Positions 1-64,000 of a stretch of DNA of 64,000 nucleotides are shown here, one piece after another. The DNA comes from Psychroflexus aestuariivivens. GTDB taxonomy: Bacteria; Bacteroidota; Bacteroidia; Flavobacteriales; Flavobacteriaceae. The number at the start of each line of letters is the position of its first letter. Positions within the stretch are counted from its first letter, which is position 1. Below the pieces are notes generated by a model, which saw only the letters and a program-made list of their open reading frames with translations, was not told the origin of the DNA and did not search any database. The translations under genes were made by a program, and so were the position numbers. The stretch covers positions 124,001 to 188,000 of the forward strand of contig NZ_RQVT01000061.1 of NCBI RefSeq assembly GCF_004010055.1, read 5' to 3'.

Positions 1-25
1 GATATATTTGTGCTTCATCCAAATC

Positions 26-703
26 TTATATTTTTAGTCTAAATTTTGTATAAGTAATTGACTTTCCTTCTTTCAAATATTGTGATTCATAAAAGGTTTG
101 AATATTTACCACAACTTCTGGCGCTTGGTGATTTACATAAATATCATGATGTGCATAGATGATCTCGTAGCCTAAACCTTCCAAAATCCCGAGGGTGTAA
201 CCATGCATAAACTCACTATCAGTTTTGAGATGAATCAAGCCATCTGGTTTTAAGACTTGCTTGTATTTCTTAAGAAATTCGGGATTGGTCATTCTGTGTT
301 TGGTTCGTTTCCATTTTATTTGCGGATCGGGAAAAGTAATCCAAATCTCATCTACTTCTCCTTCACCAAAAATTTGATCTACAAGTTCAATTTGTGTCCT
401 TAGAAATGCTGCGTTAGTAATGTTTTCTTCCAAAGCAGTTTTTGCGCCACGCCAAAATCTAGCACCTTTGATATCTATTCCTAAGAAATTAGAATCAGGA
501 TATCTTTTTGCCAAACCAACGGTGTATTCACCTTTCCCACAGCCTAATTCTAAAATTAGCGGTTTTTCATTTTTAAAAAAATCTTGCTTCCAACGATTTT
601 TATATTTAAATGTATCGTCAACGATTTCGGCCCGTTCTGGTTGAACAACATTTGGGAAATCTTCGTTTTCTTTAAATCTTTTGAGTTTATTCTTACTACC
701 CAC
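26..703 (-). CDS. trmB: tRNA (guanine-N7-)-methyltransferase TrmB
   Basis: Cytosolic SAM-dependent enzyme that methylates G46 in the variable loop of tRNAs. The 225-residue protein has the usual family length. The SAM-binding glycine motif LELGCGKGEY is at residues 51-60, and the TrmB signature FPDPQIKWKRTKHR is at about 124-137, containing the catalytic-region PDPxxKxRxxKxR pattern. The start codon is GTG; I keep it because the N-terminus (MGSKNKLKRF) is the form I associate with flavobacterial TrmB and no ATG lies nearby. The gene is alone at the left edge and is separated by 100 bp from the next minus-strand operon. The assignment is secure. Confidence 0.95.
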   Translation of the reverse strand: MGSKNKLKRFKENEDFPNVVQPERAEIVDDTFKYKNRWKQDFFKNEKPLILELGCGKGEYTVGLAKRYPDSNFLGIDIKGARFWRGAKTALEENITNAAFLRTQIELVDQIFGEGEVDEIWITFPDPQIKWKRTKHRMTNPEFLKKYKQVLKPDGLIHLKTDSEFMHGYTLGILEGLGYEIIYAHHDIYVNHQAPEVVVNIQTFYESQYLKEGKSITYTKFRLKI

Positions 704-803
704 AGCAATTATAATATTTAAATAAAATTAACTAAAATTTGCGTTCAAGCAAAGACGCAACACTAATCTAAAGCTTGGTAACCATTAAAACATAGTGTAA
801 GAT

Positions 804-1532
804 CTATTTTACCTTTTTGAAAATCAAAGTCTGAATTTCGTTAATATCTTCATCCATATATTCTACAGAAAAGTCTCCATTCGGATTGAAATAGGCTGCA
901 CCATCAAAGCTTCTTGAATTGAATATAAAAGTGCCTTTGTCAGCATTTTTAAGTTCTGCATAATTGGTTTTTCCTTCGTCGGCTAGAAGTTTAAAACCAG
1001 ATTTGGTTTTAATTAACCAATACTCTTCTCCTCCAAATTTATAAATTATTTTATTGGGATATAAATTTTCAGATTTTTCTGAAGAATCCGAATTCATCTT
1101 TAGTGCTTTATCAAATTTATAATTCAATTTTGAGAATGAATTAAAGGCATCTTTCAAAGCTTCTTGATAGGCTTCTTTAAAAGATTTTTTTCTACTAACT
1201 CCTTCTTCAGTTTCAAATACAACTTTACCAAAGCAATCTTTAAGTTTTACAATTACTTTTTTACTGAGAAAGGAATTCATTTCGTTTACCTCAGCAGTCA
1301 ATGCTTGACAAGGGTTTCTTTGTAGCTGAAGTGGCTTATCTTCAACATCCATAAACACTTCAAAACCTTCATCTTGAAGTAAAACGCGAGTTAACACATT
1401 GAGTTGAAATTGATTTTGCTCCGATTGAAAATCATATTTCATCGGTACGATTACATATTTATATTCATTGACTTCTTGAGCCATGATTGACATTGAAGCT
1501 AAAATAATAAATATTGATAGTGCTTTTTTCAT
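804..1532 (-). CDS. Secreted protein of unknown function, last gene of the radC operon
   Basis: I do not recognise a named family. The 242-residue product begins with a clear signal peptide (MKKALSIFIILASMSIMAQ, cleavage probably after AQ or just before it), so it is exported to the periplasm or outer membrane. The mature part is mixed alpha/beta, with two cysteines in the first half (around residues 75 and 100) that could form a disulfide. No membrane segment follows the signal. The start lies 1 bp after the stop of the HAD phosphatase gene, so it is translated from the same transcript as radC, the deacetylase-like gene and the phosphatase. The co-transcription does not itself reveal a function. 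Confidence 0.7.
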   Translation of the reverse strand: MKKALSIFIILASMSIMAQEVNEYKYVIVPMKYDFQSEQNQFQLNVLTRVLLQDEGFEVFMDVEDKPLQLQRNPCQALTAEVNEMNSFLSKKVIVKLKDCFGKVVFETEEGVSRKKSFKEAYQEALKDAFNSFSKLNYKFDKALKMNSDSSEKSENLYPNKIIYKFGGEEYWLIKTKSGFKLLADEGKTNYAELKNADKGTFIFNSRSFDGAAYFNPNGDFSVEYMDEDINEIQTLIFKKVK

Positions 1533-1533
1533 G

Positions 1534-2208
1534 TTATAATATTGTTTTTAAATCTTTGAGATTCTGTACTTGCCAACCTTGGTAATTTTCATCTTTTCCA
1601 AAGAAAATCGCTTCCATGCCAAAAGATTTTGCACCTTGAACATCAGCTTCTAAATTGTCTCCTATCATTATGCTATTGTTTTTAGAAACTTGTGCTGAAT
1701 TCAAAGCAAATTCGAAAATAATTTTGTCAGGCTTTTTGACGCCAGCATCTTCAGATGTTGTTATGGTTTTGAAAAATGTATTGATTTTAGAATTACGAAG
1801 TTTTTTGTGTTGCACTTCTTGAAATCCGTTGGTAATAATGTGTAATTTATATTTATTTGAAAGATAAGCCAAAGTTAATTCTGCATCTGGAAACAGAAAA
1901 TTATGATCTGGCAAATGCTTGATGTAAGCTTCAGATAGAGCTTCTACTAAATTTGAATCTGCTGAAAATTTAAGCACTTCAAAAGCTTCATTTAGCCTAC
2001 TGAATCGCAAATCTTCTTTTAGAATTTTATTTTCACGAAATAGTTTCCAATATTTTGCATTTATAGGTTCGTAAACTCTTAAAAATTCGTCGAGTGGCAG
2101 ATCTACAGCGTGTTTCTTAAAAATAGTTTCAAAAGTGAGTCCTGAATTTTTATCGAAATCCCACAATGTGTGGTCCAAATCAAAAAAGACATCCGTGATG
2201 TGTTTCAT
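1534..2208 (-). CDS. YjjG-type HAD hydrolase (noncanonical pyrimidine nucleotidase family)
   Basis: Haloacid-dehalogenase superfamily phosphatase of 224 residues. Motif I is DLDHTLW at residues 10-16 (nucleophile Asp plus general acid/base Asp). A helical cap follows, then motif II in IITNGF, the motif III lysine in the GVKKPD segment, and motif IV in IMIGDNLEADVQGA. The DLDHTLWDF start and helical C1 cap match the YjjG/YfnB subfamily, which in characterised members hydrolyses (d)UMP, dTMP and damaged pyrimidine nucleotides; that substrate is inferred from the family. The start codon shares one base with the stop of the upstream gene, showing translational coupling within the radC operon. Confidence 0.85.
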   Translation of the reverse strand: MKHITDVFFDLDHTLWDFDKNSGLTFETIFKKHAVDLPLDEFLRVYEPINAKYWKLFRENKILKEDLRFSRLNEAFEVLKFSADSNLVEALSEAYIKHLPDHNFLFPDAELTLAYLSNKYKLHIITNGFQEVQHKKLRNSKINTFFKTITTSEDAGVKKPDKIIFEFALNSAQVSKNNSIMIGDNLEADVQGAKSFGMEAIFFGKDENYQGWQVQNLKDLKTIL

Positions 2209-3491
2209 TATATCATTTCTTTTATCATGGCAAATATCGCGTTTTTACTGTATTTATCAGCAAAATCTGAATTTTCAAATACAAAATTCATACGACCATC
2301 TACAGATTTAACTGTTTTCTTCAAAGACTTCATTTCTTCAATCATCTTGTAGATATCTCTACCTTTCAACGCATTTCCATTGAGCACATAAGGTTGAATA
2401 ATCAATCCTGAAACTTGTTCTAAGTTAAGATCGTAGAACTGAAATGAGGAACAGGTTCCAGCCCTAAACCCTATATTTTGTTGGTATCCCATGGAAAAAT
2501 CTTTTGAAATTTCAAGTTTATTGAAATTCAAATAACCTTCAGGAAAATTCAACGGATAGTTTTTCACCAATACTTTCTCTAGATTACGATTGACTATACT
2601 TTCCCATCGGATTTTTTCTTTGGTTAAAATATTGAAACTAGACAAAGCTTCAAAACCTGGCAATAAGCCTAAATCACCGTAATCACCCATGGATTTGATG
2701 AGTTTATGATAGATTCTTTTATTGTAACTTATGCTTTTGCTATAGCGAGAATAATTACTTAATTGAAAGAAAAAATCAAGTTTCAATTTATTAGATTTTG
2801 CAAAATCTATCAGTTCATCATAAATATCGTACGGGTCTTTTTGAATGCGCGTTAAAGTTTTAAACCTGTCATAAATCGATTTCAATTTGAATTGAAAAAA
2901 ATCACGAAATGAAGCTCCTATAAATCTTACAACACCACGATGTCTGTGAGCAAAACTTTCTGAAACCCCAATCAAAAATTCACTTTTAAAACGTCGTTTA
3001 GGAAATTTAATATCAGGGAATTTTTCTTCTAAAATCGCTTTCAATCTATAGGCCCACAAATCGACAACAGGTTGATTCAAAAAATCATTTTCATGTGCTA
3101 AACTCTCTTCAACTGGGTAAGAATCGACGTCATTTTTGACATGTGGTTGGTATTCTTCGTAGCGGGTGAGCAAATAAAATGAAGCTGAAAAAATATCGAA
3201 TGGCAAATCACTTTCAGCCGAAATCCTAAAAAAAGCAGGCAAACCATTCCAATCTCCAACACTAAAATTCAGGTCATTGATCCCTTGTTCATCAAGAAGC
3301 CCAAATTTCTGAACGAAAACTTCGTTACCCAATCGCTTTTTTGCATATGAAAATTTAACACCATCGAAAGCGATAAAGTCTTCTACTTTGGTGCAAAATC
3401 TAACTTTGAAACCCAAAATTCTACCACAAATCTGTCTGAAAATATAGTTAATTCTTGGGGTTTGTTTTGGGATGTAAACTAAAATCTCCAT
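2208..3491 (-). CDS. DUF7033/polysaccharide-deacetylase-like protein, probably catalytically dead
   Basis: Cytoplasmic-looking 427-residue protein with no signal peptide. The N-terminal half resembles the DUF7033 domain that precedes polysaccharide-deacetylase (NodB-like) domains in Bacteroidota. The C-terminal half keeps the family layout (DPYDIYDELIDFA at about 219-231, FSMGYQQNIGFRAGT at about 332-346). The expected catalytic positions look substituted: the metal-binding DxD region reads VSES (176-179), the usual HPS/HPxY motif reads LLPGF (276-280) and the late HPF motif reads IIQPY (364-368). These comparisons rest on my recall of the family. It starts 3 bp after radC and overlaps the HAD gene by one base. 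It may be a pseudoenzyme with a binding role. Confidence 0.7.
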   Translation of the reverse strand: MEILVYIPKQTPRINYIFRQICGRILGFKVRFCTKVEDFIAFDGVKFSYAKKRLGNEVFVQKFGLLDEQGINDLNFSVGDWNGLPAFFRISAESDLPFDIFSASFYLLTRYEEYQPHVKNDVDSYPVEESLAHENDFLNQPVVDLWAYRLKAILEEKFPDIKFPKRRFKSEFLIGVSESFAHRHRGVVRFIGASFRDFFQFKLKSIYDRFKTLTRIQKDPYDIYDELIDFAKSNKLKLDFFFQLSNYSRYSKSISYNKRIYHKLIKSMGDYGDLGLLPGFEALSSFNILTKEKIRWESIVNRNLEKVLVKNYPLNFPEGYLNFNKLEISKDFSMGYQQNIGFRAGTCSSFQFYDLNLEQVSGLIIQPYVLNGNALKGRDIYKMIEEMKSLKKTVKSVDGRMNFVFENSDFADKYSKNAIFAMIKEMI

Positions 3492-3494
3492 AAG

Positions 3495-4193
3495 TTAAAT
3501 TAAGCCTTCGTCTGCAAAGCTAAAGTAAGTTTTTTCTGTCACAATAATATGATCCAAAACTTTTATGTCTAGCAACTCGCCTCCATTTTTAATTTTCTGA
3601 GTGATTTGTAGGTCAGCTTGACTTGGCTTTAGAGTTCCAGATGGATGATTGTGCGCAAGTATGAGAGAAGTCGCTCCATGCTCCAAAGCATTTTTATAAA
3701 CCAAACGCGCATCAACCATAGTTGCAGTTATTCCCCCTTTACTCAAAGGATATTTATGAATCACTTTATTAGAATTATTGAGCATCAAAACCCAAAACTG
3801 CTCGTGATTGAGGTCACCAATCAGGGGTTGCATAATCGTAAAAACATCTTTGCTAGAACTGATTTTTTTTAAGATCAAAACCTCTTCAGCTCCACGCCTG
3901 CGACCAATCTCTAAAGCGGCAACAATACTAATAGCTTTAGCTTCTCCAATACCTTTGAATTTTTGAAGTTGAGTAACATTCAGTTTAGCTATTTGGTTTA
4001 GACTATTTTTATAAAAATGTAAGATTCGTTTACATAAATCCACTGCACTTTCTTCTCGGTTTCCTGACCCGATCAAAATAGCTAATAATTCTGCATTACT
4101 TAAATTTTCTTTGCCCTTTAGCAATAATTTTTCTCTAGGTCGATCTCCTTCAGACCATTTTTTTATGGAGAAGGATTCTGAAGATTTTGTCAT
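3495..4193 (-). CDS. radC: RadC family JAB/MPN-domain protein
   Basis: The product carries an N-terminal UPF0758 region with a helix-hairpin-helix (FKGIGEAKA) and a C-terminal JAMM metalloprotease-like fold with the zinc motif AHNHPSG followed by a downstream Asp in PSQAD. The family is named RadC, but its role in DNA repair has never been firmly shown. I start at the ATG giving MTKSSESFSIKKWSEGDRPREK, the conserved N-terminus. The frame stays open 15 codons further upstream, but that extension is hydrophobic and AT-rich and looks non-coding. It is the first gene of a four-gene minus-strand operon with 3-bp, 1-bp-overlap and 1-bp junctions. Confidence 0.92.
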   Translation of the reverse strand: MTKSSESFSIKKWSEGDRPREKLLLKGKENLSNAELLAILIGSGNREESAVDLCKRILHFYKNSLNQIAKLNVTQLQKFKGIGEAKAISIVAALEIGRRRGAEEVLILKKISSSKDVFTIMQPLIGDLNHEQFWVLMLNNSNKVIHKYPLSKGGITATMVDARLVYKNALEHGATSLILAHNHPSGTLKPSQADLQITQKIKNGGELLDIKVLDHIIVTEKTYFSFADEGLI

Positions 4194-4400
4194 AATAGAA
4201 ATTTGTCTAAATATATAGACAATCAAAATAATAAGCAAAGTGTGAAATTTAACAGACTGTAAATGTGAAAAAAACCTCTGAAAATTGAATATCTTACTGA
4301 AAGTGTTTTATTTTTCTGAATTAAGTGTATTTTTTTGCTAAATATTTGTTTTTAATATAAATTCATTTCAATTATTGTATACTGCTAACAGAAAAGTTTG

Positions 4401-4408
4401 TAAATTTG
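4401..4408 (+). promoter_or_regulatory. -7 promoter element (TAAATTTG) for the NUMOD4/paiB operon
   Basis: An exact match to the Bacteroidota -7 consensus TAnnTTTG lies 34 bp before the ATG of the NUMOD4 gene. A TTG triplet 23 bp further upstream could serve as the -33 element, although that spacing is a little long. Confidence 0.5.
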
Positions 4409-4441
4409 AAATGAAATATGAGATAATTAAATTTTTTTAAG

Positions 4442-5005
4442 ATGAAACAAGAATGGAAAAAAATTGACACTGAAGGGCTTACCTTAAAAGGATACTACAA
4501 AGTATCCAACAAAGGTGGAGTAATCAGAGGTTACAAAGATGATTCTGAAATCAGAATTAATCCAAAATTGGTAAATGGCTACGAATGCATTTCCCTAAGA
4601 AAAAAAGAAAAGGACGACAAAGGCCGAAACCGGTCTAAGTTGGTTTACGTTCACAGAGCGGTGGCAGAATTGTTTATTGACAACCCAAATGACAAACCCT
4701 ATGTGATTCACAAGGATTTCGATGTTCTTAACAATGATATTGAAAACTTGGCATGGGCAACCAATGAAGAGCGGGCGGCCAATAACTCAAAAAACCCTAA
4801 GATTCAAGCCTCTATCAAAAATGCTAGAAAACACATCAAGTACAAACTGGATGAGGCAAAGGTTAAAATCATAAAGAAAAAAATCTTAGATCCTAAGCGT
4901 AGAACGAGAATGCGAATTATCGCTAAACAGCACGGAATCTCTATGAGTCAGTTGTACCGAATCAAAAATGGTCAAAACTGGGCACATGTCAAAATTGACG
5001 AGTAA
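4442..5005 (+). CDS. NUMOD4/HNH endonuclease-like protein with C-terminal helix-turn-helix
   Basis: The 187-residue protein has a NUMOD4-like N-terminal segment (W..I...GYYKVSNKGGVIRG, residues 5-30). An HNH_3-type core follows: His71 in YVHRAVAELF, His90 in VIHKD, and Asn97-Asn98 in VLNND. A C-terminal helix-turn-helix at about 155-180 (IIAKQHGISMSQLYRIKNG) comes last. Such proteins resemble homing endonucleases of phages and introns, but this one stands alone with no intron or phage gene around it. The HNH residues look mostly kept, so nicking activity is possible; a DNA-binding regulator is the alternative. Its codons are noticeably richer in G and C (CGG, GCG, GCC) than those of its neighbours, which may indicate transfer. 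It is followed 6 bp later by the PaiB-like gene. Confidence 0.75.
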   Translation: MKQEWKKIDTEGLTLKGYYKVSNKGGVIRGYKDDSEIRINPKLVNGYECISLRKKEKDDKGRNRSKLVYVHRAVAELFIDNPNDKPYVIHKDFDVLNNDIENLAWATNEERAANNSKNPKIQASIKNARKHIKYKLDEAKVKIIKKKILDPKRRTRMRIIAKQHGISMSQLYRIKNGQNWAHVKIDE

Positions 5006-5011
5006 TCGCAA

Positions 5012-5593
5012 ATGACTTATTTGTCTAAAGATTTTATTAATAAGGATTGGCAAACTATTAGAAAGTTTATAAACATCTTTCCTTTAGCTAATTTGATAAC
5101 GAATCATAATGACAAAATTTTCGTTGCTCACGTTCCTTTAGTTTTTAAGAAGGACGAGTTAATCGGACATATAGATAAAAGAAATCCGCAATTTCAACAC
5201 CTTAATGATAAATCAGTTGAATTAATATTTAATGGAGGTGAAACTTATGTTTCACCTTCATATTTTAAAACTGAAGAATTACCCACTTATAATTTTGCTA
5301 AAGTTCACGTTTCTGGTCATGCGCATTTCATCAGTGAAAAGGCAATGGTTGAGAGTTTGATAGCAATGACATATCAGCTAGATCATAATTTTCATTTAGA
5401 AAGTTCCCATCCTAAAATCCCAATTTTGAAAAACTATATTCAGGGTTTCAAAATTCAAATCAATGATTTTCATGGTCGATTCAAAATGAGTCAAGACAAA
5501 TCTAATGAACATTTTGAAATTGCTAAGTCTTTGATGGAAAAGCAACAAAAAGAGAATATGAATAAGTTTTTGGATTTAATTGTAAAAACCTAA
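5012..5593 (+). CDS. PaiB-like FMN-binding negative transcriptional regulator
   Basis: The 193-residue protein matches the PaiB/FMN_bind_2 family, a split-barrel flavin-binding fold. Recognisable blocks are FPLANLIT near the N-terminus, IFNGGETYVSPSYF with LPTYNFAKVHVSG in the middle, and the C-terminal GFKIQINDFHGRFKMSQDKS. In Bacillus subtilis PaiB represses sporulation and protease genes, but most relatives have no known target and some may simply be flavin or pyridoxine oxidase-like enzymes. It lies 6 bp after the NUMOD4 gene, so the two are probably co-transcribed. Its stop is 1 bp from the convergent mpl stop. Confidence 0.85.
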   Translation: MTYLSKDFINKDWQTIRKFINIFPLANLITNHNDKIFVAHVPLVFKKDELIGHIDKRNPQFQHLNDKSVELIFNGGETYVSPSYFKTEELPTYNFAKVHVSGHAHFISEKAMVESLIAMTYQLDHNFHLESSHPKIPILKNYIQGFKIQINDFHGRFKMSQDKSNEHFEIAKSLMEKQQKENMNKFLDLIVKT

Positions 5594-5594
5594 G

Positions 5595-6950
5595 CTATTC
5601 CAACCAATTTTTGATTTCATCGAAATCTAATCCGCCATAATTTCCACTACTCATCAACAACAACACATGATTTTGAAAGTTTTTAGCTTTTAAAAATTCC
5701 TGAAAACTTTCAGGTTCGGTGAAAATTTTCAAATCATTTCTTCCGAAAGCCTCGAATATTTGTGTTTCTGTTAAAGATTCAAGTTGTTTTATTTCCAATG
5801 CTTTTGGAGAGTAAAAAACCACAGCTTCATCAGCTGCATTGAGTGCAGATTCGTATTCTTTAAGAAATTCAGCAGTCAAACTGCTATATGTGTGAAGTTC
5901 CAAACATGCGAGCAAAGTTTTATTTGGAAATTGTGTTTTCACTGCTTCTGTAGTAGCTTTTACCTTAGATGGTGAATGCGCATAATCTTTGTAAACAAAG
6001 GCTTTTTCAGTTTCAACGATAGGTTCTAAACGCTTGGAAGCACCCTTGAAAGTTGCAATAGCTTCATAGAAATCATCTTCATCTACGCCCATGTGTTGAC
6101 AAATCCATTTAGCACCTGCAATATTTTGTAAATTGTGTTCGCCAAAAACTTCAATTGGCATTGGTCCTTCTGGCGTGTTCAAATAGGTTACGCCATCCTC
6201 AAGATGGTAATCTGGCGTCTTGTAAGGGTGTTTTCGTGTTGGCTTGTTGGTATTTTTAGCCAAATTTGACAGAATTTCATCTTCTTCGTTATAAACCAAA
6301 GTACTTCCGTTGGTCATACTTTCAAGGAAAATTTCAAATTGCTCAACATAATTTTCAAATGTTGGAAATACATTGATGTGATCCCAAGCAATTCCGCTCA
6401 ATAAAGCAATATTAGGTTGATACAGATGAAATTTTGGCCTGCGGTCTATCGGTGAACTCAAATATTCATCGCCCTCTAGTAAAATAAAATCGTTTTCTTT
6501 TGTGAGATGCACCATATTATCGAATCCTTCCAGCTGTGCACCTACCATAAAATCCACTTCTTTATCATGGTAATGCAACACATGCAAAATCATAGAGGTA
6601 ATAGTCGTTTTACCATGAGAACCACCAATAACTACGCGGGTTTTACGTTTAGCATGTTCAAATAAAAATTCTGGATAAGAGTAAATCTTCAAGCCTAATT
6701 CTTGTGCTTTTTTGAGCTCAGGATTATCAGGTTTGGCATGCATACCTAAAATTACAGCATCGATTTTATCATCGATTTTGTCTGGAAACCAACCAAAATT
6801 TTCTGGTAATAAACCTTTATTTTCTAACCTTGACTTCGATGGTTCAAAAATTTCATCATCACTTCCAGAGACTGCATCGCCTTTGTCATGAAGTGCTAAA
6901 GCCAGGTTATGCATGGCACTACCACCAATTGCTATAAAATGTACACGCAT
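5595..6950 (-). CDS. mpl: UDP-N-acetylmuramate:L-Ala-gamma-D-Glu-meso-DAP ligase Mpl
   Basis: Murein-recycling ligase that re-attaches the tripeptide L-Ala-gamma-D-Glu-meso-DAP to UDP-MurNAc in the cytosol. The 451 residues match Mur-ligase architecture: an N-terminal Rossmann fold (HFIAIGGSAMHNLA), the ATP-binding loop GGSHGKTTITSM at 109-120, the central domain with EGDEYLSS, and a C-terminal domain with KDYAHSPSKV. GGSHGKTT and HSPSKV distinguish Mpl from MurC. A perfect -7 element (TATCTTTG, minus strand) lies just upstream. The gene is monocistronic by layout. Confidence 0.93.
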   Translation of the reverse strand: MRVHFIAIGGSAMHNLALALHDKGDAVSGSDDEIFEPSKSRLENKGLLPENFGWFPDKIDDKIDAVILGMHAKPDNPELKKAQELGLKIYSYPEFLFEHAKRKTRVVIGGSHGKTTITSMILHVLHYHDKEVDFMVGAQLEGFDNMVHLTKENDFILLEGDEYLSSPIDRRPKFHLYQPNIALLSGIAWDHINVFPTFENYVEQFEIFLESMTNGSTLVYNEEDEILSNLAKNTNKPTRKHPYKTPDYHLEDGVTYLNTPEGPMPIEVFGEHNLQNIAGAKWICQHMGVDEDDFYEAIATFKGASKRLEPIVETEKAFVYKDYAHSPSKVKATTEAVKTQFPNKTLLACLELHTYSSLTAEFLKEYESALNAADEAVVFYSPKALEIKQLESLTETQIFEAFGRNDLKIFTEPESFQEFLKAKNFQNHVLLLMSSGNYGGLDFDEIKNWLE

Positions 6951-6965
6951 GAATTTGATTTTTTA

Positions 6966-6973
6966 CAAAGATA
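6966..6973 (-). promoter_or_regulatory. -7 promoter element (TATCTTTG) for mpl
   Basis: An exact TAnnTTTG match on the minus strand ends 16 bp before the mpl ATG. No convincing TTG at the -33 spacing was found. Confidence 0.45.
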
Positions 6974-7033
6974 ATTTTTTTAGATAGCAAAAACCCTTAT
7001 TTTATTTGAGTTTCTGTTGAAATATATTCTGGC

Positions 7034-7873
7034 TTATAAATCGAAATTCATTTTTTTCAATTGCTCTGCAGATTTTGAATTCGGATTTTCAGGTTGAAAA
7101 GAATCTAATAGTCTATTTGCCTTTTCAATATTCTTTCTGTTTTTTTTAGCTAAATCAATATATTTCAATAAAATTTTAGCTGAATTCAAATTTTTGAAAC
7201 CCGTTTCTAATATTTCAAATTGCTTTTCTATTTGTTCTGTTTCAGCATAAAATTCGGAAAAATTCAGATAGACTTTTTCAGATTTCTGGATATCTAAAGC
7301 GGTTTCATAGTAAGCTTCAGCTTTGTTGAAATCTTCAGATTTCTGATAAATATGTGCCCAAGCTAATTTGCCATCAGCAGCATCTATATTTTGGATTTCT
7401 CGTGCAAATTGTTTCGCTTTAGATTCGCTACCACCAGCAATTCCGGGTAATTCTAAATACATTTCTAACATTGCTCTTCGTGACTGAATATGATTTTCAT
7501 CCAATTCTGCAGCTTTATGCAAGTGGGTTTTTACTTCATCGAGTAAACTCATCGCTTTGAATGGGTTGGAATTTTTCGCTACCAAGCCCAAAGCACCACC
7601 ATACTTAAAGTGATAATCTGCATTTTCAGGAAATTCTTCAACTAAAGTTTTGGCAATGTCTGCAGATTCTTGCCACTTTTCTAATTCGGCATAACTAGCA
7701 CTTAAATATTCTCTGGCTTCTACAGATTTTGGATTTTGTGTGAGATAATTTTTAAAATAATCAACTGCTTCTTTATAGTATTCATTTTCATAAGCAGTTT
7801 TTGCTTTTTCTAAAGTAGGTTGTGCAAATAAAATTGTAGGCAAGCTAAGTATTAGTAAGAAAAAATGCTTCAT
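7034..7873 (-). CDS. Exported TPR-repeat protein
   Basis: The 279-residue product starts with a signal peptide (MKHFFLLILSLPTILFAQ) and continues as a run of helix pairs with the tetratricopeptide pattern, for example the segments AKTAYENEYYKEAVDYFKNY, PKSVEAREYLSASYAEL and PENADYHFKYGGALG. About six TPR-like units fill the mature protein, which therefore probably acts as a periplasmic scaffold or partner-binding protein. No catalytic domain is visible. It stands alone between mpl and the EF-hand gene; nothing nearby points to a specific partner. Confidence 0.75.
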   Translation of the reverse strand: MKHFFLLILSLPTILFAQPTLEKAKTAYENEYYKEAVDYFKNYLTQNPKSVEAREYLSASYAELEKWQESADIAKTLVEEFPENADYHFKYGGALGLVAKNSNPFKAMSLLDEVKTHLHKAAELDENHIQSRRAMLEMYLELPGIAGGSESKAKQFAREIQNIDAADGKLAWAHIYQKSEDFNKAEAYYETALDIQKSEKVYLNFSEFYAETEQIEKQFEILETGFKNLNSAKILLKYIDLAKKNRKNIEKANRLLDSFQPENPNSKSAEQLKKMNFDL

Positions 7874-7950
7874 TATTTCAGTTTTGATTTATAGTAGCTT
7901 CTATGGATAAAAATAGAAAAATATGATTGAAGATATTGCAATATTAGAAA

Positions 7951-7983
7951 TAAAAAAGGATAGCTAAAATTTAAAGCTATCCT
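7951..7983 (-). terminator. Intrinsic terminator of the EF-hand gene
   Basis: On the minus strand, AGGATAGCT and AGCTATCCT form a 9-bp stem with a 9-nt loop, followed by a T-rich run (TTTTTTATTT). It sits 28 bp after the stop of the EF-hand gene. Confidence 0.8.
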
Positions 7984-8011
7984 AAATAAGAAATAGAATT
8001 TAAAGTAATAA

Positions 8012-8548
8012 TTATACGTCTAAGTAATAAGCTTTGAAACTGTTCCATTCATATTTACTTAAAACTCCGTTATCATCTACATCCCAATTATTAAAGACAT
8101 ATTCAGCAAGCTCATATTCACTTATATAATTATCGCTATCTAAATCAACATCTGTAAAATATTGGGTATCGTATATCACTTCATAATATTCGTCATAATC
8201 TATTAAACCATCTTCATCGGTGTCAATAAAACCAATTTTTTCGTTAACTAGATAATCGTCATAAAAATAATTATAACCGATTAACCATTCTTCATCAGAC
8301 AGAAAGCCATCATTATCTGTATCCAATCCTGCAAAAGACTCCTTGAAAAAACCTTCTTCAATTATACCATCAGGTTCAGCGCCCTCTGCCCAAACTGGAT
8401 AATACTCTTTGATAAAATTATCTGTAAATTCTTCTTTTTCTATTAAATAATCGTCGTCCTCATCCCATTCATCAAAATCCTGTTGTGCAAATATCAGAGA
8501 AGAACATAAAATGAAAAAACTACTAAGCGTTAATTTGAATAAATTCAT
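8012..8548 (-). CDS. Secreted protein with five EF-hand calcium-binding loops
   Basis: The 178-residue protein opens with a signal peptide ending near residue 21 (IFAQ). The mature part is extremely acidic. Canonical EF-hand loops are visible at about residues 76-87 (DTDNDGFLSDEE), 109-120 (DTDEDGLIDYDE), 135-146 (DLDSDNYISEYE) and 156-167 (DVDDNGVLSKYE). A weaker fifth is at 29-40 (DEDDDYLIEKEE). It is predicted to bind calcium in the periplasm or outside the cell. Whether it buffers calcium, senses it or stabilises a partner cannot be told. It is a single gene with its own terminator. Confidence 0.85.
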   Translation of the reverse strand: MNLFKLTLSSFFILCSSLIFAQQDFDEWDEDDDYLIEKEEFTDNFIKEYYPVWAEGAEPDGIIEEGFFKESFAGLDTDNDGFLSDEEWLIGYNYFYDDYLVNEKIGFIDTDEDGLIDYDEYYEVIYDTQYFTDVDLDSDNYISEYELAEYVFNNWDVDDNGVLSKYEWNSFKAYYLDV

Positions 8549-8909
8549 AATTTATTTTTTTTGATTAAACATATCTTAAATTTATAAAAACTGTTCAATT
8601 ATTTAATCAAATTATTACTGTTTAACTGTGTTTTAACCAGTCTTGTTAATCAATTTTAAATTTTTTAATTAAGCATTAGCTCGGTATAAGATTTGATGAA
8701 AATTTCATAAAAACACACCTATTGTTAAATCGAAATATAAAAACTTATACACTTGAAATATCAAAAAAATTTCAATACCAAAAATTCTTCAAGATTCGTA
8801 TTTAAAGTTTAAGCCTAAAAAAACCAAGCCATTCAGACTTGGTTTTATCTAAGTTTTATAATAAATATTCTGTTGAACTTAACTTCAATAAAATATTTTT
8901 AAACAGAAA
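8549..8909. other. Gene-free stretch between ahcY and the EF-hand gene
   Basis: This 361-bp region is about 80 percent A+T. It holds the ahcY terminator at its right side (8817-8846) and presumably the EF-hand promoter at its left end. I found no open frame with coding character and no tRNA-like fold. Confidence 0.6.
8817..8846 (-). terminator. Intrinsic terminator downstream of ahcY
   Basis: AAAACCAAG and CTTGGTTTT pair around a 9-nt loop. On the minus strand the stem is followed by a run of seven T (read with the stem), about 65 nt after the ahcY stop. It could also work weakly on the plus strand. Confidence 0.8.
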
Positions 8910-10226
8910 TTAATATCTATAGTATTCTGGTTTGAAAGGACCTTCCACCTTAACGCCAATATAGTCGGCTTGGTCAGATTTCAACTCTGTTAATTCTACA
9001 CCGATACGTTCCAAATGAAGTTTTGCGACTTTTTCATCCAAATGTTTTGGCAGCATATAAACTTCATTTTTATATTCGTCAGTGTTCTTCCAAAGTTCAA
9101 GTTGTGCTAAAGTTTGATTGGTGAAGGAGTTACTCATTACAAAACTTGGATGACCTGTAGCACAACCTAGATTGACCAAACGACCTTCAGCTAGGATAAG
9201 TATATCTTTTCCGTCTATGGTATATTTGTCAACCTGAGGCTTAATTTCAACTTTAGTGCTGCCGTGGTTTTTCTTTAACCATGCCATGTCTATCTCATTA
9301 TCGAAATGACCGATATTACAAACAATTGTTTTGTCTTTGAACATTTCGAAATGCTCGCCTCTAATAATGTCTTTATTTCCGGTAGTTGTGATAACGATAT
9401 CCGCTTTTTCAGCAACGGTTTCAAGTTTTTTCACTTCAAAACCATCCATAGCAGCTTGTAATGCACAAATTGGATCAATTTCTGTAATGGTGACAATGGA
9501 GCCTGCACCACGGAAAGAAGCTGCTGTTCCTTTACCAACATCGCCATAACCACAAACCACCACTCTTTTGCCAGCCAACATCACATCGGTGGCACGTCTA
9601 ATAGCGTCAACGGCGCTTTCTCTACAGCCGTATTTATTGTCAAATTTAGATTTCGTCACACTGTCGTTAACATTGATTGCTGGCATTGGCAAAGTTCCGT
9701 TTTTCATTCTTTCATAAAGTCTGTGAACACCAGTAGTGGTTTCTTCAGACAATCCTTTGATGCCTTCGGCTAGTTGAGGATAATCGTCTAAAACCATATT
9801 GGTTAGATCTCCTCCATCGTCCAAAATCATGTTTAGCGGTTTGCGATCTTCACCGAAAAATAAAGTTTGCTCGATGCACCAGTTGAATTCTTCTTCGGTC
9901 ATGCCTTTCCAAGCGTAAACTGGTATGCCTGCTTGAGCGATAGCTGCAGCCGCGTGATCTTGTGTAGAAAAAATATTGCAAGAACTCCAAGTCACTTCAG
10001 CACCAAGTTCAACTAAAGTTTCGATAAGCACAGCCGTTTGGATAGTCATGTGCAAACATCCTGCGATTCTAGCACCTTTCAGTGGTTTATCTTTTCCAAA
10101 TTCTTCTCTCAACGCCATTAATCCTGGCATTTCAGATTGGGCTAGTTCGATTTCTCTTCTACCCCATTCAGCTAGTGAAATATCTTTAACTTTATAAGGT
10201 GTATAAGGTACTGCTTCTGTGCTCAT
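8910..10226 (-). CDS. ahcY: Adenosylhomocysteinase AhcY
   Basis: NAD-dependent hydrolase that converts S-adenosylhomocysteine to adenosine and homocysteine in the activated methyl cycle. The 438-residue protein shows the substrate domain ([29 protein letters not shown]), the NAD-binding loop [11 protein letters not shown], the NKYGCRES stretch after the catalytic Asn/Lys region, and the conserved C-terminal KPEYYRY. I use the ATG giving [15 protein letters not shown]; the frame is open ten codons further, but that part covers the promoter. Its -7 element lies back to back with that of the phosphopantetheinyl transferase gene on the other strand. Confidence 0.97.
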
Positions 10227-10240
10227 AAGTAAAATTATTA

Positions 10241-10248
10241 TATTTTTG
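10241..10248 (+). promoter_or_regulatory. -7 promoter element (TATTTTTG) for the phosphopantetheinyl transferase gene
   Basis: An exact TAnnTTTG match on the plus strand, 33 bp before the ATG at 10282. It lies only 5 bp from the opposing ahcY -7 element. Confidence 0.55.
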
Positions 10249-10253
10249 AAGGA

Positions 10254-10261
10254 CAAAAATA
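10254..10261 (-). promoter_or_regulatory. -7 promoter element (TATTTTTG) for ahcY
   Basis: An exact TAnnTTTG match on the minus strand, 27 bp upstream of the ahcY ATG. Because it is interleaved with the plus-strand promoter, RNA polymerase cannot easily occupy both at once. Confidence 0.55.
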
Positions 10262-10281
10262 AACAAACTCAAAATAGTTTT

Positions 10282-10914
10282 ATGCCGATTTACAAAACAA
10301 TAACAGTAGATGAACAAACAACCGCAGTAATTTGGAAAATTAATGAATCTTTAGAAACCTTGAGTGAAGGCATTCAATTAACAGATTATTGCCAATCACG
10401 GTTTGATGTCATGCAATCTGAAGTTCATAGAAAAGGATTTATGAGCATTCGTCATCTACTGAGATTTTTTGGTTATACTGATTTAGATTTGATTTACGAC
10501 GAAAAAGGCAAACCTCATCTTAATGACGGCAAATACATATCTATCACACATTCTTTTGAATTTACAGCTGTTATTGTTTCTAACAAACGTGTTGGTATTG
10601 ATATTGAAAAGCAGCGAGAAAAAATTAAAAAAATAGCGCCCAAATTCACACCTATTGAAGAATATAAAGCCTTGGGTAATGGTGAGGATTTGATTCGAAA
10701 ACTAACGATTGTTTGGGGTGCTAAAGAATCGCTTTACAAATTATACGGCAAACGCGGCTTGCTTTTTCTCCATGATATTTTTGTTTACGATTTTGACATT
10801 TCAGCTTCAGAAACAAAAGCTAAAGTAATGCATCAAAACCGAGTGACGTTTTATATTTTACACTTCCTGGAGTTTGAAGGTTTTACTTGCGTGTATGCTA
10901 TTGCAGATTCCTAA
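10282..10914 (+). CDS. 4'-phosphopantetheinyl transferase superfamily protein
   Basis: Transfers 4'-phosphopantetheine from CoA to a carrier protein serine. The 210-residue protein has the Sfp-type arrangement: an N-terminal half with the substrate-contacting SITHSFEFTAV segment, the Mg-binding GIDIE motif in the middle, and the WGAKESLYKLYGKRG motif in the second half. The length suits the Sfp/HetI type better than the short AcpS type. The start at ATG giving MPIYKTITV is chosen because the upstream open frame overlaps the promoter and the ahcY start. A second, AcpS-type enzyme may exist elsewhere, so I give no symbol. Confidence 0.85.
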   Translation: MPIYKTITVDEQTTAVIWKINESLETLSEGIQLTDYCQSRFDVMQSEVHRKGFMSIRHLLRFFGYTDLDLIYDEKGKPHLNDGKYISITHSFEFTAVIVSNKRVGIDIEKQREKIKKIAPKFTPIEEYKALGNGEDLIRKLTIVWGAKESLYKLYGKRGLLFLHDIFVYDFDISASETKAKVMHQNRVTFYILHFLEFEGFTCVYAIADS

Positions 10915-10916
10915 TA

Positions 10917-10924
10917 TATTTTTG
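10917..10924 (+). promoter_or_regulatory. -7 promoter element (TATTTTTG) for a small membrane-protein unit
   Basis: An exact TAnnTTTG match starts 3 bp after the preceding stop codon and 30 bp before the ATG of the small frameshifted frame. No well-spaced TTG is present. Confidence 0.4.
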
Positions 10925-10946
10925 AACAAATAACATTTAGTCTATT

Positions 10947-11094
10947 ATGAAACTAATCACTGACACTTTTAGGACTATTCCCAATTTTAGGGATGCTTCT
11001 CACCTTTATTATCATATTTTATTTTTTAAGAGTTTGTTATTTGCTAATTAAATTTTTAAAGTTGAAAATCAAAAAATTAGAAAATCAACCTTGA
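10947..11094 (+). pseudogene. Small membrane protein, apparently frameshifted
   Basis: An ATG at 10947 opens a frame reading MKLITDT. If one T of the TTTT run at 10967-10970 is skipped, it continues as LGLFPILGMLLTFIIIFYF and ends with a basic tail KLKIKKLENQP at the TGA at 11092. The conceptual product is 48 residues: one strongly hydrophobic helix and a lysine-rich cytosolic tail, a shape common for small flavobacterial inner-membrane proteins. Without the shift the frame ends after 34 codons in sequence with no coding look. A -7 element lies before it and a terminator 13 bp after it. Frameshift, sequencing error or programmed shift cannot be separated here. Confidence 0.4.
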
Positions 11095-11106
11095 TTATTA
11101 TACAAT

Positions 11107-11143
11107 AAAACGGCCCTAAACACTAAGAGATTAAAGCCGTTTT
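11107..11143. terminator. Bidirectional terminator hairpin
   Basis: AAAACGGC and GCCGTTTT form an 8-bp stem around a 21-nt loop, with T runs on both strands. It lies between the small plus-strand unit and the minus-strand saccharopine dehydrogenase-like gene and can serve both. Confidence 0.65.
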
Positions 11144-11165
11144 GAAAATTAAATTTGTATTTTAA

Positions 11166-12533
11166 TTAATTCAGATTATCTGGGTTGTAGCCCAAATATT
11201 CACGTTCTCGTTCTTCAAATTTTATATTGAAATTTTCTAATTCTTTTAAAATTGGATTGTAAACTTCAGGATGAATTGGTCTTAAAACACCTTTTTTGGT
11301 GATTTCGCCATTCAGAATTTTCAGGGTGGCAATACCAACAGGCAAACCAACCGTTTTAGCCATTGCTGTATAGGTTTGATCTTCACCAATGCTAACCATG
11401 GTAGAATCGATTTGTTTTTTTTCTCCATTGAGTTCGTAACCAAATTTATGATACATCACAATCATATCTTTGTCATCTGGTTTCAGCGTCCATTTTTCTT
11501 CTAAAATTTTCTGTAAAGCTTGCGCCGGTGTGGCATCTTTCAAGCCGATTTTCTTTTTCGGATTGAAAATATCTAGTTCTTCCAATTTATCCCAAATCAA
11601 ATCATCTTGGTCTATCTTCATGCTTTGTCTCAACTTCAACTCTACAGAATCTGTCGGTGAATACGGCAAAAATGAATTGATAAATTCACGATAACTCATA
11701 TTTTCTGTGTCTTGCATTGTGTAAGTATCATCTGTAACACCTAACTGAACAAAAACGTTCCAGGCTTTACTGAATCCTACGCGACGTAAAGTTCCACGGT
11801 AAATTGTAGGAATGTCTTCCAAACCATAAATGCTACGGTAGGCCAGTGAATTTCTATTGGCTAAACCTTCAAAACGACCATATTTTGGAATTTGTAAAAA
11901 TTCTGTACGACGGAATAATCTTTGGTAAGGAATATATTTATATTGACCTTCTTGAATAAATTCTGCTGCACCGCCTTGCCCAGCTACAACAACATTTCTA
12001 GGATTCCAAGTGAATTTGTAATGCCATAAATTATCATCACTTTCTGGAGCTACCAAACCACCTGTGAAAGATTCAAACATCAACATTTTCCCGCCTTTTT
12101 CACGAATGCTATCTAAAACTTGCATGGCGCTCATGTGGTCTATTCCTGGATCCACACCGATTTCATTCATAAAAGTCAATCCATTGGCTTTCACATCTCC
12201 ATCTAGAGCTTCCATTTCTTTTGAAACATAAGATGCCGTGACCATATTTTTATTGAATTTCACACAATCTTTAGCCACCTGAATATGAAATCTGGCTGGC
12301 AACATAGAAATCACAATATCTGCATCCTGAATAGCTTTCTCACGCTGGTCTTCTTCAAAAATATCCAAAGCCATTGCTTCTGCATTTTTATGATTTCTGG
12401 CTAGTTTTTTGGCATTGTCTAGAGATAAATCAGCAATTTTCAGTTTTATGTTTTCAGCTTCAGAATGATCCAACAAAAATCGAACTAAAGACGAAGTGGA
12501 CTTCCCTGCTCCTATAATTAATATTGTACGCAT
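11166..12533 (-). CDS. Saccharopine dehydrogenase (LYS9-type) family protein
   Basis: The 455-residue enzyme has an N-terminal Rossmann fold with the dinucleotide motif IGAGKSTSSLVRFLL, followed by MLPARFHIQVAKDCVKF and the catalytic-domain block NEIGVDPGIDHMSAM. A C-terminal alpha/beta catalytic domain typical of the glutamate-forming saccharopine dehydrogenase comes next. In eukaryotes this step turns saccharopine into aminoadipate semialdehyde and glutamate during lysine breakdown. No lysine-ketoglutarate reductase gene is present in the window, so the lysine-degradation role is inferred from family only. It is monocistronic, and its upstream region is shared with the divergent DUF423 gene. 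Confidence 0.88.
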   Translation of the reverse strand: MRTILIIGAGKSTSSLVRFLLDHSEAENIKLKIADLSLDNAKKLARNHKNAEAMALDIFEEDQREKAIQDADIVISMLPARFHIQVAKDCVKFNKNMVTASYVSKEMEALDGDVKANGLTFMNEIGVDPGIDHMSAMQVLDSIREKGGKMLMFESFTGGLVAPESDDNLWHYKFTWNPRNVVVAGQGGAAEFIQEGQYKYIPYQRLFRRTEFLQIPKYGRFEGLANRNSLAYRSIYGLEDIPTIYRGTLRRVGFSKAWNVFVQLGVTDDTYTMQDTENMSYREFINSFLPYSPTDSVELKLRQSMKIDQDDLIWDKLEELDIFNPKKKIGLKDATPAQALQKILEEKWTLKPDDKDMIVMYHKFGYELNGEKKQIDSTMVSIGEDQTYTAMAKTVGLPVGIATLKILNGEITKKGVLRPIHPEVYNPILKELENFNIKFEEREREYLGYNPDNLN

Positions 12534-12535
12534 AT

Positions 12536-12564
12536 TTGAATATGAATTTTAATGAGTAAATTTG
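12536..12564 (+). promoter_or_regulatory. Promoter TTG-N18-TAAATTTG for the DUF423 gene
   Basis: TTG at 12536-12538 and an exact -7 element TAAATTTG at 12557-12564 are separated by 18 bp, close to the flavobacterial consensus. The ATG follows 44 bp later. Confidence 0.6.
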
Positions 12565-12608
12565 TGAAATACGAAACTACACAAATTAAAATTGAATTTT
12601 AAATCGAC

Positions 12609-12998
12609 ATGCGAACAAATCTCATTCTTTTAGGCAGTTTTTTAGGTTTTATTGGGATTATTTTAGGTGCTTTTGGCGCTCACGGACTTGAAAAAGTACT
12701 TGAAGTAGAGCAAATCCAAACTTTTGAAACAGGAGTGAGATACCAAATTTATCATGCCTTGTTTTTACTATTTTTAGGAAGTCAAAAATTCACTTCTCAT
12801 AAAATTAATAATATTCTATTTTGGTTTATTTTAATAGGTGTTATTTTATTTTCAGGTTCTATTTATGGTTTAGCAACAAACTCATTGTCAAGCTTTGATT
12901 TTAAAGCCATAGCTTGGCTTACTCCTATTGGCGGTAGTCTTTTGATAATAAGCTGGTTATTGTTATTTATTAATATTTTAAAGAATCGAAACAAATAA
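12609..12998 (+). CDS. DUF423 family inner-membrane protein
   Basis: The 129-residue protein has four predicted transmembrane helices. The N-terminal helix contains the family signature GFIGIILGAFGAHGLEK, followed by the QIYHALFLL segment. Both are characteristic of DUF423 (YgdD-like) proteins, small inner-membrane proteins of unknown function found across bacteria. It sits between the divergent saccharopine dehydrogenase gene and pckA with its own promoter, and nothing in the context suggests a partner. Confidence 0.85.
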   Translation: MRTNLILLGSFLGFIGIILGAFGAHGLEKVLEVEQIQTFETGVRYQIYHALFLLFLGSQKFTSHKINNILFWFILIGVILFSGSIYGLATNSLSSFDFKAIAWLTPIGGSLLIISWLLLFINILKNRNK

Positions 12999-13032
12999 TA
13001 AGAATTATCAGTTTTATTTAAAATAAAGTCTT

Positions 13033-13040
13033 TAAATTTG
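13033..13040 (+). promoter_or_regulatory. -7 promoter element (TAAATTTG) for pckA
   Basis: An exact TAnnTTTG match 25 bp before the pckA ATG, giving a leader of roughly 20 nt. No clear TTG at the -33 position. Confidence 0.5.
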
Positions 13041-13065
13041 CTTGTCATAATAACAACACAATATT

Positions 13066-14667
13066 ATGATGGATAAAAACACCAAAACTACGAAAACGTT
13101 TGCGTTAGATAATTATGGTATTACCTCAGACAAAATTCATTACCAACTATCTCCCGAAGAACTTCACAAAATTACAATTGAAAAAGGCCAAGGCAAAGAA
13201 GTCGATTCTGGTGCTTTAGCCATCAATACTGGCGAATTCACAGGGCGCTCTCCAAAAGACAGATTTATTGTTAAAGACGAGATAACCAAGGATGAAGTCT
13301 GGTGGAGCAATATCAATTTACCATTCGATGCCGATAAGTTTGACAAACTTTACGATAAAGTCGTAAATTACTTAAGCGATAAAGAACTTTTCGTTAGAGA
13401 CGCTTACGCATGTGCAGATGACAATTATAGATTGAATATCAGACATATTAATGAGTACTCATGGAGCAACATGTTTGCATACAATATGTTTTTGAGACCA
13501 ACAGAAAGCGAATTAGAAAATTTTGAACCAGAGTGGACAGTTATCAATGCACCAGGTTTTATGGCAAACCCAGAAATCGATGGTACAAGAGCGCATAATT
13601 TCGCCATTCTGAATTTCACTAAGAAAATAGCACTTATAGGTGGTACAGGTTATACTGGAGAAATTAAAAAAGGAATTTTCTCTGCACTGAATTTCATCTT
13701 ACCAGTGATGAAAAACACACTACCAATGCACTGCTCTGCAAATGTTGGCGAAGATGGCGACACTGCTATTTTCTTCGGGCTTTCAGGCACCGGAAAAACA
13801 ACACTCTCGGCAGATCCAAATAGAAAACTTATTGGAGATGACGAGCACGGCTGGACCAATGAAAATACGGTGTTCAATTTTGAAGGCGGATGTTATGCCA
13901 AAGTGATTGATTTGACTAAAGAAAAAGAACCTGATATTTTTAAAGCAATCAAACCTGGTGCTATTTTGGAAAACGTCACTATTGAAGACGGAAAAGTGCT
14001 TTTTAAAGATTCTACAATTACACAAAATACACGAGTCAGTTACCCTATTCATCATATCGACAATATTCAGCCAGGTTCGGTTGGAGAAAATCCAAAAAAT
14101 ATCTTTTTCTTAACTGCAGATGCTTTTGGTGTCTTGCCTCCAATTAGTAAACTCACACCAGGACAAGCGGCTTTTCATTTCATTAGCGGTTATACCGCCA
14201 AAGTTGCTGGCACAGAAGCTGGAATCGATGAACCTGTTCCGAGTTTCTCTGCGTGTTTTGGCGCTCCATTTATGCCGCTTCATCCAACACGATACGCTAC
14301 TATGCTTAGTGAAAAAATGAAAGAAGCTGGCGTTAATGTTTGGCTAGTCAATACTGGATGGACTGGCGGACCTTATGGTACAGGACATCGTATGAAATTG
14401 AAATATACACGTGCAATGATTACCGCTGCGCTAAAAGGAGAATTGGAAAATGTGAAATATGAAACGCATGAGGTTTTTGGATTATCTATGCCAAAAACTT
14501 GTCCAAATGTGCCAAATGATGTTTTGAATCCAAAAGAAACTTGGCAAGACAAATCTGCTTATGACACAAAAGCCAAACAATTAGCAAAATCTTTCCAAGA
14601 CAACTTTGAAAAATTCGAAAGTTACGCTAACAAAGAAATTGTAGAAGGTGCGCCTTCTGTCAATTAA
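13066..14667 (+). CDS. pckA: Phosphoenolpyruvate carboxykinase (ATP)
   Basis: Catalyses oxaloacetate plus ATP to phosphoenolpyruvate, CO2 and ADP, the entry step of gluconeogenesis. The 533 residues match the ATP-type enzyme in length. Visible blocks are GEFTGRSPKDRFIV (about 56-69), the substrate region GLSGTGKTTLS (238-248, kinase-1a P-loop), LIGDDEHGW (255-263, kinase-2 with metal ligands) and NTGWTGGPYGTGHRM near residue 440. Two ATGs in tandem (13066 and 13069) are possible starts, differing by one residue. A strong terminator follows the stop by 24 bp. Confidence 0.97.
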   Translation: MMDKNTKTTKTFALDNYGITSDKIHYQLSPEELHKITIEKGQGKEVDSGALAINTGEFTGRSPKDRFIVKDEITKDEVWWSNINLPFDADKFDKLYDKVVNYLSDKELFVRDAYACADDNYRLNIRHINEYSWSNMFAYNMFLRPTESELENFEPEWTVINAPGFMANPEIDGTRAHNFAILNFTKKIALIGGTGYTGEIKKGIFSALNFILPVMKNTLPMHCSANVGEDGDTAIFFGLSGTGKTTLSADPNRKLIGDDEHGWTNENTVFNFEGGCYAKVIDLTKEKEPDIFKAIKPGAILENVTIEDGKVLFKDSTITQNTRVSYPIHHIDNIQPGSVGENPKNIFFLTADAFGVLPPISKLTPGQAAFHFISGYTAKVAGTEAGIDEPVPSFSACFGAPFMPLHPTRYATMLSEKMKEAGVNVWLVNTGWTGGPYGTGHRMKLKYTRAMITAALKGELENVKYETHEVFGLSMPKTCPNVPNDVLNPKETWQDKSAYDTKAKQLAKSFQDNFEKFESYANKEIVEGAPSVN

Positions 14668-14691
14668 TTAAAAAAAAATTAGCTTCTAAAG

Positions 14692-14725
14692 CTTGCCAGA
14701 ATTTTAATTTGGGCAAGTTTTTTTT
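14692..14725 (+). terminator. Intrinsic terminator of pckA
   Basis: CTTGCC and GGCAAG pair around a 14-nt loop and are followed directly by eight T. Confidence 0.85.
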
Positions 14726-14799
14726 GTTTGAAGAAATTATAATTCTGAAATCTAATAGTCGGACTTGCTCCTTTAGAAACTTCTTGATTTAATGAAACG

Positions 14800-14837
14800 A
14801 AAACACCCAATTATAAAATTTACAATTGGGTGTTTTT
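14800..14837. terminator. Bidirectional terminator downstream of hemD
   Basis: AAAACACCCAATT and AATTGGGTGTTTT form a 13-bp stem with T-rich tails on both strands. It lies 22 bp beyond the hemD stop on the minus strand and may also catch readthrough from pckA. Confidence 0.85.
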
Positions 14838-14858
14838 ATTAGCAAATAAAAATTTGAT

Positions 14859-15599
14859 TTATTTATTGTCTTTGATATAATTTTCCAAAGCCATTGTCAT
14901 TGAGGGTGTTTCAGGCGTTGGAGCTTTGATTTGAACATTCAATCCTTTTTCTTCGGCTGCTTTGATTGTTGTATTTCCGAAAGCTGCAATTTTAGTACCT
15001 TTTTGTTCAAAATCAGGGAAATTTTCATACAAAGATTTGATTCCGCTAGGACTAAAAAACACAACAATATCATAGGATACTTCACGCAAATGCGATAAGT
15101 CACTTACCACAGTTTTATAAAACACACCTCTGGTCCAATCTACACCTAATTTATCCAATTGCTGTGGAATAATCGGCTTCAACATGTCTGAAGATGGCAA
15201 CAAAAATTTTTCGTCTTTGTGTTTTTTAATACTAGATTCTAGCTCTTGAAAAGTTCGTTTACCAACGTAAATTTTACGCTTTCTATAAACAACATATTTT
15301 TGTAAGTAAAAAGCAACAGCCTCACTCAAACAAAAATATTTCAAGGAATCTGGTATTTTGTAACGCATTTCTTCAGCAATTCTAAAGAAATTATCAACTG
15401 CATTACGACTGGTAAGGATGATAGCAGAAAATTTGGAAATATCAATTTTTTGCTGACGAACTTCTTTAGTGTCTACTGGCTCAACATGGATAAATGGGAT
15501 AAAATCAATTTTAACTTTTAGTTTATCCTCAAGCTCAGAATACGGTGAATGTTCGACGTTAGGTTTAGGTTGTGAAATTAGAATATTTTTCACTTTCAT
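14859..15599 (-). CDS. hemD: Uroporphyrinogen-III synthase HemD
   Basis: Cyclises hydroxymethylbilane to uroporphyrinogen III in haem biosynthesis. The 246-residue protein shows the two-domain HEM4 pattern: an N-terminal ILISQPKPN block, AIILTSRNAVDNFFRIAE in the first domain, and VVFFSPSGIKSLYENF and the AFGNTTIKAAEEKGL region in the second. HemD sequences diverge strongly, so the call rests on the fold-typical S/T-G/N motifs and length. I start at the ATG giving MKVKNILISQ. The frame could begin 11 codons earlier, but only with a TTG that overlaps the upstream DUF4271 stop. It is co-transcribed with that gene. Confidence 0.85.
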   Translation of the reverse strand: MKVKNILISQPKPNVEHSPYSELEDKLKVKIDFIPFIHVEPVDTKEVRQQKIDISKFSAIILTSRNAVDNFFRIAEEMRYKIPDSLKYFCLSEAVAFYLQKYVVYRKRKIYVGKRTFQELESSIKKHKDEKFLLPSSDMLKPIIPQQLDKLGVDWTRGVFYKTVVSDLSHLREVSYDIVVFFSPSGIKSLYENFPDFEQKGTKIAAFGNTTIKAAEEKGLNVQIKAPTPETPSMTMALENYIKDNK

Positions 15600-15628
15600 A
15601 TAGCTTAGCTTTTCTAGCACCGACTTTA

Positions 15629-16288
15629 TCAAGTAATATTAACCACTTTAAAAAGAATTATATACGGTGCGATTTCAAAAGCGCAAAGGTACAAAATAAA
15701 ATAAAACGAATATGCTAAAATGTTACTTTGATAATTAATCAAATAATAGATGACTCTAAACATATAGATTACAGCCGCCAGAATAGCACAAAAACCTATA
15801 ATATAGGGATCATTGAAATCTTGAAAATAAAAAATGAGCGCCAACGGAAATAGCAAAAATAAGCTAAGCCATGTCAAAATGCTTTGTTTGAAAAATAAGT
15901 ATTTGCTCGCTTGATTTTCAATTTCAAATAAATCGCCAACAATTTTTTCAATTAAATATTTGCTAATAATAAAAATTGAAGCTAAAAATAAAATCTGAAA
16001 ATACTTAAAAATATCGAAATCAGTATGCAAATTCACTTCAGGCAAAACCACGTAAACAAAAGCAGACAAGCCGAAAAGTCCAGCAACAAAAAGCAAAACT
16101 TCAAAAATCTCTATGCGACGCAATTCTGAAAACTTTTTGCTAATAAATTCAAGATTGAAAATTAAACCGGCAAACGCATGAAACAGAGCCGATTTATTCC
16201 ACTTTGCAATAACAAGCAACAAGGCTACAAAAACCAAAATGGCTGTAATCCAAAAATGATTTTCTATGTATCTAAAACTAACTTGCAC
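15629..16288 (-). CDS. DUF4271 domain membrane protein
   Basis: The 219-residue protein has a soluble start followed by about six hydrophobic segments, matching DUF4271, a Bacteroidota-specific integral membrane family with no known activity. It lies directly upstream of hemD on the same strand. I recall this pairing as common in Flavobacteriia and it may hint at a membrane function linked to tetrapyrroles, but no residue pattern here supports haem binding. Confidence 0.8.
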   Translation of the reverse strand: MQVSFRYIENHFWITAILVFVALLLVIAKWNKSALFHAFAGLIFNLEFISKKFSELRRIEIFEVLLFVAGLFGLSAFVYVVLPEVNLHTDFDIFKYFQILFLASIFIISKYLIEKIVGDLFEIENQASKYLFFKQSILTWLSLFLLFPLALIFYFQDFNDPYIIGFCAILAAVIYMFRVIYYLINYQSNILAYSFYFILYLCAFEIAPYIILFKVVNIT

Positions 16289-16356
16289 AACTTAATTTTA
16301 GCACAAATGTAAATTAAAAAGGATTTTTAATGGTTAATTTTCGGTTTGAAAAATTA

Positions 16357-16364
16357 TATATTTG
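16357..16364 (+). promoter_or_regulatory. -7 promoter element (TATATTTG) for the glycosyltransferase operon
   Basis: An exact TAnnTTTG match 24 bp before the ATG of the glycosyltransferase gene. The -33 element is not obvious. Confidence 0.5.
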
Positions 16365-16388
16365 TCCACCTAACTTCAAATTCCATTG

Positions 16389-17114
16389 ATGTCTCAAAAA
16401 TTAGTCATCATACCAACTTACAACGAGGTCGAAAATATTGAACGCATTGTCAGAAATATTTTTTCGCAACCTGTAGATTTTCAGATTTTAGTTGTTGACG
16501 ATAATTCACCAGATCAAACTTGGGCTTTAGTTCAGGAGCTTCAAAAAGATTTTCCAGGACAACTTCACTTAGAAATCAGAAATGCAAAAAGTGGATTAGG
16601 CAAAGCTTACATTCACGGTTTCAAATGGGCTTTACAAAGAGATTATCAATTTATTTTTGAAATGGATGCTGACTTTTCTCATAATCCAAATGATCTAATT
16701 CGTTTATTCAATGCTAGCAGCAAACAGAATTTTGACCTAGTTATTGGTTCTCGATATATCAAAGGCGTAAATGTTATCAACTGGCCAATGAAGCGAGTTT
16801 TGATGTCATGGATTGCCTCAAAATACGTCAAACTTATCACTGGATTGCAGATTGAAGATACCACTGCAGGATTTGTTTGCTACAAAAGAGAAGTTTTGGA
16901 AACTTTGGATATGGATAAAATCAAATTCATTGGTTATGCCTTTCAAATAGAAATGAAGTTTAAAGCTTTCAAAAAAGGCTTTAAAGTAAAAGAAATCCCT
17001 GTTATCTTTACAGATCGAACCAAAGGAAAATCAAAAATGAGCAGCGGCATAATTGCTGAAGCTATTTTTGGTGTTATCAATTTAAAATTAAAAAGCATCC
17101 TCGGAAAACTGTAA
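16389..17114 (+). CDS. Polyprenol-phosphate mannose synthase-like glycosyltransferase (GT2)
   Basis: The 241-residue family-2 glycosyltransferase contains the nucleotide-sugar block VIIPTYNEVENIERIV, the DDNSPDQT motif, the DXD-type DADFSHNP and VIGSRYIKGVNVINWP. These match the DPM1-like group, which transfers mannose from GDP-mannose to a polyprenol phosphate at the inner membrane. There is no C-terminal transmembrane pair, as in soluble DPM1. The donor and acceptor are inferred from the family. The annotated open frame begins with TTG one codon earlier; the ATG at 16389 is preferred. The next gene, dihydroorotase, follows after 4 bp, so the two and the DUF4296 gene form an operon. Confidence 0.88.
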   Translation: MSQKLVIIPTYNEVENIERIVRNIFSQPVDFQILVVDDNSPDQTWALVQELQKDFPGQLHLEIRNAKSGLGKAYIHGFKWALQRDYQFIFEMDADFSHNPNDLIRLFNASSKQNFDLVIGSRYIKGVNVINWPMKRVLMSWIASKYVKLITGLQIEDTTAGFVCYKREVLETLDMDKIKFIGYAFQIEMKFKAFKKGFKVKEIPVIFTDRTKGKSKMSSGIIAEAIFGVINLKLKSILGKL

Positions 17115-17118
17115 TATT

Positions 17119-18459
17119 ATGAAAGAATACCTCATCAAAAACGCTAAAATCGTCAATGAAAACAAGATTTTTGAAGGCGATGTTCACCTAAAAGATGGTC
17201 TTATTATGGAGGTTTCAAACTCCATAAGTGCCAAAAACAGCGATATTCAAATTATTGATGCTTCTGGGAAATATCTTATTCCTGGTGTTATAGACGATCA
17301 AGTTCATTTTCGCGAACCTGGATTAACTCATAAAGAAAGCATTCTGACAGGCTCAAGAGCAGCGATTTCAGGCGGAATAACTTCTTACTTCGAAATGCCA
17401 AATACCAATCCACAAACCACAACAATTGATAAATTGGAAGAAAAATTTGCCATAGCCGCAAAAGATTCTTACGCCAACTATTCATTTATGTTTGGTGGTA
17501 CTAATGATAATTTGGAAGAAATAAAAAAAATAAATCCGAAAACCACAGCTGCTTTAAAATTATTTCTCGGTTCATCTACAGGAAATATGCTGGTTGATGA
17601 TAAAAAAGTTTTGGAAGAAATTTTTAAGCATTCGCCTTTGATTATTGCCACACATTGTGAAGACGAAACGACCATACAGAATAATCTTGAAGAATATAGA
17701 AAAAAGTATGGTGATGATATTCCGATAGAAAGTCACCCTAAAATTCGAAGTGAAGAAGCCTGTTATTTATCCTCTTCCAACGCTGTAGCTTTAGCTAAAA
17801 AAACAGGCGCTAGACTACATGTATTTCACTTATCTACTGCCAAAGAATTGAAACTTTTCAGTAATAAAAAACCACTGAAAGACAAAAAAATTACTGCGGA
17901 AGTTTGCATTCATCATTTATGGTTCGACGATTCTAAATATGCTGATAAAGGAACCCACATCAAATGGAATCCAGCGGTAAAAACCGCTAAAGACCGCAAA
18001 GCTTTATTGAAAGCGTTGAAAAATGATTTATTGGACGTTGTTGCCACAGACCACGCGCCACATACTGCTGAAGAAAAAAATAATAAATATACCGATGCGC
18101 CCAGCGGCGGACCTTTGGTACAACATGCTTTGCCTGCAATGCTGGAATTTTTCCACCAAGGTGAACTTAAATTAGAAAAAATAGTAGAAAAAATGTGCCA
18201 CAACCCTGCGATACTTTTTGAAGTTGAAAAGCGTGGTTTCATCAGAGAAGGTTATAAAGCTGACATAGTTCTTTTAGACCTAAACGCACCGTGGACTGTA
18301 CAAAAAGACAATATTTTTTATAAATGTGGTTGGTCTCCTTTTGAAAAAACAACTTTCAAATCTAGAGTAACGCATACTTTCGTTAACGGGCATTTGGCGT
18401 ACGAAAACTTTAAGTTTTCTGAAACTAAGTTTGCTGAACGCATAAAATTTGACAGGTAA
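17119..18459 (+). CDS. pyrC: Dihydroorotase (type I, Bacteroidota form)
   Basis: Amidohydrolase-fold enzyme that closes carbamoyl-aspartate to dihydroorotate in pyrimidine synthesis. The 446 residues carry IDDQVHFREPGLTHKE at about 58-73, the ATHCEDE block, HVFHLSTAKEL and VATDHAPHT, which supply the metal ligands and catalytic Asp. The first metal motif reads QVH where many bacterial enzymes have HVH, so one histidine ligand is a glutamine (Gln61). I think this is a lineage trait but have not checked it. Allantoinase or a hydantoinase-like homologue are the alternatives. It lies 4 bp after the glycosyltransferase gene, and its stop overlaps the next start (TAATG). Confidence 0.85.
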   Translation: MKEYLIKNAKIVNENKIFEGDVHLKDGLIMEVSNSISAKNSDIQIIDASGKYLIPGVIDDQVHFREPGLTHKESILTGSRAAISGGITSYFEMPNTNPQTTTIDKLEEKFAIAAKDSYANYSFMFGGTNDNLEEIKKINPKTTAALKLFLGSSTGNMLVDDKKVLEEIFKHSPLIIATHCEDETTIQNNLEEYRKKYGDDIPIESHPKIRSEEACYLSSSNAVALAKKTGARLHVFHLSTAKELKLFSNKKPLKDKKITAEVCIHHLWFDDSKYADKGTHIKWNPAVKTAKDRKALLKALKNDLLDVVATDHAPHTAEEKNNKYTDAPSGGPLVQHALPAMLEFFHQGELKLEKIVEKMCHNPAILFEVEKRGFIREGYKADIVLLDLNAPWTVQKDNIFYKCGWSPFEKTTFKSRVTHTFVNGHLAYENFKFSETKFAERIKFDR

Positions 18460-18920
18460 TGAAAAAACTCTGCCTTTTCTTAGGTATTCTGATTGCTTTT
18501 ACCGCTTGCCAAGATGTTGAAACTTCACCACCAAAGCCTAAGAAGTTATTGTCTGAAAAGCAGATGCAAGATTTGATGTATGACATGATTTTGCTTGATG
18601 CTGCAACTGGTGTAAATAATCCAAAGCTTCAAGAGTTAGATATAGAAATGTACGATTTTTTGACTGAAAAATATAACATTGACAGCACAACACTTAAGCA
18701 AAATATAGATTATTACAATTACGAGTTTCAAACCAATTTGGATATTTATGAATCTGTAAAAGACAGTATCGAATTTCTCAAACAACATTACGACTCTATA
18801 CAAAATCTTAGAGACAGCCTTAGAAAAATTGAACGTCAAAAAATGGATTCCCTAAAACTCAAAGATTCTACAGCTTATAAAAAGCAAATGAAATTACAGA
18901 AATTGAAGCCGATGAAATAG
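18459..18920 (+). CDS. DUF4296 lipoprotein
   Basis: The 153-residue product has a lipoprotein signal peptide (MKKLCLFLGILIAFTAC, lipobox cysteine at residue 17). A helical DUF4296 domain follows (LSEKQMQDLMYDMILLDAA, LTEKYNIDSTTLKQNIDYY), with a lysine-rich coiled C-terminus. The family is restricted to Bacteroidota and has no known role; it is predicted to be anchored in the inner or outer membrane facing the periplasm. Its ATG overlaps the dihydroorotase stop by one base, so translation is coupled. Confidence 0.85.
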   Translation: MKKLCLFLGILIAFTACQDVETSPPKPKKLLSEKQMQDLMYDMILLDAATGVNNPKLQELDIEMYDFLTEKYNIDSTTLKQNIDYYNYEFQTNLDIYESVKDSIEFLKQHYDSIQNLRDSLRKIERQKMDSLKLKDSTAYKKQMKLQKLKPMK

Positions 18921-18949
18921 TAAAATCTGAGCTTTCAATTCGTTTTCAA

Positions 18950-19267
18950 TCATTTATCTAACTTAAAAGCTTTTCGTTTTTTGACAACATTGATGAAACT
19001 TAATGTAAAAATCAGAAACAAAATTGAGTCCTTGATCCAATTAATTGAGCTATCGCTAAACCCGAAGTTGGAGATTTTGTAAACGAAGAATAGGCTTAAA
19101 AACAAGACGTAAAATACTGACAAAAAATTGAAAAATTTGCTTTTAGTGTAACCTGATATACTTTTGCCTTTAAATAATCGATATACGACAAAAACCAAAT
19201 ATGGAATAATGACTAGGACAACTGCCCAAAATTGATAAAAAAACTCTAAAAATTGACTTTCTAGCAT
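18950..19267 (-). CDS. Small membrane protein of unknown function
   Basis: The 105-residue protein is mostly hydrophobic, with three predicted membrane helices (about residues 12-32, 47-66 and 78-96) and a lysine-rich C-terminus, probably inside the cell. I do not recognise a family. It is convergent with the DUF4296 gene and 73 bp from the epimerase gene, without a clear promoter. The reading frame has normal flavobacterial codon use and I judge it real. Confidence 0.55.
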   Translation of the reverse strand: MLESQFLEFFYQFWAVVLVIIPYLVFVVYRLFKGKSISGYTKSKFFNFLSVFYVLFLSLFFVYKISNFGFSDSSINWIKDSILFLIFTLSFINVVKKRKAFKLDK

Positions 19268-19340
19268 TATTCAACTTTTTTTGAATGGAGAAATTTACAA
19301 AACACTTTTACATTTTATAGCTATTGCTTTATAAAATAAG

Positions 19341-20342
19341 TCACTCCCGCACCCTTTTCGCAATTTGCTGAATACTTTGCGAAATGGATTGAAATTTAAA
19401 GTCAATGGCGTTTTCAATTTTAGAAGCGTCGTAATAAGAATGTTTAAATAAATCTGGAATCGAACGCCAAGTCAGTTGGCGTTTGTGAGCACTAAATTTG
19501 GCTCTTACATATTCTACAAACCAAGCAATATAAAGCATCCAAGGTTTCAGCGCTATATTTGGTGGTTTAGCATCAAACGCATTTGCTAAATCTGTCAATA
19601 ACTTTTTGAAACTGAGATTTTCAGAAACCAAAATAAACCTTTCGTTTTTGATTTCAGAATCCATCAAAGTAAACATCGCGTCAGCGACATCGTAAACACT
19701 TACAAAACCTGTCGTTTTCTGAGGATAAAATTTAATTCCTGCTTTAGCTTTTTCAATAATTCTGCCGCTACCATTTGATAAAAATCCGTCGCCTAGAATG
19801 ACACCAGGATTGACAATCACCACATCCAAGCCTTCTTGAGAAGCGCGCCAAACTTCGGTTTCTGCACCATATTTACTAATGCTATAAGCAGATTTCTTAA
19901 GTTCCAAATTAATTGGTGTTTCCTCGGTGGTTTTTTTACCAACTAAAGGATGACCAAGAGTAGCGATAGAACTGACGTGGCAAAATTTCTCAACATCAAA
20001 AGCCAAAGCTACATTTACCATATTGGCGGTGCCTTCAATATTGACTTTACGCATTTTTTTGTAGTCAGCCGGACTATTACTGATGAATCCAGCACAATGA
20101 TACACGCGATTTATGGTTTCAAAAATATGTTCTAAATCTGGAATTTTTAAAACATCGGCTTTCTGCCATTCCACATAATTGGAGATTTCTGACTCGGAAA
20201 TACCGTATTTTTTAATGACATCTATGGTTTGATTTTTTTTTTCTTCAGAGCGATACATTGCTCTAGAATAAGATTTCTCTACAATCAATTTTGCCAAAAG
20301 ATGACAACCTACAAGTCCTGTTGCGCCACTAACTAAATTCAT
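19341..20342 (-). CDS. NAD-dependent epimerase/dehydratase (extended SDR)
   Basis: Rossmann-fold short-chain dehydrogenase of 333 residues beginning MNLVSGATGLVGCHLLAKL, with the NAD-binding motif GATGLVG. A VYHCAGFISN strand, the catalytic YSISK (YxxxK) motif and VIVNPGVILGDG follow. The pattern fits dihydroflavonol reductase/3-beta-hydroxysteroid dehydrogenase-like members, whose substrates are very varied; none can be named here. The frame is open 34 codons further upstream, but that part crosses the tyrS promoter and start. I place the start at the ATG immediately before the Rossmann strand. It is divergent from tyrS. Confidence 0.85.
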   Translation of the reverse strand: MNLVSGATGLVGCHLLAKLIVEKSYSRAMYRSEEKKNQTIDVIKKYGISESEISNYVEWQKADVLKIPDLEHIFETINRVYHCAGFISNSPADYKKMRKVNIEGTANMVNVALAFDVEKFCHVSSIATLGHPLVGKKTTEETPINLELKKSAYSISKYGAETEVWRASQEGLDVVIVNPGVILGDGFLSNGSGRIIEKAKAGIKFYPQKTTGFVSVYDVADAMFTLMDSEIKNERFILVSENLSFKKLLTDLANAFDAKPPNIALKPWMLYIAWFVEYVRAKFSAHKRQLTWRSIPDLFKHSYYDASKIENAIDFKFQSISQSIQQIAKRVRE

Positions 20343-20367
20343 TTGGTAAATATAGCAATTTCCAAAG

Positions 20368-20396
20368 TTGTATAATTTTTCATTATAATATCTTTG
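20368..20396 (+). promoter_or_regulatory. Promoter TTG-N18-TATCTTTG for tyrS
   Basis: TTG at 20368-20370 and an exact -7 element at 20389-20396 are 18 bp apart. The ATG follows 19 bp after the -7 element. Confidence 0.7.
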
Positions 20397-20415
20397 TGGC
20401 AAATTCTGAATAATA

Positions 20416-21714
20416 ATGAAAAAAGATTTTATAGAAGAAGTCACTTGGCGTGGAATGATTCATGATTTTATGCCTGGAACTCAAGAACACCTCAACGAAT
20501 CTTCCAGAGCGGCTTATGTCGGCATAGACCCCACTGCAGATTCTTTACATATCGGACATTTGGTTGGCGTCATGTTGTTGCGTCATTTTCAATTGGCAGG
20601 ACATAAACCTGTAGCTTTAATCGGTGGTGCAACAGGAATGATTGGTGATCCGTCTGGAAAATCTGAAGAGCGAAATCTGTTGGATGAATCCACATTGAGA
20701 CACAATCAAGATGCCATCAAACTTCAGCTATCTAAATTTTTGGAATTTGACAAAAACCAAGATAATGCTGCCGTTTTGGTTAATAATTACGATTGGATGA
20801 AAGATTTTTCGTTCCTAGATTTCATTCGTGATGTTGGCAAACATATTACGGTGAATTATATGATGGCGAAAGATTCCGTAAAAAAACGTTTGTCTAAAGA
20901 TGCCAAAGAAGGCATGAGTTTTACGGAATTCACCTACCAATTGGTACAAGGCTATGACTTTTTACATTTGTACAGAAGTCAAAATTGCACTTTACAAATG
21001 GGCGGCAGCGATCAGTGGGGAAACATTACCACTGGAACAGAAATGATAAGACGAATAGACCAAGGCAAAGGTTTTGCCCTGACTTGTCCACTCATCACCA
21101 AAGCTGACGGCACGAAATTCGGCAAAACGGCAACTGGAAATATTTGGTTAGACCCGAAGAAAACTTCGCCTTATAAATTTTTCCAATATTGGATCAATAC
21201 GAGCGATGAAGATGCAGAGAAATTCATCAAAATCTTTACGTTTCTATCCAAATCTGAAATAGAAGAATTGGTAAAAACCCACCAAGAAGCACCTCATCAA
21301 AGATTATTGCAAAATAAATTAGCAGATATCATAACTGAAACAGTACATTCGGCTGATGCTCTAGAGAACGCTAAAAAAGCTAGTAATGTTTTGTTTGGAA
21401 AAAGTACAGGAGAAGATTTAGCAGAATTAGATGAAGATACATTTTTAGATGTTTTTGAAGGCGTACCAATGAAAATTTTACCGAATTCTATCTTGGAAAA
21501 CGGATTGGATATGATTGCCGCTCTTTCTGCTGAAACCGGGTTTTTAGATTCCAACGGTGAAGCGAGAAGAGCTTTGAAACAAAATGCAGTAGCCGTTAAT
21601 AAGTCAAAAGTTGACGAAAACTTTAAAATTGAATCCAAAAATCTAATCAACAATAAATACGTACTCATCAATAAGGGAAAGAAAAATATGTATTTGATTA
21701 AGTTTGAATCATAG
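20416..21714 (+). CDS. tyrS: Tyrosyl-tRNA synthetase
   Basis: Class I aminoacyl-tRNA synthetase charging tRNA-Tyr. The 432 residues show HIGH at 45-48 in the Rossmann fold, the tyrosine-binding [10 protein letters not shown] at about 194-203, and KFGKT at 234-238, the form of the KMSKS loop normal for bacterial TyrRS. A C-terminal S4-like RNA-binding domain starts near residue 365 ([13 protein letters not shown]). Promoter and terminator are both visible, so it is a single-gene unit. Its terminator is followed directly by the first small-RNA unit on the other strand. Confidence 0.97.
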
Positions 21715-21744
21715 AATTCATTACATTCAAAATGAAATCCACTT

Positions 21745-21774
21745 AACGTCTTGAAATCGATTCAAGACGTTTTT
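21745..21774 (+). terminator. Intrinsic terminator of tyrS
   Basis: AACGTCTTGAA and TTCAAGACGTT form an 11-bp stem with a 5-nt loop, followed by TTTTTGG. It lies 30 bp after the stop codon. Confidence 0.85.
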
Positions 21775-21779
21775 GGTTT

Positions 21780-21856
21780 TAAAACGATAAAGCCCCGAGT
21801 TTGAGACTCGAGGCTTTACCTAACTAACCAATCTATTATGAAAAAACTTCATCCTG
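21780..21856 (-). ncRNA. Small RNA, copy 1 of a tandem pair
   Basis: A minus-strand unit of about 75 nt. The promoter has an exact -7 TATATTTG at 21867-21860 with TTG 19 bp upstream. The transcript begins near 21856 and contains a small hairpin (ATGAA/TTCAT). It ends in a 12-bp stem (arms 21806-21817 and 21789-21800) followed by a T-containing tail. In the stem one position is a G-U wobble if transcribed on the minus strand but a C-A mismatch on the plus strand, which fixes the orientation. Copy 2, 332 bp away, is identical across the promoter and leader except for one base. A flavobacterial structured-RNA family such as Rfam Flavo-1 is the first thing to compare; I cannot confirm membership. 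Confidence 0.7.
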
Positions 21857-21859
21857 ATG

Positions 21860-21889
21860 CAAATATAAGACACATAATAAATCCTGCAA
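21860..21889 (-). promoter_or_regulatory. Promoter of small RNA copy 1 (TTG-N19-TATATTTG)
   Basis: On the minus strand TTG at 21889-21887 precedes the exact -7 element TATATTTG (21867-21860) by 19 bp, the ideal Bacteroidota spacing. Confidence 0.75.
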
Positions 21890-21897
21890 GCTAAAGT

Positions 21898-21922
21898 AAT
21901 GTTAAAAAGCAATAAAATTTAA
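21898..21922 (-). repeat. 25-bp element upstream of small RNA copy 1
   Basis: A stretch of 25 bp lying 30 bp beyond the -7 element is identical to one at the same distance in copy 2 (22230-22254), whereas the 30 bp between differ widely. On the minus strand it includes TTTATTGCTTTTTAACATT. Position and AT content suggest an UP-like element or a regulator site. Confidence 0.65.
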
Positions 21923-22111
21923 TTTAATATATAAGACCCTGATTAATAAATGCTTGAAAATGTTAATATACATTTGTATTGCTTAATGAGTTTAAAAAAA
22001 GCTTCGTATTGTTCAATTAAGGAAGGGGGTGAAAATATAAAGAAATCAGACTTAAGACAATTGTAGTGCTAAAAGGTTTAATTGCTGTTCAAAAATTTTC
22101 TTGAATTTTTT

Positions 22112-22188
22112 GAAAAAATTAAAGCCCCGAGTTTTGAACTCGAGGCTTTAACTAACTAACCAATCTATTATGAAAAAACTTCATCCTG
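22112..22188 (-). ncRNA. Small RNA, copy 2 of a tandem pair
   Basis: Second minus-strand unit with the same layout as copy 1. The -7 element TATATTTG is at 22199-22192, the leader differs in a single base, and the terminator stem has 13 bp (arms 22137-22149 and 22121-22133) with a 3-nt loop, followed by AATTTTTTC. The same G-U pair is present on the minus strand. Its terminator tail is better than that of copy 1. The triplet at the -33 position is TTC rather than TTG, so basal strength may differ. The transcript would end 256 bp before the copy 1 promoter. Confidence 0.72.
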
Positions 22189-22191
22189 ATG

Positions 22192-22221
22192 CAAATATAG
22201 AATAGTTTATCTATACTGGAA
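22192..22221 (-). promoter_or_regulatory. Promoter of small RNA copy 2 (TTC-N19-TATATTTG)
   Basis: The exact -7 element at 22199-22192 is preceded, 19 bp upstream on the minus strand, by TTC where copy 1 has TTG. Confidence 0.65.
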
Positions 22222-22229
22222 CAATAATA

Positions 22230-22254
22230 AATGTTAAAAAGCAATAAAATTTAA
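22230..22254 (-). repeat. 25-bp element upstream of small RNA copy 2
   Basis: Identical in all 25 bp to the element at 21898-21922 and placed at exactly the same distance (30 bp) from the -7 element. Confidence 0.65.
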
Positions 22255-22316
22255 AGAAAAAATTTAAATATCTGTTTTTCATATATTTAAACATTGTTAA
22301 GTTTCATTATTATTGC

Positions 22317-22793
22317 TTATTTTAAATCATTAGGTTTCTGGTCAAATTTTCTAGTATCTTCTTTAGTTAATACTTTAAAACTATCTGTTCTGGTCATTTG
22401 TTCTAAAGATACCAAAAGATGATGAGGCAATTCTGTAAGTTGTCGAGAAGTCAAATCAATCCAGGCTCCCATCATTTCACATCTTGCACAATTTTTTCCA
22501 TCTTGATTATAGATATTATGTTCAAACTGGAAGAACATTCCGTTTTTACTCAAACCCTTCAATTCCAAACTAACTCTAACTTGATCTTCTGGTTTCAGTT
22601 CTTTAAAATAATAAATGTGTTCATAGAATACAATCGGACCTAAATTCTCTTTGACTAATTCTGCTTGCGAAAAGCCACTTTCAGTCAAAAACGCCATTCT
22701 CGTATGGCTCATAAAATTTTGATATGAAGAATTTGCCAAGTGTCGATTTGCATCTAAATCGCTCCACCGAATTTCAAAATTTTTTAAATACAT
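22317..22793 (-). CDS. Acyl-CoA thioesterase, hotdog fold (YbgC/4HBT-like)
   Basis: The 158-residue protein has a single hotdog domain. The N-terminal block FEIRWSDLDANRHLANSSY carries the Asp that acts as catalytic residue in the 4-hydroxybenzoyl-CoA thioesterase/YbgC group, and the core helix follows. It should hydrolyse an acyl-CoA thioester in the cytosol; the acyl chain is unknown. It is the last gene of the surE operon, 2 bp after the small membrane protein gene. The small-RNA pair lies immediately downstream. Confidence 0.85.
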   Translation of the reverse strand: MYLKNFEIRWSDLDANRHLANSSYQNFMSHTRMAFLTESGFSQAELVKENLGPIVFYEHIYYFKELKPEDQVRVSLELKGLSKNGMFFQFEHNIYNQDGKNCARCEMMGAWIDLTSRQLTELPHHLLVSLEQMTRTDSFKVLTKEDTRKFDQKPNDLK

Positions 22794-22795
22794 AA

Positions 22796-23077
22796 TTAGA
22801 TTAATTTAGTTACAAGAATCACGACTGCACTCAAAATTGTTGCAATCAAAACACCTCTGGCACGGTAGTCCTGCTTTTTCTTGATGAATACAAAAAAGGG
22901 CAAGAAATTCAATATTGCGCCCAATGCTATAATGCTGCCTAAAATATCTTTTTCGGAAGCAGTTATTAAAACCTCTTCAAACTCTCTCCCCATCACCAAA
23001 GTGATATACAAGAACATACCAGAAACATTAGCTAGCAGTCCGATTAATAATCCTATAATAATTTCTTTTTTAACCAT
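22796..23077 (-). CDS. Small membrane protein of unknown function
   Basis: The 93-residue product has three hydrophobic segments (about 6-30, 46-64 and 72-92) separated by charged loops containing GREFEEVL and KKKQDYRARG. I do not recognise a named family. It overlaps the end of surE by 8 bp and is followed 2 bp later by the thioesterase gene, so it is translated within the surE operon. Confidence 0.65.
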   Translation of the reverse strand: MVKKEIIIGLLIGLLANVSGMFLYITLVMGREFEEVLITASEKDILGSIIALGAILNFLPFFVFIKKKQDYRARGVLIATILSAVVILVTKLI

Positions 23078-23846
23078 TGATTTTCCAAGTTTTAATTTCG
23101 TCTATAAAATGATGCGCTGTCAAGTCGAATTGAATCGGAACTATAGAAGCATAACCTGCATCGAGTGCTTCAACATCGGTGTCTGGTCCTTCATCTTCAT
23201 TGATGAATTCCCCAGCTAACCAGTAATAATCTCGACCTTGTGGATTTTTTCTTTTGTCAAACTGCTCTTGCCATCGCGCTTTAGCTTGTCGACAAATTTT
23301 CGCGCCTTTTATTTTATCTATTGCAGGAAAGTTAACATTCAAAACAACGCCTTTAGGCAAGCCATTGTTCAAAACTTCTTTTGTAATTTTTTTGACCCAT
23401 TTTGTGGTTGGTTCAAAATCAGCTTCCATAGAATAATCTGTCAAAGAAAAACCTATCGCTGGAATTCCTTCCACACCAGCTTCTACAGCAGCACTCATAG
23501 TTCCGGAATAGATTACATTTATCGATGAATTAGATCCGTGATTAATCCCGCTAACGCATAAATCTGGTTTGCGTTTCAATATTTCTTGAGTTGCAATTTT
23601 CACACAATCTGTGGGTGTTCCAGAACAAGAAAATTCTTTTATATCTGAATATTTATCAATCGTTGTTGGGTCGCAATATAAATTATCGTTTATGGTAATT
23701 GCATGTCCCATCCCACTCTGAGGTCGGTCGGGCGCAACTACAACAACTTCACCCAAAGTATGCATTATTTTGATAAGATGACGAATTCCAGGCGCTGTGA
23801 TGCCATCATCATTGGTGACCAAAATTAAAGGTTTTTGATTTTCCAT
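23070..23846 (-). CDS. surE: 5'/3'-nucleotidase SurE
   Basis: Metal-dependent phosphatase of nucleoside monophosphates, associated with stress and stationary-phase survival. The 258-residue protein opens with ILVTNDDGITAPGI, whose paired Asp residues bind the metal. VVAPDRPQSGMGHAIT, SGINHGSNSSINVIYSGTM and the GFSLTD region complete the SurE active site. The length is normal. It is the first gene of a three-gene minus-strand operon with the small membrane protein and the thioesterase genes. Confidence 0.96.
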   Translation of the reverse strand: MENQKPLILVTNDDGITAPGIRHLIKIMHTLGEVVVVAPDRPQSGMGHAITINDNLYCDPTTIDKYSDIKEFSCSGTPTDCVKIATQEILKRKPDLCVSGINHGSNSSINVIYSGTMSAAVEAGVEGIPAIGFSLTDYSMEADFEPTTKWVKKITKEVLNNGLPKGVVLNVNFPAIDKIKGAKICRQAKARWQEQFDKRKNPQGRDYYWLAGEFINEDEGPDTDVEALDAGYASIVPIQFDLTAHHFIDEIKTWKING

Positions 23847-23959
23847 ATGTTATTTTTGAAGCGACTAAAATAAACATTTCGGAGGAGTTTAAACTTCTAA
23901 AGGACGTTTAACAAATTATTAGCTTCATGTAAGATTTGTGGTATAATATTTACTGTAAA

Positions 23960-23989
23960 TTGTAAAACTATTATTTTGTTATAAATTTG
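23960..23989 (+). promoter_or_regulatory. Promoter TTG-N19-TAAATTTG for the tail-specific protease
   Basis: TTG at 23960-23962 and an exact -7 element at 23982-23989 are 19 bp apart, the textbook flavobacterial spacing. Transcription should start at about 23993, almost on top of the first ATG (23996), which argues for one of the later ATGs. Confidence 0.75.
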
Positions 23990-24010
23990 TAGATAATGAA
24001 AACAATGAAA

Positions 24011-26161
24011 ATGAGAAAAATAATCATTCGCAGAAACCTAATTGCCCTACTTTTACTCACCATTCTATCGGTGACTTCCTGTAGTTTCACTACCAAAAAA
24101 TTTGACACTGAAGACTCAGACAAAGATAAAATTCTTTTGGAACTTATCACATATGTCATCAAAGAAGGACATTTTGATATGAGAGAAATTGATGATGATT
24201 TTTCAACCGCAGTATATGAAGATTATATACAAGGGTTAGACCCAATTAAAAGACATTTTTTAGCTAGCGACGTTGAAGAATTTGAAGCATATAAAACGCA
24301 ACTCGACGATCAGCTCGAAAATAAAAATCTTATTTTTTTCAATTTAACAATTGAAAGACTAAAAGAGAGAATGGAAGAATCTAAATCTTTCTATAGAGAA
24401 TTATTAGACAAGCCTTTCGATTTTTCTGAAGATGAAATGATCAATACTGATTATGAAGAGCGAGAATTTGCGGCCACTAAATCTGAACTCAAAGAAAGAT
24501 GGCGTAAGCAATTTAAATTTACCACACTCTCCACATATTACGACAAGATAGAGGAACAACAAAATGCTTTGGAAAATGGCGAAGATATTGAAGTCAAATC
24601 TAAAGACGAATTGGAAGCTGAAGCAAGAGAAATTACGCTAGAGTCTATTGAAAATTATTTTGACACAATGTCAGATTTAGAACGCAAAGACTGGTTCAGC
24701 TTATATATCAATTCTCTAGTGAGTCAATTTGACCCGCACACCAATTATTTTGCTCCAAGAGACAAAGACAGATTCGATATTTCTATGTCTGGAAAATTAG
24801 AAGGCATCGGCGCTAGGTTACAAAAGGAAAGAGATAATGTGAAAATTGTTGAAGTTATTTCAGGCGGACCAGCTTGGAGTAACGGTGAACTAGAAGTTGG
24901 AGACCTGATTCAAAAAGTGAAGCAAGAAGATGAAGAAGAGGCTGTCGATATTCGTGGAATGCGTCTAGATGATGCTGTTGAACTGATTAAAGGTCCTAAA
25001 GGAACTAAAGTTGTATTGACGGTTAAAAAAGTAGATGGTAAAATTGAAACTATTGAAATAATAAGAGATGTTGTAGAAATTGAAGAAACTTACGCAAAAT
25101 CTTCGACTGTAAAAAAAGACAACTCAACCTATGGAGTAATCAACCTGCCTAAATTTTATTTCGATATGGAAAACTATAACGAAAGAAATGCAGCTTCAGA
25201 CATTAGAAAAGAACTTGAAAGACTAAAAGACATTAATGCTGAAGGGTTGATTATTGACTTAAGAAACAATGGCGGTGGATCTTTATCTACAGTAGTTGAC
25301 ATTGCTGGGTTCTTTATCGAGAAAGGTCCAATTGTACAAGTTAGAGATGCCAAAAATAATACTGAAATATTACGTGATAAAGACCCTAAAATTGTTTGGG
25401 ATAAACCTTTGGTTATATTAGTAAATGAATTATCAGCCTCTGCTTCAGAAATTTTGGCCGCAGCCATGCAAGATTACAAAAGAGCCGTTATTATTGGTAG
25501 TAACCAAACTTATGGAAAAGGTACAGTTCAAAATGTAATCGATTTGAATCGCTGGATGAGAAATAGTTCTTTGGGTGATATGGGTGCTTTAAAAATTACA
25601 ACTCAAAAATTTTACAGAATTAATGGCGGATCGACTCAACTTAAAGGAGTCGAAAGTGACGTTCCAGTTCCAGATCGCTATTCTTATATTGATATTGGAG
25701 AGAGAGATTATGAAAACCCAATGCCTTGGGATAAGATTTCAGCAGCAAGTTTCGAAAAATGGAATGATTACAAGAATTGGGATAAAATCATTGAAAAAAG
25801 TCGTGAAAGATTATCTCAAAATGAACAAATCCAACTTATTGACGAAAACGCACAATGGGTAAAATCACAAAGAGACCGAAATGATTTCAGCTTGAATTAC
25901 GAAGATTTTAAAGCACAAGTCAATTTGGTAGAAGAAAAATCTGAAAAATTCAAGGATATTTCAGAATACAAAACAGGTCTTTTATTTGAATCACTTCCTT
26001 ATGAACAACAATTGATTTCTAAAGATTCATCTCTAGCTGAAAAGCGTAAAAGATGGCATGAAACTTTAGCGAAAGACGTTTATGTTCAGGAAGCACTGAA
26101 TGTTCTGGACGATTTGAAATCTAGCTCAAAAGAAAGCGAGTTGGCAGCAAGAAAAGAGTAA
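24011..26161 (+). CDS. prc: Tail-specific protease (Prc/Tsp, peptidase S41)
   Basis: Periplasmic serine protease that degrades proteins from their C-termini. A lipoprotein signal (LIALLLLTILSVTSC) anchors it. An N-terminal helical domain, a PDZ domain (about residues 230-325, GIGARLQKERDNVKIVEVIS) and the S41 domain with LRNNGGGSLSTVVDIAGFF follow. The catalytic serine is in NELSASASEILAAAMQD and the lysine in YGKGTVQ. A C-terminal DUF3340-like extension completes the Prc form, matching its usual length of about 700. ATGs at 23996, 24005 and 24011 are possible; I choose 24011 because the promoter leaves no leader for the first. The C-terminus ends next to the permease gene. Confidence 0.93.
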   Translation: MRKIIIRRNLIALLLLTILSVTSCSFTTKKFDTEDSDKDKILLELITYVIKEGHFDMREIDDDFSTAVYEDYIQGLDPIKRHFLASDVEEFEAYKTQLDDQLENKNLIFFNLTIERLKERMEESKSFYRELLDKPFDFSEDEMINTDYEEREFAATKSELKERWRKQFKFTTLSTYYDKIEEQQNALENGEDIEVKSKDELEAEAREITLESIENYFDTMSDLERKDWFSLYINSLVSQFDPHTNYFAPRDKDRFDISMSGKLEGIGARLQKERDNVKIVEVISGGPAWSNGELEVGDLIQKVKQEDEEEAVDIRGMRLDDAVELIKGPKGTKVVLTVKKVDGKIETIEIIRDVVEIEETYAKSSTVKKDNSTYGVINLPKFYFDMENYNERNAASDIRKELERLKDINAEGLIIDLRNNGGGSLSTVVDIAGFFIEKGPIVQVRDAKNNTEILRDKDPKIVWDKPLVILVNELSASASEILAAAMQDYKRAVIIGSNQTYGKGTVQNVIDLNRWMRNSSLGDMGALKITTQKFYRINGGSTQLKGVESDVPVPDRYSYIDIGERDYENPMPWDKISAASFEKWNDYKNWDKIIEKSRERLSQNEQIQLIDENAQWVKSQRDRNDFSLNYEDFKAQVNLVEEKSEKFKDISEYKTGLLFESLPYEQQLISKDSSLAEKRKRWHETLAKDVYVQEALNVLDDLKSSSKESELAARKE

Positions 26162-26179
26162 TTAATTATGCTTTAAGGT

Positions 26180-27277
26180 TTGAAAGACAAACAATCATTA
26201 CAAGCTATTGCGCTCCAAAAATTCAAAAAGAATCTTTGGGGCGTTTTAAGTTTTTGGTATATCCTACTTTGTTTATTCATAGGTATTTTTGCTTATGTTT
26301 TAAGCCCTGACGATTCACAAAACGCAAATATGATGGCCTTGTCTATTCATTCCCAACCACCTGGATTTTCTTGCCAAGTTTTAGAAATTCCAAATCAAAA
26401 TGAGTCCAAATCTTACCTTTCCAATTTCTTTTTTGGCAAAGAATCGCCGAATGAAATTATACCTATCAACGATTTTCGTATAAACAATGACACTCTACAT
26501 TATTTGGAATATGGTATAAATGATCGGGCTTTGGAGAATAGCATTTCTTTAGAGAAATTTGAAAATCTGAAAAAATCAGAAGTTGCTTCTCAATATATTT
26601 ATCAGAAAACTTTTCTTTTAGGTACAGATAAATACGGTAGAGATTTGCTAAGTCGAATGCTAATTGGCATTCGGATTTCTTTTTCTGTAGGTTTTATCTC
26701 AGTGTTTATTTCCTTGGTTCTAGGAATTTTTCTTGGTGCAGTTTCAGGATATTTCGGAGGAAAAATAGATGCAGCAATTATGTGGCTCATTAATGTCACC
26801 TGGTCTATTCCTACTTTACTTTTAGTCATTGCTATTACTTTAGCTTTAGGAAAAGGATTTTGGCAAGTTTTTATTGCCGTAGGACTTACAATGTGGGTTG
26901 AAGTCGCCAGAGTTGTTCGCGGTCAAGTAATGAGTGTAAAATCTGCGCAATATGTTACGGCTGCTCGAGCTTTAGGATTTGGTGATTTCAGAATCATCAG
27001 CAAACACATTCTACCAAATATTTTAGCGCCAGTAATTGTGATTTCGGCAGCCAATTTCGCTGCTGCTATTCTTATAGAAAGTGGACTGAGTTTTTTAGGA
27101 ATTGGTGCGCAACCTCCTACTCCGAGCTGGGGCGCAATGATTAAAGATCACTACAGCTACATCATTCTTGGCAAAGCTTATCTTGCCATTATTCCAGGAC
27201 TAGGAATCATGAGTTTGGTCATGGCTTTTATGCTTATCGGCAATGCTTTGAGAGATGCTTTAGACGTTAAAACCTAA
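26180..27277 (+). CDS. DppC/OppC-type ABC transporter permease with enlarged periplasmic loop
   Basis: The 365-residue inner-membrane protein resembles the DppC subunit of peptide/nickel importers. Signatures are [20 protein letters not shown] before the transmembrane core and the ATPase-contacting EAA loop [19 protein letters not shown]. It is about 60 residues longer than usual, because roughly 110 residues of polar sequence lie between the first and second membrane helices. The start codon is TTG, since the only nearby ATG reads into a stop within two codons. It follows prc by 18 bp. No DppB, ATPase or binding-protein gene is nearby. Its stop overlaps the lepA stop by 4 bp. Confidence 0.85.
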
Positions 27278-29070
27278 TCATTCAATTTTAAGACTGCCAT
27301 AAAAGCTTCTTGTGGAATTTCAACATTCCCAACCTGACGCATTCGTTTTTTACCCTTCTTTTGCTTTTCTAATAATTTACGCTTTCTAGAAATATCACCA
27401 CCGTAACATTTTGCTGTTACATCTTTACGCAAAGCTTTTACAGTTTCTCTTGAAATAATTTTAGCACCAATAGCTGCTTGAATTGGAATATCAAATTGTT
27501 GGCGAGGAATTAACTCTTTGAGTTTTTCACAGATTTTCTTTCCGATATCGTAAGCGTTATCTGCGTGAATTAAGGCTGAAAGCGCATCTACAGTATTTCC
27601 ATTGAGAAGAATATCAACTTTTACCAATTTCGACTTGCGCATACCGATTGGCGAATAGTCAAAAGATGCGTAACCGCGAGAAACCGTTTTCAAACGGTCA
27701 TAAAAATCGAATACAATTTCAGCCAAAGGCATATCAAAACTAAGTTCTACACGGTCTTGCGTCAAATAAGTTTGGTTGGTGATTTCACCTCGCTTTTCTA
27801 TACACAAAGACATCACTGGACCAACATAATCCGATTTCGTAATAATACTTGCTTTAATGAACGGCTCTTCTACCCGATCTAAATATGATGGTTCAGGCAA
27901 ATCTGAAGGATTGCTTACAATAAGTGCTTCATCCGGCGATTTCAGTGTAAATGCATGATAAGAAACGTTTGGCACAGTTGTAATAACTGTCATGTCAAAT
28001 TCTCTTTCTAATCGTTCTTGTATGATTTCTAAATGCAGCATCCCTAAAAAGCCACAACGAAAACCAAAGCCTAAAGCAGCCGAACTTTCGGGAACAAAAA
28101 CTAAGGAAGCATCGTTGAGTTGCAACTTCTCCATGGCGTTTCTTAGATCTTCATATTCGTCAGTTTCAACTGGATAAATTCCGGCGAAAACCATAGGTTT
28201 TACATCTTCAAAACCTGCCACAGCATTTTGAGTTGGATTTTCAAAATCAGTAATGGTATCTCCAACCTTTACTTCTTTGGCATTTTTAATGCCTGTAATC
28301 AAATAGCCAACATCGCCAGTTTCAATTTCTTTTTTTGGAAACTGAACAAGCTTTAAAGTTCCAACTTCATCTGCGGAATATTTTTTGCCTGTCGCTACAA
28401 ATTTAATTTGTTGATTTTTCTTTATACTTCCATCAAATACACGGAAATAAGTTTCAATTCCACGAAATGGATTGTATACAGAATCGAAAACCAAAGCACG
28501 TAATGGCGCATCAGGATTACCTTTTGGAGCAGGCACTTTTTCTACAATAGCATTCAATATATCTTCGATACCAATGCCATTTTTGGCACTAGCGCGAATT
28601 ACATCCTCACGATTACAGCCAATCAAATCGACAATATCATCAGTAACCTCTTCAGGGCTGGCACTCAACAGATCGACTTTATTCAATACCGGGATAATTT
28701 CCAGATCATTTTCTAAAGCCAAATATAAATTTGAAATGGTTTGCGCCTGGATACTTTGTGCCGCATCTACCACAAGCAAAGCACCTTCACAAGCTGCAAT
28801 AGAACGAGAAACTTCATATGAAAAATCCACATGCCCAGGCGTGTCAATAAGGTTAAACACATAATCCTCACCTTTATAATTATAAACCATCTGGATGGCA
28901 TGACTTTTTATCGTAATGCCACGCTCACGTTCCAAATCCATATTATCTAGAAGCTGTTCCTTGCGTTCGCGTTCTGTTACAGATTTTGTAAAATCCAACA
29001 AACGGTCTGCAAGTGTACTTTTACCGTGATCGATGTGCGCTATAATGCAAAAATTTCGAATATTCTTCAT
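27274..29070 (-). CDS. lepA: Elongation factor 4 LepA
   Basis: Translational GTPase that acts on stalled or incorrectly translocated ribosomes and during initiation. The protein is 598 residues from [20 protein letters not shown]1 is [10 protein letters not shown]3 is [12 protein letters not shown] and G4 is NKVDL. The domains continue through the EF-G-like III/V fold to the LepA-specific C-terminal domain, with [19 protein letters not shown] near the end. I take the ATG directly before KNIRNF; another ATG lies two codons upstream. A perfect -7 element lies about 50 bp upstream. Confidence 0.97.
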
Positions 29071-29118
29071 AGTCATTTACCTATTGACATCAAATGAATT
29101 GACGCTAATTTGAATCCG

Positions 29119-29126
29119 CAAATATA
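29119..29126 (-). promoter_or_regulatory. -7 promoter element (TATATTTG) for lepA
   Basis: An exact TAnnTTTG match on the minus strand, giving a leader of about 45 nt before the lepA ATG. It opposes the dusB promoter at 29199. Confidence 0.5.
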
Positions 29127-29198
29127 ATGTAATTGTTTGGCTTTAGACTTCAATATTTGATGTGTGTAAAAGCTTTGTGCAAATTGTTTTGAATTCTG

Positions 29199-29206
29199 TA
29201 TTTTTG
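29199..29206 (+). promoter_or_regulatory. -7 promoter element (TATTTTTG) for dusB
   Basis: An exact TAnnTTTG match preceded by TTTG with 21 bp spacing. It lies 12 bp before the GTG start codon of dusB. Confidence 0.55.
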
Positions 29207-29218
29207 CAATAAAAAATT

Positions 29219-30211
29219 GTGGCTAAGATAGATAACATAGATTTAGGCGAATTCCCACTGCTATTAGCACCCATGGAAGACGTTAGTGACCCGCCGTTTC
29301 GTGCGCTTTGCAAGGAATATGGAGCTGACATGGTTTATACTGAATTCGTATCCTCTGAAGGTTTAATCAGAGATGCAGCCAAAAGCGTGATGAAACTGGA
29401 TATTTATGAAAAAGAGCGCCCAGTTGGCATTCAGATTTTTGGTGCCAACTTAGATTCTATGTTGAAGTCTGTAGAAATTGTTGAAAAGACAAAACCAGAT
29501 GTCATCGACATTAATTTTGGTTGTCCTGTTAAGAAAGTAGTTTCCAAAGGCGCTGGCGCTGGAATTCTAAAAGATGTAGATTTGATGGTGAAACTCACCG
29601 AAGCCATGGTAAAACATACCAGTTTACCGATTACAGTAAAAACCCGTTTAGGTTGGGATCACGATTCTATCAAAATATATGAAGTTGCAGAACGTTTGCA
29701 GGACGTGGGTTGCAAAGCTATTGCAATTCACGGAAGAACGCGAGCGCAAATGTATAAAGGCGAAGCTGATTGGCGGCCAATTGCTGAGGTAAAAAACAAT
29801 CCTAGAATGCACATTCCTGTGTTTGGTAACGGCGATGTAGATTCGCCTGAAAAAGCCGTAAAAATGCGGGATGAATTTGGTCTAGACGGTGCTATGATTG
29901 GTCGTGCAAGTATTGGTTCGCCTTGGTTTTTCAAAGCTGTGAAGCATTATTTTGAAACCGGCGAACATATTGCTCCGCCAGATTTGATAGAACGTGTAAA
30001 TGTTGCACGCAGGCATTTACAAATGGCGATCGATTGGAAAGGTGAAAAACTTGGCGTGTTTGAAACTCGTCGACATTATACGAATTATTTCAAAGGTATT
30101 CCACATTTTAAAGAATACCGTATGAAAATGGTCACTTCTGATGATGCCAAAGATGTTTTTGACACCTTTGATGAAGTTGAAGACAAATTTGCGGATTACG
30201 AATTTGCATAA
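29219..30211 (+). CDS. dusB: tRNA-dihydrouridine synthase DusB
   Basis: FMN-dependent TIM-barrel enzyme that reduces uridine to dihydrouridine in the tRNA D-arm. The 330-residue protein opens with LGEFPLLLAPMEDVSDPPFR. It carries INFGCPVKKVVSKGAGAGIL with the catalytic cysteine, ITVKTRLGWD, IAIHGRTRAQMYKGEADW and GNGDVDSP for FMN phosphate binding. It continues with the C-terminal helical domain. The start is GTG, matching the conserved N-terminus and the promoter position. It is a single-gene unit with a possible hairpin terminator after it. Confidence 0.94.
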   Translation: MAKIDNIDLGEFPLLLAPMEDVSDPPFRALCKEYGADMVYTEFVSSEGLIRDAAKSVMKLDIYEKERPVGIQIFGANLDSMLKSVEIVEKTKPDVIDINFGCPVKKVVSKGAGAGILKDVDLMVKLTEAMVKHTSLPITVKTRLGWDHDSIKIYEVAERLQDVGCKAIAIHGRTRAQMYKGEADWRPIAEVKNNPRMHIPVFGNGDVDSPEKAVKMRDEFGLDGAMIGRASIGSPWFFKAVKHYFETGEHIAPPDLIERVNVARRHLQMAIDWKGEKLGVFETRRHYTNYFKGIPHFKEYRMKMVTSDDAKDVFDTFDEVEDKFADYEFA

Positions 30212-30246
30212 ATTACTTTCTGCTTGAAATTAAATTCACTTCACTC

Positions 30247-30313
30247 AAAAAAAAAGACTAGTCTTTCTCAATATAAAGAGTACAATTTTTCATAAAAAAG
30301 ACTAGTCGTTTTT
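30247..30313 (+). terminator. Long inverted repeat with ACTAGT cores, possible dusB terminator
   Basis: The palindrome GACTAGTC occurs at 30256-30263 and again at 30300-30307. A5 before the first pairs with T5 after the second, and TTT after the first pairs with AAA before the second, giving a 16-bp interrupted stem (one bulged G) with a 34-nt loop. It ends in GTTTTTATG on the plus strand and lies about 40 bp after the dusB stop. Each half can also fold on its own. Confidence 0.5.
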
Positions 30314-30429
30314 ATGAAATCTCTATTTAAAACTTATAAGATTTTAAGTGAGTATTATTTAATTCTTCAAGATTTTTAAACTCTTGAAGGGTTAAACAAA
30401 TCTTATCTAGTTGAAGAATATTTAAATAT

Positions 30430-30471
30430 AAATCTCCAAACCCTACATAACAGAAACAAGATTTGGAGATT
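30430..30471. terminator. Bidirectional hairpin downstream of ssb
   Basis: AATCTCCAAA and TTTGGAGATT pair around a 21-nt loop, followed by ATTTT on the plus strand and by T-rich sequence on the minus strand. It begins 9 bp beyond the ssb stop. Confidence 0.6.
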
Positions 30472-30479
30472 ATTTTAAG

Positions 30480-30818
30480 CTATGAATTTTTACTTGTCAA
30501 CACAACTTCATTACAGTTGACTTCTGTAATGTAACGCTTCTCGCCGTTTTTATCTTCGTAAGAACGTGGTGTCAGTTTACCTTGAACAATAATTTCTCTG
30601 CCTTTTTCTACATATTTTTCAATGATTTCTGCAGTTTTGCCCCAAGCGACGATATTGTGCCAGTAAGTATTTGTGACTTTCTCGCCGTCGTTATTGTTGT
30701 AGAATTCATTGGTTGCCAACGAAAACTTCACTAATTTCTTTCCGGATTCCAAATTGATTACTTCAGGTGTTTGACCAACGTGTCCCATTAATTGAACTGA
30801 ATTTTTTAAAGTACTCAT
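30480..30818 (-). CDS. ssb: Short single-stranded DNA-binding protein without acidic tail
   Basis: The 112-residue protein is a single OB fold: NSVQLMGHVGQTPEVINLE at the start, FSLATNEFYN, NTYWHNIVAWGKTAEIIEKY in the middle and GREIIVQGKLTPRSYEDKNG near the end. This is the full core, but the chain stops about ten residues later at TSKNS with no glycine-rich linker and no acidic DDxxF tip. That tip recruits partners in housekeeping SSB. It is probably a paralogue working in competence, recombination or phage-like processes, or one that simply coats DNA. It is monocistronic, with an unusual repeat-rich region upstream. Confidence 0.92.
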   Translation of the reverse strand: MSTLKNSVQLMGHVGQTPEVINLESGKKLVKFSLATNEFYNNNDGEKVTNTYWHNIVAWGKTAEIIEKYVEKGREIIVQGKLTPRSYEDKNGEKRYITEVNCNEVVLTSKNS

Positions 30819-30939
30819 AACAATAAAATTTAAGTGTTTATAATTTTAACACAGCCTATCTGCATTAAATCGACATAATTAAATCACATCGACAGTGCAA
30901 ATATGAAACAGCATCCAAATTTTATCCGTTGAATAAACA

Positions 30940-30997
30940 TTTACTTACTTTTACTTACGTTTGTAAACGTTTTTATCCGTTTGTAATCGTTTATTAT
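30940..30997. repeat. Cluster of short direct and inverted repeats upstream of ssb
   Basis: TTTACTTAC occurs twice, 10 bp apart (30940 and 30950). It is followed by a 20-bp unit repeated in tandem (30958-30977 and 30978-30997) in which CGTTTGTAA is conserved. The first unit contains the palindrome CGTTTGTAAACG. The array sits about 140 bp upstream of the ssb start and just beyond the terminator of the metalloprotease gene. It may be a regulator-binding array. Confidence 0.5.
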
Positions 30998-31014
30998 AGA
31001 AATTGAATTCACAA

Positions 31015-31051
31015 AAAAACCCTGTTTAAGTCTAGCCTAAACAGGGTTTTT
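31015..31051. terminator. Terminator of the M36 metalloprotease gene
   Basis: AAAAACCCTGTTTA and TAAACAGGGTTTTT form a perfect 14-bp stem with a 9-nt loop and T runs on both strands. It ends 19 bp after the minus-strand stop codon at 31070. Confidence 0.88.
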
Positions 31052-31069
31052 AAAAATTTAAAACTAAAT

Positions 31070-33679
31070 TTATTTGATGATTAATTTTTTAGTGAATAAT
31101 TTATCATTTGCTTCAATTTTCACAACATAAACACCATTTGATAATGTACTAACATTAACTTGTTGATTTTGATCTGCATTTTTTGTGGAAACCAAACGAC
31201 CGTTCATGTCATAAATTTCAACTGAAGTATCTTTCAAATTGGTGTTTCCAAATTGAATTTCAAAATAATTATTTGCTGGATTTGGATAAATTTCAAACTT
31301 TTCAGTTTCAAAATTAGAGCTTGACAAGTTGCATACCAAAACATCATTAGGCGGCATATCGAAATTTTCTACTTGATCAAAACGATTAGTAGAATCACCT
31401 TGATCTGCATTCCAACCTAAACCTCTATTCGCAAAAACATCCCAAATCAAACATTGATTATCTCCGTTATTAGCCAACTGGTCTGCTTGGAGAATAGCGT
31501 CACGTCCATCCACAAACCCTGGAGCGCAACTTTGCAACTTCATACCGTCTATCACCAATTGCATTGCAATATTATTACCACCATTACCATTGTATAAATC
31601 TGGATCATAACCATATTCATCAATCAGCGCCCAGTTTAAATCCCAAAGCATCGTTGCCCAAACAAAACCAATACCGTGAGGCATGCTTAAATTACCATTG
31701 TTCGTTAAACCATAAGTTGCGTTATTTACAGCGAAATCTGTACTGTAGCGAAATGGACGAATTCCAGAACCGGTGACTGATTGACTCACTGCAAAAGTTC
31801 CATAACCGCGACCTTGAGTTGCGACATCGCCAGGTTGAATTGTCATCATCAAACCTAGCCAATCACTCCAACCTTCTCCCATTTGTTCTTCATTAAAGAG
31901 ACAATTGGCATCAAATCTTCCACCGGTTAATCGTGTAGAAATACCGTGTCCATATTCGTGAGCAATAATTCCATTATCGAAGTCACCATCAATAAAATAA
32001 GGACCATTATTGGCTAAATCTGCATTAATAATTTCTCCTGAATTAAGCGCTAAAATTAAATCTTCACCAAAATCATTATCAACCATTACAGATGGAATAT
32101 TAATATTTGCACCATCTCCGCCCATAGCAAAAGCTTCTTCGAAAGCATTATTATTAACCATTATCACAGCCAATGCGCCTTCGTTTTGAACTTTTTCTAT
32201 TTTGCTCACAAATGTGCAATCTCCACGTCGGATCACTGCAATTTTACCGTTAATATTTGCTGTATTAATTAAGTTATCACAAGCATCCAACAAATCTGTA
32301 TTACCACCGAGATTCTGATCTTCTATTAAAATCAATTCAGCTGAAATAGATGCATTCGACAATACTGGTCCAAAAGTTGCTTCGACACCGAAGTAGCCTC
32401 CTGCCAAACTTGAAGGTGAAGCAATATTTAAATTTGGGTTTGGACCACCAGGTGGCGTCCACAAATACATTTGCATGCTAGGATTGCTCCCATCTTGTCC
32501 TGTGGCAAAATTTGCGTTATTCACACCTCCGCCATCTTGAGCCTGAGCAAATACAAAATCCTCACCTAATCCGTTTCCAGAATAGTTCATTTCTTGAAAA
32601 TTACCAGATGCCTCGTCAAAACCATAATTTGCCCAAACATCATGCATTAAATTATTCCAATAAAATAAATTAGTGATGGCTGCATCTTCGTTTAAAGCTG
32701 CTGGTCGATTAAAATCGATTGGGAAATCAAAATTCAAGTTAGCACCACCTTCTGGAGAATAACCAACCTGATTTATTCCTGCTCTATCTTCAAATGCCCA
32801 AACATTATTTCCTCTGGTTGTTGTATGTTCTGCACCAGTAACTCCATCGGTATCATGCCATCCAAAAGGTGAAAAGTTGAGGTCTGCGGGATCAATTTCT
32901 AAATTTCTAACGCCATGATTTGGTGATTCTACAGGCATTGGATAAACATTGTATTGCGCTGTGTTCGAAGATTGTTGCAAATTCTTATTCTGAGATTCAA
33001 AACTAGAGCTAATCGGATTATGATTATGACTCTGAGTAAATTCTGTACCTTCAAATTCACAACTCACGACGCGATCGTTTCGATCTAATATTTCACCATT
33101 GTTAGCATCAACTCTTACACTCCACCAATGAGAACCATCTTTGAGACGGATAGACATATCCCAAGCTAAACGCAATTGGTCATTTTCAGTTTGTTGAAAA
33201 ACCAACTCCGCTTTAATTGGTTCTGAAGCTATATTTGATTCAGAAATCAAAAACTCATTGCTGTTTATTTCTTCTAAAATATTCGGTTGTTGCAAATCAA
33301 TTAGATTTAATTCTGAAGTTAGATTTTGCAAAGCTTCAATAGCAGAAATCGAATAATTTTTTGTTTGAATCCTATTTTCTAAATCATTTTCAAAATTAAG
33401 TGAAGCATAAACAACTTCTGCATCTTTTAAAGCAAAGCTACTTATTGCATTATAAATCGCTTTCCCTTCAAATCTTTGTTGCATATAAACATGCTCAACA
33501 TTAGTACTTTCTGAAAAATGTTGAGAATCTATTTGTAAATCAGACACATCTTCAAGGCTTAGATTGTAGGTCCTGATATTATTTTCTAAGTAATCATTTA
33601 CAATTTGGCTTTGATTTTGCGCATTAACAAAAACGCCAAATAAGAACAAAACTAAAGCTAAGGATTTCTGATTTATCAT
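31070..33679 (-). CDS. Secreted M36 metallopeptidase with PA domain and T9SS type A sorting domain
   Basis: Extracellular zinc protease of the fungalysin family, 869 residues. The order is signal peptide (1-20), a pro-region with FTP/PepSY character (about 21-205), the first part of the M36 domain (about 240-435) and an inserted PA domain (about 440-555, INGKIAVIRRGDCTF). Then come the zinc site HEYGH (574-578) with the third ligand in GEGWSD (601-606), and the type IX sorting domain (795-869, FEIYPNPANNYFEIQF and a final KKLIIK). The C-terminal domain directs it through T9SS for release or attachment. It likely digests external protein. It is monocistronic, with a strong terminator. Confidence 0.93.
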   Translation of the reverse strand: MINQKSLALVLFLFGVFVNAQNQSQIVNDYLENNIRTYNLSLEDVSDLQIDSQHFSESTNVEHVYMQQRFEGKAIYNAISSFALKDAEVVYASLNFENDLENRIQTKNYSISAIEALQNLTSELNLIDLQQPNILEEINSNEFLISESNIASEPIKAELVFQQTENDQLRLAWDMSIRLKDGSHWWSVRVDANNGEILDRNDRVVSCEFEGTEFTQSHNHNPISSSFESQNKNLQQSSNTAQYNVYPMPVESPNHGVRNLEIDPADLNFSPFGWHDTDGVTGAEHTTTRGNNVWAFEDRAGINQVGYSPEGGANLNFDFPIDFNRPAALNEDAAITNLFYWNNLMHDVWANYGFDEASGNFQEMNYSGNGLGEDFVFAQAQDGGGVNNANFATGQDGSNPSMQMYLWTPPGGPNPNLNIASPSSLAGGYFGVEATFGPVLSNASISAELILIEDQNLGGNTDLLDACDNLINTANINGKIAVIRRGDCTFVSKIEKVQNEGALAVIMVNNNAFEEAFAMGGDGANINIPSVMVDNDFGEDLILALNSGEIINADLANNGPYFIDGDFDNGIIAHEYGHGISTRLTGGRFDANCLFNEEQMGEGWSDWLGLMMTIQPGDVATQGRGYGTFAVSQSVTGSGIRPFRYSTDFAVNNATYGLTNNGNLSMPHGIGFVWATMLWDLNWALIDEYGYDPDLYNGNGGNNIAMQLVIDGMKLQSCAPGFVDGRDAILQADQLANNGDNQCLIWDVFANRGLGWNADQGDSTNRFDQVENFDMPPNDVLVCNLSSSNFETEKFEIYPNPANNYFEIQFGNTNLKDTSVEIYDMNGRLVSTKNADQNQQVNVSTLSNGVYVVKIEANDKLFTKKLIIK

Positions 33680-33777
33680 AATATTTCAATTTTCGCTAAA
33701 ATAACATTAAAAATTTACTATCAAAACTAACGTTTGTTAATATTCCCTTTTAGATCTGTATTTCTATAAGCTTTTAT

Positions 33778-35043
33778 CTAAAAATCATCGCTTATCGCTT
33801 TTGCTGAAATATATGCGCTAGTCCACGCATTTTGAAAATTGAACCCGCCAGTAATTGCATCTATATTCAAAACTTCTCCAGCAAAAAATAAATTTGGATG
33901 AATTCTACTTTCAAAAGTTTTAAAGTTTATTTCTTTTAAATCTACACCTCCTGCAGTTACAAATTCTTCTTTGAAAGTGCTTTTTCCATTCACGTGAAAA
34001 ATATCATTAGTCAGGCTTTGTGCTAATTTTCTAATTTGCATCTTATTTAAATCTGCCCAAATTATTTGGTTTTCAATTTCTGAAGAAGACACCAAAGCTT
34101 GCCAAAGACGTTTTGGTAAATCGAATTGCGGATGGTTAATCACTTGCTTTTTTGAAAGTTCAAGTTTGAGTTGATTCAATATTGGAATAATAGATTCTTG
34201 ATTGTGCTCTGGCACCCAATTCACTTTGAGTTGAAATTGGTGATTCAGCTTATAAAAAGTTCGCGCCCCCCAAGCTGAAAGTTTCAAGACACATGGTCCG
34301 CTAAACCCCCAATGTGTGATTAATAAAGGTCCAGAAGACTGTAAAGCGTTCAATTCAGATTTAGGAACTCCACGATCTGAATTTGTAAATACTTCGATAT
34401 TTGCTTCTGTGGAAATCCCTGCTAAATCTTTTATTTTTTCATCTTGAATATTGAAAGTAAATAAAGATGGCACTGGCGATACAAGTGTATGATTTAGTTT
34501 TTCTATCGTTTTCCACATTTTCGGGCTACTACCGGTGGCAATGAGTAATTTTTTAGAATGAAAAACCTGTTCTGAAGTTTCTATTTCCCAATTATATTCA
34601 GAACTTTGTAAAGGCTGAATATTATTCACGCCGCAGTTCGTTATAACTTTTACGCCAAGCCGATTAACTTCATTTTGAAAGCAATCAATTATGGTTTGGG
34701 AATCATCTGAAATTGGGAAAATTCTCTGATCAGATTCGATTTTCAGTTCCACACCACGCTCTTCCAGCCACGCCATCATATCGCCAGTCATAAACTGATG
34801 GAACGAACCTCGTAATTCTTTATGACCTCTTGGATAATTTTTGGCCAAGGCTAAAGGTTCAAATTCGGCATGCGCAACATTGCATCTTCCTCCACCAGAA
34901 ATTTTCACTTTGCTCAACACATTTTTGGATTTTTCTAAAACACAAACAGTAGCATTTGGTTGTTGTTCAGCAAAATTAATTGCGGCAAAAAATCCGGCAG
35001 CGCCACCACCTACAATCACAAGATCTTTTTCTATGCTTTTCAA
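33778..35043 (-). CDS. NAD(P)/FAD-dependent oxidoreductase (HI0933/BaiN family)
   Basis: The 421-residue flavoprotein starts with the FAD-binding motif DLVIVGGGAAGFFAAINFAE, then KVKISGGGRCNVAH typical of the HI0933 family, an inserted middle domain, and the C-terminal GGVDLKEI and FFAGEVLNIDAITGGFNFQ blocks. The family includes the gut enzyme BaiN, but for most members the substrate is unknown. The protein is predicted to be cytosolic. It stands alone, divergent from pth. Confidence 0.9.
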   Translation of the reverse strand: MKSIEKDLVIVGGGAAGFFAAINFAEQQPNATVCVLEKSKNVLSKVKISGGGRCNVAHAEFEPLALAKNYPRGHKELRGSFHQFMTGDMMAWLEERGVELKIESDQRIFPISDDSQTIIDCFQNEVNRLGVKVITNCGVNNIQPLQSSEYNWEIETSEQVFHSKKLLIATGSSPKMWKTIEKLNHTLVSPVPSLFTFNIQDEKIKDLAGISTEANIEVFTNSDRGVPKSELNALQSSGPLLITHWGFSGPCVLKLSAWGARTFYKLNHQFQLKVNWVPEHNQESIIPILNQLKLELSKKQVINHPQFDLPKRLWQALVSSSEIENQIIWADLNKMQIRKLAQSLTNDIFHVNGKSTFKEEFVTAGGVDLKEINFKTFESRIHPNLFFAGEVLNIDAITGGFNFQNAWTSAYISAKAISDDF

Positions 35044-35196
35044 ATTGAAAGTTTTGACAAAAATAATGTATTTGAAGGTTTTTCACTTTTAAAATAGACC
35101 TTAAAACAACATTTTAAAGTCTTTTGTCACCTGTATAATTTCCTTAAAAGCAAGCTTTATATTCCAATGCTTTTTTATTTTTACAAAAATTTATTA

Positions 35197-35820
35197 ATGA
35201 GAGCCTTTTTTGGTAAAATTCTGTCTAAACGCAAAAAGGAAGACCGCACAACTATGAAAAAATTATTGATTGTTGGTTTGGGAAATCCAGGTCCAAAATA
35301 TCACAATACCAGACACAATATTGGTTTTAAAATACTTGACTTTTTAGCAGATTCTAAAGATTTGAGTTTTGCTCCAGATCGATTGGCTGACAAAACTGAA
35401 TTCAATTTTAAGGGTCGTAAATTTATCTTGATTAAACCTACAACCTTTATGAATTTGAGTGGCAAAGCAGTTCGGTATTGGATGGATAAAGAAAATATTG
35501 CGATAGAAAATTTACTTGTTATTACAGATGATTTGAATTTAGAGTTTGGTACCATCAGACTTAAAGGCAAAGGTAGTGACGGCGGTCACAATGGATTAAA
35601 AAATATTCAGGAATTGCTAAACACAACCAAATATCCTAGATTTAGATTTGGGATTGGAAATCAATTTTCTAAAGGTCAGCAAATTGGTTATGTGTTGGAT
35701 GAGTGGCATGCTGAAGAAAATGAAAAAATGAAAGAACGTCTGGAGAAATCTACGGAACTTATCTTATCTTTTGGAACTGCAGGAATTCATAACACCATGA
35801 ACGCATTTAATGGAAAATAA
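35197..35820 (+). CDS. pth: Peptidyl-tRNA hydrolase
   Basis: Releases tRNA from peptidyl-tRNAs that drop off the ribosome. The core begins KKLLIVGLGNPGPKYHNTRHNIGF, with the catalytic His in NTRHN. IKPTTFMNLSGKAV and DDLNLEFGTIRLKG with SDGGHNGLKNI follow. The start at 35197 adds a basic 19-residue N-terminal extension (MRAFFGKILSKRKKEDRTT). I recall such extensions in flavobacteria. The alternative ATG at 35254 gives the classical short form. The longer open frame from 35167 overlaps a promoter-like TATTTTTA and is rejected. ribF follows after 6 bp. Confidence 0.93.
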   Translation: MRAFFGKILSKRKKEDRTTMKKLLIVGLGNPGPKYHNTRHNIGFKILDFLADSKDLSFAPDRLADKTEFNFKGRKFILIKPTTFMNLSGKAVRYWMDKENIAIENLLVITDDLNLEFGTIRLKGKGSDGGHNGLKNIQELLNTTKYPRFRFGIGNQFSKGQQIGYVLDEWHAEENEKMKERLEKSTELILSFGTAGIHNTMNAFNGK

Positions 35821-35826
35821 TTTAAC

Positions 35827-36759
35827 GTGAAAATTTACAACAAAGTTTCAGAGTTCGATAATACAATACCAACAGTGGTTACTATTGGCACTTTCGATGG
35901 CGTGCATATTGGACATCGTAAAATCATCCAGCGTCTTGTCGATTCTGCGAAAGCCAAAAATTTAGAAACTGCACTTTTAACTTTCTATCCGCATCCAAGA
36001 ATGGTGCTCCAGCAAGATTCTGATTTAAAGCTGATTGATAGCATCGAAGAAAAAAAAACAATTCTTAGAGATACTGGCTTAGATCATTTGATTATTCATC
36101 CATTTACAATGGAATTTTCAAGACTTACTGCTGAAGAATATGTAGAAGATATTTTGGTTAAAGGTTTGAATGCAAAAAAAATTGTGATTGGCTACGACCA
36201 TAGATTTGGCAGAAATAGGACTGCTAATATTGAAGATTTGAAAATGTTTGGTAAAAACTATGGTTTTGAGGTCGATGAAATATCTAAGCAAGATGTGGAA
36301 GATGTTGCGGTGAGTTCGACTAAAATAAGAAATGCCTTAGAAAGTGGTGATTTAGAAAAAGCCAACGCTTACCTTTCTAGACCTTTCATTTTGTCTGGTA
36401 AAATCATAAAAGGCAAAGGCTTGGGCCGAAAAATGGGTTATCCCACTGCAAATTTGAACATCAAAGATGAACATAAATTAATTCCAAAAGAAGGCGTTTA
36501 TGTGGTTGTCGCTGTCATCAATGGCGATAAATTTTTCGGTATGATGAATATTGGCACCAATCCAACAGTTGGCGGACAAAGTCGAAGTATTGAAACTTTT
36601 TTCTTCGATATGAATAAAGATTTGTATGGTGAATATTTAGAAATCCAACTTTTGAAGCGCATCCGTAGTGAAGCTAAATTTGAAGGATTGGACGCTTTGA
36701 TCAAAGCCATGCAAGCTGATGAAGTTTTCTCAAGAAAATACATCCAAAAATATAAATAG
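35827..36759 (+). CDS. ribF: Bifunctional riboflavin kinase/FAD synthetase RibF
   Basis: Makes FMN from riboflavin and then FAD. The 310 residues contain the N-terminal nucleotidyltransferase domain, with TIGTFDGVHIGHRKI holding the HxGH motif and the VSSTKIRNAL loop. The C-terminal riboflavin-kinase domain shows KGKGLGRKMGYPTANL and MNIGTNPTVGG, with the catalytic Glu near SIETFFFD. The start codon is GTG, 6 bp after the pth stop, and no ATG precedes the conserved region. It is followed 5 bp later by the HTTM gene, so pth, ribF and HTTM form one operon. Confidence 0.95.
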   Translation: MKIYNKVSEFDNTIPTVVTIGTFDGVHIGHRKIIQRLVDSAKAKNLETALLTFYPHPRMVLQQDSDLKLIDSIEEKKTILRDTGLDHLIIHPFTMEFSRLTAEEYVEDILVKGLNAKKIVIGYDHRFGRNRTANIEDLKMFGKNYGFEVDEISKQDVEDVAVSSTKIRNALESGDLEKANAYLSRPFILSGKIIKGKGLGRKMGYPTANLNIKDEHKLIPKEGVYVVVAVINGDKFFGMMNIGTNPTVGGQSRSIETFFFDMNKDLYGEYLEIQLLKRIRSEAKFEGLDALIKAMQADEVFSRKYIQKYK

Positions 36760-36764
36760 CAGCA

Positions 36765-38072
36765 ATGAATAAATTTCTGTTTCGTCGTATTGACAATTCT
36801 GCTTTAGTTGCGTTCAGAATCATTTTTGGATTGTTGATTACGCTAGAAGCTTGGGGTGCTATCGTTACGGGTTGGGTTAGAAAAACACTTGTAGAACCGA
36901 TATTTACATTCAATTTTATAGGCTTAGATTTTCTGCAGCCTTTACCTGGGAATGGCATGTATTTCTATTTCGCTATTATGGGTTGCTTTGGTGTTTTGAT
37001 CATGTTGGGTTTCAAGTATCGATTCAGCATTATTGCATATACAGTTATGTGGACGGCTGTTTATCTGATGCAAAAAACTTCTTATAATAATCATTATTAC
37101 CTACTTATTCTACTTTTGATTTTTATGTCGATTGTTCCAGCACATAGAAATTTTTCCATAGACGCTAAGCAAAATCCAGAGCTTAAATCCAACTCGATGC
37201 CACAGTGGGTCAAGTGGTTTCTTATTTTTCAAATTTGGATTGTTTACACTTATGCAGCTTTAGCAAAAATTTATCCAGACTGGCTTGATGGTACTTTTCC
37301 TGAAATACTAATGAAAGGCAAAAGTCACTATTATCTTATCGGTGATATTCTTCAGCAAGAATGGGTTCATACAAGTATTACCTATTTTGGTATTTTGTTT
37401 GACCTTTTGGTGGTTCCGCTTTTATTGTGGAAACGCACCCGAGTAGCAATGTTTTGGATCAGTGTATTTTTTCATTTATTTAATAGTATCGTTTTTCAGA
37501 TTGGGATTTTCCCTTATATGTCTTTAGCATTTATTCTATTCTTTTTCCCAACTAAGTTCGTCAATCGAAAATTTTTGAGATTCAAACCGCATTATGAAGG
37601 CGATGAAATTAATGTCCCGAAACGACACAATTTGCTTAAAGCCTTTTTTATAATTTGGTTCAGTTTTCAAATTTTTATGCCAATGCGTCATCATTTTATC
37701 AAAGGCGATGTATTTTGGACCGAAGAAGGCCACAGAATGAGTTGGCGAATGATGCTTCGTTCCAAAAGTGGTTATTCAAGTTTTAAAATTAAAAACAATA
37801 CAACAGGAAAGGTGAGTTATATAAATATGAACGACTATCTGACCGCCAAGCAAAGACGAACATTGCTGAAACCTGATGCTATTTGGCAATTCACACAAAG
37901 ATTGAAAGAAGAATATGAAGGCGAGGATATTGAAATTTATGCGCGAGTAAAAGTGAGCTTAAATGGTAGAAAATCTGAATATATAGTAGATCCTAACATG
38001 GATTTGAGCAAAGTTGAATGGCATTATTTTTCTCATAATCCATGGATTTTGTCGGGTCCAAGAACAAATTGA
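36765..38072 (+). CDS. HTTM-domain membrane protein (vitamin-K-dependent carboxylase-like)
   Basis: The 435-residue protein has about seven to eight membrane helices in its first 290 residues, starting with FLFRRIDNSALVAFRIIFGLLITLEAWGA, and a soluble C-terminal part of about 140 residues. The pattern, including QIWIVYTYAALAKIYPDWLDG in the membrane domain and HRMSWRMMLRSKSG after it, matches the bacterial horizontally transferred transmembrane (HTTM) family. That family is related to vertebrate gamma-glutamyl carboxylase. Activity in bacteria is mostly unproven. It is the third gene of the pth-ribF operon, with no clear link to flavin. Confidence 0.85.
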   Translation: MNKFLFRRIDNSALVAFRIIFGLLITLEAWGAIVTGWVRKTLVEPIFTFNFIGLDFLQPLPGNGMYFYFAIMGCFGVLIMLGFKYRFSIIAYTVMWTAVYLMQKTSYNNHYYLLILLLIFMSIVPAHRNFSIDAKQNPELKSNSMPQWVKWFLIFQIWIVYTYAALAKIYPDWLDGTFPEILMKGKSHYYLIGDILQQEWVHTSITYFGILFDLLVVPLLLWKRTRVAMFWISVFFHLFNSIVFQIGIFPYMSLAFILFFFPTKFVNRKFLRFKPHYEGDEINVPKRHNLLKAFFIIWFSFQIFMPMRHHFIKGDVFWTEEGHRMSWRMMLRSKSGYSSFKIKNNTTGKVSYINMNDYLTAKQRRTLLKPDAIWQFTQRLKEEYEGEDIEIYARVKVSLNGRKSEYIVDPNMDLSKVEWHYFSHNPWILSGPRTN

Positions 38073-38090
38073 TGAAGTGTATAATAAGTA

Positions 38091-40244
38091 TTATTCATTT
38101 TCATCTTCGACTTCTTCAGCAGGGCTTTCTTCACGATCTTTTTCTTCTTTAGATTCATCTTCACTACGACTTTCAAGAACTACCAATAAAGGACAATCGA
38201 TTTTGTCGCTAATCTCAACACGTATTTTATTGATAAAAGACTCTCTTTCTTTAGCATTAGCTTCTACCAATACTACAAGATCTTCAGATTCGCTTTTATC
38301 CTTAACAGCTTCAGATATATCATCAACCTCAACAGTGCTAGTCTTAATTTGATTTTTATCTACACCAGCTTGTTTTAATCTCCCAAAAGCTTTTTCTTTC
38401 ATTGCAGAAATGTTGTTGCCTTCTCCATCAGAATCTTCTGAACTTTTTATAAACATTAATGTTGCAGGTAAGCTACTTGCTTGAGTCAATTCATATATAA
38501 CTGTAGCAAAGCGTTTACTTAGCTGATTCAAATCGTATACAGGAATGAGCAATCTATTAAGTTCACTTATAGGCTTTACAACAAGTAGAGCTTGACAATC
38601 GTTTTCTATTATTACGTTGTCAATAGCTTGGGATACATCGGGGGTAAACACCAATTCAGTTTTGACATCAAAGGCTTCATTTTCAAGTTCTTTTTTCACT
38701 TTTTGTAGCTCTTCTTTCGATTCTTCATCTTTTTCCTCTTCATATTGTTCTGGACTGGTTTGCTCCTTGATTTCTTTATATCCAAGTAATAAAACTTCAA
38801 GATCTGTAAATCGTCTTAATATTGCCAGTGGAAGTGATTCTTCTTGTGGAAGTGAAACCGGCAAAAGGATTCGTGGTTTTCGTAATTCTGGTTCTATGTG
38901 TGGTGGCGATGGGCTTGTAAGTTTCCTACCACGACCATAAATTACATAAAACAAAGCACTTATCAATAAAACTCCACCACCTAGCAAAAGAGATATTGGT
39001 TTCATAAAAAATATAAGTCCAAAACCAGCTAGCATTCCGACTGCTGGGAGATATGGATATGCTGGAGTTTTAAAGCCTGGCACATACCAAACTGGTCTGC
39101 TTTTACGCAATTTTATTACACAGCCGCAAATAAGTGAATAAATAACTAAATGTAGTAAAGATGCGGTTTCTGCTAGTATTTCTAAATTTCCAACAAATAA
39201 AATTGCAGCTATAGGAACTCCAACTAAAAATAGCGCGCGGTGAGGAGTTCCAAAACGTTGGTGAATTTCTGAAACCCAATTAGGCATAAGCCCATCTTTA
39301 CTTAAAGCATAAATAGTTCTTGAGGAACTCAGTATAGAGGCATTGGCGCTTGAAAGGGTTGCCAGTAAACCAGCAAATAAAACAACCATTGCACCAATGT
39401 TACCAATGAGGTTTCTAGCAACCTCAACAATAGCCGTCTCGCCAAGTTTTTGTAGCTCCTCGGTAGAAAGCACGCTATTACTTACAAACAAAGCAAGAAG
39501 ATAAAGTGCAGTCACAATAAGTACACTACTGACTAAAGCAAGAGGTAGATTTCTTTGCGGATTGATGATCTCACCTCCAACAGTTGCGATTTGTACAAAT
39601 CCTAAGTAGGAAGTAAAAATTAGCGCAGAAACTCCAACGACTGGACTTAGACCCTTGGGTGCAAAAGGTGTAGGTAGATTAGACGCTCCAATGATTCCAA
39701 AAGCCTGGAGCATTCCATATAAGAATAAAAGGCTAAGAATTCCTGTAAGTGTAAGAACAATGCCATTTTGTAACCTGCCAGCACTTTTAGTTCCCAAAAT
39801 ATTGACAATAGTCAGTATAAGTGCAACTGATAAACCTATAAGAATTGTAGGATCGCCTGGTTGATATCCGGTTTCTTTGAGTAAGTCAATTAAATAACTC
39901 GCAAATCCATAAAGATAAAATGAACTGGCAAACACGAGACCTATCCACTGACCAACGCCAATTAGCATTCCCCAAAAAGAACCAAATGTTCGAGAAACGA
40001 AATAATAACCACCTCCACTTGCTGGCATTGCAGTAGCTAACTCTGCTGTACATAAAGCCACTATAAGTGCTATAAATCCAGCTAATAGAAAGGACAACAT
40101 AGCTGCTGGACCTGCTTGTCCTGAAGCAATACCGGGAAAAACAAAGATTCCTGCACCAACCATTATCCCTACTCCTATACTTATCGCTGCTTTTAAAGAA
40201 ATAGTACGTGCTAATGAGGACTGTTTTTTCTTCGTATTACTCAA
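38091..40244 (-). CDS. APC-family amino-acid permease fused to universal-stress domains
   Basis: The 717-residue protein has two parts. Residues 1-440 form a 12-helix APC transporter: the helix-I glycine motif GVGIMVGAGIFVFPGIASG, AELATAMPASGGGYYFV in helix II, and LSSANASILSSSRTIYALS. Residues 455-700 form a cytosolic region with two USP-like folds (RKPRILLPVSLPQEE, and QALLVVKPISELN followed by CPLLVVLESRS). The chain ends in a very acidic tail (about 25 residues, mostly Glu, Asp and Ser). USP-APC fusions are known in bacteria and archaea and may tie transport to nucleotide state. The substrate is unknown. It is monocistronic and convergent with the HTTM gene. Confidence 0.9.
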   Translation of the reverse strand: MSNTKKKQSSLARTISLKAAISIGVGIMVGAGIFVFPGIASGQAGPAAMLSFLLAGFIALIVALCTAELATAMPASGGGYYFVSRTFGSFWGMLIGVGQWIGLVFASSFYLYGFASYLIDLLKETGYQPGDPTILIGLSVALILTIVNILGTKSAGRLQNGIVLTLTGILSLLFLYGMLQAFGIIGASNLPTPFAPKGLSPVVGVSALIFTSYLGFVQIATVGGEIINPQRNLPLALVSSVLIVTALYLLALFVSNSVLSTEELQKLGETAIVEVARNLIGNIGAMVVLFAGLLATLSSANASILSSSRTIYALSKDGLMPNWVSEIHQRFGTPHRALFLVGVPIAAILFVGNLEILAETASLLHLVIYSLICGCVIKLRKSRPVWYVPGFKTPAYPYLPAVGMLAGFGLIFFMKPISLLLGGGVLLISALFYVIYGRGRKLTSPSPPHIEPELRKPRILLPVSLPQEESLPLAILRRFTDLEVLLLGYKEIKEQTSPEQYEEEKDEESKEELQKVKKELENEAFDVKTELVFTPDVSQAIDNVIIENDCQALLVVKPISELNRLLIPVYDLNQLSKRFATVIYELTQASSLPATLMFIKSSEDSDGEGNNISAMKEKAFGRLKQAGVDKNQIKTSTVEVDDISEAVKDKSESEDLVVLVEANAKERESFINKIRVEISDKIDCPLLVVLESRSEDESKEEKDREESPAEEVEDENE

Positions 40245-40433
40245 TGATTAAAAAATTTTAATATTTTGACACAATAATCTAATATTTTATTTTAAAAATT
40301 ACAAATTGTTAAGTAATTAAAATATAAACATTGCAACATTAATTAGCCATTATCTTTTCAAATAACAATTAGCATCAATCTTTTGTTGACATTTTCTTGA
40401 CACTAATGATGATCAAAACATTAGTAAGTCAGG

Positions 40434-41258
40434 TTATATATTTTGAACCAATTGCTCGAATTCAATTTTGAGTTTTGTTTGAGTTTGTTTGGCATTAATA
40501 ACTTTTCCGACAGATTTCGTTGTTGTTGTGTCGAACTGAGGTTCTTCTAAATTATATTTTTTTGCAGCTGAAGAATAAAAAGTGGATTTGTTCACCGGAA
40601 TATTTTCTACGCCGTGGAAAACAGTACCAAAAGCTTGTTGTTTTAAAATTGCATTAAGCAGTTTAATACAATTTTTCTTATGAATTAAATTGACTGGTGC
40701 TAAAGGATTTTTTACATTTTTTCGTCCTGCAAGATATTTCACCGGATGTCGATCTTTTCCAACTAATCCTCCAAACCTAACTATCGATGTTTGAAAGTTG
40801 ACTTGATTTTGAAATGCCTTTTCTACTTGAATTAATTGGCTATTTTGAATTTCAGAATGCGTAAACTCATAGTTTTCTGTATAAGTTGGAATACTCTTTT
40901 TGTCGCTGAAGACACTTGTTGAACTCACATAAATGACTTTCTTGATTTTGGAATTTTTTATAGCTTGAATAAAATTTTTCATTTTGGCTACATAATCCAA
41001 ATTCGGCTGACTTCTTAAACCCGGTGGTATATTGATTATTAATATTGAGCTTTCATTGAGAAAATTCTCTATATCACCCTCAATTTTATTTTCAAAAAGT
41101 TGAATCTTGAACGCTTGAATTCCTTTTTTCTCAAGTTGACTTAGTTTTTTTTCAGTCGTTGTTGACGCTTTGATATAGTAATTTTCAGCTATTAAATATT
41201 CAGCGAGTGAAGAACCTAACCAACCGCAGCCGAGCATTGAAATTTGTTTTTTATTCAT
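40434..41258 (-). CDS. YeeZ-like NAD(P)-binding SDR protein
   Basis: The 274-residue protein begins with a Rossmann nucleotide motif MLGCGWLGSSLAEYLI. IINIPPG, IKKVIYVSSTSVF, a C-terminal sugar-epimerase-like helix pattern and VRFGGLVG complete the YeeZ-type atypical SDR pattern. The classical YxxxK catalytic pair is not obvious, so activity is uncertain. It is the last gene of a three-gene operon: its ATG overlaps the stop of the M28 peptidase gene by 4 bp (ATGA). Confidence 0.8.
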   Translation of the reverse strand: MNKKQISMLGCGWLGSSLAEYLIAENYYIKASTTTEKKLSQLEKKGIQAFKIQLFENKIEGDIENFLNESSILIINIPPGLRSQPNLDYVAKMKNFIQAIKNSKIKKVIYVSSTSVFSDKKSIPTYTENYEFTHSEIQNSQLIQVEKAFQNQVNFQTSIVRFGGLVGKDRHPVKYLAGRKNVKNPLAPVNLIHKKNCIKLLNAILKQQAFGTVFHGVENIPVNKSTFYSSAAKKYNLEEPQFDTTTTKSVGKVINAKQTQTKLKIEFEQLVQNI

Positions 41259-43573
41259 AAACCAAAAGACTGTTTTACGATTATAGCATCATTGACGACA
41301 AAAGGTTTTGGAATCATTTTGCTCGTCCTTGGCGATATGGAAAATTGGTCATGCGACAGTAAGTCGAAACTGATATCGTTGATTATGAAATTCAGTTCGG
41401 CTTGCTTTTCAACTTCAAATTCCAAAATTACAGGTTCTTGGTTGACTACATAATAGTCAAGAATGCTTGCATAAGTTCGATTGAAATGCACGTGTGATAT
41501 ATCATTATCATTTTTTTTAGAATCCAAACCATTGACTGAAAACGAATTAAAATTTGTTAAACTAGTTTCAGAAATAATCAATCTATTCAGTTTTCGCTGA
41601 GGAATTATTTCAATTTGAAAGTGTTTAAGTTCTTCACTTGATGGAGTGAGCGTATCAATTTTCACTAAAGAAGTTGGTAAGTTTTTAACTTCAGCTTTAT
41701 TTGACTTCGTGTATGTAACATTGTATTTACTTGCATATTTTGATTCATCTCTTATTTCTGAATCAAATTCAAAATAGGAACGATTCCAATCATCTAAAAT
41801 ATGGTCATATGTATTCCAAGTAGCCTCACTTTTCTCAGTATCTAGCGTATAAACCAAGCTATTTGGCTTTGGGCGGTTTTGACTAAACTCCGAATGAAGG
41901 TGAGCTCTTATAAAAAAACCAATGGCGATAATCAAACTTAAAGCAGCTAAACCTCTTTTGATCGGAAAATAACCGAAAACTGGCAACAAATTACCAAACA
42001 AAAGAACACTAAAAATGCTACTGATCACAACCATTTTTAGTCCTAAACCAACTGGAAAAAACTGAATAAAAGGTGTGATTATTGCCAAAGCTGGTAAAAC
42101 TAAAAACAAGAGTAAAATATAAGATGGCGCAAAATACCTAGTCATTATAAAGAATGCAGCTAATGTAAAAAACAAGGGAATAATGAAAAAAGCTGCACCT
42201 TTCAGAAATATATTAATCATTAATAAAAGTATGAACCAAGTAAAAATAGGTGCAACTATGGCGTTCTCTGGATTGAGTTTTCGATCGTATTTTTGATAAA
42301 CGGCAAATGAAATGAAGACTGTTAATGCTACAAAAAAGATAATGTAACTATGTCCGTTATAAGGAAATCCCTGAAGGATTTCATAGTACTCTGGATAGAA
42401 ATACATAATTACTTGCCATCCAAAATAAGAGATTAGCCCCGACAAAATCAAACTCGCCAACCAAGGCGCAAAGCCCAATAAAATTTCTTTTAAAGAAAGC
42501 CTGCGCGTCCTTAAACCGTAATATAAAATAGCTAAAAATAAAAGCAATGCGATAGCAAAAAGCGGCCAAATGAAACCAAAAGAATATTGAAACAATCCTA
42601 AGCCTGGAATTGTAAAATAAATATTATCATGTTCTGCCTTGAGTTTTGACAAATCGGCCTTAGAAAAAATTTCTAATGTACCTGTTAGATAATCGCCCTG
42701 ATGTGCCAAAGAGCGTTTATCTAAGCGATTTGGTTTATCTAGAGCTGTATGATAGTCATAATGGTCATCAATAAAAGCAAAGAAAAAACTTGGAACGTCA
42801 GCGACTTCTCTGAAAATTGTAGAATCGGTGTCATTTGGTAAAATCTTGTACACACTATACATCAATGAATTCGCCAAAGGAAATTCAACATTGGTATTTG
42901 AAAATTGATCGATGAGGTTGGCGTTGCCATAATTGGTTTCAACAATCATATTGCTTGGACCACCGCTACCTCGAGATTCAAAATTGAGAACTAAACCAAC
43001 ATTTTCAATCCAGGGATGCGATTCTGCAAAAAGCTGAGCGCCCATTAAACCAATTTCTTCGGCATCTGTAAAGACAATAATAATATCGTTCTGAAATATT
43101 AAATCTTTATTTTGAAATTCCCGGACAGCTTCTAGAATAGCTCCAATACCAGAAGCAGCATCGCTAGCACCAGGTGAAGAATGAACGGCAGAATCGTAAT
43201 GAGATAAAAGCAGAAGTGATTTTGCTTCAGGATTTGACTGATCGGTAGCTGGAATTTTGGTGATGATATTTTCTGGAATGCTGAAACTACCGTCATCAGA
43301 AAGCACAAAATCTTGCTGTGTTTGAACTTCTAAGCCAAGTTCTTCCAGTTGATTCACAATATAATTTCGCTTTTCACTGTGAGATTTCGAACCGATAAAG
43401 TGGGGTTCATCGCCAATATTTTTAACGTGTTGAAAAGCACGTTCTGTAGAAAATTTAGAATCTGGCGTAGAAAGGTCAGTAATTTCTGAGGGATAGAGTT
43501 TGAAAAAAGTATACCATATGGTAAATGAAATTATTACTAAAGAGAATATTGCTTTATAACTATATCTTTTCAT
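41255..43573 (-). CDS. Membrane-embedded M28 family metallopeptidase
   Basis: The 772-residue protein has a single N-terminal membrane anchor (about 9-26), an M28 aminopeptidase domain (about 95-310) and a C-terminal block of about nine membrane helices followed by a soluble domain from about residue 560. The di-zinc ligands are recognisable: LLLSHYDSAV (His/Asp), GASDAASGIGAILE, FTDAEEIGLMGAQLF (Glu-Glu catalytic pair) and LNFESRGSGGPS. The layout resembles the eukaryotic Pff1/ERMP1 group. It should trim peptides in the periplasm. It overlaps both neighbours by 4 bp, so all three genes are translationally coupled. Confidence 0.9.
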   Translation of the reverse strand: MKRYSYKAIFSLVIISFTIWYTFFKLYPSEITDLSTPDSKFSTERAFQHVKNIGDEPHFIGSKSHSEKRNYIVNQLEELGLEVQTQQDFVLSDDGSFSIPENIITKIPATDQSNPEAKSLLLLSHYDSAVHSSPGASDAASGIGAILEAVREFQNKDLIFQNDIIIVFTDAEEIGLMGAQLFAESHPWIENVGLVLNFESRGSGGPSNMIVETNYGNANLIDQFSNTNVEFPLANSLMYSVYKILPNDTDSTIFREVADVPSFFFAFIDDHYDYHTALDKPNRLDKRSLAHQGDYLTGTLEIFSKADLSKLKAEHDNIYFTIPGLGLFQYSFGFIWPLFAIALLLFLAILYYGLRTRRLSLKEILLGFAPWLASLILSGLISYFGWQVIMYFYPEYYEILQGFPYNGHSYIIFFVALTVFISFAVYQKYDRKLNPENAIVAPIFTWFILLLMINIFLKGAAFFIIPLFFTLAAFFIMTRYFAPSYILLLFLVLPALAIITPFIQFFPVGLGLKMVVISSIFSVLLFGNLLPVFGYFPIKRGLAALSLIIAIGFFIRAHLHSEFSQNRPKPNSLVYTLDTEKSEATWNTYDHILDDWNRSYFEFDSEIRDESKYASKYNVTYTKSNKAEVKNLPTSLVKIDTLTPSSEELKHFQIEIIPQRKLNRLIISETSLTNFNSFSVNGLDSKKNDNDISHVHFNRTYASILDYYVVNQEPVILEFEVEKQAELNFIINDISFDLLSHDQFSISPRTSKMIPKPFVVNDAIIVKQSFGL

Positions 43574-43923
43574 TCTTGTCGTTTTACAATTGCAAAATAA
43601 TCACCCTCTAAAGGTAAATAACCTTGGTCGTACACAAAATAGTAGACATGTCCTTTCTTAGTCTTATAGACATTGGTAAAGTATTTGAAGTTGAAGCCTT
43701 TTTCATTTAGGACTGAGCGTGTAGTTTTCGTTTTTTGATCTTTATTGATACTCTGTAATATTCTATAATTCTTCTTGAGTTGGTTATTTACATTCCTTAC
43801 AATCTTTCTCGACGCTCTGTTCAAAGTATTGTTGAAAGTGCTCCGACAATAATCCGAGCAGTATTTTTTATCAATTCTACCTGTGAGGACCTCACCACAA
43901 GACTGACAGTAGGATTTATCCAT
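43570..43923 (-). CDS. Small zinc-ribbon protein (DUF2116-like)
   Basis: The 117-residue protein starts with a zinc-ribbon-like motif CQSCGEVLTGRIDKKYCSDYC (cysteines near residues 6, 9, 22 and 26), followed by basic helices and a C-terminal region ending in DYFAIVKRQE. The cysteine spacing is typical of DUF2116-type zinc ribbons, which usually bind nucleic acid or protein. The function is not known. It is the first gene of the operon with the M28 peptidase and YeeZ-like genes (4-bp ATGA overlap). Confidence 0.7.
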   Translation of the reverse strand: MDKSYCQSCGEVLTGRIDKKYCSDYCRSTFNNTLNRASRKIVRNVNNQLKKNYRILQSINKDQKTKTTRSVLNEKGFNFKYFTNVYKTKKGHVYYFVYDQGYLPLEGDYFAIVKRQE

Positions 43924-43962
43924 TTTTCAAAAATTTTAAGAATTGGTTAAGTAAATATAAAT

Positions 43963-43995
43963 AAAAATCCCCAAACTAAGAAGCTTGGGGATTTT
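43963..43995. terminator. Terminator at the end of the T9SS surface operon
   Basis: AAAAATCCCCAA and TTGGGGATTTT form an 11-bp stem with a 10-nt loop and T tails on both strands. It lies 22 bp after the stop of the OmpA-family gene. Confidence 0.85.
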
Positions 43996-44016
43996 CTAAA
44001 ATTTAAAATGTAATTC

Positions 44017-45906
44017 TTACTCAACAATCATAAACTCAGATCGTCTGTTTTGTCTGTGATCTTCTTCTGTACAATTGCTACCACATTCAATCAATAATTC
44101 GGATTCACCTTTACCTTCACCAGTAATTCTAGATTCATCGATACCTTGAGATACGATGTAATCTACAGTATTTTGAGCTCTACGTTCAGATAAATTCATG
44201 TTGTATTCTGCTGGACCTCTTCTATCTGTGTGACTTTCTACTTTCACTTCGATTTCAGGGTATTTCTTCATAGTTGCAACAATCTTATCCAATTCTAAAG
44301 CAGCTTCAGATCTGATTTCTGCTTTATCGAATTCAAACAAAATACTTTCATCTATAGTAATGCTTCTTTCTCTGATAATTTCAGGTTCAGGATCAAGTAC
44401 TAAAGTAACCATCATCTCATCTCCAGTTGCTTCCACAACTTGCGAAGCGCTTTCAAAATCAGACAAATTCACTTGGAAATCGTATTCCATGTTACTTAGC
44501 AGAATTTCTTTAGCTTTACCCTGGCTATCAGTGATAAGTTTGAAGATTTGATTATCATCTTCGTCATAAATCAATACTTCAGCATTTGCTAAAGGGTCTT
44601 TTGATTCTGAACTTATAACAGTAACAATAATATTTGTTTCCTGAATTGGTCGAATCAAATCTGCGTTGTAGATATTATCATTTTTTGGATTATCTCCTCT
44701 ATTTGAAGACACATAACCAGATTCTACAGCAACATTATAAGTGAAGCCGAAATCATCTGAAGTTGAATTTAAAGGTTTACCTAAATTTTTAGGATATTCA
44801 AAGCCATTGCCTTTAGGATTAGCATAAAAAACATCTAAACCACCCATTCCTAAGTGACCATCACTAGAAAAATACATTACACCTTCATTATCAATGAATG
44901 GAAAACTTTCTCTAGCTTCTGTATTAATAGTAGCTCCAAGGTTTTCTGGTTCTCCATAAGAACCATCACTATTGATACTTACTCGGTAAATGTCTGAATC
45001 TCCAAAACCGCCAGTCATATCACTTGAAAAATAAAGAGTTTTACCGTCAGGACTTAGAGCAGGGTGACTATTTGAATATTCAGTATCATTGAAAGGCAAT
45101 GACTCGATATCTTGCCATTCACCATTTACTAAATCTGCTTTATAAATTTTCAATCTATTGATTCCTTCTGAATCTTTTTCATAATCGCCGCCTAAATAAT
45201 CATTTCTAGTAAAATACATAGTTTGACCATCATCTGTTATAGCAATTGTGCCTTCGTGAAATTTAGAATTTACGTCACCAGGTAATTCCTCAACGTTTTT
45301 GAAAGTTCCACCAACGTTTTCAGCAACGAAAATGTCTAGAGTTGGTTGTTCATTCCAACCATACTTTCTTCTAGATTTATTTCTGGCAGACACGAAGTAA
45401 AGTGTTCCGTCAAATTCATAAGCGCCAAAATCAGAATATTCTGAATTTAATTCCATTTGCTGAACATCAAATTTAGGATCCATCATCATCAAATCTGAAA
45501 TATAGTTTGGATTTGCCATGAATGCTTTAGCTCTTTGATCGTTTGGCTTTTCACTAGCAAACATCATCATTGCTTTTTTAGCATCTTCAAATTTTGAATT
45601 TGCCATCAAACTTTGTGAATATTTGAAATAAACTTCAGCATCGACATTTTCAGTATTATTTAGATACATTTTATAATATCGTTCTGCGTCACGTGTATTG
45701 TAAACTTTGTAGTTAGCTTCAGCTAAACGCTTATAAACGTAAGCATTTGCTTTACCTTTTTCTACAAGTTTCTCATAATCGTCAATCGCATCAACAAACT
45801 CCAAACGGTCGAAATGTTTATCAGCCTTCTGAGTGTCTTTGTTTTGAGCACTTACAATTGTAACACCCATAACAAATACGAATAATGTAATATATATTTT
45901 TTTCAT
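44017..45906 (-). CDS. OmpA-family protein with TPR and PD40 repeats
   Basis: The 629-residue envelope protein has a signal peptide (1-20), TPR-like helices (about 25-130), WD40-like PD40 repeats (about 160-410, e.g. HPALSPDGKTLYFSSDM), a carboxypeptidase-regulatory-like beta domain (about 420-510) and a C-terminal OmpA domain (about 520-629). The OmpA domain contains ILFEFDKAEIR and ESHTDRRGPAEYNMNLSERRA for peptidoglycan binding. Such proteins sit next to PorP/SprF genes and are thought to anchor T9SS-linked surface complexes to murein. It is the last gene of a four-gene operon, 27 bp after the PorP/SprF gene. Confidence 0.9.
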   Translation of the reverse strand: MKKIYITLFVFVMGVTIVSAQNKDTQKADKHFDRLEFVDAIDDYEKLVEKGKANAYVYKRLAEANYKVYNTRDAERYYKMYLNNTENVDAEVYFKYSQSLMANSKFEDAKKAMMMFASEKPNDQRAKAFMANPNYISDLMMMDPKFDVQQMELNSEYSDFGAYEFDGTLYFVSARNKSRRKYGWNEQPTLDIFVAENVGGTFKNVEELPGDVNSKFHEGTIAITDDGQTMYFTRNDYLGGDYEKDSEGINRLKIYKADLVNGEWQDIESLPFNDTEYSNSHPALSPDGKTLYFSSDMTGGFGDSDIYRVSINSDGSYGEPENLGATINTEARESFPFIDNEGVMYFSSDGHLGMGGLDVFYANPKGNGFEYPKNLGKPLNSTSDDFGFTYNVAVESGYVSSNRGDNPKNDNIYNADLIRPIQETNIIVTVISSESKDPLANAEVLIYDEDDNQIFKLITDSQGKAKEILLSNMEYDFQVNLSDFESASQVVEATGDEMMVTLVLDPEPEIIRERSITIDESILFEFDKAEIRSEAALELDKIVATMKKYPEIEVKVESHTDRRGPAEYNMNLSERRAQNTVDYIVSQGIDESRITGEGKGESELLIECGSNCTEEDHRQNRRSEFMIVE

Positions 45907-45933
45907 AGTTTACAGTACTTAAATGTTTATGTT

Positions 45934-46842
45934 TTAGAAATATCTTGGTGAAATAAAAGTTTTCTTCTTGAAGAAAATATCGAAAATAACAAAAGCTTCG
46001 TAAGAAGGTTCGTTAAGGTCGCTTGTCGTGCTATCATAAGCAAAACCTATTTGCATCCAATCTGTAGCTCTTACACTAGCCAAACCACTAATGGCATCTT
46101 CATATCTGTAAGACGCTCCAATTTCAAATCTGTCGTAAAACAAAAAGTTAGCATTAACATCAAAAGATAAGTCTGATGACAGCTCTGTTTTCACCAATGT
46201 TGAAGGTTTGAACTTCAAGTTTTCATTGAGTTGAAATACATAACCAGCTGTTAAAAACACGTGTTGCTCTTCTGTACCAAACTCTCTACCACTAGTATCC
46301 AAGTGCGTTGAACTCAAGAAGTTTGGCATAGAAAGTCCTGCATAGAACTTATCTGTGTAGTATAAGAAACCAGCGCCAATGTTAGGGTAAGTTTCGCTTA
46401 CGTTTTCTTGAAAAGCAGGATCTAATTGATCTTGAAAATCCAAGCCTATAAAACCTACGCTATGAAATGTAGCTCCAGCCTTTACTCCAAAAGCAAGTTT
46501 TCTCTCATTTCCAAGATCTAAAGTATAAGATACATCTGCATAAACATTGGTTTCCTCAACTGGACCGATCTGGTCATTAATGGCTGAAAGCCCAAGTCCT
46601 AGTCCATTACCTACAGGCGTATGTGCATTGAAGGTGAATGTTTGAGGCGCTCCATCTATTCCAGACCATTGCTCTCTATAAAGCAAGCCTACCGAAAGGC
46701 TTTCTTTAGAGCCTGCATAAGCAGGGTTGACCACATTCATATTGTACATATACTGCGTATATTGTGGATCTTGTTGTGCTGTGGCATGATTTGAGATCAT
46801 GAAGCCTACTGCGCAGATTATAATTACATAAAACTTTCTCAT
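45934..46842 (-). CDS. PorP/SprF family type IX secretion membrane protein
   Basis: The 302-residue outer-membrane protein has a signal peptide (1-22) followed by QDPQYTQYMYNMNVVNPAYAGS, the hallmark opening of PorP/SprF proteins. Alternating beta strands expected for a barrel follow. SprF of Flavobacterium johnsoniae is needed to secrete and attach the giant adhesin SprB. By analogy this one should serve the two type B cargo proteins encoded just upstream. It lies 39 bp after the 878-aa cargo gene. Confidence 0.93.
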   Translation of the reverse strand: MRKFYVIIICAVGFMISNHATAQQDPQYTQYMYNMNVVNPAYAGSKESLSVGLLYREQWSGIDGAPQTFTFNAHTPVGNGLGLGLSAINDQIGPVEETNVYADVSYTLDLGNERKLAFGVKAGATFHSVGFIGLDFQDQLDPAFQENVSETYPNIGAGFLYYTDKFYAGLSMPNFLSSTHLDTSGREFGTEEQHVFLTAGYVFQLNENLKFKPSTLVKTELSSDLSFDVNANFLFYDRFEIGASYRYEDAISGLASVRATDWMQIGFAYDSTTSDLNEPSYEAFVIFDIFFKKKTFISPRYF

Positions 46843-46881
46843 ATTAAAAACTTTATAATTGTATTTTGGTTATTGATTTTG

Positions 46882-49518
46882 TTATTGTTCGGTGTTGATA
46901 TAAATCCATCCTTTTTCTTGACGGCTAAATCTGTCATCGCTTTCCTCTAAGTCGATAACATAGAAATAAGTTCCTGTGACTAAATCGTCACCGTTGTCAT
47001 TCTGACCACAGAACTCATTTATATAATCAGTAGATTCAAAAATCAATCTTCCATAACGGTTAAATATTTGAACTTTATTGATTCCCAATTGATCATCTAA
47101 GAATGTAAGGTCTAAGCAATCATTAAAGCCGTCATCATTTGGAGAAAGTCCTTGCGTGATTGTACAGTTATCAACCTCGTATCCTTCAACAGTAATTTCA
47201 CCAAAACTCAAGCAACCATTATCATCTGCTTCTACAGAATAAGTACCAAGTTCAGCACCTGAAACAATTAAAGTAGAATCATTTTCACCTGAAATTTCAA
47301 CTCCATCTCTAAACCAAGTAAATGATGTAGTATTGGTGTCTGAAAAACCTGTGTCTAATTCCGCTTCATCATTATTACATAACTTTATTGTATCAGGACC
47401 TAAATCTATTGATGGTGTTTGAATAAATTCAACATTAATATCCGCTGTTTGGACACAACCTTCATAAGTCGTCGTTAAAGTATATAATCCAGATTCAGAA
47501 ACTGTAATATTAGGTGTAGTTTCACCATTACTCCACTCATAATCAACTTGATTTTCGTCTCCAGATGGAATTCCCATTATACTTGAAATAATTTCAAAAG
47601 GCTCTAGTTGGCCTTCAGGATAACATACAGTAACATCTGATCCTAAGTCAACCATATAGTCAATTAATGTCAATGTAAAGGTTGCTTGTGCTGAACAAAC
47701 TCCATTTTGAATTTCTAAATCATAAACCCCTTCTTCAGTAGCTTCATAAGTTGAATTTGTTGCGTCAACAATTTCAATACCATCTTGAAACCATTGGTAT
47801 TGTGGATCTTCTAAATCACTAATATTAGAAGGCGTACCATCTAAAGTGACGCTTTCTTCAAAACAGAAAGTTAAATCTTGATCTTGTACATCAGGAGTTT
47901 GAAAAAACTCAATATTGATTTCTGCTGTTTCAACACAACCTTTGAAAGTTGTTGTCACAGTGTAAATTCCAGATTCTGTCACAGTAATATTTGGAGTTGT
48001 CTCCATATTACTCCATTCGTAATCTACGTCATCTTCTTCGCCAGCAGGAACGCCAGTAAGATTTGATGAAATTACAAATTCATTAGATTGCCCTAGAGGC
48101 GTACAAATTACATCATCTGCACCAAGGTCTACTGAATAATCAACTAAATTCACAACAAATTCACTTTCAACTGTACATTCAGAATCCTGAACTTCAAGCG
48201 TATATGTTCCAGCTGCATCAGCTTCTATAGTTGGGTTAGTTGCATTGGCAATCGGATTACCATTTAAGAACCATTGGTATTCTGGTGAATCTAAATCGTT
48301 GAGATTTATAGGTGTACCATCAAGATTTGCTGTTTCGCCTACACACAAGGAAACATTAGCATCTGAAGGTAATTCTGGTGCGTCAAAAAATTCAACAAAA
48401 ATCTCATCAGTTTGAAGACAGTTTAAAGAGTAAGCTACCGCAACAGCATAATTTCCTGTTTCTGTAACTTCATAAAATTGTCCATCTTCACCTGGAATCT
48501 CTTCTAAATTTCCAGTATCTGGATTTTCGGCATACCAGATATAATCAGTATCTGTTCCACCCTGTCCAGCATCTAATATCACAGGGTCTCCCTCGCATTG
48601 TGCTTGTGGGTCACCTAGGTTGATATCTGGTCCTAAATCTACTTCACCAATATCAAAACTACTTCCCTCAATGAATACAGCAGTATTAAATGAAGTATCA
48701 CCTCTGTCTGCTACTGACAATCTGATGTTATAGGTTTCCCCTGGGATGACGTCTGCAGAAGCTGTTAATTCCTCTGTTTGGGCATTATATTCATTAGATC
48801 CATTTCCAGAATTAATATCATCATAAAGTTGAGGCACAGCAAATTCACCAATTTGACCAGCACCACAACTTGTATTGGTGTGAATATTAGTCACACTTAC
48901 TGGAATATTGGTGCCTGGAATCAAAGCAATATTCAATCCACCTAGATCTTGAACTAAATCTGGGGTATTTGGATTGGCATCATGATTGTATGAATTGGTG
49001 TCTGAAATACCAGGCCCACTTAATATAAATGCGAAGGTATCTGAATAACTACAAACGAAAGTTGGGTATTCATCAGAGGCCATAAAATAATTAAAACTCA
49101 TTTCACCAACAAAAGGCACAAAATCAAATTCTATGACCGTGGCATTATTGGTATTGCCAGGTTCATCTATAATAATTTCGGTAATTGGATCGCCAGGCCA
49201 ACTATTGGTTCCATTTTGACCAAAACCAGTAAAACTTGGTGAAGCTGCTTGCGATCCATTGGTAGATAAGATAATCCCATCTGTAAAGGGAAAATTGAGT
49301 GTTCCTGTGTTTTCAAAGTAAGCATAACTGTCAAATCCTTCTCCAGAGTCTTGACTATTAATTGGTGAAGTAATGTTGGACACTTCAGCACATGCTCCCG
49401 TTACCAAGACACCATCAATAAGTTGATCTAAGGTGTAAGTTGTAACGTCCACGCTTATTTGGGCACTGCCTACGAACGGCAAACACCCAATAAGAAATAA
49501 AAGTAATTTTTGTCTCAT
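46882..49518 (-). CDS. T9SS type B cargo protein with choice-of-anchor L domain
   Basis: The 878-residue cell-surface protein has a signal peptide (1-19), a choice-of-anchor L domain (about 25-290, TLDQLIDGVLVTGACAEVSN), and four to five Ig/PKD-like beta repeats with the pattern WFxNGxPI..N..T..A...GxY (about 295-785). A gliding-motility-associated C-terminal (type B) domain closes it (about 790-878, GLSPNDDGFNDCLDL, IFNRYGRLIFES, GTYFYVIDLEES). Type B domains need a PorP/SprF partner, encoded next. It is probably an adhesin-like surface component. It is co-transcribed with the giant cargo gene upstream (34-bp gap). Confidence 0.92.
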   Translation of the reverse strand: MRQKLLLFLIGCLPFVGSAQISVDVTTYTLDQLIDGVLVTGACAEVSNITSPINSQDSGEGFDSYAYFENTGTLNFPFTDGIILSTNGSQAASPSFTGFGQNGTNSWPGDPITEIIIDEPGNTNNATVIEFDFVPFVGEMSFNYFMASDEYPTFVCSYSDTFAFILSGPGISDTNSYNHDANPNTPDLVQDLGGLNIALIPGTNIPVSVTNIHTNTSCGAGQIGEFAVPQLYDDINSGNGSNEYNAQTEELTASADVIPGETYNIRLSVADRGDTSFNTAVFIEGSSFDIGEVDLGPDINLGDPQAQCEGDPVILDAGQGGTDTDYIWYAENPDTGNLEEIPGEDGQFYEVTETGNYAVAVAYSLNCLQTDEIFVEFFDAPELPSDANVSLCVGETANLDGTPINLNDLDSPEYQWFLNGNPIANATNPTIEADAAGTYTLEVQDSECTVESEFVVNLVDYSVDLGADDVICTPLGQSNEFVISSNLTGVPAGEEDDVDYEWSNMETTPNITVTESGIYTVTTTFKGCVETAEINIEFFQTPDVQDQDLTFCFEESVTLDGTPSNISDLEDPQYQWFQDGIEIVDATNSTYEATEEGVYDLEIQNGVCSAQATFTLTLIDYMVDLGSDVTVCYPEGQLEPFEIISSIMGIPSGDENQVDYEWSNGETTPNITVSESGLYTLTTTYEGCVQTADINVEFIQTPSIDLGPDTIKLCNNDEAELDTGFSDTNTTSFTWFRDGVEISGENDSTLIVSGAELGTYSVEADDNGCLSFGEITVEGYEVDNCTITQGLSPNDDGFNDCLDLTFLDDQLGINKVQIFNRYGRLIFESTDYINEFCGQNDNGDDLVTGTYFYVIDLEESDDRFSRQEKGWIYINTEQ

Positions 49519-49552
49519 ATTTATTTTATTTAGTTAGCATTAAAAGTAAAAA

Positions 49553-52500
49553 TTATTTCTCTTTATTTATATAAATCCATCCTTTTTTCTCAATACCAAA
49601 TACTGGGTCATTATCTTCTAACTTAATTACATAGAAATAAGTTCCAGTTGTTAACTCATCACCGCTCTCATTTTGTCCAAAAAATTCATCTCTATAATTG
49701 TTTTGTTTGAACACACTTCGACCGTATCTATTGAAAATTTCTAAACTAGCAATACCTGTTCGATCATCTAAATACGCAAGGTCTAAATTATCATTGAAAC
49801 CATCTCCATTTGGAGAAATACCTTGAGTAATTACACAACCTTGATTGTTCTCGTATCCGTTTAATTCAACAGAAGCTGTTTGAACACAAGCTCCATTGAT
49901 AGAGGCTTCTACAGCAATTGTCACTGTTTCGCCTTCAAATTCGTAAGCTTCAAAGTTTTGAGCGGTTTCAGCAGATTCAACTGATCCATTAACAAACCAA
50001 ACAAAATCTACTTCATCGGGACTAGCATTAACTAGGCTTGCAGTAAAATCGATACTTTCACCTTCACAGAATTGTGTTCTATCTGGATTTATTTCTAAGT
50101 TGACCGCAATATCATCTCTTTCTGTGATGTTTACAGAACTTGTTGCTGAGCAATCCTGACTATCACTGTAAGCTATAACTTCATAATTTCCAAAACCAAA
50201 AGGTTCAGTATTTAAATCTTCAAGATTCTCTCCTGGCAACAACTCACCGTTTAGATACCATTCATAAAGAGTATTATTCGGATCAAAATTGCTTGGTGTT
50301 GCATCTAATGTAATTCCATTAAGATCACAACTCACAATATCCTCACCTAAGTCTATAATTGGAGATTCGTTAAAGATGTATTCCACACTTTCAACTGTGC
50401 TACATCCGGCTTCAGTGGTGATAGTTACAGTATAAATATTGGTTTCAGATACTGTTATGGATTGTGTATCTTCGCCTGTACTCCATTCGTAAGTTGCATT
50501 TGTTGAATCCCCACTAGTGATATTTGCTGTAATTTCAGCATCTTCAGTATCACACAATTCTACATCTCCACCCAAATCTACAACAGGTGATTCGTTGAAT
50601 GTATATTCTACACTTTCTGTGGTGCTACAGCCATCTATAGTCACAGTCAATTCATAAACTCCTGATTCGGTTACTGTGATAGTTTCTGTGATTTCACTGG
50701 TACTCCACTCAAAAGTAGCATCGGCAGGATTTCCAATTGTAAATTGTGGTTGAATAACTGCATCTGTAGCATCACATAAACTTTGATCGCCACCCAAGTC
50801 GAACTCAGGGTTTTCGATAAATGTAATATCAACAGATTCTGTGATACTACACCCATTTACAGTTACAGTAACCTGATAAATTCCAGTTTCATCCACTGTA
50901 ATTGAAGCTGTATCTTCACCTTCACCCCATAAATAAGAAATGTCAGCATCTGGATCAACATCAGTAACTTCAGCTATAATTTCATAATCGCCATTCCCAC
51001 AAATATCTTGATCTCCACCTAAATCAACAGTGAAATTCCCTTGTTGAGTGTCAATTTCAAAAGTTTGTACGCAAACTTGAGCATCTTCATCTCCAGGTGT
51101 TCCAATAGTAGTAGTTACTTCTAGTGTATAAATTCCGGCCTGATCTAAAGTGAAAATAGGATTTGTCTCTCCGATGATTTCGTTACCATCAAAAAGCCAT
51201 TGGTATTCAATCAAATCAAATTCTTCTGGATTTAGAACAGTAGCATCTACGTCTAAAGTTTCACCTTCGCAAATAGAAGCAGAATCTGGAAGATTCACTT
51301 CTGGAGCTGGAATAAATACAACTGTAAATTCTTCAAGAACGACATCCACATTATTTTCAATATACTGAACTTGATACAAACCTTCATCGGTTGCAATATA
51401 AGTTGATGTATTAGCTCCCATAATTGGCTCAAATTCCTGAGTAGTTTCGTTAAACACAAACCACTGATGTTGTTGATTTGGATCTGGCGCTTCTGATTCC
51501 AATATAGCTTCTTCACCTTCACAAATTTCTATATCTGTATTGGTGACAATATCACAATCTGTGGAACCAGCATCATTATCATCTGAGTTGGTTTGACCCA
51601 AACTAATAAATCCAGGAGCACCGTTAAAATTCGTTATTAATACTGCATAAATCTCACCTTCCTGAGCATTTGGTATGGTAAAAGTTTCTGAGCTTTGAGC
51701 ATCATAACTACAATCAACCACATTTCCGTACGGGTAACCATCATCAAAAGTATTGCTACCACAGTTAGAACAACTATCTAAACTATCACAATACTCAGTA
51801 TCTGTAAAAGGTCCCCAGGCTATAAAATCTACATCTAAAAATGTGCCGGTTAACTCACCAGTATCTTCATCAAAACCTGTCGCTTGCTCTATTTGAAACA
51901 CTAATTCACCTGACTCCTCAACCTGCATATAGTACCAAACTGGATTTGGTTGAGTTCCTAGACACCCATAATCACTTAAGTTAGGATCTGCTTCTGTATC
52001 ACTTTCATCTGATACATTTTGAAAGACTAAAGCTTGACCTGCATCTGGTGCACAAAACGGAACTGGTCCATTGCAACCACAAGACTGTAAAGTATAAGAT
52101 TGACTTGTCAAAACACAGTTAGTATCTTCGTCGTTATCAATAGTGAACTCTACTGAAGTCCCCAAATCATAAGGTCCAAAAGTTTCTGTTGTGGGAGAAG
52201 TCACCGAAACTGGCGCATCTCCTTGATTGGACACAATTTCTATTTCAGATAAAGAACCTAAATCCTGAACTGTAACATCTACAAAGAATCCAGTGTCATC
52301 ATCAGTACAGTTATCAACAACAACATATTCAACTTGTGGATTTGTACAAGTTGCACAAGAGACTGTTAAATCAATTGGTGTATAACCACTTTGCTGACAA
52401 CTAATAGAACCATCTGGAGTAACCTGAACTGTTATTTCATCTCCAGAAGATTGAAAATTTAATCCAGAAAGATCCCCAGCGTTACCATATCCGTTATAAA

Positions 52501-54940
52501 GCTCGGTACCGTCAGAATCTAAAACAATAAATTCATCAAAATTATTTTCAACTTGACCTGAATTCACACTTAAATTTAAATTTGTACCATCATTACTGAT
52601 ATAAGTAAATTCTTCAACTTCACCACTATTATAACAAAATACAGTATTGACTGGCGTTCCTGTACAATCTACTAAATTTTCTGTACACTCCTCTTGTACA
52701 AATGTACCTGAAGTCAATTCACAATTTGAGTCTTGATTGTTTTCTACAGTAAATTCAACCTCTGCACCATTAGCATAAGGCCCAAACTGAACAATTCCTG
52801 GGGCAGAAACTGTTTCTGCTGGATTGCCTTGATTGTCTGTAATATCTAAATCTGTAGCAGACCCTAAATCTATAACATCAACATCAACAAAAAACTGCGG
52901 CGCATTCAAACAGTCACTGATCAATTCATATTCAACTTGTGGATTTGTACAAGTTGCACAAGACACTGTTAAATCTATAGGATCATAACCATTACCACCA
53001 CAATTTACAGAACCGTCTGAATCAATTAAAATTGTAATCTCATCTCCCGTGGATTGAAAAGATTGTCCAGAAATATCTCCGCCATCATTAAACAATTCTG
53101 TACCATCTGTGTCTAAAACTATAAAATCGTCACAACAAGTTTCTAAGAAACCTGAGTTTATATTTAAATTCAGTGATGAGCCATCGGAACTCACGTAAGT
53201 GATTTCAAAATCCTCATTATCTTCATAACAATAATTTAAGTTAACTGGTCCATCTGTACAATCAACCTCTTCTATTGTACAAAATTCTTGAGTAAGAATC
53301 TGACTAGCGGAAGAACAATTCGCATCAGAAGTATTTTCTACTGTAATCAGCACTTCAGTTCCGTTAGTATAAGGACCAAAAGAATAAGTTCCAGTAGCAT
53401 CTGCAGTAACAACTGCCGAACCTTGATCATCAGATATTTCTAAATCATCAGTTCCGCCAAGATTAGTGATTTCAACATCTACCAGAAATTGAGGACCATT
53501 TAAACAATCCTGGACAACTGCATAATTCACAATTGGGTTTACACAATCTGGCATCTCCAGAAAAGTCACATCATCGATCAAAATATCGTTATAAAATGTA
53601 AATCCACCTGAATCATCTCCTGTAACAGTAAATCTTACTTGAGTTGCCGAAGTAATTGTATAGCCAGAAATATCAATCACATACTGAGACCAGTTTTCAC
53701 CTAAAGTTTGGCTAATATTTAAAACATTCTCCCAACCATTATCTGTATTAATTTCAACATCTATAATATTTACTGCATCGTCATTCGTATTATTTGAAAA
53801 CAAGTAAAACTCAACTGCAGCTGCAGTTAAGCTTGAAACATCCACTAAAGGCGAAGTCAAAGTACTGACATCATCATTAGAATTATCAGAACCATCCAAC
53901 CAGGCATAATTTGTCCCGCCTCCAGGCGTATGATCTAAAACATCTGTAGCTGCATAATCAGCACCAGTACTAAAGTCCCAAGCATTGTCACCTCCCTGAG
54001 ACCAGCAATTCGGAATACTATTACTTGCAAAATCTTCAGACCATGGCAAAGCAAACACAGTACATTCTGTGGTAAAGGTAAAAGGACCAGCCAATTCACT
54101 TTCTTCACCCCCAGCACAAACTGCTTTTACATAAAAATGATAATCTGTCGCTGGGTTTAAACTTGTAATATTTTCACCTAAAACTCCATCGTTGTCAGAA
54201 ATTGTAGTTCCTTCTGAGTCAGGATTAAAACCTGCTTCACCATACACAATCTCCCATTCAGTTTCAGCATCTCCTGGCGTCCATGAAAGATCTGCTTCAG
54301 AAGAAGTAACGTTTTCTGCCACAAGAAGTGATGGCATAACGCATGTTACCTCGTAAATTTCAACATTATCAATATACCAACCATCTCTTTGAATAGAAAG
54401 ATCACTATCAAGTCTAAACCGAACCACTACATCATCGGTCATATAATTCGACAAATCGAAAAATTCGCGTTTCCACCAAGCATTTTGAACAGGCACATCT
54501 GTTGTTCCCCATTCTGGATAAGAATCCTCATCAAAAGACGAACTCCCTTCTAAAATTGCATCTCCAATATATTCGGCAGCTTGAAATTCTTGAAAAGTAG
54601 CACCTCCATCAGTAGAAATTTCAACGAATGCTTCATCCCAACCACCTTCAGTTTTAGCAATGTGCCAAAAGGAAAGCTGCGGATTAGTTAAACCAGTTAA
54701 ATCTAAGGAATTAGTTACAAAAAGTATATTATTCTCATCATCAAGATATTGATTATGAGCTGACTGCACGCCTTCTTGAAAAAAAGAAGTATTAATTACC
54801 CAATCAGAGCCATTGGCTGCATCATTAGAAAAAGTCCCTAACCCAGACTCGAAGTCTTCTGAAAAAACTTGAGCATTAAGTGAACTTACTCCTAATAGTA
54901 ATGTCAATAAACAAAGACAAGCTTGTAAATATGTTCTCAT
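49553..54940 (-). CDS. Giant T9SS type B cargo protein, modular adhesin-like
   Basis: The 1795-residue protein begins with a signal peptide (1-23). A choice-of-anchor J/MAM-like beta domain comes first (about 25-200), then a fibronectin III domain (about 205-290) and a second anchor-J-like domain (about 300-475). Three repeats of a cysteine-rich two-part module follow (about 475-965, units ending in DLTVSCATC). A region beginning CAPDAGQALVFQN comes next (about 970-1150), then Ig/PKD-like repeats (about 1170-1700) with VDLGGD.. openings. The gliding-motility-associated type B domain (1705-1795, GISPNGDGFNDNLDL, GTYFYVIKLED) ends it. It is first gene of the surface operon and probably an adhesin exposed outside the cell. 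Confidence 0.92.
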   Translation of the reverse strand: MRTYLQACLCLLTLLLGVSSLNAQVFSEDFESGLGTFSNDAANGSDWVINTSFFQEGVQSAHNQYLDDENNILFVTNSLDLTGLTNPQLSFWHIAKTEGGWDEAFVEISTDGGATFQEFQAAEYIGDAILEGSSSFDEDSYPEWGTTDVPVQNAWWKREFFDLSNYMTDDVVVRFRLDSDLSIQRDGWYIDNVEIYEVTCVMPSLLVAENVTSSEADLSWTPGDAETEWEIVYGEAGFNPDSEGTTISDNDGVLGENITSLNPATDYHFYVKAVCAGGEESELAGPFTFTTECTVFALPWSEDFASNSIPNCWSQGGDNAWDFSTGADYAATDVLDHTPGGGTNYAWLDGSDNSNDDVSTLTSPLVDVSSLTAAAVEFYLFSNNTNDDAVNIIDVEINTDNGWENVLNISQTLGENWSQYVIDISGYTITSATQVRFTVTGDDSGGFTFYNDILIDDVTFLEMPDCVNPIVNYAVVQDCLNGPQFLVDVEITNLGGTDDLEISDDQGSAVVTADATGTYSFGPYTNGTEVLITVENTSDANCSSASQILTQEFCTIEEVDCTDGPVNLNYCYEDNEDFEITYVSSDGSSLNLNINSGFLETCCDDFIVLDTDGTELFNDGGDISGQSFQSTGDEITILIDSDGSVNCGGNGYDPIDLTVSCATCTNPQVEYELISDCLNAPQFFVDVDVIDLGSATDLDITDNQGNPAETVSAPGIVQFGPYANGAEVEFTVENNQDSNCELTSGTFVQEECTENLVDCTGTPVNTVFCYNSGEVEEFTYISNDGTNLNLSVNSGQVENNFDEFIVLDSDGTELYNGYGNAGDLSGLNFQSSGDEITVQVTPDGSISCQQSGYTPIDLTVSCATCTNPQVEYVVVDNCTDDDTGFFVDVTVQDLGSLSEIEIVSNQGDAPVSVTSPTTETFGPYDLGTSVEFTIDNDEDTNCVLTSQSYTLQSCGCNGPVPFCAPDAGQALVFQNVSDESDTEADPNLSDYGCLGTQPNPVWYYMQVEESGELVFQIEQATGFDEDTGELTGTFLDVDFIAWGPFTDTEYCDSLDSCSNCGSNTFDDGYPYGNVVDCSYDAQSSETFTIPNAQEGEIYAVLITNFNGAPGFISLGQTNSDDNDAGSTDCDIVTNTDIEICEGEEAILESEAPDPNQQHQWFVFNETTQEFEPIMGANTSTYIATDEGLYQVQYIENNVDVVLEEFTVVFIPAPEVNLPDSASICEGETLDVDATVLNPEEFDLIEYQWLFDGNEIIGETNPIFTLDQAGIYTLEVTTTIGTPGDEDAQVCVQTFEIDTQQGNFTVDLGGDQDICGNGDYEIIAEVTDVDPDADISYLWGEGEDTASITVDETGIYQVTVTVNGCSITESVDITFIENPEFDLGGDQSLCDATDAVIQPQFTIGNPADATFEWSTSEITETITVTESGVYELTVTIDGCSTTESVEYTFNESPVVDLGGDVELCDTEDAEITANITSGDSTNATYEWSTGEDTQSITVSETNIYTVTITTEAGCSTVESVEYIFNESPIIDLGEDIVSCDLNGITLDATPSNFDPNNTLYEWYLNGELLPGENLEDLNTEPFGFGNYEVIAYSDSQDCSATSSVNITERDDIAVNLEINPDRTQFCEGESIDFTASLVNASPDEVDFVWFVNGSVESAETAQNFEAYEFEGETVTIAVEASINGACVQTASVELNGYENNQGCVITQGISPNGDGFNDNLDLAYLDDRTGIASLEIFNRYGRSVFKQNNYRDEFFGQNESGDELTTGTYFYVIKLEDNDPVFGIEKKGWIYINKEK

Positions 54941-55218
54941 TTTTAATTGTGTTATTTTAAGCCGTGAAGATAAAAAAATTGTTACAACGACGTTAAATAT
55001 ACTTGAAATTTTTTAGTTTAAATTTAAGAAGAAAAGATTAATTAAATGATTTCAAAGTATTTAAACAAAAATATTAACTCAATTTCAGGAATTCAGCAGA
55101 AAGGTATTAATAATAATACCAAATATTTTTTATACCAAAATTTCTATTTATTTTCCAAAAACTTAAATTCCTAAAGTAAATGAAGTATTTTTTATAATTT
55201 CGTCAAATAAAATAAATC

Positions 55219-56451
55219 ATGTTAGACAATACAGATATTACATACGAAAAAGCCGTTCTTATCGGTATCGTTAACCAATTTCAGAATGAGGAGAAATCTA
55301 AAGAATATTTAGATGAACTTGAATTTCTGACTTATACTGCAGGAGGCGAAGTGCTGAAACGCTATCAACAAAAACTTGATGTTCCCAATCCAAAAACTTT
55401 CATTGGTAAAGGAAAAATGGAAGAAGTTCGTGCTTTTGTTCAGGAGAACGAAGTTGGCACAGCTATATTTGATGATGAACTCTCGCCAGCACAGCAAAAA
55501 AATATAGAAAAAATCTTAAAATGCAAAGTTGTAGACAGAACCTATCTTATCCTAGATATTTTTGCTCAACGTGCTAAAACAAGTTATGCCAGAACCCAAG
55601 TTGAATTGGCGCAATACGAATATTTACTACCGCGTTTGGCAGGACTTTGGACTCACTTAGAAAGACAACGTGGAGGAATTGGAATGCGTGGTCCAGGTGA
55701 AACAGAAATCGAAACAGACCGTAGAATTGTTCGAGATAAAATCACTTTGCTCAAAAAGAAACTTGACACCATAGATAAACAAATGGCGGTTCAGCGTGGT
55801 AATCGTGGCAGCTTGGTTCGTGTGGCTTTGGTAGGCTATACGAACGTTGGAAAATCCACTTTGATGAATGTAATCAGTAAAAGTGAAGTTTTTGCAGAAA
55901 ATAAACTTTTTGCAACTTTGGACACCACAGTCCGTAAAGTAGTGATTAGAAACTTACCGTTTTTAATGACAGACACTGTTGGTTTCATCAGGAAATTGCC
56001 AACGCAACTTGTAGAATCATTCAAATCTACATTAGATGAAGTGCGAGAGTCTGATTTGCTGCTTCATATTGTCGATATTTCTCATAAAAATTTTGAAGAC
56101 CACATCGATTCTGTGAATAGTATTCTGGCAGAAATTGAAGCCAATGACAAACCATGTATTATGGTTTTCAATAAAATTGATGATTATGAGCCAGAAACCA
56201 TTGATGACGATGATCTTGCTACAGAAAAAACTAAGCAACACTACACTCTAGAGGAATGGAAAAAAACCTGGATGCAAAAAGTTGGGGATAACGTCTTATT
56301 CATATCTGCCTTAGAAAAGGAAAATATCGAAGAATTCAGAAAAAAACTATATGAAGCAGTAAGAGAAATTCATATTACTAGATTTCCCTACAATAATTTT
56401 TTATATCCAGAATACGATGCTTACGAAGGAGACGACGATGACAATCAATAA
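55219..56451 (+). CDS. hflX: GTPase HflX
   Basis: Ribosome-associated GTPase that helps rescue or split stressed ribosomes. The 410-residue protein has the N-terminal HflX domain (FIGKGKMEEV at 61-70 and DDELSPAQQKNIE), a linker with GGIGMRGPGETEIETDRR (152-169), and the GTPase domain. In the GTPase domain G1 is VGYTNVGKSTL (205-215), G3 is DTVGFIRKLP and G4 is NKID. The C-terminus is acidic (EGDDDDNQ). It is a single gene. Its stop abuts that of the convergent response regulator with no gap. Confidence 0.95.
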   Translation: MLDNTDITYEKAVLIGIVNQFQNEEKSKEYLDELEFLTYTAGGEVLKRYQQKLDVPNPKTFIGKGKMEEVRAFVQENEVGTAIFDDELSPAQQKNIEKILKCKVVDRTYLILDIFAQRAKTSYARTQVELAQYEYLLPRLAGLWTHLERQRGGIGMRGPGETEIETDRRIVRDKITLLKKKLDTIDKQMAVQRGNRGSLVRVALVGYTNVGKSTLMNVISKSEVFAENKLFATLDTTVRKVVIRNLPFLMTDTVGFIRKLPTQLVESFKSTLDEVRESDLLLHIVDISHKNFEDHIDSVNSILAEIEANDKPCIMVFNKIDDYEPETIDDDDLATEKTKQHYTLEEWKKTWMQKVGDNVLFISALEKENIEEFRKKLYEAVREIHITRFPYNNFLYPEYDAYEGDDDDNQ

Positions 56452-56859
56452 CTATGATTTATAAAAATCTGCTAAATTAGGATGGGTTTTCAATTCGTGT
56501 AGTTTATCTACAGATATTGGTTTTTCAACAAAACCAGCTACTTCATCATAAGTCTCAGATTTTTCTTTATCTGCGGCATCTATAGAAGAAGTTACTATAA
56601 ATACGTGGCAAGATTCTGAAAGTCCATGCTCCGACAAAAGATCCAAAAAATCCCAACCATCTATACCTGGCATATTAACATCTAAAAAAATTACGAATTG
56701 TTTGTCTTTCGTTTTGGCAGACAATAAATAATCTAGCGTTTCTTGACCATCTAAAAAGGATTTTGGCGATTCAAAAAAGCCAGAGTGTTTCATCATACGC
56801 TCGTGTATGAAAAGCACCATTTTATCGTCATCTACATTAATTACTTCTAAATTCTTCAT
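56452..56859 (-). CDS. Single-domain response regulator
   Basis: The 135-residue protein is only a receiver domain: acidic pocket DDD near residues 10-12, the phospho-acceptor Asp in FVIFLDVNMPGIDGWDF (about 54-70), the conserved Thr/Ser in VFIVTSSID and the Lys in FVEKPIS. With no output domain, it should relay phosphate or act by binding another protein. It is the last gene of the two-component cluster and overlaps the REC-PAS-DHp gene by 23 bp. Confidence 0.88.
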   Translation of the reverse strand: MKNLEVINVDDDKMVLFIHERMMKHSGFFESPKSFLDGQETLDYLLSAKTKDKQFVIFLDVNMPGIDGWDFLDLLSEHGLSESCHVFIVTSSIDAADKEKSETYDEVAGFVEKPISVDKLHELKTHPNLADFYKS

Positions 56860-57877
56860 TGTTTTTTAGTTGGTTATTGAGTTTAACTTCTTCTGTTTTA
56901 CCTGAAATATCACGAATTATGTTGTCCAGTTCTTTTACTGAATCTTGAATTTCGTCAATCAAAATTTTATTTTCTTTTTCTGAACAAATTTTGTGTTTTA
57001 TTAAATCTACCATCCCTAAAATTCGAGATACCGGCGAACGGACTTTATGGGATTGAATCCACGCAATTTCTTTCAATTTTTCATTTTGTTTCTGCAAGGC
57101 TTTATAATACAAAGTACGCTCTGTCACATCATTGGCTAAAATAACTTTAGCTTTTCGACCCTGAAATTCTATAGACTTGCTCAATATTTCTACATCTATC
57201 AAATCTTCATTTTTCTTTTGATGTGTAAATCTTTCTTTAAATCGATAATTATCCTGATTTTTAATAAAATTCACCGCTTTTTTGAAACGCTTTAAAGTTG
57301 ATTTTGGACGAATTTCTGTAATATCCATGTTCAAAAATTCTTCTTCAGAATAGCCATAATTTTCAATCATCGCAGAATTAACGTCTAAAAACTTTAATGT
57401 CTCGATATCGTAAACATACATCGGTAAAGGGCTTAAATGAAATAAATCACTATAACGGCGTTCCGATTCTTCTATTTTTAGAATATTCCTTTGCTTTTCA
57501 ATATTATAGGTAATGCTTTTGAAAAGCGAAGCAGAAGTCAGCTCATCTTTTAGTAAATAATCTGAAATTCCAAATGATATAGATTTTATACAAAATTCTA
57601 AATTACAATATCCTGTCAAGATAATAACTGGCGTATTTTGGCTTAATTCAACGATTTCAGAAATCAGCTCTTCGCCATCTTTGTCGGGCAAAGTCAAATC
57701 TAGCAAAATAACATCAAAATCGGTTTGAGAGTTCAATACTTCTCTTGCCTCTTTGCATGTGTTAGCATGGTAAATTTCGGGAGATTCAATTTGGTCGTTG
57801 ATGTATTCTTCTACCAATAAAAAATCACCAGAATTATCTTCAACAACTAAAATTTTGTAATGTAACGCATGCTTCAT
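56837..57877 (-). CDS. REC-PAS-DHp protein lacking the kinase ATPase domain
   Basis: The 346-residue protein has an N-terminal receiver (1-125, phospho-acceptor Asp60 in DVILLDLTLPDKDG), a PAS domain (about 135-255, PLPMYVYDIETLKFLDVNSA), and a histidine-kinase dimerisation helix pair with the H-box IQSHKVRSPVSRI (His277). The chain then ends after about 70 more residues with no HATPase_c N, G1 or G2 box. It looks like a phosphotransfer or scaffolding element instead of a full kinase. I start at the ATG giving MKHALHYKILVVEDN; the frame is open 36 codons further, inside the upstream gene. It lies 2 bp after the receiver-only gene. Confidence 0.85.
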   Translation of the reverse strand: MKHALHYKILVVEDNSGDFLLVEEYINDQIESPEIYHANTCKEAREVLNSQTDFDVILLDLTLPDKDGEELISEIVELSQNTPVIILTGYCNLEFCIKSISFGISDYLLKDELTSASLFKSITYNIEKQRNILKIEESERRYSDLFHLSPLPMYVYDIETLKFLDVNSAMIENYGYSEEEFLNMDITEIRPKSTLKRFKKAVNFIKNQDNYRFKERFTHQKKNEDLIDVEILSKSIEFQGRKAKVILANDVTERTLYYKALQKQNEKLKEIAWIQSHKVRSPVSRILGMVDLIKHKICSEKENKILIDEIQDSVKELDNIIRDISGKTEEVKLNNQLKNNEEFRSN

Positions 57878-57879
57878 TT

Positions 57880-58314
57880 TTATATATTTTGTGTTGGTAA
57901 TTTGGTAAAACTCATCCAAAAATCCTCCACTTTCCTCATTGCCAAGTTGAAATTTACAGTATCCACAGGCTTTGTAATGTAGCAATTTGCAGAATTCAAA
58001 TAACTTTCGTTAATATCACTTTCTGATGAAGATGTTGTCAAAATTATAACTGGAATAGATTTCAGGTCATCATCGTTTTTGATGATTTTCAAAACTTCCA
58101 AGCCACTATATTTTGGCAGATTAATGTCTAACAAAATCAAATCAGGTCTGAATTCGTTGTGATAGGGTGTCAGCTTTTTCAGAAAATCTAAAGCAGATTT
58201 ACCGTCACGCACAACGCTTTGCCTTACAGGAACTTGACCTTCCTCCAAAGCTTCCGTAGTCAATAATATATCGCCTTCATTATCCTCTACTAGTAAAATT
58301 TTGATTGGTTTCAT
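57880..58314 (-). CDS. Rcp-like single-domain response regulator
   Basis: The 144-residue receiver domain begins KPIKILLVEDNEGDILLTTEAL, with the acidic pocket Glu-Asp, the phospho-acceptor Asp in DLILLDINLPKYSG, TTSSSESD and the Lys in CYITKPVD. The EDNEGD opening and long N-terminal helix are typical of the Rcp1 group that accepts phosphate from phytochrome-type kinases. I start at the ATG before KPIKILL; the open frame extends 18 codons upstream but overlaps the kinase gene end. It lies between the GAF kinase and the REC-PAS-DHp genes. Confidence 0.88.
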   Translation of the reverse strand: MKPIKILLVEDNEGDILLTTEALEEGQVPVRQSVVRDGKSALDFLKKLTPYHNEFRPDLILLDINLPKYSGLEVLKIIKNDDDLKSIPVIILTTSSSESDINESYLNSANCYITKPVDTVNFNLAMRKVEDFWMSFTKLPTQNI

Positions 58315-58324
58315 TGTCAATATA

Positions 58325-59527
58325 TTATAATTTTGGAATACTAAAACTAAATTTGCTGCCCTTACCAAATTCTGAGTCGACCCAAATATTACCTCCTAAA
58401 TTTATAATAATTTTTTTACTTACAGCCAAGCCTAAACCAATTCCGTCCTCAGAATTCTTATTTTGCTTAAAAAATGGGACGAATATTTTATTCAATTGCT
58501 CTTTTTTTACGCCCATGCCATTGTCTTTCACATGGAAAATCCATTTTGAGGCTCGCTCCTCCATCGAAATTTCAATATGAAGTGTTCGATCTTTTGACTT
58601 GTATTTAATTGCGTTATTGATCAAATTTCGTAAAACAATTGAAAATGGTGTTTTTTGCGTTTTAATTTCTGATAAATTATTGTAAGAAATTTCAATATCT
58701 TTCTTATAAATTTCAGGCAAATTCAACTTTATAATATCTCCAATAACTGACTTTGTGTCTATAACTTCTTCAACATTTTTGTTTGAGTCTATTTTGGCGA
58801 ATGTTAGCATTTCATTTATCAGTTCAGTCATTTGCTCTGAACTTTGAAATGCATATTCAATATATTTTTTGGAATCTTCACTTAAATTTGAAGATTTTTC
58901 CATTTTCAACAGTGATAAAAAACCGCTTATGCTAGAGATTGGAGATTTCAAATCGTGTGCAATTGTAAACATCAATTGTTCTGTCTGAGATTGATATGTT
59001 GAAATTATTTCTTGAGACTCGGTTAAATCTTCGGTTTTCTTACGTAACTCTAGCAAATTGATAACTAGTTTTGCTAATCTTTTAAGTCCATTGATTTGTT
59101 CTACATTCAAAACTTTTGGCTTGGTATCCAAAACGCACAAGGTGCCTAAAGCAAAGCCGTCGTCAGTAACTAAAGGCATACCAGCATAAAAACCAATTTT
59201 AGGTTTCTCAAGTACTAGTGGATTGTCTTTAAATCTTTCATCTAAGGATGCGTCGTTAACAATCATCATTTTGTTTGGATTAAGAATAGCATGTGCACAA
59301 AACGCTAAATCTCTAGGAGTTTCACTAACTTCCAATCCTTTTTTAGACTTAAAAAACTGTCTATCTGCATCCAAAAGGGAAATCAAAGAAATTTTAGTGC
59401 CGCAAATATTTGATGCCAAAGCAGTAATATTATCATAATCTTCTTCTGGTAAAGTATCTAATATATTATAGCGCTCCAGTGCTTCAAGTCTATCCTCTTC
59501 ATTTTCGGGTTTAGGTGCCATTATCAT
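58325..59527 (-). CDS. GAF-domain histidine kinase
   Basis: Cytosolic sensor kinase of 400 residues from MIMAPKPEN, with an ATG two codons later as alternative. A GAF domain (about 25-165, FCAHAILNPNKMMIVNDASLD) senses a ligand or light-absorbing cofactor. A HisKA domain with FTIAHDLKSPISSI (the phosphorylated His) follows. The HATPase_c catalytic domain comes last, with NLINNAIKY, DNGMGVKKEQLN and GIGLGLAVSKKII. No membrane segment is visible. It follows the giant PAS kinase by 4 bp and precedes the Rcp-like regulator by 10 bp, its probable direct partner. Confidence 0.9.
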   Translation of the reverse strand: MIMAPKPENEEDRLEALERYNILDTLPEEDYDNITALASNICGTKISLISLLDADRQFFKSKKGLEVSETPRDLAFCAHAILNPNKMMIVNDASLDERFKDNPLVLEKPKIGFYAGMPLVTDDGFALGTLCVLDTKPKVLNVEQINGLKRLAKLVINLLELRKKTEDLTESQEIISTYQSQTEQLMFTIAHDLKSPISSISGFLSLLKMEKSSNLSEDSKKYIEYAFQSSEQMTELINEMLTFAKIDSNKNVEEVIDTKSVIGDIIKLNLPEIYKKDIEISYNNLSEIKTQKTPFSIVLRNLINNAIKYKSKDRTLHIEISMEERASKWIFHVKDNGMGVKKEQLNKIFVPFFKQNKNSEDGIGLGLAVSKKIIINLGGNIWVDSEFGKGSKFSFSIPKL

Positions 59528-59531
59528 ATTG

Positions 59532-62500
59532 CTATATTTTTTTTGGTATCGTAAAAAAGAATGTTGTTCCAACATCTAGATCGGATTTTAACCAAATTTT
59601 ACCGCCCAAGTTATCAATAATTTTTTTAGTAATTGCCAATCCAATACCTGTTCCAGAATATTCATTTTGCTGATGCAATCTTTTAAAAATAGTAAAAATT
59701 TTCTTGTAATACGAAGCTTCAATACCTATTCCGTTATCTTCTATTGAAAATTGAAAATGTTTATCTTTCTCCTTACATCTTATATTTATAATAGGTGACT
59801 GATTTTTCTTATGGTATTTTAATGCATTATCGATTAAATTATACAACACTTGTCTAATTTCTCCTTCGGTACAAATTATTTCTGGAAGTTTTCCTGTAAT
59901 TATTTCAGCCTTTGTCTGTTCTACTCTCTCCTTAAGCAAAACCCTTATATCTTGAATTACCTCGTTAACATCTATTTGTTTGATTTTTCCAAAATCTCTG
60001 CCTATCCTTGAAAATTCCAACAAATCCAAAATAATCTGTCGCATGCGTTTGGCACCATCCACAGCAAAATAAATATATTGTTGTGCTTTTTCGTCCAATT
60101 CTGTTTTATACTTTTCTTCAAGTCTGGACAAAAAGCCAGTTACCATTCTTAAAGGTTCTTGCAAATCGTGTGATGCAACGTAAGCAAATTGCTCTAAGTC
60201 TTTGTTTGAAATCTCCAGTGCTTTAGCTCGCTTTTTCAATTCAAGATTTAGTTTTTCTAAAGATTTCTGATAAGATTTTAAATCTGAAATATCTTGAATC
60301 GCTCCTACCATTCGGATTGGTTTATTGTCTTCATTCCTAATAATGGATCCTCTATCAATTACATCGGCATAGGTGTCATCTTTTCTTTTGAATCTATAAT
60401 CCGCACGCCAAAAATCTTCTTTTGAATTATTCAAAGCTGATTCAAAAGAAGACAGCACACGATCATAATCTTCTGGGTGGAGACGTTGTGACCAACTCTC
60501 TATTTCATTACCAAATTCTTCTGGTTCATAACCAAACAAACCTTTTAAACCTTGACTCCAAATTATGCGGTCGCTCTCTAAATCGAGATCCCAAATAACA
60601 TCATTAATCGCTTCTGAAACGCGCCGAAACTTTTCATTTGAGGATTTAATTTTATCAATGTTTTTTTTCTGCTCTGTAATATCTTTAAAATAAACGGAAA
60701 GTATGTCTTTTGAAGGATAAGCATTCACTTCAAACCAAGAATTTAAAGGTTCAAAATAGGATTCAAAATGAACTGATTTTTTGGTTTCAAAAGCTATTAA
60801 ATACTGTTTTTTAAATACGTCTGCGCTATCTTGATCGAAAAATTCCCAAATATTTTTTTTGATAATTTTGTCTTTTTCAACTCTCAAATTAATTTCAGCT
60901 TGTGCATTCCAATAAGTGACTTTCCATTTTTTATCCACCGCAAAAAAACCATCTGAAATGCTTTCGAGAATTTCATTTTTTTCTTCAAGAATTCTCAACT
61001 GTTTGAGTTGCGCTGTTTTTCGTTCGTTTATATTTTGGACTGAACCAAAAACACGATTACAAACACCACCTACACATTCAACATCACTAATAATTCTAAC
61101 CCAAATAGGCTCCTGACCTTTTGGTGTAATCTGGGTTTCAAAATTTTGCTGAAGTTCTTCTTCAATCCATTTTTCGCCTTTATTACGCAAGACTTGCAGG
61201 TCGTTTTGGAGTTGAAGTAATTCTAAAGTATCTTTAATAGAAGGTTGCTTTTCGTCTGGCAAATTAAAAATAGTTTTGGCAACATCTGACCAAAATGTTT
61301 TGCCAGTTTCTAAGTTCACCTCCCAATTACCAATAGCAGCTAATTGATTTGTTCTTGCAAGAAGTTGTTCTAATCTTATCTTTTCAGAAATATCCTTACC
61401 AACACAATAAAAATCACTTGACTTGTCAGACTTTGAAATCGTCCACGCAATATACAATTCTTCTCCTGATTTTCTAAGTAGCCGGCTTTCAAAATACACT
61501 GTCTCTACACCAGATTGTAGCTGAAGAAAATTGTTTATAATCAATTCATGGTCAGCAATTGGAATGAAATCAAATAAAGGTTTGTCTAATAAATTTTGTT
61601 CTTGAAAACCTAAAATTTTAGCAGCTTTAGTGTTTACTTTTTTCAGATAAGCATTTTTCCCAGCGATGCACATAAAATCTGGTGCAAAATCAAAAAACTG
61701 ATTAAGCTCGTCTTCGCTTTGTTTTCTTCGAATTTCAGCACCGAGATTTATTGGAAAGTTTTCAAATAAATTACGCAAGGTTTGCTCCTGATTATACTGA
61801 TGAGAAAAACCAAGTAAAAGAACGCCTAAAATCTTGTCGTCTCCAATAATTGGAAATCCAAAAGCATCTTTCAAATCTACAAGTTTCCCTGCAGATTTTC
61901 TAATCCAATCTTCGGAATCACTGATGTTTTCCCAAAATTGCATTTTTTTATTTTTCAGAATAATCCCGGGTAAACCTTCACCTTTTTCAAATTTTTTAGT
62001 ATCTGCTGAATTCTCATAAAATTCAGTCATTTTTGGGTTTTTATAAGATTCTGCAAAAAGTCGCAATTTGTCTTGGCTAGAGTTTGTCGTCCAAATTTCA
62101 GCTAAAGAAAAATCAACAATATTGTGAATTTCATCCAAAATCTCGACAAATATTTCATTCAGGTTTTTAGATTGGTGAAATGCTCTATGAGTGAATGCAG
62201 CTAATTCTCCTTGGTGCTCACGAGTTTTTTTAGCTGTAATGTCTCTTTGGATAGACACCCAATGCGTGTACCAACCATTTTGATCTGCGATTGGCGTAAA
62301 AGATATGCTGTTCCAAAATTCTTTTCCACTTTTAGTGTAATTGATCATTTCAACATTGCAGGCATCCCAAGCACTTAGTTTTTTTTCAAGTTCTTCAATT
62401 ACTGTTTTACTAGTTCGTTTGCCATAAGTCAACATTACTTTCTTGCCAATAATTTCTTGTACACTATAACCACTTAAATCTGCGAAACTTTGGTTGGCAA

Positions 62501-64000
62501 AAATCACAGTATTATCCAGCTGTTTACCTTCTTCAACTTTAGTTACCAAAATTGAATCTTTAGTATTTGCTATGACAGATTCTAGCAAATTCAGGTGGTG
62601 TTCACGCTTTCTACTGCTAGAAATGTCTTGAATTGCACCAACCAATCTATACACTTTACCACTTTCATCCCGAATAAAAATCACATTTTCTCTTACATAA
62701 GAATAACTTTCGTCAGATTTTAGAAACCGATAATCGAAAGTCCACTTATGAAGATCTGGATCTGTAATTGCTTGATTCAGGCTTTCAAAAAAAGATTTAT
62801 AGTCGTTGGGGTGAATTTTTGATTTCCAGAAAGCTTTAGTGACATAATTATCATCAGTTTTATAACCAAAAAGCCGGTAATAGCCTTCGCTCCAGAAAAT
62901 TTTATCTTCATTGATATACCAGTCCCAAATTGCATCGGAACTGGCTTTTGTAGCGTAGTAAAGTCGGTTTTTTGTTTTCAATAGTTCTTGCTCGGCACGA
63001 TATGACTTTGTAATATCAGATACGGTAGAAATCATTAAATTATGATCATAAACTGGAATATTTTTAGCTTCTATAATCTTTTTTTTTCCAGATTTTGTGG
63101 TTATCTCCATACCACTCCATTGCATTCGTTCTGGATCTCCGCTTTGGATATCCGCCATCACTCGAGTCATTATTTGATTTCGATATTCAGGGTCGGGATA
63201 AACTTTTTCAAAAAAACGATCTACACTGTCCAATTCTTCAGCATTCCAACCATAAATTTCAAAGAATTTTTGATTGATGAATTGGGTTTCATTTGTGTCA
63301 ATGTTATTTGTTGCTATACCAATTGGTAAATTTTCTAAAATATTTTCAATAAATTGATTGCGCTTATTAACCTTAGATTCAGCTTTCTTTCTGCGTGTAA
63401 TGTCTTGAAAAGTTCCAATCACATAATTCTCTATTGAATTTTTATGAGATTTCCCGGTAACTCTCACCCATTTTTCATTTTTTTCTGAATCAACAATTAT
63501 ACATTCAATATCAAAATCCTGCCCTTCTTGCTCCGCCAAACGGATAGCATTTTCTGCTTTTTCTCTAGAAACTCCAGGTTTATAAAAATCTAAAGCAAGT
63601 TCGAGGTGAGCGCGATAATTTTCTGGCACTCCCAGAATTTCTGTAACCCCTTTTGACCAAGTGCTTTCATTGGTGTTGAAATCATACTTCCAACTACCAA
63701 TTTTGGCTGTGCTTTGAGAATTTTCTAAAAATTTTCTAGTGATATCAGCTTTTACGCTTGGCATTTCATCCTTTTCTATGGTAAATTTTATCAAGACAAA
63801 AAAAACTTTACCATCAATTTGAATTGGCTCAAAATCTAAACTAAATGTATTGACTAAACCTTTAAAATGTACACCAGATAATTGTTCTTTAGATTTTGTT
63901 TTTCTAGCTTTTTGAATAACTTCTCGAACCGACTTTAAATCTTGAGGTCTTGATAAAAAAGAGTCAAATGAAATCATTGGATCAGGCTTATTTTCAATTT
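59532..64000 (-). CDS. Multi-PAS/GAF histidine kinase, N-terminus beyond the window
   Basis: The frame remains open at the right edge, so the protein is incomplete. The 1481 residues from the first in-window Met show a partial PAS domain at the very start, then PAS domains (about 85-200, 205-330, 335-455, 460-585) and a GAF domain (about 595-755). Four more PAS domains follow (about 760-880, 885-1010, 1015-1130, 1135-1260), then HisKA with VASHDLQEPLRMV (about 1275-1340) and HATPase_c (about 1385-1481, NLIDNALKY, GTGIGLAITKKII). Several PAS units have the flavobacterial WxW..SEGY pattern. It is a soluble multi-input sensor by what is visible. It heads the five-gene cluster. Confidence 0.9.
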   Translation of the reverse strand, partial: IENKPDPMISFDSFLSRPQDLKSVREVIQKARKTKSKEQLSGVHFKGLVNTFSLDFEPIQIDGKVFFVLIKFTIEKDEMPSVKADITRKFLENSQSTAKIGSWKYDFNTNESTWSKGVTEILGVPENYRAHLELALDFYKPGVSREKAENAIRLAEQEGQDFDIECIIVDSEKNEKWVRVTGKSHKNSIENYVIGTFQDITRRKKAESKVNKRNQFIENILENLPIGIATNNIDTNETQFINQKFFEIYGWNAEELDSVDRFFEKVYPDPEYRNQIMTRVMADIQSGDPERMQWSGMEITTKSGKKKIIEAKNIPVYDHNLMISTVSDITKSYRAEQELLKTKNRLYYATKASSDAIWDWYINEDKIFWSEGYYRLFGYKTDDNYVTKAFWKSKIHPNDYKSFFESLNQAITDPDLHKWTFDYRFLKSDESYSYVRENVIFIRDESGKVYRLVGAIQDISSSRKREHHLNLLESVIANTKDSILVTKVEEGKQLDNTVIFANQSFADLSGYSVQEIIGKKVMLTYGKRTSKTVIEELEKKLSAWDACNVEMINYTKSGKEFWNSISFTPIADQNGWYTHWVSIQRDITAKKTREHQGELAAFTHRAFHQSKNLNEIFVEILDEIHNIVDFSLAEIWTTNSSQDKLRLFAESYKNPKMTEFYENSADTKKFEKGEGLPGIILKNKKMQFWENISDSEDWIRKSAGKLVDLKDAFGFPIIGDDKILGVLLLGFSHQYNQEQTLRNLFENFPINLGAEIRRKQSEDELNQFFDFAPDFMCIAGKNAYLKKVNTKAAKILGFQEQNLLDKPLFDFIPIADHELIINNFLQLQSGVETVYFESRLLRKSGEELYIAWTISKSDKSSDFYCVGKDISEKIRLEQLLARTNQLAAIGNWEVNLETGKTFWSDVAKTIFNLPDEKQPSIKDTLELLQLQNDLQVLRNKGEKWIEEELQQNFETQITPKGQEPIWVRIISDVECVGGVCNRVFGSVQNINERKTAQLKQLRILEEKNEILESISDGFFAVDKKWKVTYWNAQAEINLRVEKDKIIKKNIWEFFDQDSADVFKKQYLIAFETKKSVHFESYFEPLNSWFEVNAYPSKDILSVYFKDITEQKKNIDKIKSSNEKFRRVSEAINDVIWDLDLESDRIIWSQGLKGLFGYEPEEFGNEIESWSQRLHPEDYDRVLSSFESALNNSKEDFWRADYRFKRKDDTYADVIDRGSIIRNEDNKPIRMVGAIQDISDLKSYQKSLEKLNLELKKRAKALEISNKDLEQFAYVASHDLQEPLRMVTGFLSRLEEKYKTELDEKAQQYIYFAVDGAKRMRQIILDLLEFSRIGRDFGKIKQIDVNEVIQDIRVLLKERVEQTKAEIITGKLPEIICTEGEIRQVLYNLIDNALKYHKKNQSPIINIRCKEKDKHFQFSIEDNGIGIEASYYKKIFTIFKRLHQQNEYSGTGIGLAITKKIIDNLGGKIWLKSDLDVGTTFFFTIPKKI

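Follow-up and report, generated by a model that had tools for sequence, protein, structure and literature searches.

Between tyrS and a thioesterase-like gene of Psychroflexus aestuariivivens, two closely similar units lie one behind the other on the minus strand, and the question is what this pair encodes and why it is present twice. The window in which they lie, the whole stretch of DNA analysed here, is 64,000 nucleotides long. We propose that both units would encode one trans-acting sRNA of the 75-80 nt or so expected from the sequence for each transcript, tandemly duplicated at an old locus that converges with tyrS, and that, on mRNAs encoding exported or surface proteins, this RNA would most likely pair over or just before the AUG, blocking ribosome entry in the manner of FopS in Bacteroides thetaiotaomicron. 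We give this explanation as a whole a probability of roughly 0.58. The features concerned are the following.

20416..21714, plus strand: tyrS (tyrosyl-tRNA synthetase), an ORF convergent with the sRNA genes; Pfam PF00579 and PF22421 over cut-off
21745..21774, plus strand: hairpin resembling a terminator, with a T tract, downstream of tyrS, seen in the sequence and distinct from the sRNA terminators
21781..21859, minus strand: very probable sRNA gene, downstream copy; covariance model 83.6 bits, E 5.7e-12, this copy being a member of the model's own alignment; fold z -5.11
21781..21820, minus strand: terminator hairpin and short T tail, downstream copy
21821..21846, minus strand: conserved core, downstream copy
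21860..21867, minus strand: TATATTTG -7 box, downstream copy
21898..21922, minus strand: repeated block AAATTTTATTGCTTTTTAACATT, downstream copy, part of the 146-nt repeat
22113..22191, minus strand: very probable sRNA gene, upstream copy; covariance model 87 bits, E 1.4e-12, likewise a member of the model's own alignment; fold z -5.16
22111..22152, minus strand: terminator hairpin and T tail, upstream copy
22153..22178, minus strand: conserved core TTTTTTCATAATAGATTGGTTAGTTA, upstream copy
22192..22199, minus strand: TATATTTG -7 box (sigma-A type of Bacteroidota), upstream copy
22230..22254, minus strand: the same block AAATTTTATTGCTTTTTAACATT, upstream copy, part of the 146-nt repeat
22317..22793, minus strand: thioesterase-like gene, upstream and on the same strand as the sRNA genes; Pfam PF13279

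A preliminary description had seen two minus-strand units, 332 bp apart within 21780-22199, each with TATATTTG, a near-identical stretch and a terminator, and this holds: the units share 48 identical nt (8 of the TATATTTG box and 40 more), after which one T/G difference is followed by 13 more matching nt. The entire repeat measures 146 nt at 84% identity (21777-21922 and 22109-22254), which, given the 332 bp spacing, means that the duplication takes in the promoter region as well as another block lying further upstream. This A/T-rich block of 25 nt, identical in both units, ends about 30 bp before the -7 box, and may possibly be a site for a regulator or an UP-type element. The shared promoter that had been suggested does not exist as such, each unit having its own, both of one type. 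Read on the minus strand, the terminator stem of either copy is GCCUCGAGU/ACUCGGGGC with a U-G pair where the plus strand has C/A, as first noticed, so that this pair fixes the strand, and the T tails point the same way. The stems do differ in length and loop, being 17 bp with a loop of 3 and 15 bp with a loop of 5, and the T tail has six T in the upstream copy and just four in the downstream one. A match to the 26-nt core within three mismatches was found in none of 100 shuffles of the window, and none of 200 shuffles folded as stably as either unit; the units are therefore not a product of chance, and we are highly confident that they are real sRNA genes.

The anatomy would then be that of a promoter, a short 5' hairpin (AUGAA/UUCAU, weak and of 5 bp in the window's RNA), a constant linker AUAAUAGAUUGGUUAGUUAG and a rho-independent terminator. 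Within two mismatches, the core occurs in 21 of 100 related genomes, the window's own counted, and in 19 of the 27 of the genus. A further scan gave 49 stretches, from Psychroflexus, Mesonia, Salegentibacter, Haloflavibacter, Mesohalobacter and other Flavobacteriaceae, Bacteroidia or Bacteroidetes records. We collected 66 copies, or perhaps 65, because L040 and L045 have 50 bases in common where two contigs end and may be a single copy; three of 69 pattern hits, having no core or no terminator (L028, L053+7263, L054), had been excluded before all counts. Across these copies the terminators vary widely and the 21-22 nt core hardly at all: it reads TTTTT(T)CATAATAGATTGGTTA in 61 of 66, one more deviating solely by a seventh T, with five T in 32 copies, six in 33 and seven in one. 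In an alignment of 41 Psychroflexus-type sequences, all 12 terminator pairs show double changes, 90.8% of cells are paired, and the covariation score of the whole structure is 0.419 against 0.187 when shuffled. The 5' helix of the same alignment shows no double change, though 98% paired; double changes appear in two of its five pairs in a wider alignment (A2) that was itself fitted to the structure. Since termination alone can maintain a terminator, its covariation is evidence for the end of a transcript and not for a function. The comparison supports sRNA genes on the minus strand: conservation outside this genome and structural covariation across relatives, whose absence would have refuted the preliminary reading, were both found.

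In the 3.1-Mb genome (64 contigs), the gene is present in four copies, namely the tandem pair, one about 1 kb before the start of the window (C11:122918-122994), and one on another contig (C25:79825-79890, = L185:9474-9497, IMGVR_UViG_2881759385_000001), which is without the C of the core. The latter locus shares 3,023 identical bases with a 54-kb IMG/VR viral contig, and directly follows a phage replication/recombination module: eight of the nine frames searched ahead of it match PHROG families, among them RecE-like exonuclease, NinB, helicase, replication initiation and DNA methyltransferase, which is why we consider this copy to be carried by a phage region. Positions C11:122960 and C25:79856, considered as target sites, were rejected, both being these further sRNA copies. 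Tandem or clustered copies were also seen in other species (L061, L043, L046, L062, L050, L035 and L081:3775-4131, the last of which holds three sRNA copies in a row).

How old is this locus? A covariance model built from the 41-sequence alignment (R1) matches 102 of 397 Flavobacteriaceae genomes and 80 of 237 genera at E<=0.01; the E-values are rough, and some weak matches will be chance. The position of tyrS provides a check independent of these scores. When each of the 30 top-ranking genomes is represented by its best match, tyrS is at the site in 27 of 30 loci, and in 24 of 27 once three of the genus are removed, which shows the sRNA locus to be old. It is present in 71 of 107 loci, many of which overlap, and, among 50 loci, it is convergent with the sRNA in all 29 that bear it (28 of 49 places, as L320 repeats L198); in the other 21 it was not found within the flanks examined. 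The thioesterase gene, by comparison, adjoins the element solely in loci of the window's own genome (107 loci), in keeping with the independence from this gene that had been claimed. Divergent members keep the linker UUGGUUAGUUAG or a near variant ahead of the terminator, and often swap the 5' part for other hairpins, e.g. UUAUGAA..UUCAUAA. A second model from a wider set (R2) matches 41 of 395 genomes of the order at E<=0.001; five of its 23 loci with new identifiers (L320-L342) are at tyrS, one of them L198 again, and its remaining weak matches look like linker-sharing siblings or chance. Near 1500 in L326, L332, L333, L342 and L324, UUUGGUUGGUUAGUUAG or a similar sequence stands before a terminator with no tyrS in the flanks, and these elements are probably siblings with a common linker. 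In our judgement it is very probable that the window's pair arose by tandem duplication of an sRNA gene at an old locus convergent with tyrS. The age of this locus, the four copies and a sequence antisense to start codons all go beyond what had been described before.

The promoters are of two types. TAnnTTTG is given as the consensus of the Bacteroidota sigma-A promoter, and a CGT box at -10 as the ECF-sigma type (SM6) of Flavobacterium psychrophilum, in the accessible part of PMC9723704. In the last 30 bases before AAGTTTTT, TAnnTTTG occurs in 46 of 63 Psychroflexus-type copies (4% in shuffles), a type assigned by the core that includes some copies from other genera, and in none of 29 divergent copies; these counts omit three copies cut by contig ends and two divergent loci counted already. 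Conversely, TGTAAk-N13-20-CGwC, a motif that had been noticed beforehand in part of the sequences counted, occurs in 22 of 29 divergent copies (0.1% in shuffles) and in eight of 63 Psychroflexus-type copies (0.05% in shuffles). Both window copies have a canonical TAnnTTTG-type promoter, and the ECF-like motif is absent from both. By eye, the tandem copies of L062 have one promoter of each type, of which the pattern scores the TAnnTTTG copy alone, since the other reads CGTA; the two types make the dosage or condition specificity that had been suggested for the window's pair plausible, and the two units may, as also suggested, have related targets. The motif of most divergent relatives suggests an envelope or stress response, under a putative ECF sigma factor. 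In our proposal, most of these relatives would be driven from an ECF-sigma-like promoter and most Psychroflexus-type copies from a housekeeping one, and extra copies exist. A fuller history, in which an ancestral tyrS-convergent, ECF-sigma-driven sRNA of Flavobacteriaceae would shut off translation of exported and outer-membrane proteins by covering their start codons, and in which Psychroflexus rewired it to the housekeeping sigma factor with a new seed, tandem duplication and a prophage copy, can be offered tentatively.

What would such an RNA pair with? The sequence of its 5' half is reverse complementary to what a start region typically looks like, CUAACUAACCAAUCUAUUAUGAAAAAACUU, and for that reason pairing at the AUG appears most likely. 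We examined this on gene starts taken as the first ATG of open frames, with signal peptides called by a crude rule. The single genome to give a genome-wide positive result is one with the divergent type (G221; 654 gene starts from an 800-kb sample). In shuffles with UUCAU fixed, the true value was reached by two of 60 shuffles for the ten best duplexes and by none of 60 for the forty best, and none of 60 reached either the count of duplexes at -17 or lower or the preference for signal-peptide-like gene starts. As a control, internal regions with the whole seed shuffled gave a null result (10, 19, 25 and 12 of 40). Evidence to the contrary is that the mean over all starts was ordinary (8 of 40 shuffles), and that the linker alone, on the 60 bases before the start, gave a null result (12, 27, 9 and 47 of 60). 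The Psychroflexus seed gives the same signal-peptide preference on these starts (0 of 40), so this preference is not confined to an RNA tested on the genome it comes from, and that seed is otherwise null there (7, 10 and 7 of 40). Furthermore, the susC starts of eight divergent-type genomes (15 non-redundant of 26, 11 near-duplicates being dropped in one test) are more complementary than any of 100 shuffles, with either all of the seed or the linker alone shuffled.

For the window's own genome, the whole 5' region beats fully shuffled seeds on 736 starts (2, 1 and 0 of 60). With GAAGUUUUUUCAU fixed and the linker shuffled, nothing clear was left (19, 24, 26 and 8 of 60, the first of these for the ten best duplexes), and a further test gave 23 of 40. 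In regions upstream of starts 95 of 100 shuffles did as well, signal-peptide-like genes were not preferred (48 of 60; 35 of 40), and the divergent seed gave no improvement over the genome's own. A 23-nt target pattern within three mismatches matched the sRNA copies alone in the whole genome, so that long target sites were rejected, and SusC as a Psychroflexus target is unsupported, 31 susC starts of the genus being no better than shuffles (34 and 40 of 100). The start of the thioesterase-like gene (22793) forms one of the better sRNA duplexes, at -18.9 kcal/mol, which may be chance. Separately, a conserved 5' UTR block near TTTTGGCRTTGGCTAATTCAAATAAA, found before one susC-type gene in several genera (L303-L305, L308, L309, L314, L315, L107), resembles the sRNA linker in the sense direction. 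The start tests thus lend some computational support to blocking of starts by the divergent type, and for the Psychroflexus type the only argument is the anatomical one. We put the chance that members of the family pair with start codons of envelope messages at a little short of even, and lower for the window's copies.

These results also bear on whether the RNA pairs with messages at all. The linker UUGGUUAGUUAG stays largely constant despite a changing 5' stem and terminator, and sibling-like elements away from tyrS have mainly linker and terminator in common, as would be expected of a decoy that titrates an RNA-binding protein; the lack of a target set in Psychroflexus, and of an upstream signal for the linker alone in G221, fit this as well. 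However, such a decoy would not account for a signal in G221 that lies at start regions and not in internal ones, nor for the complementary susC starts of eight genomes, and we regard it as doubtful.

Is the proposed start-blocking RNA a known one? No Rfam family reached its threshold in the 64-kb window. Flavo-1, likewise an RNA motif of Flavobacteriaceae, membership in which the preliminary description had raised as a question, has no match at threshold there, nor any up to E 10 in a 601-bp search. Rfam searches on 18 loci of other members returned nothing at threshold either. A plus-strand match to sar, the window's best E at 0.00055 (30 bits against a cut-off of 43), was set aside as similarity of the terminator stem, and other families gave weak matches under cut-off at most. 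The literature matches listed include the FopS paper and the F. psychrophilum transcriptome but no title that names this RNA linked to tyrS; the search did not extend to most subscription journals, nor to preprints and supplements for the most part.

The closest likeness is to FopS, which, according to the part of the report seen (PMC11697453), blocks translation of a susC message in B. thetaiotaomicron at the start codon, consists of a single-stranded 5' stretch and a terminator, is found in 12-15 copies in Bacteroides, and is also present in phage. With it the window's RNA shares the multicopy nature, an expected length of about 70-80 nt, a seed antisense to the AUG region, the terminator, the presence in phage and, in the window's copies, a housekeeping-type promoter. 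In contrast, there are four copies here rather than 12-15, most divergent relatives carry the ECF-like promoter motif, and the locus is convergent with tyrS, an arrangement that the accessible part of PMC11697453 does not mention for FopS. As to the layout, the terminator is present, and the 5' part, described as single-stranded in FopS, contains the weak 5-bp hairpin here.

Could the RNA be a Flavobacteriaceae branch of FopS by common descent, repressing SusC-type transporters? The FopS model (RF04319) aligns in register to the upstream copy (UUUUUCAU..UAGAUU..GGUUA), at 19.9 bits and E 0.27 (106 bp, all Rfam), and the similar layout, the copy among phage genes and the complementary susC starts of the divergent type would all fit such descent. 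Yet this score falls far short of the 56 bits that Rfam sets as gathering score, and, searched against the whole genome at E<=0.1, the model misses all four copies. Its sole match there (L286, C11:193482-193545, E 0.017) lies antisense to where the frame of an exported-looking protein begins (MKNTFLLFSF...), which suggests that FopS-like models can detect start regions from the opposite strand. R2 in turn weakly matches five of 12 FopS loci that are over cut-off (best 21.5 bits, E 0.062 in 64 kb), with a different register in both of the alignments shown. Moreover, an RRM_1 protein (PF00076, RbpB type) was absent at E<=0.001 from all 25 genus genomes searched, some of them incomplete, with Bacteroides ihuae as a positive control, and the Psychroflexus susC starts are unenriched. 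In view of the score, the genome-wide model search, the R2 registers and the lack of RRM_1, we do not file the window's RNA as FopS, and consider such descent unlikely. Four loci of other orders (L277, L285, L288, L289), picked as hits of the FopS model below its cut-off, match R2 at E 0.00019 to 0.0012, and may be a bridge to FopS or a parallel invention. At these four and at L282 and L275, a TTTTT(T)CATAG..TTAGG-like sequence with a terminator is seen near position 1500 of the locus, downstream of genes, in other Bacteroidota; these are possible 3'UTR-derived RNAs antisense to start codons. Judging from the protein ends, the genes at L285 and L282 look like efp and rpmF.

MicA and RybB are sigma-E dependent sRNAs of enterobacteria, and by description the divergent members resemble them in having an ECF-sigma-like promoter and in possibly repressing envelope proteins at the translation start; the window's copies differ in being without the ECF-like motif. 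Within the family Flavobacteriaceae, Rfp11 of F. psychrophilum is listed, in the part of PMC9723704 available, as an sRNA under an ECF-type promoter (SM6, CGT box) that is conserved in other species; the likeness is again one of description, and identity with it is a lead alone.

That the units are mere repeat DNA or a terminator following tyrS, making no RNA of their own, could be argued from their usual convergence with tyrS and from a stem that could stop transcription on both strands. However, tyrS already has its own hairpin and T tract, the promoter motifs, T tails and G-U pair are all those of the minus strand, and copies away from tyrS also have promoter motif, core and terminator, which makes this very improbable. 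A leader or micro-peptide gene, in which ATGAAGTTTTTTCATAATAGATTGGTTAGTTAG would code MKFFHNRLVS, is hardly credible and was rejected in favor of an RNA gene: the exact ORF with its ATG is kept in 24 of 66 copies, but about half of the copies break it (five T for six shifts the frame in 32 of 66, one copy has seven T and one is without the C), the core is identical with no synonymous change in 30 six-T copies, and the divergent members shown mostly have no ORF.

The base-pairing sRNAs of Bacteroidota that we found described mechanistically come from gut Bacteroides. An sRNA at a conserved locus in many genera of Flavobacteriaceae, with no Rfam match at threshold, would offer a tractable regulator from outside the gut, and the family would show an apparent switch of promoter type and seed inside one bacterial family. 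It would also make testable whether surface proteins are controlled phylum-wide by start-codon-directed RNAs. If the ancestral, ECF-driven reading is true, Bacteroidota would have an equivalent of the sigma-E/RybB circuit, one that works without RbpB.
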